Source of the DNA: a virus
DNA length: 39,488 nt
Direction: 5' to 3' (one strand)
IMG/VR virus record: IMGVR_UViG_3300048592_000495
Coordinates: 1-39,488 of that record
The notes beneath the pieces were generated by a model. It did not search any database. It was not told the DNA's origin and saw nothing but the letters and a program-made list of their open reading frames with translations. The translations under genes were made by a program, and so were the position numbers. Below, piece by piece: positions 1 through 39,488 of the stretch. Numbering within the stretch: position 1 is the stretch's first letter; the number at the start of each line of letters is the position of its first letter.

Positions 1-88
1 TGGTGGCGTTGTTTTCTTTATGGCAGACCATACCGCGGCAAGTAGCCATTTTTACGGGGGTAGTTTTGATATAGGTAAGCTTGACTAA
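1..88 (+). CDS. 3' end of small hypothetical protein (continues from the gene at 39091)
   Basis: This is the last 28 codons of the gene that begins at 39091, cut by the arbitrary ends of the sequence. The frame is open from base 2 and stops at TAA 86-88, directly followed by T and the ATG at 90, the spacing typical of this genome. In the copy at the right end an A-to-T difference makes an earlier TAG, so this left copy, ending Gly-Lys-Leu-Asp, is probably the true C-terminus. Function unknown. Confidence 0.7.
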   Translation, partial: GGVVFFMADHTAASSHFYGGSFDIGKLD

Positions 89-144
89 TATGTTATTAGA
101 TAAAATTAAGGAGTGTGACCCTACTTTTTGGGAAAGACTCGAAA
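1..144. repeat. Terminal direct overlap, left copy
   Basis: Bases 1-144 match 39345-39488 with two substitutions (77 versus 39421, 94 versus 39438). This is the pattern expected when a circular or circularly permuted genome is assembled linearly; a true short terminal repeat is less likely because the ends fall inside coding sequence. Closing the circle gives 39,344 bases. Confidence 0.9.
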
Positions 145-524
145 GTAGTGGCAAAATGTATGATATAGAGCCGGACTTCCTTGGTTTTGTTGAAATATAC
201 GAAGCTCTATCAACTATTATCCCTAAAAATAGAATTGTTGTTGACTTAGGTTGTGCTTACGCAACACAAGCACCACTATTTTTGGAACATAAGCAATATA
301 TTGGGGTAGATATTTCAGAATGTGAGAAAGTACAAACACAAAATAGCGTTTATTTTCAAATGCCTATTTCAGATTGGATTAAAAACGAGCTACCAAAATA
401 CGAACCGGAGCAACTTTTTGCTATTTGCTCGTATGTTCCACCGTGGGGAGGAGACAATCAAAAGCTAGTAAGAGAGTCTTTCCAAGACGTATTTGCTTAT
501 TACCCTAGACACGACTCCATATGA
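90..524 (+). CDS. Class I SAM-dependent methyltransferase-like protein
   Basis: The protein has 144 residues from ATG 90; a TTG nine bases upstream is a poorer choice because ATG 90 sits one base after the preceding TAA. A Rossmann-type motif I, VVDLGCAYA around residues 51-59, is followed by a strand ending in YIGVDIS, the usual acidic position that binds the SAM ribose. No catalytic DPPY or PC motif is visible, so target and substrate are unknown; it may be a small-molecule, RNA or degenerate methyltransferase. It ends in ATGA overlapping the next gene, so it is translationally coupled to it and to the cytosine-methyltransferase-like gene that follows. Fold confidence is moderate and function confidence low. 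Confidence 0.6.
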   Translation: MLLDKIKECDPTFWERLESSGKMYDIEPDFLGFVEIYEALSTIIPKNRIVVDLGCAYATQAPLFLEHKQYIGVDISECEKVQTQNSVYFQMPISDWIKNELPKYEPEQLFAICSYVPPWGGDNQKLVRESFQDVFAYYPRHDSI

Positions 525-847
525 ACAAACTATACACCGGACTAATTGAAGGCGACTACGACCCAGAGACAGATACTTTAATGTTGAAGTTTCAAGAGCA
601 AACGCCAGAAAAAAGGTGGCGAGATCGTATCCATAACACTTTTATAGATATGATACAGCGTCGCAGTAAGCCGTTATACACCGTAACGGACGCTATTTTC
701 TATGTAGATAACGGTTCAGAGACGAAATATTGGGACGTAGGTATGCCGGTAAAGGGAACCGGAGCGCAGATATTGGCTCACGCAGACTTCCGGAAGGATA
801 CAGAGTACGAGAAGCGGGTATTAGGTAAGTTTGAGGACAACATATGA
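521..847 (+). CDS. Hypothetical protein, 108 aa
   Basis: I do not recognise this protein. It is soluble-looking, mixed charge, with many aromatic residues, and no signal peptide or membrane segment. It overlaps both neighbours by four bases (ATGA at 521 and at 844), so three genes form a tightly coupled unit with two methyltransferase-like proteins. That context hints at a role in DNA modification or counter-defence, but nothing in the sequence proves it. Confidence 0.7.
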   Translation: MNKLYTGLIEGDYDPETDTLMLKFQEQTPEKRWRDRIHNTFIDMIQRRSKPLYTVTDAIFYVDNGSETKYWDVGMPVKGTGAQILAHADFRKDTEYEKRVLGKFEDNI

Positions 848-1452
848 AAACAATTTTACATTTGTGTGCTGATACTGGAAGTGACAGCAAACCCTACAAA
901 GATAACGGATATAACGTTATTTTGGTCGGTAGCGATATTGGAGTTGAAAACTTTACACCGCCAGAAGATGTATATGGCATATTTGCAAATCCGGTATGTA
1001 CCGAGTTTAGTACAGCTAGAAGTAATGGTAAGGCGCGTAATCCGGAGGAGGGTATGTTCTTAGTTGAGCACTGCCTACGTATCATAGAGCAAGCAAAACC
1101 AAAGTTTTGGGTTATTGAAAATCCAGCTAAAGGCGTACTAAAGCAATATATTGGTGAACCAAAATATCAGTATGAACCGTGGTGGTACGGGAGTCCGTGG
1201 ACTAAAAAAACTGCATTGTGGGGAGAGTTTAATATACCGGAACGGAAATATTTTAATTGGGAAGAAGTACCTAAGCTAGAGGGTTTATACATACGTCCTA
1301 GTAGACCAAAACCGTCGCTTGCTTTTATGCACAAATCGCACTACAAGTTTATTCCAGAGTTTCAGTCTTTACCGGTACCGCAAAGTGATATGGAGTTTAG
1401 AAGTCTTTGTAGTCAGAAGTTCGCTCAAGCTTTTTTTGAGGTAAATAGATAG
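844..1452 (+). CDS. DNA cytosine-C5 methyltransferase-like protein
   Basis: The 202-residue protein matches a compact phage and prophage family related to C5-cytosine methyltransferases. Visible motifs are an N-terminal strand LHLCADTGS, FANPVCTEFS with candidate catalytic Cys52, the ENP motif at about 92-94 (WVIENPAKG), and a C-terminal block FAQAFFEVN. The usual PPC motif reads NPVC here, so activity should not be assumed. The target-recognition region is very short compared with full-length enzymes of more than 300 residues. It probably modifies phage DNA against restriction. A GAGG lies about seven bases before the start, one of the few SD-like sites in the genome. Last gene of the ATGA-coupled trio. 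Confidence 0.72.
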   Translation: MKTILHLCADTGSDSKPYKDNGYNVILVGSDIGVENFTPPEDVYGIFANPVCTEFSTARSNGKARNPEEGMFLVEHCLRIIEQAKPKFWVIENPAKGVLKQYIGEPKYQYEPWWYGSPWTKKTALWGEFNIPERKYFNWEEVPKLEGLYIRPSRPKPSLAFMHKSHYKFIPEFQSLPVPQSDMEFRSLCSQKFAQAFFEVNR

Positions 1453-1473
1453 TGGACAACTAAAGCCAACCGA

Positions 1474-1495
1474 GCAAGCGGTAACGTGGTACAAT
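1474..1495 (+). promoter_or_regulatory. Candidate extended -10 promoter before terminase small subunit
   Basis: TGGTACAAT at 1487-1495 fits an extended -10 (TGn then TACAAT), eight bases before the ATG at 1504, so transcripts would be almost leaderless. A single GCAAGCG at 1474-1480 resembles the repeated operator element found at three other promoters. No good -35 box. Within a 51-base gap between genes. Confidence 0.4.
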
Positions 1496-1503
1496 TACTG
1501 CAT

Positions 1504-2376
1504 ATGGCGGCACGTAAATATAAGTTACCACTAGACACAGACGAGCTTTTCGAAAGCGCAGCGGAAACCGTGATAAAGGCGGGGAAAGCTTCGACTTCAT
1601 ACATACAACGCAGTCTTAAGCTCGGGTACTCACGCTCCGCACGTCTTTTAGATTTACTGGAGGAGCATAAGATCGTTGGAAAGCAGGAAGGAGCGACGCC
1701 GCGCAAGGTATTAAAGAAGAAAATGCCTATTTTCGAGCGTGTAGCTAACCCAGAAGATACGAACCGTTCTAAAGTAGGGCGTAAGAAGAACCTTATTGAA
1801 GCTGCCGCAACTTTAATGCCTAGTGATAGAGAGGACGAACCGGAACCAGACGGATTTGATGAGGAAGAAGAACGAGAACAAGACGAGTGGGACGAGGAAA
1901 TCGACGTTATACCAGAAGGACTTACTCGAGACGAGGAACGATTTTGCCGTGTGTACGTAAGTGCCACGGAGTTTTATGGTAATGGGACTCAAAGCTATAT
2001 AGAAGCGTACGACGTAATGGTCGTGAAAGGAACGAGAGAGAAGCTAGAGAAAGGCAAGCGTAAGAAAATGACGATTGAAAGTATACGAGTAGCTGCTTCA
2101 CGTTTGCTTACGAACGATAAGATTTTGACTAGAATAAATGAGCTATTGGAGGACGGTGGCTTCAATGACGAGTTTATAGACAAACAATTAAAGTTTCTCA
2201 TTACTCAAAGCGCAGAGCCACGCGTAAAGCTTGGAGCAATCCAAGAGTTCAATAAGCTTAAGCAGCGTATCCACGAGAAAAGCACGTTGGTTCACCAATT
2301 TGCTAACGAGGATATGACGGACGAGGAGCTTATGGAACGTATTAAAAAGAACCGTGCCTTCTTTAAGAAGGAGTAA
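1504..2376 (+). CDS. terS: Terminase small subunit with N-terminal FtsK-gamma DNA-binding domain
   Basis: 290 residues from ATG 1504; an in-frame GTG at 1486 lies inside the -10 box and is rejected. Residues about 10-70 look like the FtsK/SpoIIIE gamma winged helix: an ELFESAAETVI helix, an SYIQRSLKLGYSRSARLLD recognition region and a PRKVL end. In FtsK this domain reads KOPS/SRS polarity sequences. A strongly acidic linker (about 108-140) leads to a Terminase_2-like small-subunit region starting LTRDEERFCRVYV and including a SRLLTNDKI helix. The small subunit recognises the packaging site, so the gamma domain is probably its DNA-recognition head. It lies 2.9 kb upstream of the large subunit. 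The domain reading rests on motif similarity and is fairly secure; the role of the fusion is inference. Confidence 0.8.
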   Translation: MAARKYKLPLDTDELFESAAETVIKAGKASTSYIQRSLKLGYSRSARLLDLLEEHKIVGKQEGATPRKVLKKKMPIFERVANPEDTNRSKVGRKKNLIEAAATLMPSDREDEPEPDGFDEEEEREQDEWDEEIDVIPEGLTRDEERFCRVYVSATEFYGNGTQSYIEAYDVMVVKGTREKLEKGKRKKMTIESIRVAASRLLTNDKILTRINELLEDGGFNDEFIDKQLKFLITQSAEPRVKLGAIQEFNKLKQRIHEKSTLVHQFANEDMTDEELMERIKKNRAFFKKE

Positions 2377-2378
2377 TA

Positions 2379-2678
2379 ATGTTTATGTCGCCTATGAACC
2401 TATATAAAGAGGAAGATTTACAAAAGATAGCTTGGGGGATAGGAATTGCCCTTGCAATAGTGTTTTCAGTAGTAGCAACCCACTATATTTACAAGTGGAC
2501 GATACCGCAGTATGTTCCGGAGCCGGAGAAAAGCTCGCCGTTCTCGGAGGACTGCGAGTTTTATCGTAAGACAATGGGAGGAGATATGGTTATTAGTGAA
2601 CCAAGTACCGGAGCATTTCGATACGAAGTATATGCGACAAAGGACGGTATAGAGGTTTGGAAGTGTAATAGTTTTTAA
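2379..2678 (+). CDS. Small membrane protein, 99 aa
   Basis: One clear membrane segment at about residues 18-38 (IGIALAIVFSVVATHYIY), followed by a proline-rich hinge and a C-terminal soluble domain with two cysteines. No signal peptidase site is evident, so it is probably an N-terminal anchor with the C-terminus outside. The end of the terminase gene supplies GAAGGAG five bases before the start, a better SD than most genes here have. No known family recognised. Confidence 0.7.
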   Translation: MFMSPMNLYKEEDLQKIAWGIGIALAIVFSVVATHYIYKWTIPQYVPEPEKSSPFSEDCEFYRKTMGGDMVISEPSTGAFRYEVYATKDGIEVWKCNSF

Positions 2679-2679
2679 T

Positions 2680-3162
2680 ATGTCACACGGTAAAATAGTT
2701 TGTAAGAATTGTGCTGCATTAGTAGCTCAATGTCGTTGTATAGAAGGGCATAAAAACGTTTCTTACGTTGAAAATTGCGCTAATTGCCCTAAGTCTAAGA
2801 CCGAAACCACGCCTACAGGCAAGGTAATCGAGACTACAGAGCACCCAGACGGGCGTAAAGCTGTCACAGTACACGTAAACTCACTGCAATTGGAGAACCC
2901 AGACGAAGGAGATCTAGCCGCGAAGAAGGTAATTGAGGAGCAAATCCTTCCGGAGCTAGGCAATAGAGTCGTTCTAGTGACCGTGATACACAAGGAAACG
3001 CTCTTAAAAGCCACTGTAAAGACTAAGTTTATGAAGGTGCGACAGGTGGCAGAGACGCTTATTGCGAGCTTTCCGCACGATAGCGGGAAGTATACCAATG
3101 CTCCAGACCAATTTATCATTGTGGAAGTCGAAGGAGACGACGTCCGCGTAACCCAACTTTAA
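2680..3162 (+). CDS. Zinc-knuckle hypothetical protein, 160 aa
   Basis: The N-terminus carries an eight-residue CKNC start and further cysteines and a histidine (CRCIEGH, CANCP) within the first 40 residues, a pattern suited to one or two zinc sites. The rest is a mixed alpha/beta soluble domain without recognised motifs. Starts one base after the preceding stop. Function unknown; nucleic-acid or protein binding is plausible for a zinc knuckle. Confidence 0.7.
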   Translation: MSHGKIVCKNCAALVAQCRCIEGHKNVSYVENCANCPKSKTETTPTGKVIETTEHPDGRKAVTVHVNSLQLENPDEGDLAAKKVIEEQILPELGNRVVLVTVIHKETLLKATVKTKFMKVRQVAETLIASFPHDSGKYTNAPDQFIIVEVEGDDVRVTQL

Positions 3163-3163
3163 T

Positions 3164-3769
3164 ATGAAACAACTATCATCACACGACTTTAAGGACGTAT
3201 ACCAAGGTTTAGGTATAAATCTATCGAAACTTGGTTGCGTAATGCTTGATACAGAGCCAATTAAGCTGCCAGACTTCATTATTCAAGACCCAAAGACAGG
3301 AACGCAGTGTAATTGGGACGCTTTGTTTGGTTTAGAGACTTACAAAGCTCAAAATAAAGAGCGTTTCTGGATTGACGGATACGTAGGGCACGAGCCACAC
3401 GTTACGCTTCTTTATGGTTTGCTACACGAAGCAAAAAACTACGAGTGGCACATTGAACAGTTGCTCAAGGGTTGGGAAATGCCTACAGTGACCATTGAAA
3501 GCGTAGGGCACTTTGACTCACCTTATTCAGACGAGCCTTACTACTGTATCGTTGCTCACTTGGAAGTAACTAACAAGCTGCTTGAAGGACACCAACGTCT
3601 CGAGTTCTTGCCGCATATCAACACGTTTGCAGGGTATAAACCTCACGTAACTATTGGGTATATCAAGAAGGACGATATGTACCTCAATATGTTTAAAGAG
3701 GACTTGAACCATTACCTATACGGTAAAGAGCTTAAAATTACAGGACTTAATCTAGGGGGTAATAAATAA
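3164..3769 (+). CDS. 2H phosphoesterase (LigT/CPDase-like)
   Basis: 201 residues with the paired HxT motifs that define the 2H phosphoesterase superfamily: PHVTLLYG (His79, Thr81) and PHVTIGYI (His161, Thr163), separated by about 80 residues as in family members. These enzymes open cyclic phosphodiesters or 2',5' bonds in RNA or cyclic nucleotides. Phage members include the anti-CBASS protein Acb1, which destroys cyclic oligonucleotide alarms; others act in RNA repair. Its position among modification and unknown early-type genes fits a counter-defence role, but substrate cannot be read from sequence. Superfamily assignment is strong. Confidence 0.8.
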   Translation: MKQLSSHDFKDVYQGLGINLSKLGCVMLDTEPIKLPDFIIQDPKTGTQCNWDALFGLETYKAQNKERFWIDGYVGHEPHVTLLYGLLHEAKNYEWHIEQLLKGWEMPTVTIESVGHFDSPYSDEPYYCIVAHLEVTNKLLEGHQRLEFLPHINTFAGYKPHVTIGYIKKDDMYLNMFKEDLNHYLYGKELKITGLNLGGNK

Positions 3770-3770
3770 T

Positions 3771-3941
3771 ATGCAAAAAGTAATCAATATATTCTTAGTG
3801 AAGCGAGAAGACTTCAAGAAGTACGGGCTTAGTGACAGCTCAACAGGGCTTTTACTAGAGCTTGAAGACGGTACTTTTCAGCAAGGATTATCTACAGACG
3901 TACTTACACCGTTTGCAGAGTTGGTAATACCTAAAGAGTAA
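3771..3941 (+). CDS. Hypothetical protein, 56 aa
   Basis: An open frame of 57 codons from ATG 3771 to TAA 3939-3941 fills the gap between two genes, with one base to the next ATG at 3943. Codon use matches its neighbours. The product begins MQKVINIFLVKRED and has a short beta-rich, acidic body; no motif recognised. Spacing and gap-filling are the main support. Confidence 0.65.
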   Translation: MQKVINIFLVKREDFKKYGLSDSSTGLLLELEDGTFQQGLSTDVLTPFAELVIPKE

Positions 3942-3942
3942 T

Positions 3943-4182
3943 ATGCTACAACGCACACTACACAAGCTCGAGATACTAGACGACGCACCGCTCGTTATCT
4001 TTGAGAACCACGACGAAGACGAGAGCGGTAAAATGCAGCATATTCTCGTTTGGTTTATCAAGTACCAAGACAAGTTCTATGGCGACTTCATACCGGTAGC
4101 AGAAAAGGACAAGATACCGGAGTACGTAGAGCTTCTAACCAAGCAAGCTACCGAGTCACTTGCTGCCATAAAGAATAAATAG
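3943..4182 (+). CDS. Hypothetical protein, 79 aa
   Basis: Small acidic soluble protein, likely alpha/beta (strands LVIFEN and HILVWFIKY, C-terminal helix). No recognised family. It sits in a run of closely packed small genes with gaps of one or two bases between the 2H phosphoesterase and the deformylase. Confidence 0.7.
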   Translation: MLQRTLHKLEILDDAPLVIFENHDEDESGKMQHILVWFIKYQDKFYGDFIPVAEKDKIPEYVELLTKQATESLAAIKNK

Positions 4183-4184
4183 CT

Positions 4185-4637
4185 ATGAGTACGTTTGATT
4201 TTAAAGCCATATACAAGCCACTAAACACAAAAGTCACGGGTACTACCCTAGACGACTATTTTGGCAAGCACCAATACGGTTATCGCGTATCTAACCGGAA
4301 GCGCGTAATGTCTCAAAAGACTTTTTACAAGTACTACATAATGATTGAGGAGCCAGAAGACCAACAGGGAGCAGCTAACGCCTTGCAAGCTTTCTTTGAC
4401 GCGGAGGAGCCGAAGCCAGACGACCCTAGAGAGCGTGAGTTTATCCTTACGGACGGTTGTATGTGGGAAGCTAACCGGAAAGGTGGCACGTTTCACCCGC
4501 ACGCTATTGAGGTAGTCGACACTGAAACGGGACAAGTCCGCTACATAGAGAGCGGCGCTCGGATTAAGTTCGTAGAGGGTTCTATTAGCCAAGGACGCGA
4601 CCAGCAGTCCTATAACAAACATCATAAAGAGGTATGA
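4185..4637 (+). CDS. Hypothetical protein, 150 aa
   Basis: Soluble protein without recognised motifs; the middle is rich in Pro, Asp and Glu (EEPKPDDPRE) and the C-terminus is basic and polar. It ends in ATGA overlapping the deformylase start, so the two are translationally coupled and may act together. Confidence 0.7.
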   Translation: MSTFDFKAIYKPLNTKVTGTTLDDYFGKHQYGYRVSNRKRVMSQKTFYKYYIMIEEPEDQQGAANALQAFFDAEEPKPDDPREREFILTDGCMWEANRKGGTFHPHAIEVVDTETGQVRYIESGARIKFVEGSISQGRDQQSYNKHHKEV

Positions 4638-5263
4638 AACTAGAATTAGAAAACCACCACGACGAGAAGCTAGGTATTTACGCTATCTCAAAGCCAGCAA
4701 AGCGCTCGGATATAAGCATTGCCGAGGAAATGGTACGCGTAATGGACGAGTCCGAGAAGGATTGGGCAGACAAGTACGGTATGAAAGCTTGGGCTATTGC
4801 TCACGCGCAGCTTACTAAGTCACCGGAGCCGCTATGTATCTTTGTAGTGCACCCGTCACTCGTTGAAGAAGGACTCAACCCGCTAAACGCTGGCTTTCCT
4901 AGCCGTATGATATTTAATGCTCAACTCATTGAAGCCGAGAAAGAGCTTGTAACCTACAAAAACGTCCGCAAGACTCTCTTTAACCCGAACACTGGTAAGC
5001 GCGAGATCCACGCAGCAGTGCCGGAAAAGCACACTACGCCTAATATCTTTGAACCAAAGGAAGGTTGTATGAGCTTCGTACACCGGAAGCCGAAGAAGGT
5101 ACAGCGTGTCTACCGTATCACTGTCCGGTACTGGTATCCACGTAAGATACTTGGCTTTTGGGTACTATGGCGACGTACGGAGCGCGTAGAAGGGCTCAAG
5201 GCGCAGATTTTCCAGCACGAAATACAGCACTTCGAGGGAAGTAATATCTTTCATAACAACTAA
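4634..5263 (+). CDS. def: Peptide deformylase
   Basis: 209 residues carrying the deformylase signature motifs. A degenerate motif 1 is WAIAHAQL (usually GxGLAAxQ). Motif 2 is EGCMSF with metal-ligand Cys145. Motif 3 is FQHEIQHFEG with metal ligands His195 and His199 and catalytic Glu196. Family enzymes remove the N-formyl group from nascent proteins. The usual LQHExDHLxG reads FQHEIQHFEG and motif 1 is far from consensus, as in other phage deformylases. Longer than many phage versions, with an insertion between motifs 1 and 2 that includes YKNVRKTLFNP. It overlaps both the previous gene (4 bases) and the terminase start, an unusual place for a translation-related enzyme. Confidence 0.82.
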   Translation: MKLELENHHDEKLGIYAISKPAKRSDISIAEEMVRVMDESEKDWADKYGMKAWAIAHAQLTKSPEPLCIFVVHPSLVEEGLNPLNAGFPSRMIFNAQLIEAEKELVTYKNVRKTLFNPNTGKREIHAAVPEKHTTPNIFEPKEGCMSFVHRKPKKVQRVYRITVRYWYPRKILGFWVLWRRTERVEGLKAQIFQHEIQHFEGSNIFHNN

Positions 5264-6750
5264 TGACGCTTAAAAAAGACCCACTATACGACCTAAAGCT
5301 TCTCGACTACCGTATGGAGAACGAGAAGTACCGATACTATGAACCGTCCGGAGTGGCGGAGGACTTCATAAATGCGTTTGGAAGCAATGACTACTTTATC
5401 TTGTTCCTTTCAGCCGCTAACGGTGTAGGTAAGACAGCACTGGCAACGAACATCATTGCCAATATATGCTACCCGCATAACAATCCTTGGTTTCGAGGTG
5501 GGCTTTTTGAGAATTGGGAGTACTTAAAGAAGGGACGTATCATTACCGAGTCAGACTTGGTGGAGAAGAACGTCGTTAATGAGCTTAAGTCGTGGCTACC
5601 GAAAGACCGGTACGTCACGAAGAAAGCTGGTAAGCACTACGAGTCACGTTGGTTTACTGATACGGGCTTCGATTGGGACATTATGACCTATGACCAAGAC
5701 CCTATGCAGTTTGAAGGAGTTACGCTCGGTTGGGCTTGGTTTGACGAACCGCCACCAGACGTACTACTCAAGGCGACAATCTCTCGTATGCGTAAAGGTG
5801 GTATTATTATCATTACAGCGACACCTATTTCCGGCAGCGCTCACTTGTACGATATGTTTGCCAATGGGCAGATTGAGACGCAAGTACAGCTTCGCGAAGG
5901 CGAGGAGCCGGTAACAGTGAAGCGTCGAGTATTTCACCTTACAGCGGACGTTGAAAGCGTTTGTAAGGAGCACGGTATCCGAGGACACCTAGAGCACAAG
6001 CATATTGAGCAAATGGTAGCCGAGTATCCGGAAGACGAGCGACAAGCTCGTGTCTATGGTAAGTTTCAACACCTTATTGGACTTGTGTATAAAAAATGGA
6101 ACAGAGACGTACACGTTATCGAGCCGTTTGCGCTTGACCCGCGCGAATGGTGTGTATATCACTCACTCGACCCACACCCGCGTAACCCAGACGCAGGGCT
6201 TTGGATAGCGGTAAACTCTAAAGGTACGAAGATCGTGGTGGACGAATACTACGAAAACCCAGACACGGTGCCGGATATGGCATACGACCTTAAGAAGAAA
6301 CACTCTATTTACCGTATGGAGACGCCGTTTACTGGCGACCCGTCTATGTTCATTGAAGACCAGCATACGCAGCGCTGTTTGGCGACTATGCTGCAGGACG
6401 AGGGACTTACCTACATTGAAGCGTCCAAGGCGCGTGCGGCAGCAGATAAGCGTATTGAGACTGCTTTGGACTACCGAGAAGTCAACGGGCAGATAATCAA
6501 GCCACCGGAGCTTTATGTATTCTCTACGTGTAAGCGCTTTATATACGAGATTGAGCACTGGCGCTGGCAAGAGTGGAAAGGCAAGACTGGCTTCGATAAG
6601 AACCGGAAGGAGCAGAAAGTGGACAAGGACGACCACACAATCGAGTGTGCTGGACGTATCCTTATCCAAGAGCCACAATTTAGACCGTATGTACCTCGTA
6701 CTTACTCACGTTCGACCGAGACTATGCGAAGTGACGACCCGTATGCGTAA
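5263..6750 (+). CDS. terL: Terminase large subunit (ATPase-nuclease packaging motor)
   Basis: 495 residues, normal for the family. ATPase: Walker A ANGVGKTA with Lys57, Walker B GWAWFDEPP with Asp161-Glu162, coupling motif TATP around 186. RNase H-like nuclease: acidic residues in SLDPHPRNPDAG (about 302), VVDEYY, GDPS (about 358) and DDHTIECAG (about 449). It translocates DNA into the prohead at the portal and cuts concatemers. Start ATG 5263 overlaps the deformylase stop (TAATG). Downstream lies the 1-kb RNA-rich gap and then the portal gene. Confidence 0.95.
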   Translation: MTLKKDPLYDLKLLDYRMENEKYRYYEPSGVAEDFINAFGSNDYFILFLSAANGVGKTALATNIIANICYPHNNPWFRGGLFENWEYLKKGRIITESDLVEKNVVNELKSWLPKDRYVTKKAGKHYESRWFTDTGFDWDIMTYDQDPMQFEGVTLGWAWFDEPPPDVLLKATISRMRKGGIIIITATPISGSAHLYDMFANGQIETQVQLREGEEPVTVKRRVFHLTADVESVCKEHGIRGHLEHKHIEQMVAEYPEDERQARVYGKFQHLIGLVYKKWNRDVHVIEPFALDPREWCVYHSLDPHPRNPDAGLWIAVNSKGTKIVVDEYYENPDTVPDMAYDLKKKHSIYRMETPFTGDPSMFIEDQHTQRCLATMLQDEGLTYIEASKARAAADKRIETALDYREVNGQIIKPPELYVFSTCKRFIYEIEHWRWQEWKGKTGFDKNRKEQKVDKDDHTIECAGRILIQEPQFRPYVPRTYSRSTETMRSDDPYA

Positions 6751-6776
6751 AGTGTTGATAACAGGTTGTACACAGC

Positions 6777-6805
6777 TAGAATAACGTGTGGGTAGTCGCT
6801 ATAAT
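6777..6805 (+). promoter_or_regulatory. Candidate promoter for a small RNA
   Basis: A perfect TATAAT at 6800-6805 with TAGAAT 17 bases upstream at 6777-6782 (weak -35). It lies just after the terminase stop and about 75 bases before a strong terminator, so its transcript would be about 100 nt and non-coding. Confidence 0.45.
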
Positions 6806-6811
6806 AAGTGA

Positions 6812-6911
6812 GGTGGGAGAAGTAGAGCACTCACACCTTGCTAGGCAGAAGGGACGCGACCCTTTCTTTCTTACTTAAGTAAAACCGCCGCTTACGAACC
6901 GGCGGTTTTAC
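6812..6911 (+). ncRNA. Candidate small RNA 1 between terminase and portal genes
   Basis: Bounded by a TATAAT box and a perfect terminator hairpin. The interval contains GTGAG near 6808 that can pair with CTCAC near 6830, and AAGGG-ACGCGA-CCCTT at 6849-6864. No start codon with an open frame. Existence depends on the promoter being real; the structures are directly visible. Confidence 0.4.
6879..6911. terminator. Strong bidirectional intrinsic terminator
   Basis: GTAAAACCGCCG at 6879-6890 is perfectly complementary to CGGCGGTTTTAC at 6900-6911, a 12-bp stem with a 9-base loop. The GC core is flanked by an A run and a T run inside the stem, the usual design of a bidirectional rho-independent terminator. 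Confidence 0.85.
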
Positions 6912-6943
6912 TATGGTAAAATTATTGGAGCTATACTTGCTGG

Positions 6944-7027
6944 CGATCACGGCAGTTGTTCAATTGAGAGCAACACCGTCTCGTTGGGTAGCTTCCACAA
7001 TCTAGCTTCCGTTATGGGAGCTTTTTT
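6944..7027 (+). ncRNA. Possible small RNA 2 between terminase and portal genes
   Basis: TATACT at 6932-6937 could be a -10 box without a clear -35. The stretch downstream folds as GTTGTTC/GAGCAAC near 6956-6976 and ends in an intrinsic terminator at 7004-7027. The word TAGCTTCC occurs twice (6989 and 7003), only the second within the terminator stem, so the two could compete for the GGGAGCT arm. Promoter evidence is weak. Confidence 0.3.
7004..7027 (+). terminator. Intrinsic terminator
   Basis: AGCTTCC (7004-7010), loop GTTAT, GGGAGCT (7016-7022; one G-T pair), then a run of Ts to 7027. Typical + strand rho-independent terminator. Confidence 0.75.
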
Positions 7028-7037
7028 GCTTCTTTGG

Positions 7038-7046
7038 TTATCCACA
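7038..7046 (+). other. Perfect DnaA-box sequence
   Basis: TTATCCACA, the consensus high-affinity DnaA site, lies in the non-coding region. A second exact TTATNCACA, TTATTCACA, is at 7650-7658. Others are listed in the findings. Role as an origin is inference. Confidence 0.45.
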
Positions 7047-7085
7047 TTTTAATAACAGTTCGTATGAAAATAACGTGAAAAAAGG

Positions 7086-7094
7086 TGGTATAGT
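7086..7094 (+). promoter_or_regulatory. Extended -10 promoter of a structured RNA
   Basis: TGG followed by TATAGT (7089-7094). A start seven bases downstream would be 7101, exactly the first base of the 10-bp arm GTATGACAGC of the RNA below. No good -35, as expected for an extended -10 promoter. Confidence 0.5.
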
Positions 7095-7100
7095 ATTGGG

Positions 7101-7232
7101 GTATGACAGCAAATGCCATTTTGAATATTTACGCAGCAAGCCAAGCTTTTGGGCTGTCATACAACTACCCTTTGGCTTGTGGCGTAAGTCTTCAAACAAC
7201 GTCGTAAATGCACGCAATTTTGCGTGTTTTTT
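7101..7232 (+). ncRNA. Candidate pseudoknotted small RNA with own promoter and terminator
   Basis: Arm A (7101-7110) is perfectly complementary to A' (7153-7162). Arm B (7128-7144, containing TTACGC and CAAGCCAA) pairs with B' (7172-7188, TTGGCTTG and GCGTAA) with one 2x2 internal loop. The order A-B-A'-B' is that of an H-type pseudoknot, or of two mutually exclusive folds. An extended -10 box precedes it and an intrinsic terminator closes it at 7211-7232, giving a transcript of about 130 nt. A GTG-initiated frame of 69 codons crosses the region but has no RBS and runs through the terminator, so I consider it non-coding. Not a tRNA or a family I recognise. Confidence 0.55.
7211..7232 (+). terminator. 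Intrinsic terminator
   Basis: CACGCA at 7211-7216 pairs with TGCGTG at 7221-7226, followed by six Ts. The A and T residues next to the loop can extend the stem by one pair. Confidence 0.75.
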
Positions 7233-7305
7233 CGTGTCACATTGCAACTCGGGCTTCTTGCAATTAAAATACCTAGTCCGTTAATAAATCAGAGTAGTTG
7301 GTTTT

Positions 7306-7388
7306 GTGTAGGTTCCGTTGCGGGATACTCAATACTCCGGTATTGGTGGAGAACCCCGTATGCAATGCAGCTACATTGCAACCTACGC
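7306..7388 (+). ncRNA. Candidate three-way-junction RNA with UNCG tetraloop
   Basis: P1 pairs 7306-7314 with 7380-7388 (GTGTAGGTT with AACCTACGC, 9 bp including one G-T). P2 pairs 7319-7324 with 7355-7360. Inside it P3 pairs CAATAC (7330-7335) with GTATTG (7340-7345) across TCCG, i.e. the exceptionally stable C(UNCG)G tetraloop. P4 pairs TGCAATG (7361-7367) with CATTGCA (7374-7380). The arms stack without overlap except one base. It resembles riboswitch or catalytic-RNA architecture but no anticodon, T-loop or known riboswitch core is apparent. Strand is assumed from surrounding transcription. Confidence 0.5.
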
Positions 7389-7405
7389 CAAGTCCGCTAC
7401 TCAAA

Positions 7406-7485
7406 GCTCTTGTTCAGATACATATGCGAAAGCAGGGAAAATGACTGTCCGACTTGTCACCCTGCCGTTGAATATGTACCGGAGC
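7406..7485 (+). ncRNA. Long irregular stem-loop
   Basis: Nested pairings GCTC/GAGC (7406 and 7482), TACATAT/ATATGTA (7419-7425 and 7472-7478), GCAGGG/CCCTGC (7432-7437 and 7460-7465) and TGAC/GTCA (7442-7445 and 7456-7459), with an A4 bulge. Immediately follows the three-way junction and may be part of the same RNA. Confidence 0.42.
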
Positions 7486-7698
7486 GAGAGAGTTCTTAAG
7501 TACAGTAAAAAATAGGTTTCTCGTCGTTTTGTTTAATGACAATAGTATTCTTAAGAAACTGAAAGGGACTGATACTTGGAGGACACCGACACCGACCAAA
7601 TAATTTTTCTCGATAATAGCCCTTCAAAGGGTAGAAGTCGGGCTATACCTTATTCACAGAAAAACACTTTGACATTTTACTTTTTAGTGCTTGCAGTA

Positions 7699-7707
7699 TG
7701 TTATAAT
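7699..7707 (+). promoter_or_regulatory. Extended -10 promoter of the portal/capsid operon
   Basis: TGTTATAAT is a perfect extended -10 box. A TTGACA at 7669-7674 is 27 bases upstream, too far for a standard pairing, so the promoter probably relies on the extended element or on a phage factor. Transcription would start near 7714 and give a leader of about 85 nt before the portal ATG. Likely drives the virion genes. Confidence 0.6.
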
Positions 7708-7742
7708 TTACGGGACGCCAACCAAATAAGTAAGAAAGAGAG

Positions 7743-7791
7743 TCGCCAAAATACCTAACGCTCTAAGGTAACATTACTGGCGATATTTTTT
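7743..7791 (+). terminator. Attenuator-like hairpin in the portal leader
   Basis: TCGCCA (7743-7748) pairs with TGGCGA (7778-7783), with an inner TACCT/AGGTA stem, followed by six Ts ending six bases before the portal start. An earlier CGCCA copy near 7716 could pair with the same TGGCG, allowing an alternative fold. It may be a leaky terminator or attenuator, or may block initiation. Function inferred. Confidence 0.45.
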
Positions 7792-7797
7792 ATATAA

Positions 7798-9750
7798 ATG
7801 GCGACGGCTAAAACCAACAAAACAAAAGTCAAAGAGTACGACGAAGCTCCGGAAGAAGAAGTAGAGGAGCAAGACTCGGACACAGAGACACAAGCTCGAC
7901 CAGACTTCACCGAGCTTATAAAACAGGCTACTTCCGAATGGGAGCAGGGCTGGTGGTTTATGAAGCCCCGTTGGGACGAGTGGGCACTCCGACTCAAGCT
8001 ATACAATAACCAGAAGCGAGACAAAGAAAGCGTTGGTGATACAACGTTATTTTCCGTATTTCAAACTATTCTCGCTTCGCTCTATGAAGACCGCCTAGCT
8101 GCTACCTTCTCACCTCGAGAGATTGGAGACGACGAGATCGCCGAGAACCTAGACCTAGTAGCCGACTACGACTACGACATAATGGAGAAGGACATTATCG
8201 ACTACGAGTGGGACTTTGAGACTGCCTTCTTTGGACGCGGTTTGCTTTGTGTAATGGACTTTGACGAGGATACACTTACACCTTCACCGTACGTATGGAA
8301 CAGAATGGTTACTGTACGTGACCCAGAAGCGAGCAGTGTAAACGGCGACCGCTCCGGACGTGGCGCTTCACGCTTTATTTACCGTGAAATCCGAATGACG
8401 AAAGACCAGTTACGCGAGAATGACGAGTATTTCGACTTTGAGGACATTAAAGCTACCGGTGCCAAGAACGATACTAAGAGCCCGCTAGACCAGTATATGC
8501 GTGATACTGCAGACGCTTCCGGACTCGGAGACGTGCAGAAGTTCAGCAATGTAGACGGCGATAACGCTACGCTTCGCTTACGTGAAGGTTTCACCCGCTG
8601 GAACGGTAAGCTTTGCTTTGTAACCCTAGCCGACAACGGTAAAAAGGTTATCCGGTATCAAGAGCTAGAGCGCAAGACAATTCCTATTGTTGACCGTGTA
8701 TTGTTCCCAATTCCAAATAACTTTGACAGTGTATCTATTCCGGACTTGGTAGAAGACAAGCAGCGAGCTCGAGCAGTAGCTTTGAACCTTTCACTCAAGG
8801 GAGTAAAGGCAAATCTACACCCAATGTACTTGTTCGATAAGAATAAGATTGACGAGCGCCAAGACTTCAACTTTGCCTTCAATAAGTTTATTCCTACCAA
8901 CGGCAATCCTTCCGGAGCCGTAGTACCGCTCATTAAAGACCATATCAAGCAAGACGTGAGCTTTATTATGGATACGCTCGACCAGAGCGCTCAAAGAGCT
9001 ACTGGAACGCCAGATATTAAGCAAGGAGCCCGTCCAGACAACGAAGGTACTGCAACTCGTGACGCACTCGTAGCGCAGGGTTCAGAGAGCCGTTATGGGC
9101 TTGCCGCACGTATCTTTGGCTGGAGTGAGCGTCGTTTCTGGCAAGAGTACTACAACCACCTCAAGGAGAATATGGACGACGGTATCCACGAGAAAATGGT
9201 ACGTGTTGTTGGTGCTCTCGGAGCCGCGTGGCGACCATTTAAGAAGGCAGACTTGGTTACTCCAGACGACCACGCAGACCCTAACATTAAGATTGAAAGT
9301 AAGGCAGTTGCAGACGCTCGACGCTTCAATGAAGCCCAGCTTTTCCGTGACTATATGAAATTGGCAGCAGCCGACCCAACGGCTCAAATCCGTTCTGGTA
9401 TGCGTCACTACGGCAAGCTTATTGGTATGAAGCAGGACTTAGTAGAGCAGATCTACCCACCTACTATCGACGAATTGCGAGCCGAGGAGGAAAACGAAAT
9501 GATTAACGAGGGTAAGAAAGCGCTCGTACTTCCAGAAGACGACCACTACCTACACCTTCAAATCCACAATAAGCTTCCGGACTCACCGGAGAAAATTGCT
9601 CATATGAACGCTCACAAGCGGGCGCTCATATTGCAGAAGGTAAACCCAGATATGGTGCCACAGCAACCAGCGCAGGGAGGAGGACTGCCGCAAGACCAGT
9701 TGCCTAACCCAGCTCCGGAGCGGACGCGGGCTTTACCAGCTAACCTATAA
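7798..9750 (+). CDS. Portal protein (P22/N4-like)
   Basis: 650 residues, the size of podovirus portals. It follows the terminase and precedes scaffold and capsid genes. An acidic, disordered N-terminus (EEEVEEQDSDTE) leads to a helix-rich body with conserved-looking blocks such as WEQGWWFMKPRWDEWALR and QRATGTPDIKQGARP, and a Pro/Gln-rich tail. Portals form the dodecameric DNA gate at one capsid vertex and dock the terminase. The start lacks any SD and is preceded by an AT-rich stretch. Assignment rests on size, order and overall resemblance. Confidence 0.85.
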   Translation: MATAKTNKTKVKEYDEAPEEEVEEQDSDTETQARPDFTELIKQATSEWEQGWWFMKPRWDEWALRLKLYNNQKRDKESVGDTTLFSVFQTILASLYEDRLAATFSPREIGDDEIAENLDLVADYDYDIMEKDIIDYEWDFETAFFGRGLLCVMDFDEDTLTPSPYVWNRMVTVRDPEASSVNGDRSGRGASRFIYREIRMTKDQLRENDEYFDFEDIKATGAKNDTKSPLDQYMRDTADASGLGDVQKFSNVDGDNATLRLREGFTRWNGKLCFVTLADNGKKVIRYQELERKTIPIVDRVLFPIPNNFDSVSIPDLVEDKQRARAVALNLSLKGVKANLHPMYLFDKNKIDERQDFNFAFNKFIPTNGNPSGAVVPLIKDHIKQDVSFIMDTLDQSAQRATGTPDIKQGARPDNEGTATRDALVAQGSESRYGLAARIFGWSERRFWQEYYNHLKENMDDGIHEKMVRVVGALGAAWRPFKKADLVTPDDHADPNIKIESKAVADARRFNEAQLFRDYMKLAAADPTAQIRSGMRHYGKLIGMKQDLVEQIYPPTIDELRAEEENEMINEGKKALVLPEDDHYLHLQIHNKLPDSPEKIAHMNAHKRALILQKVNPDMVPQQPAQGGGLPQDQLPNPAPERTRALPANL

Positions 9751-9755
9751 CGCTT

Positions 9756-10217
9756 ATGCCTAAGAAAACTGTAAAAAACACCAAAAAAGTGTCAAAAACT
9801 GTCAAAAAGGCGTCGAAAAGCGTCGAACAGGAGCCAATTAAGGTATTAGACCTACACAAGCCCTTTGATTTAACCGACGTTTCGCGTGAAACACTAGAAA
9901 GTTACACGCATTACCTTAAGGAAATGGTAAATAGCGCCGGTTGGAAGCTTATGTGCCAAGTATTAGAGGGTAACTTGGCTCTCTTGGAGAAGCAGATTAT
10001 CCGGAAGAAGGAGGTTTTGACTAACCGAGCGCTTAGTGACGAGGAGGTAGATAAGCTTCGCGATCAACACGAAATCCTCGAGGAGCTTATCAATAAGCCA
10101 CAAGAGCTTATTAAGAAGTACGGCGTAGCAGAAGACCCGACACCGTCTCCAAGCTATGACCCGTACGGTGGTAATAGAGAAACAGTTAATGCAGCAACTA
10201 TGAGTGACTCGACATAG
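9756..10217 (+). CDS. Lysine-rich coiled-coil hypothetical protein, 153 aa
   Basis: The first 30 residues are almost all Lys, Thr, Val and Ser (repeats of KKVSK/VKKASK), a basic tail likely to touch DNA. Residues about 40-125 form predicted helices with heptad-like Leu spacing. Lies between portal and scaffold, where small virion or assembly factors are common. Function unknown. The TAG stop is adjacent to a strong stem-loop. Confidence 0.72.
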   Translation: MPKKTVKNTKKVSKTVKKASKSVEQEPIKVLDLHKPFDLTDVSRETLESYTHYLKEMVNSAGWKLMCQVLEGNLALLEKQIIRKKEVLTNRALSDEEVDKLRDQHEILEELINKPQELIKKYGVAEDPTPSPSYDPYGGNRETVNAATMSDST

Positions 10218-10317
10218 ACTCGCAAAGGGAAGTTTGAAACGGGGTTGGCGACGCTCCTTTCCTCAAGCTTCCCCCTGCGAGTCCGTGTCGGACTCAATCC
10301 TCACTTAACCAAGTGAG
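10217..10317 (+). other. Long stem-loop with mutually exclusive downstream hairpin
   Basis: GACTCGCA (10217-10224) pairs with TGCGAGTC (10276-10283), and inside it 10227-10237 pairs with 10263-10273 (11 bp, one G-T), separated by a 2x2 loop. The 3' arm overlaps GAGTCCG-TGT-CGGACTC at 10279-10295, so the two folds exclude each other. A third hairpin, CTCACTT-AACC-AAGTGAG, is at 10300-10317. No T run follows, so it is not a standard terminator; mRNA processing, protection or attenuation is possible. It occupies the gap before the scaffold gene; the remaining bases to 10383 hold nothing clear apart from a possible TACAAT near 10329. Confidence 0.6.
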
Positions 10318-10383
10318 AGCGCAATTCCTACAATCTAGTTTTAACCCGTTTTCTGGACTGTAGTGTGCTTAACATAAAAAATT

Positions 10384-11091
10384 ATGACGGAGACAACAGA
10401 AACCGTTGACGAAACCGCAGAAGACGTCGACGAGGTGGCAGACGAAAGTGCTGCCGAAGACGCCGGAACCGAGGAGGATAACTCTAAAGAGGAGTCCGAC
10501 GCCGCGGAAGAAGGCGCTGCGGATAAGGAAGAAGAAGCCCAAGAGGAGGACGAAGACGAGGAACCGCCAACGCGGAAACCTCGTACTAACGCCGATTGGG
10601 TAGCACTCCGCCGCCAACAGAAGCTTGAAAAACAGCGGAAGGAAGGAAAGGGAGAGCAGGGGGAAGAAGACGACGAGTCCGACGAGGACGACGACGTCAA
10701 CGACGAGGACGCCAAACTCATTGATAAACGAATTGAGAAGCACCTAGCGCCAATTAAAGAAAAGGAAGCGCTACAAGAGCTCAAATCAGAAATTGATACG
10801 TTTGTTGCAGCCAACCCCGACTTCAAACCGTTTGCAGCTAAAGCCCTTAAGTGGGGGCAACACCCTTCTTGGAAGGACATACCCACCAAACAGCTTATGC
10901 ACGCAGCGGCGGGAGATAAATTGCTCTCAATTGGAGCGAAACGCGCCAAGGCAGTAGCAGTGAAGACCCAAAAGACGAAGACTGGTACTAACACAGGTGG
11001 CAATAGTGGCGGTACGAAGCCAGTCGCGGAAATGACAGACGAGGAGTTCGAGCAAGAAATCCAACGAGTTAAGACCGGAGGAGCCAAATAA
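10384..11091 (+). CDS. Scaffolding-like protein
   Basis: 235 residues placed directly before the major capsid gene. The first 115 residues are extremely acidic (Glu/Asp with Ala), then a charged helical region (LEKQRKEGKGEQ, LIDKRIEKHLAPIKEKEALQ) and a Gly/Thr linker, ending in a short helix EEFEQEIQRVK. This is the composition and order expected of a scaffold that directs prohead assembly and leaves before DNA entry. The low-complexity acidic stretch creates a long serine-rich frame on the other strand that is not a gene. No sequence motif is diagnostic. Confidence 0.75.
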   Translation: MTETTETVDETAEDVDEVADESAAEDAGTEEDNSKEESDAAEEGAADKEEEAQEEDEDEEPPTRKPRTNADWVALRRQQKLEKQRKEGKGEQGEEDDESDEDDDVNDEDAKLIDKRIEKHLAPIKEKEALQELKSEIDTFVAANPDFKPFAAKALKWGQHPSWKDIPTKQLMHAAAGDKLLSIGAKRAKAVAVKTQKTKTGTNTGGNSGGTKPVAEMTDEEFEQEIQRVKTGGAK

Positions 11092-11098
11092 TTTACTA

Positions 11099-11110
11099 AA
11101 TTACTAGAAA
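11099..11110 (+). repeat. 12-bp leader repeat before capsid gene
   Basis: AATTACTAGAAA here recurs exactly at 12678-12689, in each case in the short untranslated gap ahead of a highly expressed virion gene (major capsid, decoration-like). Confidence 0.5.
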
Positions 11111-11119
11111 AAAAACGAT

Positions 11120-12085
11120 ATGAGTACAACTACACGAACGCAAATCCCAGCAGAAGTAAACAACTTCTACTCACGGACTTTGCTTATGCGAGCTGTCCCA
11201 CTTTTCCTTCACACCCGTTTTGGACAAGTGCGTGATATTCCGCAAAAAGCTGGTAGCTCAACAATCAAGTTCCGTCGTTACGGAAACCTTGCAGCGGCTA
11301 CAACCCCATTAACAGAAGGTGTGACGCCAGCCGGTTCACAAATGAGTGTGACCGACATTACAGCGACCGTGGCACAGTACGGTGACTTTGTTACCTACAG
11401 TGACGTAGTCGACTACGAGAGCCAAGACGCTACTCTAACCGAGTTTGCGGAAGTTCTCGGCGACCAAGCTGGAGATACGCTCGACCAATTGGCTCGAGAT
11501 ATTCTTGCAGCCGGTACGACTGTAACCTACGTTGGACAGTCAGCGCGTGGTGACATCACCACTGCAAACCTTATTACCGCTACAGAAGTGCGTAAAATGG
11601 TGCGAACGCTTAAGAACAACAAGGCAAAGCGCGTTACCCGTATGATCGCTGCTTCAACCGGAGTAGCAACCGAACCAGTCGCTCAAGCGTACATTGGTAT
11701 TGTCTCACCAGACACTACTTTCGACTTGCAGGACGAAACTGGTTGGGTACCAGTTGAGAAGTACAGTGCAGCTATGAAGATTATGGACGGAGAAGTCGGT
11801 AAGCTCGGAGACGTACGTTTCGTGGAAACACCTAACGCTAAAGTCTTCGCTGGTGCTGGCGCGTCTTCAATCGACGTACACGGTACTCTCATTATGGGTA
11901 TGGAAGCTTACGGAGTTTCACGTATTAGTGGACTCTCTCTCCAGAACATCATCAAGCCGCTTGGCTCTGGTGGTACAGACGACCCGCTTAACCAGCGTGG
12001 CACGACTGGCTGGAAGGCAACCTTCGTTGCAAAAATCCTCAACGACGACTTCCTTGGTCGTATTGAGCACGCAGTATCTAGCTAG
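11120..12085 (+). CDS. Major capsid protein, N4-gp56 family
   Basis: 321 residues. The N-terminal block FRRYGNLAAATTPLTEGVTP and the following QYGDFVTYSDVVDYESQD are characteristic of the N4-gp56 family of HK97-fold major capsid proteins. It follows the scaffold gene and is followed by head accessory genes. Hundreds of copies form the icosahedral shell. Start ATG 11120 is preceded by an A-rich leader without SD, yet the product must be abundant, which suggests an SD-independent initiation mode. Confidence 0.92.
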   Translation: MSTTTRTQIPAEVNNFYSRTLLMRAVPLFLHTRFGQVRDIPQKAGSSTIKFRRYGNLAAATTPLTEGVTPAGSQMSVTDITATVAQYGDFVTYSDVVDYESQDATLTEFAEVLGDQAGDTLDQLARDILAAGTTVTYVGQSARGDITTANLITATEVRKMVRTLKNNKAKRVTRMIAASTGVATEPVAQAYIGIVSPDTTFDLQDETGWVPVEKYSAAMKIMDGEVGKLGDVRFVETPNAKVFAGAGASSIDVHGTLIMGMEAYGVSRISGLSLQNIIKPLGSGGTDDPLNQRGTTGWKATFVAKILNDDFLGRIEHAVSS

Positions 12086-12157
12086 TTGTAGTTGTTAATG
12101 AAGTGGTGGAGACACACGCCAACCCCATTTATAAGGAGCAGTAACACTTAAAAGACT

Positions 12158-12679
12158 ATGTCACAGTATAGCGAAATGGCTTATGCCGAATTAAAGGCAG
12201 CAGCAAAGGAGCTAGGACTTCCGGCTACCGGCACTAAAGAGGAGCTCTTAGAGCGTCTCGAAGGTGCTACTCCGGCAGAAACGCCAGAGGAGCCGGAAAC
12301 CGAAACTCCAGAAGAACCGGAAGCTCCGGAGGAAACCGAGGAGGAACCGGAAGAACCAGTAGCTAAAGCTAAAGTTTCAGACCGCGAGGTTGAGAAACAA
12401 TGGCGCGGGGACGCACAGAAAATGAAAGACCACCTAGCGAAGCAAAAGAAAGTGTCGATTATGATACCTCTCGAGGTAGGAGTCGCACCGGAAGTTGCGG
12501 AGAAGATACCGTTTATTGTGAATATGAACGGCTACCGCTTCTCAATTAAGCGCGGAGTCTTCGTAGAAGTGCCAGAACAGGTCGCAGATATGATTAAGGA
12601 ACGTCTCGAGTCCGAAGGGAAAATCGGACGAAACCTACGCATTGACCGCAACCCTAATACCCTAGAAGCTCTTGGTTAA
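12158..12679 (+). CDS. SAP/HeH-domain protein, 173 aa
   Basis: Residues about 3-35 (YAELKAAAKELGLPATGTKE and on to ELLERLEG) fit a SAP or HeH helix-extended-loop-helix motif, typically DNA binding. A Pro/Glu/Thr linker of about 35 residues follows, then a compact C-terminal domain. Proteins of this plan are frequent beside phage capsid genes and are thought to be head or head-completion components. An AAGGAG lies 19 bases before the ATG, too distant for a normal SD. Confidence 0.72.
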   Translation: MSQYSEMAYAELKAAAKELGLPATGTKEELLERLEGATPAETPEEPETETPEEPEAPEETEEEPEEPVAKAKVSDREVEKQWRGDAQKMKDHLAKQKKVSIMIPLEVGVAPEVAEKIPFIVNMNGYRFSIKRGVFVEVPEQVADMIKERLESEGKIGRNLRIDRNPNTLEALG

Positions 12680-12689
12680 TTACTAGAAA
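12678..12689 (+). repeat. 12-bp leader repeat before decoration-like gene
   Basis: Exact second copy of AATTACTAGAAA seen at 11099-11110, in the 30-base gap before the next gene. Confidence 0.5.
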
Positions 12690-12708
12690 CGTATAAACCA
12701 AAAGTATT

Positions 12709-13017
12709 ATGGCAGTTAAAGCAACACTTAACGCAAAGGGCGCAGACATTGAGTTTGGTACCGTAACAGGTGCCGACCCAGCAGCCGTCGCAACCGACGC
12801 GGAAGGTAACGTAGTGCTTACCATTGCTGGTGCAGATACAAGTGATCTTGTATTTATCACACCGCGTGGACTCGCAGCCGGACTTGTAATCGTAGAAGCT
12901 ACGGTTACAGCCGCAAATACAGTGACCCTAAAGGCACTGAACGCGACCGAGACAGCTTCTATCGACGACGCAGCGTCTAGTTTCGACTATATGCTCGTTA
13001 AGGTAGCAGCAGCGTAA
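12709..13017 (+). CDS. Capsid decoration-like protein, 102 aa
   Basis: Small Ala/Val/Thr-rich, beta-strand-rich protein with alternating pattern around GNVVLTIAGADTSDLVFITP and ending in a YMLVKV strand. Similar short beta-sandwich proteins next to capsid genes decorate or stabilise phage heads. No catalytic residues. Assigned from composition and position only. Confidence 0.6.
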   Translation: MAVKATLNAKGADIEFGTVTGADPAAVATDAEGNVVLTIAGADTSDLVFITPRGLAAGLVIVEATVTAANTVTLKALNATETASIDDAASSFDYMLVKVAAA

Positions 13018-13023
13018 CCAAAC

Positions 13024-13077
13024 GCTCCAAACCCTGCTTTGCTCCTCAATATGGGGAGCAAGGACAGGGTACGGAGC
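13024..13077 (+). other. 22-bp stem-loop between virion genes
   Basis: GCTCC (13024-13028) pairs with GGAGC (13073-13077), ACCCTG (13031-13036) with CAGGGT (13065-13070), and 13039-13047 with 13053-13061 across an AATAT loop. A single-base bulge and one 2x2 loop interrupt it. No T run follows. It probably protects or processes mRNA between the decoration-like and adaptor-like genes. Confidence 0.6.
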
Positions 13078-13092
13078 TCCACAACAATTACT

Positions 13093-13821
13093 ATGACAGG
13101 CACCACTTTCGCAGCGTACATACGCTACTTAACAAAAACCACTTCCGCCACTCTTACGGACGCTAATATTCTTATGCTCGCGAACGTCGAACAGGCGGCG
13201 CTTGCAGAAGAAATAGCAGCCGAAGTGGACGAGGGCTACTTCATAATGGAGGACGTCCGAAACTTGGAAGCCGGTGTGCGTAAGTACACGTACCCACAAG
13301 ACTTCTTAAAGAGTCTTAAATACGTCGCCGCTAAACTAGACGGTAGCAATTGGACATACCTACGGGAAATAGACTTTGGTTTTATTGAAGGACGAAACCT
13401 TCCGCTTATGGAGGAATCCCAAATCCAAAACGAGTTTTCCGACAAAGAAGCAAAATATATGCTCTTTGGTACAGAGATAATGATTTTCAACGGTGCAGCT
13501 ATTACAGCCGTAACCGGAGGACTCAAAATCGCTGGAGAGGTATACCCAGAAAACCTTGTTGCCGGAGACTTGAGCGGTAGTTCGCTCTTGTCAGTACCGA
13601 GTACGACTACGGCGGTACGACTACCACTGGCAGCGTATAAGCCGCTGGCGAAAATGGTGTCTATCGCCTACAAAACGTCAAAAGACAAACCACTTCCACT
13701 TACAGAAGACGAAAAGCTTTTGCCGGTGGATAAAGCTAACCTTTGGAAGAAGCTGCGCGGACGTAACGCCGTGCGCGTAATCCAAGGTTCAGTCCCGTAT
13801 AACGACGGGCAACAATATTAA
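13093..13821 (+). CDS. Head-tail adaptor-like protein, 242 aa
   Basis: Start chosen at ATG 13093; an upstream in-frame TTG at 13039 lies inside a strong stem-loop. The N-terminal half is helical (NILMLANVEQAALAEEIAAE) followed by beta-rich sequence with MEDVRNLEAGVRKYTYPQDF. Proteins of this size and position, after the capsid and decoration genes, are commonly head-completion or gp6-like adaptors that join the portal to the tail. No diagnostic motif is visible. Confidence 0.62.
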   Translation: MTGTTFAAYIRYLTKTTSATLTDANILMLANVEQAALAEEIAAEVDEGYFIMEDVRNLEAGVRKYTYPQDFLKSLKYVAAKLDGSNWTYLREIDFGFIEGRNLPLMEESQIQNEFSDKEAKYMLFGTEIMIFNGAAITAVTGGLKIAGEVYPENLVAGDLSGSSLLSVPSTTTAVRLPLAAYKPLAKMVSIAYKTSKDKPLPLTEDEKLLPVDKANLWKKLRGRNAVRVIQGSVPYNDGQQY

Positions 13822-13839
13822 CAATCTATTATTCAGCAT

Positions 13840-14226
13840 ATGTCAGAACAAATTGAAAAATTCGTCAGCGAAGTTCTTGCAGCCGAGACAGTAGAAAAAG
13901 CGGTAGAGATCTACTTGGCTGCGCCAAAGCCACTACGTCGAGCGGGATATAACCAAATCCGCGAGAAGAACGCTACTTTGGGCAAGAAAATCCGCGCTGC
14001 CGCAGAGGAGCGTCGAGGTATTGCGTTTCGTACGCAAGAAGGCGACCTAGTACTAGGTCGTGAAGCTATTACCGAGCAAGTCGTTCGCTTGGTTGGTAAG
14101 GCAAAGGAAATGGACGCTCGTAAAGTAATCCTTAATGAGCGTGTGGTCGAGCTTAAAAAGCAAGCACAAAAGTTCTACGGGGACGACTTCCTTGCAGAAT
14201 TGGAGGGCGTAATCGAACAAGCATAG
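13840..14226 (+). CDS. Hypothetical alpha-helical protein, 128 aa
   Basis: Almost entirely helical, charged, with no cysteines or membrane segments. It lies in the virion block between the adaptor-like gene and a conserved structural gene, so a head or tail accessory role is plausible. Family not recognised. Confidence 0.7.
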   Translation: MSEQIEKFVSEVLAAETVEKAVEIYLAAPKPLRRAGYNQIREKNATLGKKIRAAAEERRGIAFRTQEGDLVLGREAITEQVVRLVGKAKEMDARKVILNERVVELKKQAQKFYGDDFLAELEGVIEQA

Positions 14227-14227
14227 T

Positions 14228-14650
14228 ATGGCAGACGTAATATATAACGTTTTCAAGCTCAATATTATGAACGGTGGTATTGACCTTGATACGAACACAA
14301 TCTATGTAATGTTGGTGACGAGTGCGTACACTCCAAACCAAGACACCCACCTCGACCGTGCGGACGTAACAAACGAGGTATCCGGTTCCGGATACACTGC
14401 AGGAGGAGCAGAAATTACCTCAAAGACGGTAACGCAAGACGATACCGACAACGAGGGAGTCTTTGACGGGGCAGACGTTACGTGGAGCACCGCTACCATA
14501 ACCGCTCGCGGAGCAGTGATTTACAAGTCTACCGGCGTGGCAGCAAACGATACTCTCATTTGTTACCTCGACTTTGGTTCCGACCAAAGCTCAAGCGCAG
14601 CAGACTTCATTATTGCTTGGAACGCAGAGGGTATTATCAACCTCGGTTAA
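14228..14650 (+). CDS. Conserved phage structural protein, 140 aa
   Basis: Matches a widespread phage family recognised by a GIDLDTNTIYVMLVTSAYTP-type start, then NEVSGSGYTAGGAEITSKTV, a DVTWSTATITARGAVIYK strand pair and a YLDFGSDQSS...W end. Members are usually annotated as head or tail structural proteins; exact position in the virion is not settled. Starts one base after the previous stop. Confidence 0.75.
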   Translation: MADVIYNVFKLNIMNGGIDLDTNTIYVMLVTSAYTPNQDTHLDRADVTNEVSGSGYTAGGAEITSKTVTQDDTDNEGVFDGADVTWSTATITARGAVIYKSTGVAANDTLICYLDFGSDQSSSAADFIIAWNAEGIINLG

Positions 14651-14657
14651 TCATTGT

Positions 14658-14692
14658 GTCCTCACCCAGCCCTACGGGGTTGGAGTGAGGAC
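14658..14692 (+). other. 15-bp stem-loop after structural gene
   Basis: GTCCTCAC (14658-14665) pairs with GTGAGGAC (14685-14692); inside, CCAGCCC pairs with GGGGTTGG with one bulged G and a TAC loop. There is no T run, but A-rich sequence leads to the next ATG at 14710. Either a processed terminator or an mRNA-stability element. The composition changes to a more AT-rich gene after it. Confidence 0.6.
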
Positions 14693-14709
14693 GTAAACCA
14701 AATAAAAAT

Positions 14710-15111
14710 ATGTCATACATAGCTAAACTTATAAATAAAAGAGAATTACAAGACGGACGTCTTGAAGTAACTGTCGAATATACCGACGGGGTAGACTCAA
14801 AAACAGAAACGTTTATACCACAAGATAAACAAGGGTATTTTTATCGAACCGAAGAAGTAAAAAGAAGTCTAAACACAGCCAAAGAGCTTAAATTAGAAGA
14901 TAATTTAGGAAAAGAAGTTGTACTTACTACTATTGACACACGCACACAAGCTCAAAAAGATAAAGATTTGTGGATACAGAGAGATTTTCTTAAAGAACAA
15001 GTAGATAAAGCAATTGCTAAAGGCTATTTGACTGGTACAGAACCAAAGGTAGTCCAATTAAACAGTTGGTTAAAGACTAACTTTAAACCAGAGTACATAA
15101 ATCTTGTATAA
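14710..15111 (+). CDS. Hypothetical protein, 133 aa, AT-rich
   Basis: A soluble, Lys/Glu-rich protein of unknown function with a beta-rich N-terminal half and a helical C-terminus. Its codons are visibly more AT-rich than those of the capsid genes, a sign of separate origin shared with the adhesin gene that follows three bases later. Possibly a fibre-associated or chaperone gene, from position only. Confidence 0.65.
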   Translation: MSYIAKLINKRELQDGRLEVTVEYTDGVDSKTETFIPQDKQGYFYRTEEVKRSLNTAKELKLEDNLGKEVVLTTIDTRTQAQKDKDLWIQRDFLKEQVDKAIAKGYLTGTEPKVVQLNSWLKTNFKPEYINLV

Positions 15112-15114
15112 AAT

Positions 15115-16347
15115 ATGGCAAATGTTGAGTATTTAGTAATAGGTGGTGGCGCAGGCGGAGGTTCCGCTTGGGGTGGTGGTGGTGGTGCTGGTGGCTACCG
15201 AACCGCTACTGGTTTTGCCGTTACCCCTCAAGCATACTCAATAACAGTAGGAGCAGGTGGAGCCGGAAAAAATAACGGAGCAGTAAACGCAGACAACGGT
15301 GGCGACTCTATTTTCTCTACTATTACCGCTATTGGAGGTGGTTTTGGAGGTCGAGCAGAAACTAACGCTGGTAGTGGAGGTTCTGGAGGAGGAGCCGCTT
15401 ATGGAAACGTACTTGGTGCTGGAACATCAGGACAAGGTAATGACGGAGGTGATAATACCGGCACAAATTGTGGAGGAGGAGGTGGTGGTGCTAGTGCCGT
15501 AGGACAGACAGTTACAAGTACCACTGGAGGTAACGGAGGAGCCGGAACAGCAAGTTCAATAACAGGTACTTCCGTTACTAGAGCTGGAGGTGGTGGTGGT
15601 ACTGGTTCAGGTGCCCCAGGAAGCGGAGGAGCCGGAGGAGGGGGTGGAGGCGGTACTGGTTCAGGTGGTAGCGGTTATGGAGTATACGGAACAGCTAATA
15701 CCGGAGGAGGGGGTGGAGGAGGTTGGAACAGGGGAGGTGACGGAGGTTCAGGTATTGTAATAATACGCTATTTAACAGCAGATTTTGGAGCTTGTACTGG
15801 TGGTACAATTACAACCGACGGTGCTTATACTATCCACACTTTTACATCAAGTGGTACCTTTACAGTAGTAGCTGGAGGAGTAACTATTTCACCTACAGCC
15901 CAAAGCCTTACTTTCTCACTACCCGCAGAAACAGTTACCGGAGAAGCTCTCGTGAGCGTATCTACCCAAGTAGCAACCTTCTCGTTGCCTACTAGAACCG
16001 TAACTGCGGACTGGAAAGTCAACGTAAACACTCAAATAGCGACGTTTTCTATTCCAGAGTACACAGTACAAGCTCAAGGCATAACTATTTTGCCAGAAGC
16101 CCAAGTATTAACGTTCTCATTGCCAGTAGAAACAATACTTGGTAACGCGATCGTTAGTCCGGACGCACAGTCACTAACGTTTACGCTTCCAGCTAACACC
16201 GTTACGGCAGATTGGCTGGTAGGAGTGTCGCCAGTCGTCTTAACAGTAACAATACCGGCAATTGAGTTTGCTGGTGCTCTTTGGGGACGTACAGCACGTA
16301 CGACCACGGGAGCCGACTGGACACGGTCGATAAAAAATAATTCATAG
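15115..16347 (+). CDS. Glycine-rich receptor-binding adhesin with C-terminal beta repeats
   Basis: 410 residues. Residues 1-220 are a glycine-rich domain beginning VEYLVIGGGAGGG, with many poly-Gly blocks that in tail-fibre tip adhesins form polyglycine helices, ending in GGSGIVIIRY. Residues about 255-395 hold six repeats of 21-23 residues of the form SPxAQxLTFSLPxxTVT. Such proteins sit at the fibre tip and contact the host surface; the repeated domain may be a stalk or carbohydrate-binding array. The G-rich tracts are prone to recombination, which favours host-range switching. Receptor unknown. Confidence 0.78.
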   Translation: MANVEYLVIGGGAGGGSAWGGGGGAGGYRTATGFAVTPQAYSITVGAGGAGKNNGAVNADNGGDSIFSTITAIGGGFGGRAETNAGSGGSGGGAAYGNVLGAGTSGQGNDGGDNTGTNCGGGGGGASAVGQTVTSTTGGNGGAGTASSITGTSVTRAGGGGGTGSGAPGSGGAGGGGGGGTGSGGSGYGVYGTANTGGGGGGGWNRGGDGGSGIVIIRYLTADFGACTGGTITTDGAYTIHTFTSSGTFTVVAGGVTISPTAQSLTFSLPAETVTGEALVSVSTQVATFSLPTRTVTADWKVNVNTQIATFSIPEYTVQAQGITILPEAQVLTFSLPVETILGNAIVSPDAQSLTFTLPANTVTADWLVGVSPVVLTVTIPAIEFAGALWGRTARTTTGADWTRSIKNNS

Positions 16348-16354
16348 TTTATGT

Positions 16355-16678
16355 ATGTTCACGTATGAGATTTTTTCAACAATAATCACCCACTCATTAT
16401 TCTTCTTTTTGGGGATTGTTTTTGACAGCTTAATACTAAGAAAATTACACCTTACTAACGAGCAGAAAGTCACAATACGTTGGAGCGAGTTGGTGCGAGT
16501 AACAGTTCTTTTATCAGTATTTTTAACCTTTTTGGCTTCAATTGTGAGCTCGCAGTTCTTCGCCGGTGAGGAGCCGACATTATGGCTCTCAATCGGCGGG
16601 GTATTCTCGTTTGGTTCATTGATTGGAGAAGCAGACTTTTTCAAGAAACTGCTATCCGGTTTTGTAGAAAAAAAATAG
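16355..16678 (+). CDS. Small membrane protein, three predicted segments
   Basis: 107 residues with hydrophobic stretches at about 5-27, 46-70 and 77-93, short loops, and a Lys-rich C-terminus. This topology is holin-like, but it lies in the virion block far from the lysis cassette. It may be a second holin, an injection or superinfection factor. An ATG four bases upstream is followed at once by a stop, so ATG 16355 is used. Confidence 0.6.
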   Translation: MFTYEIFSTIITHSLFFFLGIVFDSLILRKLHLTNEQKVTIRWSELVRVTVLLSVFLTFLASIVSSQFFAGEEPTLWLSIGGVFSFGSLIGEADFFKKLLSGFVEKK

Positions 16679-16679
16679 T

Positions 16680-17258
16680 ATGACACGACAACTAAAACAA
16701 ATCATTGAAATAGAAGGTAAGAAAATCCGCTACGGCTGGAAGTGGTACTTACTTGGGGCAATATTGTTTTTACTTTTGCCGTTTCTAAACCACATATACC
16801 TAGACGGGGTATATTACAACAAAATCATAGAGTTTAGAGAGCCAGTAAACCCGCTTGCTTTCCGAACAGATAAAGACGAATACTGCCCAATGGAAGCAGT
16901 GAGAATTGAGACGTCTTTTTGCAAGACTCGTCCGGCGCTTGAAGTACAGAGTAATTGGTGGGTATCTAATTCAGAGTTAAAGCTTGTCAGCAGTAGGACA
17001 ATAGGAAGTTCGGAGCATTTACCAAGTAACTTTTGTTTTCCAAGCAAGGAAGGCAGCGTCGCTTTGGTTAAAATACACGACGTTCCAGCGGACGCCACAG
17101 AAGGTTTCCACCAGTCAGTAGGTAGAGTTGTTCACTTGTTAGAAAACTACTACAGCAGCACTCCTCGAAGGAGAGAAACGAGCTACGCAACTATTCCATA
17201 TTACGTAAAATCAAAAGCACAGTGCGAAGCCGAGGGCTTTTACAAGGATAATATATAA
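16680..17258 (+). CDS. Membrane-anchored hypothetical protein, 192 aa
   Basis: A basic N-terminus followed by one membrane segment (about 21-40, WYLLGAILFLLLPFLNHIYL) and a soluble domain with four cysteines (two near CPMEAVRIETSFC, one in NFCFPS, one near the end), consistent with a disulfide-bonded domain outside the membrane. Forms a pair with the preceding membrane gene (one-base gap). Function unknown; exclusion or envelope attachment is possible. Confidence 0.65.
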   Translation: MTRQLKQIIEIEGKKIRYGWKWYLLGAILFLLLPFLNHIYLDGVYYNKIIEFREPVNPLAFRTDKDEYCPMEAVRIETSFCKTRPALEVQSNWWVSNSELKLVSSRTIGSSEHLPSNFCFPSKEGSVALVKIHDVPADATEGFHQSVGRVVHLLENYYSSTPRRRETSYATIPYYVKSKAQCEAEGFYKDNI

Positions 17259-17261
17259 GAT

Positions 17262-18677
17262 ATGGCAACTAACCACATACAAATCAAAAATGTAAACCAA
17301 GGCGGTATTGCAGACTCCGACTACCTTGGAGGTGTTGGTAGTGTGTCGGAAATAGTTGGTATCAATATCCACGACGAGTCCGGTATTATGAAGCTTAACC
17401 AAAAGCTCACTGCCGTAGACGTCAGCGCAAGCCCTATAGATACACTCATTAAAGCCATTGTTTCAGCTTCTAACGGCAATAAATACTTCTTTGGAGCCAA
17501 TGGAAAGGTATGGAAGCGCACAAGTGGCGGTACGTGGAGTCTTCTTTTTACCGCTTCGCCAGCCGCAGGAACAGCCGGTATTCTTTCAGCCGAGGAGTAC
17601 CAAGGTTATATATACTACGCAATGCAATCAAGACTAGGTCGTTTTGATCTAGCAACGGAAACTCCAAACCATAGTTGGGCAACCTTCACCAATACCGACG
17701 CAGATTATCACCCAATGGAGCAAGTAAACCAAGTGCTCTACATAGGTGACGCACACTACGTAGCACAAGTAGACGCGGGCGTATTTTCAGCCAACGCGCT
17801 TGATATTGCAGCGCCATTGCGCGTATCAGCCCTTGGCAAGATAGGTACAGACCTTCTTATTGGTACCTACGTTTCGAGTAACGTTATTGGTACTGAAATC
17901 TTCCGTTGGAACACTTGGAGCGATAGTTACTCCGTATCAGACGAAATACCAGAAGTGGGCGTAAATGCCTTCTTAGCGACCGACAACCGTATTGTTGTCT
18001 CTTGTGGTACCAAAGGCAATCTATACTTCTTTAATGGCACCCAGCTTGACGAATACAAGCAGATTAAGGGCACTTGGGGAGCTTCTACTAATAAAGCTAT
18101 TGTAAACGCAAATGCGGTATTAAACTTCCACGGACTGCCGCTCTTTGGACTATCACAGCAGACAGGCGACGGAGTAAATCTAGGACTCTACAGCTTTGGA
18201 CGCACTAATGCTAACTACCCATACGTGCTCTCTCTTGAGTACCCTATTTCTACTGGAAACTTAACTGGTATCCAGATTGGAGCTATAGCTGGAGACGGTG
18301 ACTCGTTCTTCGTTTCTTGGTACGACTCCGCCGGTTCTGGTACCTACGGAGTAGACTACCTAGACCTTACTGCCAAGCAAGCTTCCGGCTATATCACGAC
18401 TCGAGTATCACTCTTTGACCGTATCGTAACGTCAACCTACGGCGTTATGAGCGCTGCGTACCGCACACTTCCAGCTAACACTTCAATTGAGTTTTGGGAG
18501 AACCGAAACCACGCTGGCTTTGTAGAAAAGGAAGACGTAGTAGTCGATACAGAACGTCTCTTGGTACACACCGAAAGCGACGCGGGAGCAGCAAATACCT
18601 TCCAAGGTAAGTTCGTACTCATAGCTAACGGAAACAACAGTCCAGAGGTAGAGCTATTTGATATTCCAGTAACATAA
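17262..18677 (+). CDS. Beta-propeller-like tail protein, 471 aa
   Basis: Entirely beta-strand-rich with recurring blade-like patterns such as KYFFGANGKVWKR, GYIYYAMQSRLGRFDL, QVNQVLYIGDAHYVAQVDAG and DGDSFFVSWYDSAG, spaced by about 45-60 residues, as expected for a propeller. Proteins like this serve as tail hub or tubular components in short-tailed phages. No enzyme motif. Between membrane proteins and a fibre-like gene. Confidence 0.65.
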   Translation: MATNHIQIKNVNQGGIADSDYLGGVGSVSEIVGINIHDESGIMKLNQKLTAVDVSASPIDTLIKAIVSASNGNKYFFGANGKVWKRTSGGTWSLLFTASPAAGTAGILSAEEYQGYIYYAMQSRLGRFDLATETPNHSWATFTNTDADYHPMEQVNQVLYIGDAHYVAQVDAGVFSANALDIAAPLRVSALGKIGTDLLIGTYVSSNVIGTEIFRWNTWSDSYSVSDEIPEVGVNAFLATDNRIVVSCGTKGNLYFFNGTQLDEYKQIKGTWGASTNKAIVNANAVLNFHGLPLFGLSQQTGDGVNLGLYSFGRTNANYPYVLSLEYPISTGNLTGIQIGAIAGDGDSFFVSWYDSAGSGTYGVDYLDLTAKQASGYITTRVSLFDRIVTSTYGVMSAAYRTLPANTSIEFWENRNHAGFVEKEDVVVDTERLLVHTESDAGAANTFQGKFVLIANGNNSPEVELFDIPVT

Positions 18678-18682
18678 AACAT

Positions 18683-19525
18683 ATGGCAAGTGACTTCAAA
18701 ATTATAGACCCATACGAAAACTACGACATTGTTCCGCAATCACAAGCGGAGGGTAATAAAGGCAACTCTTTTTTGGACGCCGTGAAGTCTTTGCAAGTTG
18801 GCTTTGGTTCACAAGTGCTTCGTATTGACCGGCAGGGTATGTGGCTTGGAGCAGCCGACTTCGCTAGTGCCCCGTTTTCAGTAGATATGGCGGGTAATAT
18901 GATCGCGACGAGCTTGGACTTGAGCGGGTATCTTCAAGTAGGAGAAGCCCTAGCAGACGTTCAGAGCGATATTTTCGACCTTTCAGACATTGATACCGAC
19001 CTTGGTGTTATTACTGCTGGTACTCTTATCGGACTAGAAGTACGAGGAGGACTTATCCGGACAAGTACGTCCGGTGCTCGTGTAGAAATTGACGGCACTA
19101 CCGACAATATAGAAATCTACGACAGTGGCGGTACTAAGCGTATTGAGCTTGATAACGACGAGCTTACTTTCTACAACTCTAGTGGCGCAGAACGCGGCGG
19201 TATTACCGCTAATACGACAGAGGTATACATAACCGCTTTAGACGGCGGAAACCTTCACCTAGAAGCTCTCGGAAGCTTGTACACCGTTATATTTTCCGTA
19301 GCTGGCTCTATTGTCGGCTATTTTAGCCAAAGCGGGCTCACAATGAACGACGACATTAACTTGAGCGACAATGACCTTCTTGGAGTAAATGAGATCGTTT
19401 TTACAAAGCGTACAGCCACTCCTAATGTAGACGGAGAATTACTCCACTACGACAACGGTTCTACTCAAAGTATGCGTGTGCAAATGGACGGTGTCGATTA
19501 TACGTTTGACTTAAGCTTCTTATAG
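18683..19525 (+). CDS. Tail fibre or spike-like protein, 280 aa
   Basis: The middle of the protein has short strand repeats rich in Gly, Asp and Ser (VEIDGTTDNIEIYDSGGTKR, IELDNDELTFYNSSGAERGG) typical of trimeric fibre shafts. The C-terminal block (DINLSDNDLLGVNEIVF, then DGVDYTFDLSFL) is common at the ends of phage fibre proteins. The N-terminus probably attaches to the virion. No enzymatic motif. Confidence 0.68.
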   Translation: MASDFKIIDPYENYDIVPQSQAEGNKGNSFLDAVKSLQVGFGSQVLRIDRQGMWLGAADFASAPFSVDMAGNMIATSLDLSGYLQVGEALADVQSDIFDLSDIDTDLGVITAGTLIGLEVRGGLIRTSTSGARVEIDGTTDNIEIYDSGGTKRIELDNDELTFYNSSGAERGGITANTTEVYITALDGGNLHLEALGSLYTVIFSVAGSIVGYFSQSGLTMNDDINLSDNDLLGVNEIVFTKRTATPNVDGELLHYDNGSTQSMRVQMDGVDYTFDLSFL

Positions 19526-19526
19526 T

Positions 19527-19883
19527 ATGGCAAAAGAAAAAATGCAAAAACTCAAAGATATTGCACTCGATACGAGCTTACCGAAAGCCCGTCGAGTAAA
19601 AGCTGCCCTAGAAATTAAGGAGCGCTTGCTAAATCCAATTGACCCAGCAACTTTTGACCCAGATACCTACGAGCCAGAAGCAGAAAACGAGTTTGTAAAA
19701 CTGATACCACGGGCTCGTAAGAAGCCACCACGCAGACTTCCGACTGGTGGACTGAAACCAAAGGAGATTATGGAAGGGCAACAAGTAGGAAGATTTGAAA
19801 GCAAACAGGAGCTCTACCTTCTTATTGCGGCGCTTTCAGAACGGGTAGCGGACTTAGAAGACTTATTAAACGTTAATCAATAG
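19527..19883 (+). CDS. Hypothetical protein, 118 aa
   Basis: Basic N-terminal helix, a proline-rich middle with a KKPPRRLP patch, and a C-terminal heptad-like helix (ALSERVADLEDLLN) suited to oligomerisation. Virion-block gene of unknown function, three bases before the next. Confidence 0.65.
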   Translation: MAKEKMQKLKDIALDTSLPKARRVKAALEIKERLLNPIDPATFDPDTYEPEAENEFVKLIPRARKKPPRRLPTGGLKPKEIMEGQQVGRFESKQELYLLIAALSERVADLEDLLNVNQ

Positions 19884-19886
19884 TGT

Positions 19887-20147
19887 ATGCCAAAGAAAAC
19901 GACAAAAGAAACGGTGCGCGTCATAACTCCTCAAGAGTTAGTAGCCGCGCACGAAGTAGAGGTAGGTAAATCACTCCAAAAGCACAACCTAAAACCTCAC
20001 CTCTTTGTGCACTTCCCTAACCGGAAACGCACGCCGTTTTGGGGGCTGGTAGGAGTGTGGCTTGTAAACAAAGCGGGAGGGATAATCGCCACTAAATATC
20101 AGTATCTAGGTGGTACAATTAACAGTAACAGTCGCCGGAAAACATAA
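19887..20147 (+). CDS. Hypothetical protein, 86 aa
   Basis: Small basic protein beginning MPKKTTKETVRVITPQEL, with a hydrophobic central strand (FWGLVGVWLVNKAGG) too polar at its ends to be a clear membrane span. Unknown function. A TGGTACAAT word inside it (20111-20119) resembles the extended -10 boxes but may be chance. Confidence 0.6.
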   Translation: MPKKTTKETVRVITPQELVAAHEVEVGKSLQKHNLKPHLFVHFPNRKRTPFWGLVGVWLVNKAGGIIATKYQYLGGTINSNSRRKT

Positions 20148-20150
20148 TAT

Positions 20151-21473
20151 ATGGCAACAGATTATAAAGGCAATTCAATCGTAGACTACTTGAAGTCCAC
20201 CGGCGGGGACGCAAGCTTTTCGTCTCGAACAAATCTTGCCGTCAAACAGGGCATTGTAAAAAATGCTGCCGAGTATACCGGTTCCGCGTCTCAAAACCTC
20301 GCGCTTCTTAGCGCTCTCCGTAAGGGTTCAGCTTCTACCGCTGCGCCTACCGCTACTTCAATAATTAACCAGAACCAAGACGACGATATTGCAAATACGC
20401 CGTCTCCAGACGACGCGCCTACTAAGTCAGATACTCGAACCAGTCGCTACAGTACTGCTTTTTCTGATATTTCAGAGCTTATTAACCCAAGCGGAAGCCG
20501 TCCGGATACGCCTAATTTTACCGACCTTTACAATAAGACTCGTAAAGACCTCAATATTGACGACCTAGAAACCTACGTCAACGACCTACAAAGTGAAGAA
20601 GAAGCTATTTTTGCAGATCTACGTGCCCGTCGTACCGACGAGCGTGGCAAGACCGTAGCAACAAACGTAATCGAAGGACGTATTGGACAAGCCGAGCGCC
20701 AAGAAGCGGAGCGTATCGACTATATCCAGCGACAAAAAGCTACTGCAGTGCGCCAGCTCCAGAGTGCTAACGCTGCTATTGAGAACATCATTAACTTTAC
20801 AAAGCTCGACTACGAGACAGCTCGCAACTCTTATAACGACCAATTCAGTCAGCAAATGTCTATCTTCAACACCGTTAAGGGTATTGTAGATAGTGAAATC
20901 AGCGACGAGGAACGAGAAGCAGATAACGCTCGAGCTAACCTTACTATTATTTACGGTTCTATTAAGGACGGAGATATTGACCCAGCCAGTGTCGACCCAG
21001 CAATGAAGTACCGTATTAACCAAATGGAGCTTCAAGCAGGGCTTCCAACCGGCTTTTACGAAAATATCAAGAACGCAAACCCAGAAGGAAAAATCCTTTC
21101 TACCACAACTCGTACTACCGGAGGAGCTAAATATGCAGACGTTCTTTACCGAAATAACGACGGAAGTATTACCTCAAAAGCTGTTTACCTTGGTGCAGAC
21201 TCAACCGGCAGCGGCGGGGGTTCCGGTCGTGATTATTCCGAAGCAGACTTGGAGCGGGAAAACCGCTCAATTATCAGCAATGCGCTTAATAAGGTTCGTG
21301 GTGAAGACGGTTACGTTTCTCCAGACGACTACGTTGCAGCTAGAAACAAAGCTATTTCTTCCGGTGTGTACTCTCGCGAGACATACGACAAAGAGTTTGC
21401 GCGTGAGTACGTAAACCCTAACGACCGAGCTACAGCGCGAGTCGATTATGTCTTTGACATACTCGACCAATAA
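20151..21473 (+). CDS. Coiled-coil internal virion-like protein, 440 aa
   Basis: The N-terminus is low-complexity and polar; residues about 120-290 are long helices with heptad-like spacing (EEEAIFADLRARR, QRQKATAVRQLQSANAAIEN), and the C-terminus is Gly/Ser-linked to a helical tail. Placement just before the giant polyvalent gene matches internal virion or ejection proteins of podoviruses. No enzymatic motif. Function inferred from position and architecture. Confidence 0.6.
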   Translation: MATDYKGNSIVDYLKSTGGDASFSSRTNLAVKQGIVKNAAEYTGSASQNLALLSALRKGSASTAAPTATSIINQNQDDDIANTPSPDDAPTKSDTRTSRYSTAFSDISELINPSGSRPDTPNFTDLYNKTRKDLNIDDLETYVNDLQSEEEAIFADLRARRTDERGKTVATNVIEGRIGQAERQEAERIDYIQRQKATAVRQLQSANAAIENIINFTKLDYETARNSYNDQFSQQMSIFNTVKGIVDSEISDEEREADNARANLTIIYGSIKDGDIDPASVDPAMKYRINQMELQAGLPTGFYENIKNANPEGKILSTTTRTTGGAKYADVLYRNNDGSITSKAVYLGADSTGSGGGSGRDYSEADLERENRSIISNALNKVRGEDGYVSPDDYVAARNKAISSGVYSRETYDKEFAREYVNPNDRATARVDYVFDILDQ

Positions 21474-21485
21474 TTCAATTTAAAT

Positions 21486-24400
21486 ATGGCAGACTACACC
21501 TCAACACAGAGACTACGAAGTCTCTTTGAAGACGACGAGGAAAAGAAAAAGAAGGAAGGTGTAACTGTTTCGACTCCACAGTCAGACAGTGTCGACTTTT
21601 CGCGTGCCGACAACGCTGCCAGTAATCTTGAAAAAGCGTTTGCAGACTTTGATAAGGTAGCTCCAAGCCGCCAACAGAAACCCCAAGAACAAGCGCCTAT
21701 TGTAGAAGCAGAGAAGCCACGACAGAAGGGCGAATACCGCGGTAACTTCTTCCAGAAGCTCGGACAGTCATACGTAGACGTCATTAAATCAGTACCAAGC
21801 CAGACCTTAAAAGGTGTGGGTATGGTTTTTGGCGCTCCGGAAAACGCTGCTAACTTCGCTACTGACCAACTAATGAAGATTGACTCCTATAACCAGTTTA
21901 TGCAAGACGCCGCCAGAGGTATAGACCTTGGAAAAGGACGCGCTGCAGTAGCCATATTAAACACGGGAGCCCTTGGTATTGGTGACTTGAAACCAGTACT
22001 CAACACTAAAGTTGGACAGGAAATTGCAACCAATATTTCTGACAAGACTTCTAACCTACCGCTTAAAACGGTAGCTGCCTTTCGTGCAATTGGTGAAGGT
22101 ACATACAAAGAGTACCGAGACGCAATGCTCGCAGATCGTTACGACCCAGAGAACGGGAACGTAGAAAAGTTCTTGTATGAGCTTCAAGACTCTGGTGTAC
22201 AATCTCTCGTTGGTATCTTGCTTACTACTGGAACAGTTCTTGCGACACGTAACCCTAAAGCCGGTTACGCAATTGGTGGCGCTTACTATGGTGCACTTTC
22301 AGCCGGTGAACAAATCCAGTCAGAAGGAAAGGTTACTAGCTCCGGTAATATCTACATTGACGTAATAGGAGACTCACTCATTAACAATGCGCTTCTTGGT
22401 GTATTCAAAATGCCAGCGGCAGCAGTAAATCGAGTACTTGCTACCGGTGCTCTCGAGGGTTCTACAGAAGTAGTACAGTCTCTTTTGAAGTTCGCTAACA
22501 GCTATTCTCAAGCAGATACAGAGCAGGAACGGCAGGAAATATTGGAAGACGCTGCCTACTACGTAAAGAGTGGAGCTATTCTTATGGAGTTTGGAGTTGG
22601 TGCCGTAGTCGGTTCCGTAGCGCAAGGAGGAGTTGAAGTTCTCAATACTGCGGCTACCAGTAAGACACGCACAGACGTTAAAAACTCTCTTGCTTTTGAT
22701 ATTGAAGCAGCTATTGAAGCCGGAGACGTCGACCCCGCTACTATCTATCAAAATGGAAAGGACGGAGTACTTACTCCACAGTTTGCCGAAGGTCGTGTAA
22801 ACGACGTTGCCCAGAAGCTAGGTAAGCTTGACCCTTCACTTGAAGCGCAATACCGAAGTGAAGTAGATATAAACAACGAGACAATGGAAAGCGTTATCGC
22901 TAAAGGCGAAGCTCTCATTGACTCTTTTACTGCGCCAACGGCACAGGGTACCGAAGAAGTTTTAAATACAGCCGGAAGTACTAAAGCACCAGAAGAACAG
23001 AAGCTAGGAGACGTCTTTAAAGACATTGAGCAAGTAGCAGACTTAATTGCACGATCGCAGCGCGGCGAGGAGCTTTCAGTAGCCGAACAGTCAGCACTTA
23101 TTCAAGCACAGCAATCTTTCGCAGACTACGCGAGTGCTTTTGAAGCAACTACAGTTTCACTTCCTAACGAAGTAGCGCCTAGTGAGCCACCTATTGCAGA
23201 AATCCAAGTGGTAGACGTAGGAGACAAGGTAGCCGTCAAATACAGCGCAGACGCCGGAGAAACAGCCCTACAAATAGATTATGACCTAAACGCACTCTAT
23301 AACTCACCAGAGGACGCTACAGAAGCCGCAATCAATAGTATTGCTGCCTTCATTGAGTCACAAAGGAGCAATCCTAATATCTCACCGGTAGCGCAACGCC
23401 GTCTCGAAGACATTATGCAGAAGCTACGACCAGCCAAGCAGACTATCAAGCCACCTAAGAAGGAGAAGGACACCGCAGCGCCAGTAGAAACCGCACCGAC
23501 AGCAGGAGCAATTGCTATCGGAACCGAGGTATATTTTGCCGGACGTCCACGCAAGGTAACGGCTATTATTCCGTTTGGTGGCGAGACTAAATACCAGCTT
23601 ACCGACGACAAGGGCAGGGATATTTACACAAATGAAGCGGGAGTTAAGACAGCTATTGAAGCTAAAGAGCTTGGTATTACCGAAGAAGAAGTGCTCAAGC
23701 GTCGTAACGAAGCCAACGGCACTCCAAAAAAGAAAAAGGAGACGGAGCGCTTTACTATCAAGCCAGACAAGGAGCTTGGTTTTGTAGTGCTTGAGAAGAA
23801 AGGAGAAAAAAACGTAGTTGCGGGTACGTTCAGCACCGAAGAAAAAGCAAAAGAGTTTATTGCCGGACAACAGAAGACCGAAAAGAAAACTCAAAAAGAA
23901 AAAGTGAAGGAGGTTATTGACCAGAAGGGCGAAGCGTCTATAAAAGACATTGCAGATATTACCGGTATTCTTGAGCCAAATATTCGTCGTATTCTTGGAG
24001 TAGGAGCAAAGCAAGGCGAGTTTGAACGAGTCGATACAGGTGTTTATCGTATCAAGGTAGGCGACAAAGAAATTGCTTTTGTTATGGCTGCCGACGCAGT
24101 CGAGACACTACCAAAGCTTGCAGCACAGGGCTTTAAAGCAGATATGATTTTCTTGGATATTCCTTACGAAACCAAGGCAGTTAAGGGAGGAAACCGAGGA
24201 GTAAACTACGACTTTTTAAGTGTAGAAAACTTCCGAAAAGTTGTGTTCTCAATCAAAGAAATTGTGCGCGACGAAAACACACCGGTTATTCATATGTACT
24301 CACAAGCGGAGTCCGGTATGGCAGAAATGACTCGCTACAATGAAGTCTTTACCGAGCTCGACTTTAAGCCGGTAGCAAAGGGGGAGTGGCAGAAGACATA

Positions 24401-27400
24401 CAAGGACGGCTCACCGGTAGCGTTTCCAACTCGTAACGGCTCAATGGTAACAAAGCCGGAAGGTATCTTGGTATTTACTCTATCCGGAGAAACAGACAAG
24501 CAGCTTGAGTCGCTACAATTTAAGACAGTACGACCAAAGGGCTACCAAACCGAGAAGGCAGAGGAAATGCTTAAAGCAATGATTGAAATGACGACCGACG
24601 AAGGGGACGTTGTTTTTGACCCGTTTGCCGGTTCCGGAGTGACTGGTGCTGCAGCAGTTAAGGCAGGACGTCGCACTGTAGTAATCGAAAAAAATGCAGA
24701 GGTAGCGGAAACAGTTACAAAGCCACGAATACAAAAGGCAGTAAACGAAAGAATAAAAGCCACTAATGTCACAGCGGAAGATACTGCCGAAATGGTAATG
24801 GCTAACGGAGCTCCAGAAAAAGCAGAGCGAATTGTTGCCAATGCCAATACACTCACGATCGTACCGGACAATCTCGACGTAGAAGTTGAGCTATTTAATG
24901 GAAAGGCGACTAGACCCGAGCAACTTGTCAGCAAGACTAAATTAAACGGTATCTTTGGAAAGGAAGACCGTATTGTATTCACTGTTCTTATTGAAGAAGC
25001 GCGGATTTATGACCAGAAGAAAAAGACAGTAGAAAACCGAGAAGTAGTTTATTTGTATAACAAAACTGCAACCGGAGAGACTAAACTTCGTGCGTCAGCT
25101 CTTGGACTTGTAGAGCAAAACCTTACCGTTGGACAAGAAGTCGTCCTTGATAAAAGCGAGCTCAAAGCAAACGGTAGAAACTTTAAAGCAGTAGACCGTG
25201 AAGGCAACGTCTTTGCAGAACCTAAAGCAGTAAACTATCAAAATAACGTGCTTCGCAAGCAGGATATTTTGGATACGTTCGACCCAGCGAAGACAGCCGG
25301 ATACTACGACGCTGCTACCAGACAGCGACTATTTGAGCGCTTCATACTGCCAAAACTAAAAAAGATTGGAACCGTAGAAGACGGAGAAACAGTCGTTTAC
25401 TATCAACCAGCCGACGGAGAGAGCGGGCAATACGTGAACCGAGATCTAGCTCGAGTATGGTGGATAGCAGATATTAACGCAGACTTTGTTGTTAAAAAGG
25501 TAAAGGAAAATGAGCTTATTTCTACCGGCTTTGCTCAAAAGGACGAAGTAGGAGAAGCAATCTATTTCCCAGCCAAAAAAGACAGGATAGGCGTTACAGA
25601 CGGAAGACTTCGCAACTTAAATAATGGTCGCTTTGTTAGCCGAAGCCAAGCTAAAAAACTAGCAAGTAGCGAGTTTGCTGCCGTTTCAGAGCGTGTAAAA
25701 AGAGCAGAACCAGCCGGAAAGCGTCCGAGCTCATTTGCTAGTCGTGAACCAGCGAAGGACTCAAAAATGGGAGACGTGGCAATGAACCGCGAGGAGCTCT
25801 CAAAGGGCAGCCAAGTAGAATACGACAAGCTTGTTAAGCGTTCAGAAATTGCCAGAGTTCTTACAACCAAACTCAATGCCGTTGTACGTACCGGAAAGTT
25901 CCGCCAAGCTGCGCTTGGTATCTACAAACAAGATACGGACACTATCCGTATGAGTAATAAAAACTTCTCTACTCGAGAAGGCGGACAGCTTACTACACTC
26001 GTACACGAGTTAGGGCACTATATCGACTACTCAATCCAGAAATACCGCAATGTTATTCCAAAGGCAGAGCTTAAGCCACTCCTAGAAAATTATGGTGCAG
26101 GGTTTGACTCCGTAGCTAAAAACAAGGTTCGCTCCGAAGCGTTTGCAGAGTTTCTCCGGTACTACATTACTATTCCAGCCGAAGCCAAGAGCCGAGCTCC
26201 AGAGTTCTATAAGTACTTTGTTGACTCACTCGAGAGCTTGCCAGAGATTAAGGAAGCACTTAATACAGCACAGGTAGAGTTCCGACGTTGGGCAGAACAG
26301 CCAGCAACCGCAAAGGTCGCGGCACAGATTAGCTTTGAGCAGGAGGACAAAGAAGGTTTCAAGACCAAGCTAAATACTACAGTCAACTCAATTTACCGTG
26401 ACGCTGTCAACGACCTACACGCTATTTCTCAATTCTCGGAAATCGCCAAGAAGTCAAAGAAAGACTTGGAAGCGGATAAAGACCCGTACATTCTTGCCCG
26501 CAATATGCGTGGTTGGATTGGGCGTGCTCAATATTTCCTAGAGTCCGGTACCACTGGACGCGACTTTTGGAAGAAGGGAGATAACGGACGCTTCTATGTA
26601 GACAAGAAGGGTAAGTCACTAAAAGAGATTTTGCAGCCAGTCGAAGATAAGAACGCACTTAACGACCTTTCTGTATACCTTGTATCACGTCGAGCACTTG
26701 AGCTTTCAGAGCGCAATATTACTTCCGGTGTGACGCCAGAAGACGCGGAAATCGCTTTGCGTGAGATTGAAGCCAAGCACCCAGAGTTTGCACAAGTCGC
26801 TCGAGATCTTGATACCTACCAGAACCACCTACTCGACTACCTCGAGGAGAGCGGCGTACTCAATCCAGACGACCGAAAGAAAATGCAGGAAGCTAACAAA
26901 ATGTACGTACCGTTCTTCCGTGTCCACGAGGAGCTTACAAATAAAGGATATATGGGAGGTAAGAAAATACCGACCAAGTCTCCTATTAAGCGTATAAAGG
27001 GCAGTGAAAAGGACATTATCGACCCGCTGGAGTCTATCGTAAAGAACACGTATGTACTTTTAAACGCTGCAGAACGAAACAATGTAATGCGGGCAATGGC
27101 TAACTTGGCAGAAAACGACAAGAACCTTGGACGTCTCTTTGAGCGTGTACCAGTAGACCAAACAAAGGTAGCGTCAGTTAATCCAAAAGAAATAGTCTAT
27201 CAAGCGCTTGGTGCAGATACCGTTCTTGGTAAGGCAATGCTACCAGCCGAGGTTCAAGCTGCTATTGATATAGTCGTACCGGAAACTATGGTTAATATTT
27301 TCCGTCCGGCAATGTTCCAGAAGGGCAATGTTGTTGCGGTAATGGATAATGGAAAGCCAAAATACTACGAGTTAGACAAGGACTTATACGAAGCAATCAA

Positions 27401-28916
27401 CGCAACCGAAGTTGAAGAAGTTATTGCAGCAGTAAAAATACTCTCATACCCAGCGCAATTCCTACGCGCCGGTGCGACACTTGCTCCGGAGTTTATGGTA
27501 CGTAACCCGCTTCGTGACTCTATTGGTGCTGCCGTAATGAGTAAGAACGGCTTTGTACCGTTCTACGATACGATACGCGGCTTCGCTTCGCTTGTGAAAA
27601 AGGACGAGTATTACGACGCTTTCGTTATCGCAGGAGGTTTGCAGTCTACTATTGTGGCTCAAGACCGAAACAACTTAAAGCAGAGTAAGGACGAGCTTTT
27701 GAAAAGGTCGGCTCGTATTAAGAAGCTAATTAAAAACCCGCTTGAGGTGCTACAGATTATTAGCTCATACACTGAACAGGCAACTCGTATTGGTGAAGCT
27801 CGATTGGCATTGAACGCCGGAAAATCAGCAACGCAAGCAGCGTTTGACGCTCGAGAAGTAACACTAGACTTCCAGCGAGCCGGTGCCAAGGCACGTTCAT
27901 TAAACAAGCTATCAGCGTTCTTTAACGCCAAGATACAGGGTAACGACAAGCTTATCCGTACGTTTATTGAGACTCCAGCAAAAGCTACTTTGAAGGCAAC
28001 TCTCTACATTACTTTACCGTCAGTTATTCTTTGGCTCCTCAATCAAGACGAAGAAGGTTGGGACGAAATACCACAGTGGCAAAAAGACATATTCTGGCTC
28101 GTAAAGGTAGACGATACTTGGTACCGTATTCCAAAGCCATTTGAGCTCGGTGTCCTCTTTGGTTCTATTCCGGAGCGTTTCTTGGAGTATCTAAAGGACA
28201 ACGACCCAGCAGGGCTACAGGAGGTAACACGTTCATTTATCACCGGACTTGTACCAAATCCAATTCCAACCGGAGTCGTGCCTATTCTTGAAAACACGAC
28301 CAACTACAGCTTCTTCCTTGACCGTCCAATTGTGTCTCCGTCGCTTGAGAACCTACCTAACCAAGACCAATACACGAATACCACTAGCGAGACGGCTAAA
28401 CTTATTGGTGCTGCAATAAACTACAGTCCGGCAAAGGTAGATAACCTTTTGTATGGCTACTTTGCAGGGCTAGGACGTCACACCGTAAACACTGCGGACG
28501 CTATCTTAAAGGGAACCGGTATCGTAAACAGCGTTCCGGAGCCGGAGAAAACTAAGGCAGATATTCCAGTCTTGAAAGCATTTGTCGTACGCGACCCAGC
28601 GGGAAGCTCAAGCAATAGTGTTAATGACTTCTACGAAAACCGCACCGAAGCGACGAAGTACTACAACAAGTACAAAGACCTTCTCGAAGCTGGAGATCGT
28701 GACGGAGCGCGGGAGTATCTAGCAGAGCACCCAGAAATTAAGCTCTATAAACCATACAACCAAATTGCTTCGCAAATATCAGACCTTCGTAAGCTATCGA
28801 ACCAAGTTTACGACTCCGAAACAATGAGTCCGGAGGAGAAGCGAAAGAAGATTGACGAGCTTAACCAACTCATTACAGATACAGCGTATCGAGCAAATAA
28901 CATTGAATTGCAATAA
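21486..28916 (+). CDS. Giant polyvalent virion protein: winged helix, DNA N-methyltransferase, HExxH peptidase, LPD38
   Basis: 2476 residues. Order: a mainly helical N-terminus with hydrophobic glycine-rich stretches (about 230-380); a small beta domain near 675-740; a winged helix (about 807-862, SIKDIADITGILEPNIRRIL); a beta-class N4/N6 methyltransferase with catalytic FLDIPY at 889-894 (IPY in place of PPY) and SAM motif DPFAGSG at 1045-1051; a zinc peptidase motif VHELGHYID with His1507, Glu1508 and His1511; and a C-terminal LPD38-like region (about 1990-2230) with a hydrophobic segment near 2172. Such polyvalent proteins travel in the virion and act on entry, like P1 DarB protecting DNA from restriction. 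The peptidase might process virion or host proteins. Confidence 0.85.
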   Translation: MADYTSTQRLRSLFEDDEEKKKKEGVTVSTPQSDSVDFSRADNAASNLEKAFADFDKVAPSRQQKPQEQAPIVEAEKPRQKGEYRGNFFQKLGQSYVDVIKSVPSQTLKGVGMVFGAPENAANFATDQLMKIDSYNQFMQDAARGIDLGKGRAAVAILNTGALGIGDLKPVLNTKVGQEIATNISDKTSNLPLKTVAAFRAIGEGTYKEYRDAMLADRYDPENGNVEKFLYELQDSGVQSLVGILLTTGTVLATRNPKAGYAIGGAYYGALSAGEQIQSEGKVTSSGNIYIDVIGDSLINNALLGVFKMPAAAVNRVLATGALEGSTEVVQSLLKFANSYSQADTEQERQEILEDAAYYVKSGAILMEFGVGAVVGSVAQGGVEVLNTAATSKTRTDVKNSLAFDIEAAIEAGDVDPATIYQNGKDGVLTPQFAEGRVNDVAQKLGKLDPSLEAQYRSEVDINNETMESVIAKGEALIDSFTAPTAQGTEEVLNTAGSTKAPEEQKLGDVFKDIEQVADLIARSQRGEELSVAEQSALIQAQQSFADYASAFEATTVSLPNEVAPSEPPIAEIQVVDVGDKVAVKYSADAGETALQIDYDLNALYNSPEDATEAAINSIAAFIESQRSNPNISPVAQRRLEDIMQKLRPAKQTIKPPKKEKDTAAPVETAPTAGAIAIGTEVYFAGRPRKVTAIIPFGGETKYQLTDDKGRDIYTNEAGVKTAIEAKELGITEEEVLKRRNEANGTPKKKKETERFTIKPDKELGFVVLEKKGEKNVVAGTFSTEEKAKEFIAGQQKTEKKTQKEKVKEVIDQKGEASIKDIADITGILEPNIRRILGVGAKQGEFERVDTGVYRIKVGDKEIAFVMAADAVETLPKLAAQGFKADMIFLDIPYETKAVKGGNRGVNYDFLSVENFRKVVFSIKEIVRDENTPVIHMYSQAESGMAEMTRYNEVFTELDFKPVAKGEWQKTYKDGSPVAFPTRNGSMVTKPEGILVFTLSGETDKQLESLQFKTVRPKGYQTEKAEEMLKAMIEMTTDEGDVVFDPFAGSGVTGAAAVKAGRRTVVIEKNAEVAETVTKPRIQKAVNERIKATNVTAEDTAEMVMANGAPEKAERIVANANTLTIVPDNLDVEVELFNGKATRPEQLVSKTKLNGIFGKEDRIVFTVLIEEARIYDQKKKTVENREVVYLYNKTATGETKLRASALGLVEQNLTVGQEVVLDKSELKANGRNFKAVDREGNVFAEPKAVNYQNNVLRKQDILDTFDPAKTAGYYDAATRQRLFERFILPKLKKIGTVEDGETVVYYQPADGESGQYVNRDLARVWWIADINADFVVKKVKENELISTGFAQKDEVGEAIYFPAKKDRIGVTDGRLRNLNNGRFVSRSQAKKLASSEFAAVSERVKRAEPAGKRPSSFASREPAKDSKMGDVAMNREELSKGSQVEYDKLVKRSEIARVLTTKLNAVVRTGKFRQAALGIYKQDTDTIRMSNKNFSTREGGQLTTLVHELGHYIDYSIQKYRNVIPKAELKPLLENYGAGFDSVAKNKVRSEAFAEFLRYYITIPAEAKSRAPEFYKYFVDSLESLPEIKEALNTAQVEFRRWAEQPATAKVAAQISFEQEDKEGFKTKLNTTVNSIYRDAVNDLHAISQFSEIAKKSKKDLEADKDPYILARNMRGWIGRAQYFLESGTTGRDFWKKGDNGRFYVDKKGKSLKEILQPVEDKNALNDLSVYLVSRRALELSERNITSGVTPEDAEIALREIEAKHPEFAQVARDLDTYQNHLLDYLEESGVLNPDDRKKMQEANKMYVPFFRVHEELTNKGYMGGKKIPTKSPIKRIKGSEKDIIDPLESIVKNTYVLLNAAERNNVMRAMANLAENDKNLGRLFERVPVDQTKVASVNPKEIVYQALGADTVLGKAMLPAEVQAAIDIVVPETMVNIFRPAMFQKGNVVAVMDNGKPKYYELDKDLYEAINATEVEEVIAAVKILSYPAQFLRAGATLAPEFMVRNPLRDSIGAAVMSKNGFVPFYDTIRGFASLVKKDEYYDAFVIAGGLQSTIVAQDRNNLKQSKDELLKRSARIKKLIKNPLEVLQIISSYTEQATRIGEARLALNAGKSATQAAFDAREVTLDFQRAGAKARSLNKLSAFFNAKIQGNDKLIRTFIETPAKATLKATLYITLPSVILWLLNQDEEGWDEIPQWQKDIFWLVKVDDTWYRIPKPFELGVLFGSIPERFLEYLKDNDPAGLQEVTRSFITGLVPNPIPTGVVPILENTTNYSFFLDRPIVSPSLENLPNQDQYTNTTSETAKLIGAAINYSPAKVDNLLYGYFAGLGRHTVNTADAILKGTGIVNSVPEPEKTKADIPVLKAFVVRDPAGSSSNSVNDFYENRTEATKYYNKYKDLLEAGDRDGAREYLAEHPEIKLYKPYNQIASQISDLRKLSNQVYDSETMSPEEKRKKIDELNQLITDTAYRANNIELQ

Positions 28917-29083
28917 TGTCAAAAGCAGACCAAGTTTGTAAGTACCTATTCTTCACCTACCTAGCGGCAGTGTTGATTTATGGCTTATATTCTTGGTTTT
29001 TGGCATTTATGGGCGACGATATGAGTATTCTTGACCCGTACGAAGGACGAGCAGAAATGTACCTAGACGGTATGCACGAGTAG
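28916..29083 (+). CDS. Small single-span membrane protein, 55 aa
   Basis: ATG 28916 overlaps the last base of the preceding TAA (TAATG). The product has a hydrophobic segment at about 11-32 (LFFTYLAAVLIYGLYSWFLA) and an acidic C-terminal tail. At the entrance to the lysis region, so it may be a holin, antiholin or spanin-like factor. No homologue recognised. Confidence 0.65.
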   Translation: MSKADQVCKYLFFTYLAAVLIYGLYSWFLAFMGDDMSILDPYEGRAEMYLDGMHE

Positions 29084-29086
29084 AAG

Positions 29087-29127
29087 TGTGGATAAACTAG
29101 GCAAGCGGGCAAGCGTAGTGATATACT
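29087..29127 (+). promoter_or_regulatory. Lysis-region promoter with shared operator and DnaA-box
   Basis: Extended -10 TGATATACT at 29119-29127 (TATACT 29122-29127). Upstream is the 15-base element GCAAGCGGGCAAGCG at 29101-29115, identical to copies at 31781 and 37282. A reverse TTATCCACA (TGTGGATAA) at 29087-29095 overlaps where a -35 would be. Drives the SAR-like/lysozyme genes. Confidence 0.6.
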
Positions 29128-29171
29128 GATAAGGTGACAGATTATTAGTAGTGTCAACAAACAAAAACAAA

Positions 29172-29489
29172 ATGAAGAAACTTATTATTGCCGTCGCCGT
29201 AGTCGCAATTTTAGGTGGGATTGGACTTTATGGAGGTAAAGTTACAGGACTCTTAAAAAACGAAGTAATCGTATACCGTCAAGCAGAACCGGTAGTAAAG
29301 ACGGAGCGAGTAGATAACTTGGATATTCTGATAAAGGAAGCGCAAGAGGAAGCCAAGGTACGTATCGAAACAGAAGCTCAAAAGCTTTATGACGACTACG
29401 TTCGTGAAGAAATGGTGAAAGTATCGGACAAAGTAAAGGAGGATTATATTGCCGAAATTGAAGCCACAATCAGTTCAACCGAATATTGA
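29172..29489 (+). CDS. Signal-anchor coiled-coil protein, possibly N-terminal part of a SAR lysozyme
   Basis: 105 residues from ATG 29172; GTG 29151 in the same frame is possible and would add seven polar residues. The N-terminus MKKLIIAVAVVAILGGIGLY is a weakly hydrophobic, Gly/Ala-rich span like signal-arrest-release anchors. After it come charged helices (LIKEAQEEAKVRIETEAQKL). Translation ends at TGA 29487-29489, but the same frame continues without another stop into a lysozyme-like domain up to 29828. It may act alone as a spanin-like anchor, or the pair may form one protein by readthrough. Confidence 0.65.
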   Translation: MKKLIIAVAVVAILGGIGLYGGKVTGLLKNEVIVYRQAEPVVKTERVDNLDILIKEAQEEAKVRIETEAQKLYDDYVREEMVKVSDKVKEDYIAEIEATISSTEY

Positions 29490-29555
29490 AGGGAGGATAG
29501 GGTAAAACGTCTCCTACGAAGGAAAGCGGAAGAATACGGAGTAAGCTACTACGCA

Positions 29556-29828
29556 ATGGATACAATTGTCCGCTGCGAGACAGCCGGAACGTATGACCCC
29601 AATATTGCTTCCGAGCACGTTTATACCCCAACTAACGTACCGAAGGGCTATCGAGTTGGAGATAAAGAGCAGTCGTACGGACTCTCTCAAATCCACTTAC
29701 CGGCTCACCCGCACGTTACGAAGGAGCAAGCAACAAACGCAATCTACGCAGCAGACTTTCTCGCACGAAACCTTGCTGTCGGAAGATCTAGTATGTGGAC
29801 GTGTAGTAAACATCTAGCCATAAATTAG
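29556..29828 (+). CDS. Lysozyme/transglycosylase-like domain, in frame behind a TGA
   Basis: First ATG of the frame is 29556, but the open frame begins at 29490, right after the TGA of the upstream gene, in the same phase. Upstream codons (29508-29555) encode KAEEYGVSYYA, the start of the helix that carries the putative catalytic Glu in IVRCETAGTYDP, so starting at 29556 would clip the fold. SYGLSQIHLP matches the GLxQ motif of the SLT/lysozyme superfamily. No ATG, GTG or TTG exists between 29490 and 29556. Either the domain is made by readthrough of TGA, by non-canonical initiation after the purine-rich GGGAGG at 29491, or the gene is broken or mis-sequenced. Confidence 0.6.
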   Translation: MDTIVRCETAGTYDPNIASEHVYTPTNVPKGYRVGDKEQSYGLSQIHLPAHPHVTKEQATNAIYAADFLARNLAVGRSSMWTCSKHLAIN

Positions 29829-29838
29829 AAGTTTGGAG

Positions 29839-29847
29839 TGCTACAAT
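29839..29847 (+). promoter_or_regulatory. Extended -10 promoter before holin
   Basis: TGCTACAAT, TGn plus TACAAT, 28 bases before the holin ATG at 29876. An A-rich ACCAACCAAAAAAAGC leader without SD follows. No clear -35. Confidence 0.5.
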
Positions 29848-29875
29848 TAGTATTATTAACCAACCAAAAAAAGCT

Positions 29876-30130
29876 ATGGAAAATATCAACGAGCTACTTA
29901 GTATCGCAATTATAGGTTCCGCTCTTTCATTATTTGTGGAGTGGTACAGCAATAAGTACTACACCGGCTCAAAAACAACTCGAGCCATTACTATTGTTCT
30001 TTCAGTAGTACTTGGCTTGTTCGTATGGGTACTACAATGGTTTCCAGTACTTTGGGGAGCAATTCTCGGAGTTCTTGCAGCCGCTTCTACATTTTACGCA
30101 GTTATTCTTAAGCAATTGCAAGGTAAATAA
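29876..30130 (+). CDS. Holin
   Basis: 84 residues with two or three membrane segments (about 7-24, 35-52 and 56-75), a basic loop GSKTTR between the first two, and a Lys/Gln C-terminus. Size, topology and position directly ahead of an HExxH protein and an amidase fit a class I or II holin that forms membrane holes for endolysin escape. Sequence family not certain. Confidence 0.75.
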   Translation: MENINELLSIAIIGSALSLFVEWYSNKYYTGSKTTRAITIVLSVVLGLFVWVLQWFPVLWGAILGVLAAASTFYAVILKQLQGK

Positions 30131-30132
30131 GT

Positions 30133-30627
30133 ATGAGGTACTTGGTGCTACACAATACAACTCCGGTAATATCAGATTTTGCACGTTCATTGGCAGATTT
30201 TGACCTTATCAAGTGTGATTTTGATAAAGCACCAAGGTACAAGCGAGACGACGGAAACAAAGTAATAGACGTTCGCTGGCTTTTTCAGCAATTAGACACC
30301 GTCAAATATGACGGTGTTATTGCTGTCTTAAACGGTAACGCACTCTCTGGTATTTGGGGTTGTCACAACAAAGAAAAGATTGGCGACAAGAAAATATCAG
30401 TCTTACAAGTTGAGCACCATAAAAGACTCTACCGCGAGTACGTCGGTGCTATTGGCTTTGCAAAACTGGAACCTACCAGAAAGAAAACACCGTACTATCA
30501 GCCGGAGTATACTTTCGACCACGAGTTAATCCACTCTATTACCTACCTTACCGGACGACCAGACTTACTGCATATTTACGTAAAGTGTAGAGCGTACGAC
30601 CTTTATAAGAATAGTTTTATTAAATAA
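30133..30627 (+). CDS. Putative zinc metallopeptidase, 164 aa
   Basis: Contains FDHELIHSI with His130, Glu131 and His134, an HExxH zinc motif near the C-terminus, followed by a possible third ligand in PDLLHIY. The N-terminal 110 residues are an alpha/beta domain including GVIAVLNGNALSGIWGCH. Located between holin and amidase, it may cut peptidoglycan stems or virion proteins. The family is not one I can name, and an accidental HExxH cannot be excluded. Confidence 0.6.
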   Translation: MRYLVLHNTTPVISDFARSLADFDLIKCDFDKAPRYKRDDGNKVIDVRWLFQQLDTVKYDGVIAVLNGNALSGIWGCHNKEKIGDKKISVLQVEHHKRLYREYVGAIGFAKLEPTRKKTPYYQPEYTFDHELIHSITYLTGRPDLLHIYVKCRAYDLYKNSFIK

Positions 30628-30629
30628 AT

Positions 30630-31337
30630 ATGGCACTTCTACAAAACGTAAAGCGCACAATCATTCTCAACGCAGGGCATTGGGATATTGCCGGTACTCC
30701 TCATATTGAAGACTCCGGAGCACAACACAACGGAGTTATTGAAGCGGTCGAGTGTATCAAAATACGAGACGCGCTTGTACCGGTGCTCGAAGCCCGTGGC
30801 TATAAAGTCCTACAGGTTCCGGACGATCTAAACCTTCCCAAGTCTATTGAGTGGGCTAATAAGCAAGCTCCTAACCTTAACGACGCACTGGCAATAGATA
30901 TTCACCTCAACTATTTGTCAAACACAAGTGCCCGCGGCACTGAAACGTTCTACGGCACGTCTTCTACTTCAAAGAAGATAGCGGAAGTATTGTCGTTACG
31001 AATATCAAAAGCGCTCGGTATACCGAACCGTGGAGCTAAACCAGACACACAAACAGCCGTTGGGAGTCTCGGTTGGATACGAAAGACTACTATGTGGGCT
31101 TCTCTCGTAGAGATATGCTTTTTGACCAACGATAAGGATATACTCGCGCTTAGAGCAAACGGTGGGTACCATACCGCGGCAATGGGTATCGCTAACGGGG
31201 TAGACGAGCTCTTTGGCAATGCTCAAGTACCGGTAGAACCGCCAGAAGAAGCACCGGAGAGTGTCTTAAAAAACTTTACGACCGCACAACTCTTTGCGGA
31301 AATAAGCCGCCGCATACTAGGTATGGGTACTAAATAG
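30630..31337 (+). CDS. Endolysin, N-acetylmuramoyl-L-alanine amidase (Amidase_3)
   Basis: 235 residues. Zinc ligands and catalytic residues line up with Amidase_3: ILNAGHWD (His17), NGVIEAVE (Glu38), AIDIHLNY (His92) and SLVEICFLTN with the catalytic Glu161. The catalytic domain ends near 195; a Pro/Glu linker and a 30-residue helix follow, perhaps a short binding element. It removes stem peptides from glycan in the host wall at lysis. No signal peptide, so it depends on the holin. The end of the gene forms a GGGTACT/AGTACCC hairpin (31325-31342). Confidence 0.92.
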   Translation: MALLQNVKRTIILNAGHWDIAGTPHIEDSGAQHNGVIEAVECIKIRDALVPVLEARGYKVLQVPDDLNLPKSIEWANKQAPNLNDALAIDIHLNYLSNTSARGTETFYGTSSTSKKIAEVLSLRISKALGIPNRGAKPDTQTAVGSLGWIRKTTMWASLVEICFLTNDKDILALRANGGYHTAAMGIANGVDELFGNAQVPVEPPEEAPESVLKNFTTAQLFAEISRRILGMGTK

Positions 31338-31342
31338 TACCC

Positions 31343-31460
31343 CTTCCTACGGGGCACACGAGAGTTCTTTCTACAATAGAATACCTCCAAAAAAGCTAAT
31401 AAAAGAACGTTCATAACAAAACATTCCCACTAATTATTAACTCGTGTGCCGTGTAGGGAG
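31343..31460 (+). other. Long-range stem around a 78-base loop
   Basis: 31343-31350 pairs with 31453-31460 (8 bp, one G-T) and GGCACACGAG (31353-31362) with CTCGTGTGCC (31441-31450) perfectly. Inside, GTTCTTT (31364-31370) pairs with AAAGAAC (31402-31408). The loop contains ACCTCC at 31383-31388, identical to the 16S anti-SD core and able to pair with the SD-like sequences downstream. No T run. It occupies the gap after the endolysin and could be an RNA element or mRNA end. Confidence 0.5.
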
Positions 31461-31470
31461 CAAACCGAAG

Positions 31471-31479
31471 TGCTATCAT
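31471..31479 (+). promoter_or_regulatory. Extended -10 promoter of the 56-aa mini-gene
   Basis: TGCTATCAT, TGn plus TATCAT, with a predicted start near 31486 and a 27-base leader to the ATG at 31514. No -35. A terminator at 31726-31752 would make the transcript about 265 nt. Confidence 0.5.
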
Positions 31480-31500
31480 TAAAGTAAGTCGCCACTGTAC

Positions 31501-31508
31501 AAAGGAGG
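31501..31508 (+). promoter_or_regulatory. Perfect Shine-Dalgarno
   Basis: AAAGGAGG five bases before ATG 31514. Nearly all other genes here lack an SD, so this site both fixes the start and sets the gene apart. Confidence 0.85.
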
Positions 31509-31513
31509 AGCCA

Positions 31514-31684
31514 ATGGACGATGAGCAACCCGACCTTCCGCTCGACGAGCGCTTCCGCAAGGCAGAACAATACTCGTTCGACTTTCCGGAGACGCCACAA
31601 CCACAACCGCCAAAGACGTTCGCAGAAGAAAAGACGTGTGGAAACGTCGGATACTGCTACTGTCCTCGGTGCAACCCCAAGTAA
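31514..31684 (+). CDS. Small acidic Cys-cluster protein, 56 aa
   Basis: The start is set by a perfect SD. The product starts MDDEQPDLPLDERFRKAEQY, continues through a Pro/Gln-rich middle and ends TCGNVGYCYCPRCNPK, with Cys42, Cys48, Cys50 and Cys53 suited to one zinc site. Codons are richer in G and C (CGC, CTC, GAC) than those of its neighbours, a sign of separate origin. The stop TAA is embedded in the anti-SD-complementary sequence that follows. It has its own promoter and terminator. Function unknown; a host-takeover factor is a fair guess. Confidence 0.75.
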   Translation: MDDEQPDLPLDERFRKAEQYSFDFPETPQPQPPKTFAEEKTCGNVGYCYCPRCNPK

Positions 31685-31695
31685 AGGAGGTGATC
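31683..31695 (+). other. 13-base perfect complement of the 16S rRNA 3' end
   Basis: AAAGGAGGTGATC pairs without mismatch with the common bacterial 16S 3' terminus. It overlaps the stop codon of the 56-aa gene, and no ATG or GTG follows at usable spacing; the nearest candidate, TTG at 31703, opens a frame running through a terminator. A hairpin (TGGTAG/CTACCA, 31708-31726) and the terminator follow. It may bind 30S subunits rather than start a gene. Confidence 0.6.
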
Positions 31696-31725
31696 TAGTA
31701 TCTTGACTGGTAGGAACAGACTACC

Positions 31726-31752
31726 AAGGAGCTCTCCACAGGGCTCCTTTTT
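31726..31752 (+). terminator. Intrinsic terminator
   Basis: AAGGAGCTC (31726-31734) pairs with GGGCTCCTT (31741-31749) with one T-G pair and a six-base loop, followed by Ts to 31752. Ends the mini-gene transcript just before the next promoter. Confidence 0.85.
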
Positions 31753-31767
31753 CTACTGTCCACAGGT

Positions 31768-31803
31768 CGCTTGCTTGAAGGCAAGCGGGCAAGCGTGTAT
31801 AAT
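31768..31803 (+). promoter_or_regulatory. Promoter with operator array
   Basis: TTGAAG (31775-31780), exactly 17 bases, then TATAAT (31798-31803): a good sigma70-type promoter. The spacer is GCAAGCGGGCAAGCGTG, two direct GCAAGCG copies, and an inverted copy CGCTTGC (31768-31774) flanks the -35. The same spacer occurs at 37282-37298. Probably an operator bound by a phage or host regulator. Drives the small basic protein and the recombination genes. Confidence 0.75.
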
Positions 31804-31850
31804 ATACCAAGGTCGATACATAGATTATACAAGCTAATAACTTAAAGATT

Positions 31851-32012
31851 GTGAGCAAGCAAAAGAAAACCAAGAAGGAAATGTCTGAGTATATGCGAAA
31901 TCTTGGTCGCAAAGGTGGCAAGAAAACAGCAGAACGCGGTAAAGAATATTTCTCAAAGATTGGTAAGAAGGGATACGAAGCCCTAGCAAAAAAGAAGAAA
32001 AGCTCTCAATAG
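31851..32012 (+). CDS. Small basic KGG-like protein, 53 aa
   Basis: Starts at GTG 31851 about 41 bases after the expected transcription start; ATG 31881, preceded by AAGAAGGA, is an alternative start giving 43 residues. The product is very basic with two GRKGG/GKKG motifs spaced about 20 residues apart (RNLGRKGGKKTAERGKEYFS), reminiscent of KGG repeats of bacterial stress proteins and of small DNA-binding proteins. First gene after the operator-bearing promoter, so probably early. DNA binding is inferred from charge. Confidence 0.65.
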   Translation: MSKQKKTKKEMSEYMRNLGRKGGKKTAERGKEYFSKIGKKGYEALAKKKKSSQ

Positions 32013-32019
32013 TCGCCAT

Positions 32020-32196
32020 ATGAACCTAGCAAACAAACCAATAACGTTTCTGTCACTGTTCCGTAAGTATGGTGGCAATATTAAAAACGCTCACTCTCTC
32101 GAGCTTCGCGCAGCAGCACGAGCAGTACCGCCAAAGGAAAACGTTTTACGTGCTTACTTTGACGCAGAGAGGGAGTATAAACTTAACCAAAAATAA
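32020..32196 (+). CDS. Hypothetical protein, 58 aa
   Basis: Open frame from ATG 32020, eight bases after the preceding stop, to TAA 32194-32196. Product MNLANKPITFLSLFRKYGGN, then an alanine- and arginine-rich helix and a charged tail. Unknown function; support comes from spacing, codon use and co-direction. Confidence 0.6.
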   Translation: MNLANKPITFLSLFRKYGGNIKNAHSLELRAAARAVPPKENVLRAYFDAEREYKLNQK

Positions 32197-32206
32197 CCTA
32201 GCAATT

Positions 32207-32488
32207 ATGAAATCAGTACCACAATTAGTCGTACTCGTTCTGATAACAGTGTTCGCAATCCTTGGCTACTTTGCCGGACTTAACCACGCAGAACGAAACC
32301 AAAACCAACTCGACTTAAACGAAGACGGGGAGGTAACTTTTGTCGACTTCTCTATTGCTCTATACCTAGTCAATGAAATTGCCTTGGAGCTTGGAGCAGA
32401 AGTCGAACACAACTCAAAGCCGAACGTGATTGAAGACGTATACCCACCAGTACCGCTACCTTATCAACCAGTTCTAAAACAAGAATAA
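32207..32488 (+). CDS. Membrane-anchored EF-hand/dockerin-like protein, 93 aa
   Basis: Start chosen at ATG 32207, since the longer open frame from 32069 would overlap the whole preceding gene. Residues about 6-24 (QLVVLVLITVFAILGYFAG) form a signal anchor. DLNEDGEVTFVD at 36-47 fits the 12-residue calcium loop of EF-hands and dockerins (DxNxDGxVxxxD) exactly, followed by a helix. The tail is Pro-rich. Probably displayed outside the membrane and calcium-binding; role in infection unknown. Confidence 0.7.
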   Translation: MKSVPQLVVLVLITVFAILGYFAGLNHAERNQNQLDLNEDGEVTFVDFSIALYLVNEIALELGAEVEHNSKPNVIEDVYPPVPLPYQPVLKQE

Positions 32489-32492
32489 GCTT

Positions 32493-33350
32493 ATGAACGA
32501 CGTCGCCAAGAACACTAAACCAAAGGAAAATACCGTTGAAGTAGTAGCAGAGCGTATGACGGAGCAAGCTGCAGAAGCTACAGAGACGCACGAAATAGAG
32601 CCGTCAGTGCCACAACGTACAATCACACCGCACAACCAAGATAATACCGTTGAGGGCTTTATTAGCGCTGCTATTCAACAGCAGTTGCCAGTAGAGACAA
32701 TCGAACGTTTCTTGGCTATGCGTAAAGAATTGAAAGCAGATCAAGCTAAAGAAGCTTTCACAATGGCAATGGCGCAGTTTCAAAAGGACTGTCCGGTTAT
32801 TGCGAGGACTAAGGAAGTCAAAAATAAAGACGGTAAGGTGACGTATCGCTACGCACCGCTTGACTCAATTATCTTACAAGTGAAGAAGACCCTTGGGGAG
32901 AATAACCTCGCATACGATTTTAGCGAGACACGAACCGAAAAGGAAATCACCGTTACTTGTACTATCACTCACTCACTAGGACACACTAAGTCTAGTTCGT
33001 TTACTGTAGAGATTGGGAGCGAAGCGTATATGACTGATACCCAAAAATACGGTGCTCGAAATACATTTGCAAAGCGCTACGCATTTATGAACGTGCTTGG
33101 TATCGCTACGGGAGACGAGGATACCGACGCTCGAGAGCTTACCCAGAAGCCACCAAAGCTTAATCCAGCCACTAACCGTAAGGCAATGGTAGTTTCATTG
33201 CTTAAAAAGCTCGGTATGAAGGACACCACGAGCGCAGAGCTTGTGCGTGAGAAGATTTTAGAGCTTACCCAGCTTGAACCGGTCGAAGCAAACTTTGAGG
33301 AGATTATCAGCCGACTTACTGTCTTACTAGAAGAACAAAATGCAGGTTAA
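32493..33350 (+). CDS. erf: ERF-family single-strand annealing recombinase
   Basis: 285 residues. The central region carries ERF features: AKEAFTMAMAQFQKDCPVI, a YRYAPLDSIILQVKKTLGEN strand-helix, THSLGHTKSS and KYGARNTFAKRYAFMNVLGI followed by GDEDTDA. ERF proteins coat single strands and pair homologous ends, working with an exonuclease encoded next door here. The N-terminal 45 residues are disordered and the C-terminal 70 are helical. In a genome without polymerase genes, this supports recombination-dependent replication or circularisation. Confidence 0.88.
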   Translation: MNDVAKNTKPKENTVEVVAERMTEQAAEATETHEIEPSVPQRTITPHNQDNTVEGFISAAIQQQLPVETIERFLAMRKELKADQAKEAFTMAMAQFQKDCPVIARTKEVKNKDGKVTYRYAPLDSIILQVKKTLGENNLAYDFSETRTEKEITVTCTITHSLGHTKSSSFTVEIGSEAYMTDTQKYGARNTFAKRYAFMNVLGIATGDEDTDARELTQKPPKLNPATNRKAMVVSLLKKLGMKDTTSAELVREKILELTQLEPVEANFEEIISRLTVLLEEQNAG

Positions 33351-33981
33351 ACACTTTGAAGATACAGCAGAGTGGGAAATGTACCGCAAGGGTAAGATAA
33401 CCGGCTCTCGCTTAAAGGACTTGATTGTAAAGCGTGGTAGTGAAATGAAGAAGGGGTACTACGAGTTAATTGCAGAGCGCTTGGTAATAGAACACGAGTC
33501 GGACAATTTACCGCCAATGCAGCGGGGTACAAAACTTGAACCGGAAGCCGTGAAGCTATTTATTGAGCATATGCTTGAGACAAATGGTATTCCGGAGGAG
33601 GAGTGGGAGACAGGATTGGTTATATGGGAGCGAGACGACAATGCCAATATTGCACTTTCACCAGACGCTTACCACGTAGACCTAGAAACAGCCGTCGAAG
33701 TGAAGTGTCTTAATTCCGCAGAGCATATAAAAGCGTACCTTACTCAAGAGGTACCAGACCAATACGAGGAGCAAGTTATTCAGTACTTTGTCGTTAATGA
33801 GAAGCTACAAACACTGTACTTTGTAATGTACGACCCGCGTATGTCAGTACAAAGTTTCTTTCACCTTACTATTGACCGGAAAAGTATGGAAACAAAGGTT
33901 GAAGAATACCTTACACAGCAACGCAATATGCTCGACCGTGTAGAAGCAACTATTATTAAACTAACCGAAGGACTATTTTAA
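33340..33981 (+). CDS. YqaJ-like exonuclease
   Basis: 213 residues with the PD-(D/E)XK core of lambda-exonuclease/YqaJ proteins: RGTKLEPEAV with the early Glu, ALSPDAY with the metal Asp, AVEVKCLN with the ExK pair, and a DQYEEQVIQYFVV helix with the conserved Gln-rich motif. It chews 5' ends to create strands for the annealing protein. Starts 11 bases inside the upstream gene, so the pair is translationally coupled. Confidence 0.85.
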   Translation: MQVKHFEDTAEWEMYRKGKITGSRLKDLIVKRGSEMKKGYYELIAERLVIEHESDNLPPMQRGTKLEPEAVKLFIEHMLETNGIPEEEWETGLVIWERDDNANIALSPDAYHVDLETAVEVKCLNSAEHIKAYLTQEVPDQYEEQVIQYFVVNEKLQTLYFVMYDPRMSVQSFFHLTIDRKSMETKVEEYLTQQRNMLDRVEATIIKLTEGLF

Positions 33982-33983
33982 GT

Positions 33984-35003
33984 ATGGAACAATTAAGTGT
34001 TAATGTCTTTGTCCCAATTGTCGCAGAGCTCCAAGCGCTCGCAAAAGAAGCGCAGGAAGTAGACGTAACGGACGAAAAAGCAGTACGTGAGGTACGGCTA
34101 AAGCTCAAGAATAAGCGTGTCGAAGTTACCAAGAAGTGTAAGGAGTTCCGAGACGACGCCAATGCTTTTGCCAAAGCGGTAATTGCTAAGGAAAAAGAGC
34201 TCGTTAGTATCATTGAACCGGAGGAGGAGCGTTTCAAGGAAATAGAAGCGGCTGCTAAACTCGAGAAAGAACGAGAAGAACGCCGTGCTTTGTTGCCGCA
34301 GAGATTGGAGCGTCTTGCTTCTATTGGAGACAAAGTACTTGAAGAAAGCGAGCCAGATTTTGAAACTTTCTTGCTTGATATGGACGGTTCCGCCTTTGAG
34401 GGATATTTCAACCAACGTCTAGCCGCTAAAAATGCAGCAGATCGCGCAGAGATTGAACGAAAGGAAGCGGAGATACGAGAAAAAGAAGAAGCTGCAAAGC
34501 GCGAGGAGGAAGCTAAAGAGCGCGAAGAAAAGGCAAGACAGGAAGAAAAAGAGAAGCAGGAACGAGAAGAAAAGGAGGAGTTACAACGACGCACGACGTC
34601 TCGAATAAATCATTTGCGAAACTTTGGTTTAGTATTTGTTGACTCAACAGAAACTTACCAAATGGCAGAAGACCAGCGCTTTGTCGAGGAGCAATTTATG
34701 ATTGGCAAGGCAGAGCTTGAAACAATGTCAGAAGACGAGTGGAGTAAGCTATTTGCTACCCTACAGGAAGACTTTAACCGACGTTTGAAGGCAGCAAAGG
34801 ACGAAGAAGAAGCTGCTATCGAAGCGGAAAAGCTTGCGAAACGTGAGCGAGCAGAAAAATATAAGCAGTTCCGAGCAGAGCTTGGATATACAGAGGAAAC
34901 TGCGTCAGACTTCTACGAAAAGGTTATTACAGAAGACGGAGTCGACACAAAGGTCGTACTATTCAAGAAGGTAGGAGAGTTTGACCTTAATTTATTGAAG
35001 TAA
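33984..35003 (+). CDS. Coiled-coil protein of recombination module (DUF1351-like)
   Basis: 339 residues, nearly all helical. Residues 1-100 resemble the phage DUF1351-type N-terminus (KNKRVEVTKKCKEFRDDANA); residues about 150-200 are an uninterrupted Glu/Lys/Arg coiled coil; the C-terminal part includes TSRINHLRNFGLVF. Proteins like this often lie next to annealing protein and exonuclease genes and may bridge or regulate them. No catalytic motif. Confidence 0.7.
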   Translation: MEQLSVNVFVPIVAELQALAKEAQEVDVTDEKAVREVRLKLKNKRVEVTKKCKEFRDDANAFAKAVIAKEKELVSIIEPEEERFKEIEAAAKLEKEREERRALLPQRLERLASIGDKVLEESEPDFETFLLDMDGSAFEGYFNQRLAAKNAADRAEIERKEAEIREKEEAAKREEEAKEREEKARQEEKEKQEREEKEELQRRTTSRINHLRNFGLVFVDSTETYQMAEDQRFVEEQFMIGKAELETMSEDEWSKLFATLQEDFNRRLKAAKDEEEAAIEAEKLAKRERAEKYKQFRAELGYTEETASDFYEKVITEDGVDTKVVLFKKVGEFDLNLLK

Positions 35004-35004
35004 A

Positions 35005-35544
35005 ATGAAACCAATACTCCTTAAAGCAGAGCCGTTTGGCAACTCATTTAAGCTCACAATACCGAGTGAGTATAATAAGCTGCGTATTAAGGACTTGGTT
35101 GTAAACGAAAAAGTAACTCTCTTTCAAATGACGCCGCGTGTGCGTGCTTCAAAGAACCAGCGCGGCTACTTGGAAGGAGCTGTTATATGGGTATACGCAA
35201 ATTGGCAGTACGGACTCGACCCACGTAACCCAGAAAACCACGAAAAAGCTCGGTATTTATTCAAGCAAGACTTCAATTACGAAGTAGTGAAGGATAAGAA
35301 CGGCAACCCACGCCGTATACCAGCCAGTCTCAAGGGTAAACACGTTGACGCCTTAGACGCATATGTTTCTTGGGCGCAGGAAAACGGAGCGCCAGTACCG
35401 AACGAACAGCTCTATAAAATGTGGCGCGATCAATATTCAATGGAGCCAAAATGGGAGCATTATTGGGACTTCTTGGACGAATTGGGACTTGAACACGACG
35501 CACACCCTAGCGCCGAAACTATTAGAGAGAAGCTTAAGTTATAG
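35005..35544 (+). CDS. Hypothetical protein of recombination module, 179 aa
   Basis: The first 40 residues form beta strands, followed by KNQRGYLEGAVIWVYANWQY and a helical region with DALDAYVSWAQENGAPVPN. The pattern recalls NinB-like or other phage recombination-associated proteins, but the match is loose and I give no firm family. It is co-transcribed with the annealing protein and exonuclease. Confidence 0.65.
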   Translation: MKPILLKAEPFGNSFKLTIPSEYNKLRIKDLVVNEKVTLFQMTPRVRASKNQRGYLEGAVIWVYANWQYGLDPRNPENHEKARYLFKQDFNYEVVKDKNGNPRRIPASLKGKHVDALDAYVSWAQENGAPVPNEQLYKMWRDQYSMEPKWEHYWDFLDELGLEHDAHPSAETIREKLKL

Positions 35545-35549
35545 TTCTT

Positions 35550-35798
35550 ATGAAGTTTGACCATTTACCAGAGTTTAAAGTCACCGGAGCGGAGAGCGAA
35601 GAATACGGCGAGCAAGTTAAGCTTACAGCTAAACTTCTCGGTCGCTCTTACCAGCAAATGCACGTTCTATTCACGCGTGAAAGGTGGACGCTTGAGGAAA
35701 TAAAGCGCCATTACCAGAACGCAACAAAGCACAACGGTAACGTGACGCCGCAAGTAGCTTGGTGGGCAGCACGTAAACGAAGAAACAGCAATGGCTAA
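35550..35798 (+). CDS. Hypothetical protein, 82 aa
   Basis: Small helical, basic protein ending ARKRRNSNG. A segment WTLEEIKRHYQNATKH could be an HTH-like or SANT-like element. It overlaps the start of the nuclease gene downstream by eight bases, which implies coupled translation with that enzyme. Confidence 0.65.
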   Translation: MKFDHLPEFKVTGAESEEYGEQVKLTAKLLGRSYQQMHVLFTRERWTLEEIKRHYQNATKHNGNVTPQVAWWAARKRRNSNG

Positions 35799-36207
35799 TG
35801 CAAAAAAGAAGGGCAATATTTGGGAGAATAAGCTTGCCAATTGGCTCCGTTCCCACGGTTTCAAGGCAACTAAAGACCCAAGTTCCGGCTCTCACAGTGA
35901 GCGAGGAGACATTGTAAACGAAATGAACCTTACTATCGAAAGTAAGTCGTGCAAAACCGTAAAGCTAATGGAGTGGTGGAAGCAGGTCGACTATGCTGCC
36001 AGCCAGCAGAAGAACGAACCAGCTCTATTTATTCACGTAGACGGTATGAGAGATAACGAGTGGCTTGTCGTAATGCACTCGGAGGACTGGATAGAGCATA
36101 TGAAGAAGGACGAGCAAGTAGAAAATACCTACCAAGACCCGAAAGCAAAATGGGCACTACAGAACGCTCGAGAAGCATTAAGAGTCGCAATCAAATACCT
36201 AGAATAA
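35791..36207 (+). CDS. Hjc/PD-(D/E)XK-like nuclease, putative Holliday junction resolvase
   Basis: 138 residues. GNIWENKLANWLRSHGF supplies Glu12, SGSHSERGDIV supplies Asp40, and LTIESKS supplies Glu50 and Lys52, the order E-D-ExK seen in Hjc-type and other small PD-(D/E)XK resolvases. The GSH-S-GDI element before the catalytic Asp is especially typical. It would resolve branched DNA before packaging. A VRR-Nuc-like alternative is possible. Confidence 0.75.
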   Translation: MANAKKKGNIWENKLANWLRSHGFKATKDPSSGSHSERGDIVNEMNLTIESKSCKTVKLMEWWKQVDYAASQQKNEPALFIHVDGMRDNEWLVVMHSEDWIEHMKKDEQVENTYQDPKAKWALQNAREALRVAIKYLE

Positions 36208-36208
36208 T

Positions 36209-36397
36209 ATGCAATTACAAGAAATGGTAAACGTTCTCGATATGGTAGCGAAGGATATGGAGAACGACGCAAAGGAGTTTGACGGTAAACCTTTCAATGG
36301 TAAAACCGTAGCAACTTACTTTGGAAATCAAGGAGCTGCAATTGCAGCAATCGCAACGGTCGTAAAAAAGTTAGTAGAAAGAGAGCAAAGAAAATAA
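36209..36397 (+). CDS. Hypothetical protein, 62 aa
   Basis: Short helical protein (MQLQEMVNVLDMVAKDMEND, then an Ala-rich helix ending KKLVEREQRK). Tightly packed, one base from the upstream stop. Unknown function. Confidence 0.6.
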   Translation: MQLQEMVNVLDMVAKDMENDAKEFDGKPFNGKTVATYFGNQGAAIAAIATVVKKLVEREQRK

Positions 36398-36398
36398 T

Positions 36399-36809
36399 AT
36401 GGCACGAAGAAACGAGGTAAAAGCAATGGTTGAGAGCTGCCTACAGCGCTTTCCAGACACTCGTAATAGCGACGTAAAGCTCACGATCAAGATATGGGAG
36501 GAGTATTTCCCACAGCGGATATTCAAGTCCGAACGGGGTATGCCAGCAATTGAACTGCATAACCTCTTTGATTTACCGAGAGAAGACAATGTAAAGCGTA
36601 TCCGAGCTAAGTTTAACGAGCTTGGTAAGTACCTTCCGACAAGTTGGGAGGTAGCTAAACAGCGTCAAATTGAAGAAGGTGTATGGCGTGAGTATATCCG
36701 GAAGTTTCCTATTGAGGAGGTAAATATGGAAGGAGAAAAGCCGGAAAACGTGTGCGAGCACGGGCTACCGCTATTTGTTAGCTGCCCTAATTGTAAAAAA
36801 AATGACTGA
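36399..36809 (+). CDS. Hypothetical protein with C-terminal zinc ribbon, 136 aa
   Basis: Residues 1-110 are basic and helical with MVESCLQRFPDTRNSDVKLT, a block met in uncharacterised phage proteins. The C-terminus VCEHGLPLFVSCPNCKK gives Cys-x2-His-like and CxxC ligands for a zinc site. Nucleic-acid binding is plausible. Overlaps the next gene by eight bases. Confidence 0.7.
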   Translation: MARRNEVKAMVESCLQRFPDTRNSDVKLTIKIWEEYFPQRIFKSERGMPAIELHNLFDLPREDNVKRIRAKFNELGKYLPTSWEVAKQRQIEEGVWREYIRKFPIEEVNMEGEKPENVCEHGLPLFVSCPNCKKND

Positions 36810-37128
36810 TATAAACACACTTAACGAGCGAACCAGACAAGAAGCTGCTATCCAAGAAACCGGAGACAGACTCGCGGCTCTACTTATTGCAGTGTATCGT
36901 CTACCGCTCGAGCAAAGGAAGGTTGTACTAGCACAGTACGAGCGCAATCTTGAAACAATGAAGCGTGAGCGCCTAGCAAAAGACTTAGGTAACGAAGTAT
37001 GCGAGGTTTGCCAAGGCGACGGGTACGTAGATATTGACGGAGACGCCGGAGAGCTAGGTTGGGACAAGATAGGAGAAAAACCGTGTCCGGTTTGTTTTCC
37101 GCCGTACGAAAACTTCATACAAGACTAA
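36802..37128 (+). CDS. DnaJ-like zinc-finger hypothetical protein, 108 aa
   Basis: Start chosen at ATG 36802, since the longer frame from 36775 would overlap the upstream zinc ribbon further and lacks an ATG-like context. A helical first 65 residues precede CEVCQGDGYVDIDGD and PCPVCFPP, two CxxC pairs about 26 residues apart with the GxG of DnaJ-type zinc fingers. Function unknown. Confidence 0.65.
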   Translation: MTDINTLNERTRQEAAIQETGDRLAALLIAVYRLPLEQRKVVLAQYERNLETMKRERLAKDLGNEVCEVCQGDGYVDIDGDAGELGWDKIGEKPCPVCFPPYENFIQD

Positions 37129-37129
37129 T

Positions 37130-37255
37130 ATGTCGTACGTAGAATACTTGCAGGGTATCGAGTTTATCAAAAGAAACTCCGGTACCCGAGAGGAAGAAGC
37201 GTGGCGTTTAGCAGAGTGGGAAAGACTCGCAAAACCCTTAGTTAAAGCCGCGTAA
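37130..37255 (+). CDS. Very small hypothetical protein, 41 aa
   Basis: ATG 37130 follows the upstream TAA by one base. Product MSYVEYLQGIEFIKRNSGTR, then a charged helix ending KPLVKAA. Support is spacing plus codon use; the last gene before a promoter. Confidence 0.5.
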   Translation: MSYVEYLQGIEFIKRNSGTREEEAWRLAEWERLAKPLVKAA

Positions 37256-37259
37256 TAGG

Positions 37260-37304
37260 TTATGCACACGTTTGTTTGCAAGCAAGCGGGCAAGCGTGTA
37301 TAAT
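37260..37304 (+). promoter_or_regulatory. Promoter with shared operator and DnaA-box
   Basis: TTGCAA (37276-37281), 17 bases, TATAAT (37299-37304). The spacer GCAAGCGGGCAAGCGTG is identical to that at 31781-31797, and an additional GCAAGC begins at 37278. TTATGCACA at 37260-37268 matches TTATNCACA. Drives the terminal block of small genes; expected start near 37311. Confidence 0.75.
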
Positions 37305-37338
37305 CTATGTAGGTTTATAAGTAAGACCTAGCAAAATT

Positions 37339-37584
37339 ATGAAAATAGAAGTCACTCACTTTGGCGAAGACTATGCAACAGTCGAAGTCAATGGAAAAGA
37401 GTTTGAAGTCGCAAAGGGACTAGGAGAAGCAATCTTAGAAGCTCAAGAGGAAGTTATCACTCATAACTTTTACTCAAAAATAGATTTTCCTGCTATTGGT
37501 TCAACGTTTGAGCAAGACGGTAAGACTTACGAAGTAATCGACAACGCAGTCATTAACCAGTCGACCGCAAAATTGGTGAAGTAG
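37339..37584 (+). CDS. Hypothetical protein, 81 aa
   Basis: Small acidic alpha/beta protein (VTHFGEDYATVEVNGKEFEV, a helix, then FPAIGSTFEQDGKTYEVID). First gene behind the operator-bearing promoter, hence likely early. Family unknown. The SD is absent; the leader reads AGCAAAATT. Confidence 0.7.
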   Translation: MKIEVTHFGEDYATVEVNGKEFEVAKGLGEAILEAQEEVITHNFYSKIDFPAIGSTFEQDGKTYEVIDNAVINQSTAKLVK

Positions 37585-37585
37585 T

Positions 37586-37804
37586 ATGCCTACTTACCAA
37601 CCCAAAGTAAGTACCAAGCACGTCGAATATCCTTGCCGAGAGTGTGGTCGCAAAAACACTAAGAGGAAACCACTAAAAATGTGGATAACAGGTATCGACG
37701 GCAACAACGCAGCTATTACTAGAAACGCAGTACGCAATCCAATTTGTGAAGACTGCTTAAAAAATACTCAACTATGGAGTCAGAACAAGACTACAAAACA
37801 GTAG
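37586..37804 (+). CDS. Zinc-ribbon hypothetical protein, 72 aa
   Basis: YPCRECGRKN and PICEDCLKN give two CxxC pairs 36 residues apart, a classic zinc ribbon. The space between is basic at first (TKRKPLKMW) then polar. Nucleic-acid or transcription-complex binding is plausible. A reverse TTATCCACA is embedded at 37680-37688. Confidence 0.7.
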   Translation: MPTYQPKVSTKHVEYPCRECGRKNTKRKPLKMWITGIDGNNAAITRNAVRNPICEDCLKNTQLWSQNKTTKQ

Positions 37805-37935
37805 AGAATATGGAGAAATACGGCGGCTCTTTTGTAAAAGCACTAGCAGAGTGCGCGAGACGTGCAGATCGTATTAACCTAGCAAAAATTAAAAGTACTT
37901 GGTCGGAGTACTGGAACCAATACGAGCAAATGTAG
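37774..37935 (+). CDS. Small conserved phage protein, 53 aa
   Basis: The core EKYGGSFVKALAECARRADR, then a short helix and WSEYWNQYEQM, matches a common short phage family (YGGSF...ALAE...A...EYW..Y) whose role is unknown. ATG 37774 overlaps the upstream gene by 31 bases; ATG 37810, six bases after that gene's stop, is equally possible and keeps most of the core. Confidence 0.6.
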   Translation: MESEQDYKTVENMEKYGGSFVKALAECARRADRINLAKIKSTWSEYWNQYEQM

Positions 37936-37936
37936 T

Positions 37937-38041
37937 ATGAAAAATATTACCCTAGAAGACAAAATCACACTCGCACCGGCAATTCTACTCGTAGTGTACT
38001 TAATCGGTCGTACAATCGCGACGTTCGTATTTGGTGTATGA
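37937..38041 (+). CDS. Tiny membrane protein, 34 aa
   Basis: ATG 37937 follows the upstream TAG by one base; the stop TGA overlaps the next ATG. The product is mostly one membrane span (TLAPAILLVVYLIGRTIATF). Function unknown. Confidence 0.5.
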   Translation: MKNITLEDKITLAPAILLVVYLIGRTIATFVFGV

Positions 38042-38190
38042 AAAACTTTATCCAAAAAATTAAGTGCTTTCTCGAGATACACGCCCCTTTTACGGAAGAA
38101 CATTGGGACTATTTCGACAGCGGGGACAGCGATACCGTGCTGCAATGTAAGCATTGCGGAGCACTTAATCATTGGTGGCAAAGACTATGA
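38038..38190 (+). CDS. Small zinc-knuckle protein, 50 aa
   Basis: Coupled by ATGA overlaps at both ends. Product has an acidic middle (DYFDSGDSD) and QCKHCGALNHWW, a CxxC with nearby histidines; an upstream HAPFTEEHW may complete a zinc site. Unknown function. Confidence 0.55.
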   Translation: MKNFIQKIKCFLEIHAPFTEEHWDYFDSGDSDTVLQCKHCGALNHWWQRL

Positions 38191-38294
38191 AATTAACAGA
38201 AATCTTAGGCGCAATAGTAACCGTTTTTCTAGCTTACGCGCTAGTAAGCGCGGTTATTTCGCTTATTAAATATATTGGTTCCTTTTTTGTATGA
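38187..38294 (+). CDS. Tiny membrane protein, 35 aa
   Basis: ATGA-coupled to both neighbours. Nearly the whole product is one hydrophobic segment (ILGAIVTVFLAYALVSAVIS). Function unknown. Confidence 0.5.
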   Translation: MKLTEILGAIVTVFLAYALVSAVISLIKYIGSFFV

Positions 38295-38764
38295 AAACCG
38301 AACGAGAACAATTAGAGCAAAATACTAAAATAGCTTATGCTCAACAGCGAGCCGAGGAGCTTGGCAATACAGTTACTAGGCTTCAAGAAGAACGTTGGGA
38401 AGCTAAACGGTGGGAGTTTCGTACCAGCTCGCTTAACCTACTCAATATACTTTCCTACTGGATAATGGTTACGTATGCTGCTTTTACTGATACAGCACCG
38501 GAAATTGTAGACACTGCAACAGATTTTTGGTTACTGCTATTCTTTTTCTTGATATTACGAGAGCACCACTACAACAAGCGTTTCCAATACCTTGACGGAA
38601 AAATTGACGGTATTTTAGTAGCCCTAGAGACATTGTTTCCGGATAGTAACCGAGACGACGAAGGTAATGCTCCTAGAAAAGTAAAGCGTCGCAGTATGTT
38701 CAAGCGTTTTAAGGAGTTTATCGAGCGTATTGGACAGAGTCAAACTAAAGAAGTACCAGCATAA
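38291..38764 (+). CDS. Membrane protein with two spans, 157 aa
   Basis: A helical, charged N-terminus (coiled-coil-like EREQLEQNTKIAYAQQRAEE), two membrane segments around 52-65 and 79-92, and a long basic cytoplasmic tail (APRKVKRRSMFKRFKEF). Both ends should be inside. Reminiscent of low-affinity channel-like or exclusion proteins but not assignable. Confidence 0.65.
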   Translation: MKTEREQLEQNTKIAYAQQRAEELGNTVTRLQEERWEAKRWEFRTSSLNLLNILSYWIMVTYAAFTDTAPEIVDTATDFWLLLFFFLILREHHYNKRFQYLDGKIDGILVALETLFPDSNRDDEGNAPRKVKRRSMFKRFKEFIERIGQSQTKEVPA

Positions 38765-38765
38765 T

Positions 38766-39080
38766 ATGAAAATAAAAGTAACAAAAGAAGGTCGCGAGGG
38801 TATCTTTATTCCGGAAAAAGAGAGCTTAATTGCTTGGATTAAAGAGCAAAAGTTTGAGCAGATACACAACTTTATACCTACTGCCAATATGATGTTGGGA
38901 GCAGATCACGACGTAGAAAGCGTCATAAAAGATATTGAGAAATCAGACCGCCTAGCAATTCTTACCGGAGACGCTCAAGCAAATAACCTCGGGCACGCAT
39001 TGTCTCTTATTTTTGAGAATAAAATGGAAATGTACGATATAGGCAAAATAACAGAGGAAGACTTGGATATAAAAATCTAA
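38766..39080 (+). CDS. Hypothetical protein, 104 aa
   Basis: Start chosen at ATG 38766, one base after the upstream stop, rather than the longer frame from 38730. Soluble alpha/beta protein (IPEKESLIAWIKEQKFEQ, DHDVESVIKDIEKSDRLAIL). No family recognised. Confidence 0.65.
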   Translation: MKIKVTKEGREGIFIPEKESLIAWIKEQKFEQIHNFIPTANMMLGADHDVESVIKDIEKSDRLAILTGDAQANNLGHALSLIFENKMEMYDIGKITEEDLDIKI

Positions 39081-39090
39081 TAAACGGCTT

Positions 39091-39423
39091 ATGAAAGATA
39101 CAGACTTCCGAAAATTAACTAAGAAACAAAAGCTTGAAATGAAGCCCGACTACAGTATGGGGCGTATTGAAGATTTAAAACGAGTACTGCTTATACCTAT
39201 AAAAAGGAAAATGAGTGGCTACGGTATGAGCGCTATTTTCGTAGAAACAAAGGACGGCTGGAAGCGAGTACCGGACTATGATTGTTTTAACTTTACTTTT
39301 TGGCAGCCGAAGCAGATTGTTACATTACGCGGAGACTTCGAGTATGGTGGCGTTGTTTTCTTTATGGCAGACCATACCGCGGCAAGTAGCCATTTTTACG
39401 GGGGTAGTTTTGATATAGGTTAG
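39091..39423 (+). CDS. Hypothetical protein, 110-113 aa
   Basis: Basic N-terminus (FRKLTKKQKLEM) and a beta-rich C-terminal half with VPDYDCFNFTFWQPKQ and GGVVFFMADHTAASSHFYGG. In this end copy TAG 39421-39423 stops it; in the left copy (1-88) the same codon is AAG and the protein gains Lys-Leu-Asp. The left version fits the gene spacing better, so the TAG is probably an end-of-contig error. Function unknown. Confidence 0.65.
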   Translation: MKDTDFRKLTKKQKLEMKPDYSMGRIEDLKRVLLIPIKRKMSGYGMSAIFVETKDGWKRVPDYDCFNFTFWQPKQIVTLRGDFEYGGVVFFMADHTAASSHFYGGSFDIG

Positions 39424-39488
39424 CTTGACTAATATGTGATTAGATAAAATTAAGGAGTGTGACCCTACTTTTTGGGAAAGACTCGAAA
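39345..39488. repeat. Terminal direct overlap, right copy
   Basis: Repeats 1-144 with two differences, both creating nonsense codons: TAG at 39421 in the gene from 39091, and TGA at 39437 two codons after the ATG (39434) of the methyltransferase-like gene. This argues that the right end holds read errors rather than a second functional copy. Confidence 0.9.

Follow-up and report, generated by a model that had tools for sequence, protein, structure and literature searches.

Between the terL and portal genes of a 39,488-base IMG/VR virus record (the whole stretch analysed here, hereafter the window) lies a gap of 1,047 bases, which appears to encode a large structured RNA built from two modules: a 5' pseudoknot closed by an intrinsic terminator and, immediately behind it, a second structured core. 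Judged from base changes in relatives, the structures themselves and their arrangement in two modules are close to certain, while the chances that both modules form one RNA of ~550 nt (7099 to ~7645) are about even. The RNA probably represents a new class, widespread in phages and in integrated mobile elements of Patescibacteria (CPR), that would serve either the control of late transcription or as an RNA machine during infection. New large structured RNAs with comparable covariation are rare.

The features of the gap and its flanks are collected in Table 1; the TerL encoded ahead of the RNA belongs to PHROG families 5653/10250. The signals noticed in an initial annotation of this stretch were found again. 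The extended -10 lies at 7086-7094 as described, arm A (7101-7110) is indeed perfectly, i.e. 100%, complementary to 7153-7162, and arm B, annotated as 7128-7144/7172-7188, is confirmed within a somewhat longer B/C pairing (7120-7144 with 7172-7196, 84% complementary). The terminator, placed at 7211-7232, consists of a stem at 7210-7227 plus a T-run to 7232.

Table 1. Positions in the window of the RNA elements, the associated signals and the flanking genes
Feature	Position	Strand	Remark
TerL gene	5263-6750		upstream flank of gap; PHROGs confirm terL
DnaA-box-like TTATCCACA	7038..7046	+	48 nt ahead of extended -10
Extended -10 promoter TGGTATAGT	7086..7094	+	predicted start ~7099-7101
Pseudoknot helix A, 5' strand	7101..7110	+	covariation; sequence GTATGACAGC
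Helix C+B, 5' strand	7121..7145	+	covariation
Pseudoknot helix A, 3' strand	7153..7162	+	covariation; inside loop of B
Helix B+C, 3' strand	7172..7196	+	covariation
Intrinsic terminator	7210..7232	+	stem 7210-7227, T-run up to 7232
Core P1, 5' strand GTGTC	7234..7238	+	compensatory changes
Core small pseudoknot PK2, 5' strand CGGGCT	7250..7255	+
Core PK2, 3' strand AGTCCG	7275..7280	+
Core hairpin P2	7293..7401	+	many compensatory pairs inside terL/portal family
Core hairpin P3 (CATATGCGAAAGC..GGAAAA)	7412..7485	+	most conserved part
P3 apical loop strand CCGACTT	7449..7455	+	long-range helix
Core P1, 3' strand GACAC	7588..7592	+	compensatory changes
Small hairpin	7618..7633	+	directly ahead of 3' box
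3' box AAGTCGG	7635..7641	+	pairs with P3 loop; no conserved structural element of core follows
TTATTCACA box	7650		49 nt upstream of second extended -10
Second extended -10 TGTTATAAT	7699..7707	+	ahead of portal gene
Portal gene	7798-9750		downstream flank of gap; PHROGs confirm portal

On the + strand, the 141 nt of the 5' module fold with -50.2 kcal/mol (z = -4.85), a value equalled by 0 of 200 shuffles, and the fold of the opposite strand is weaker (z = -3.38). An ABA'B' arrangement of 10+9 bp of such strength was reached by only 2 of 500 dinucleotide shuffles. Relatives were gathered from IMG/VR by TerL and portal searches; their gap measures ~1-2.3 kb, and nine distinct homologues hold the element, all of them in the gap behind terL. 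Among these nine, 98.9% of the cells of helix A are paired and double changes occur in 6 of its 10 pairs, with a covariation score of 0.753 against 0.191 when shuffled and at most 0.217 when slid. The helix reads GTATGACAGC/GCTGTCATAC in the window, GTATGCAAAC/GTTTGCATAC in L025, GAATGAAAAC/GTTTTCATTC in L009 and GTATGGTTTT/AAGACCATAC in L003. Helix B/C is paired in 94.2% of cells and double-changed in 11 of 23 pairs. For these helices, as for the long-range helix and PK2 discussed below, columns were arranged manually in blocks free of gaps, and two of the blocks contain a constant linker. The homologues scored 105-122 bits with a covariance model built on B/C, and the rest of the 51 loci at most 27 bits; since the model was trained on those same homologues, its informative part is that nothing else matches.

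On the evidence of these alignments, A and B/C cross as a pseudoknot, with a conserved extended -10 upstream and the terminator downstream. This is the topology that had been proposed for the + strand, and the check suggested along with it, a search of homologous phages for conserved stems with compensatory substitutions, found both helices kept by compensatory change. With helix A, 22-23 bp of B/C and a linker of 10-13 nt, the geometry is tight for a classical coaxial pseudoknot. Since pairs in the region change in a compensatory manner, a protein-coding gap was rejected for the window's group; in relatives whose TerL falls below ~70% identity (47-70%), the gap mostly holds small protein genes. 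L035 (6590-6910; TerL 70% identical) is devoid of this type of pseudoknot RNA and has promoter, hairpin and terminator units of its own. In relatives, the terL, portal and major-capsid genes are themselves split by inserts of ~0.8-1.1 kb that resemble inteins or introns (L013 2391-3358; L048 8242-9308; L061 6827-7590), and an ORF similar to homing endonucleases begins at the end of terL in L025 (1656-2000) and L004 (6489-6881).

The signals around the pseudoknot are conserved as well. A -10 of the TGnTAnnnT type is kept among the homologues of the window's RNA, and in relatives it lies ~6-7 nt upstream of a predicted start near arm A, so that the transcript should start with helix A. The position of the extended -10 thus supports the annotated coincidence of arm A with the predicted start. 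The terminator is conserved in the homologues, and terminators of other sequence precede the core in several unrelated phages. A pairing between helix C and the foot of the terminator (ATTTACG/CGTAAAT, picked by eye in the window) was considered as a switch and dropped, its conservation being absent from the relatives. No conserved antiterminator hairpin was seen, which makes a simple base-pair switch unlikely. Two further units resembling promoter, hairpin and terminator lie between terL and the pseudoknot RNA, at 6797-6876 and 6932-7027 of the window, with a TATAAT at 6800 accompanied by GTGAG/CTCAC and a terminator at 7004-7027; part of the unit at 6797-6876 appears conserved in L009 and L005.

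In relatives, the conserved and indel-tolerant pattern does not end at the terminator but extends beyond it. The second structured core occupies 7234-7641 and begins 2 nt after the T-run. RNAalifold, run on six sequences, closes this domain with P1 and finds double changes in 36 of 80 pairs; P1 itself occurs in the compensated forms GTGTC/GACAC, GTAGC/GCTAC and GTAAC/GTTAT. In the small pseudoknot PK2, whose partners were chosen by eye before counting, double changes affect 5/5 pairs. Hairpin P3 could be followed in 19 sequences, where 94.5% of cells are paired and 16 of 22 pairs are double-changed, the covariation score of 0.695 comparing with 0.195 when shuffled and at most 0.116 when slid. 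The corresponding match of covariance model R2 in the window spans 7397-7504. The apical loop of P3 finds its partner box ~80-250 nt downstream, after a conserved run of the GG(T/G)AAAA type: a complement of at least 5 nt is present in all 19 loci tested, the summed length of 118 exceeds that of loops swapped between loci (mean 53, maximum 83), and 6/6 aligned pairs are double-changed.

The existence of the core changes the interpretation of the pseudoknot, which had been annotated as an autonomous RNA of about 130 nt and now appears as the 5' module of something larger; autonomy is also at odds with the fact that unrelated phages carry the core behind 5' modules of other kinds. No conserved promoter was found between terminator and core in the window's family, and together with the position of P1 2 nt past the T-run this means that the core seems to need read-through. 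We infer that transcription starts at arm A, that it terminates at 7232 and that read-through carries it into the core. The two modules could instead be independent neighbouring genes, one for an autonomous 133-nt pseudoknot sRNA and one for a separate core RNA. The strong terminator between them speaks for such a separation, as do the HNH (L071) and RNase H (L088) genes upstream of the core and the lack of a clear strong ABA'B' upstream in L095, L100, L101 and some phages, but we consider it unlikely in view of the constant order of the modules in the window's family, where hardly any spacing separates them, the missing conserved promoter and the promoter - structured RNA - terminator unit that recurs before the core in unrelated phages.

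How far the core extends beyond this family was explored with a 16-base piece of P3, ATGCGAAAGCNNGGAAAA, used as a pattern query against IMG/VR. Among the 37 stretches retrieved, ~17 new loci, mostly from unrelated phages, show the whole P3 fold; the remaining stretches are coding or chance matches. Rejected for want of a P3 fold were the pattern hits L066, L067, L069, L070, L072, L074, L075, L076, L083 and L092-L094 as well as the genome hit L096; L033 is a chance match within a coding gene. With covariance model R2, 26 loci reach scores of 68-103 bits. In unrelated phages, the core is again preceded by a -10 of promoter type, by RNA structure and by a hairpin that resembles a terminator. The ABA'B' order is clear in L021 (14+12 bp), L073 (11+15 bp) and L071 (9+10 bp), and a similar arrangement was judged by eye in L086 and L084. 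Covariance model R1 gives no significant match on unrelated carriers, so the 5' module there is shared in topology and not in sequence. A clear 5' module is absent from some carriers, for example L079, L091, L100 and L101. L071 has a terminator nearly identical to that in the window's relatives, followed by an HNH gene before the core. This HNH endonuclease gene (12476-13027) and the RNase H gene of L088 (2309-2755) both abut the core on its 5' side, like insertions within the RNA, and the modules therefore need not always share one transcript.

The RNA also occurs outside phage records. TerL relatives at 47-54% identity were located on MAG contigs with mixed labels, two of them Patescibacteria. 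Scans of Patescibacteria covered 380 genomes with the pattern and 238 genomes of one class with R2, and the RNA was found in three of the genomes scanned (L095, L100, L101); in two other phyla, represented by 198 and 199 genomes, it was not found. These genome searches rest on a loose first look, by which copies can be missed. In all three genomes a serine-recombinase/integrase gene lies ~0.5-1 kb downstream of the RNA. One copy resides on a 221-kb contig with genes for EF-G, EF-Tu and L2 on one side and for ComEC, RecJ and PGK on the other, which identifies it as a mobile element in a Patescibacteria chromosome. Possibly the host of the window's own virus is a Patescibacterium too, and the RNA gives testable access to the phages of this group, about which little is known.

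These neighbourhoods bear on the suggested link to packaging. An RNA like phi29 pRNA, or one tied to a cos/pac region, would fit the location between terL and portal in the window, the terminase genes close downstream in L073 and L091, and the HNH or terminase-like genes that flank the RNA in L071 and L086; in some other carriers, terminase or HNH genes lie within ~2 kb. Both are phage RNAs near packaging genes, and pRNA resembles the 5' module in size (~130-170 nt). To our knowledge, however, pRNA exists only with the phi29-type (gp16) motor, whereas the phage here has an ordinary TerL. There is also no match to the pRNA family or any other family of Rfam, a large core follows the 5' module, and integrase genes lie near this core in the three Patescibacteria copies. 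At TerL identities of 47-70%, most phages have small protein genes at this place instead. A packaging function is very improbable.

A role in replication, in which the transcript would prime or regulate phage DNA synthesis from flanking DnaA boxes, is just as improbable. It is suggested by the ~5-fold enrichment of TTATNCACA, a DnaA-box-like site, near the RNA (0.49 vs 0.09 per kb in 23 carrier loci, p ~1e-5), by the boxes 48-49 nt ahead of both extended -10s in the window and by the RNase H gene that abuts the core in L088. Yet an exact box is nearby in only 10/23 loci, the boxes are equally compatible with promoter regulation, no skew switch occurs at 7 kb and no replication gene is regularly adjacent.

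Comparison with described RNAs places the new one apart. At the gathering threshold, neither the window's RNA nor 14 other carrier loci gave a match to any Rfam family, the antitermination RNA families included, and two regions (one of them 6751-7797) searched at E<=10 returned only unrelated weak matches. BLASTN of the gap and the carrier RNAs against 50,697 phage records gave none or short weak matches, nothing convincing, and no paper on this RNA was found in the open-access literature. The RNA is outside all 4,227 Rfam families and has no known relative at the family level, in line with the new family that had been considered; lacking also a convincing match in the phage records, it was invisible to culture-based work.

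Large structured phage RNAs as such have precedents. GOLLD and ROOL are large phage RNAs, and GOLLD varies in its 5' part while its 3' part is conserved (PMC12286853). The new RNA is likewise large, noncoding, rich in pseudoknots and present in phages and prophages, and shares with GOLLD the variable 5' and conserved 3' parts. It differs in being shorter, in opening with a pseudoknot that ends in an intrinsic terminator and in showing no match in sequence or structure to either family in Rfam. GOLLD and ROOL often occur near tRNA islands; for the new RNA, no tRNA or tmRNA was found in the window or 12 related loci, and a single tRNA across 14 carrier loci. The carriers seen here are elements of Patescibacteria and phages with no relatives in culture, and the RNA would be another case, besides these two, of an elaborate RNA common to phages of many kinds.

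A trans-acting "ornate" RNA of the same kind, of which the whole 550 nt or the core would accumulate during lytic growth as a particle or RNP, is accordingly the main rival to an antitermination leader and comes close behind it, although we regard it as somewhat doubtful. The 5' pseudoknot would then be one variable peripheral domain and the "terminator" its U-rich hairpin. Besides the size, the several pseudoknots and the contrast between 3' and 5' parts, the wide spread over unrelated phages without one fixed gene neighbour argues for such an RNA, and the ORFs near or between the modules resemble inserts in large RNAs. Apart from the missing Rfam match and tRNA island, a conserved strong terminator in the middle would be odd for a long RNA needed in quantity.

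The reading we tentatively prefer, at somewhat less than even chances and from analogy with known systems, is control of read-through or antitermination by the leader. The EAR RNA (eps-associated RNA) is said to contain a pseudoknot. The put RNA of HK022 is an antitermination RNA that acts on polymerase (PMC9378689), and the late promoter of lambda is followed by an early terminator that is read through via Q (PMC6606751). What these systems share with the new RNA is that a promoter is closely followed by RNA structure or by an early terminator, with genes beyond it that polymerase reaches by read-through. The layout of the put/EAR type is found here, with a structured RNA at the 5' end, a predicted promoter and terminator, and co-directional genes, the last weakly above background: the first downstream ORF is co-directional in 16/18 loci, barely more than the 70% of all ORFs in the carriers (228/324). 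Unlike these systems, the new RNA is larger, has two long pseudoknotted helices followed by a 400-nt structured core, and is without an Rfam match.

In the proposed mechanism, RNA polymerase would start at arm A and the pseudoknot would fold while emerging. By default, transcription would stop at the terminator and leave a stable RNA of ~133 nt. Suppression of termination might come from the pseudoknot itself, through an action on polymerase like that of put RNA, or from a phage factor, as known from the late promoter of lambda. Polymerase would then continue into the core and probably into co-directional genes behind it, which in the window are those of the portal operon. The core would fold compactly and act in the infected cell, either in cis with the late mRNA as its target or, once processed, as an RNA of its own. 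Given the second promoter at 7699 ahead of portal, expression of the portal operon may also be independent of read-through. The modular design, with a changeable pseudoknot leader, a terminator and a conserved core, raises the question of RNA-based control of late transcription.

Two further observations concern the window itself. Directly ahead of the portal start, at 7742-7797, a T-run and the ATG come after a hairpin, TCGCCA...TGGCGA; the arrangement is kept in relatives and possibly represents a translation or termination signal. Further downstream, an ORF of 2,476 aa (21486-28916) encodes a giant protein with a DNA-methyltransferase-like segment.
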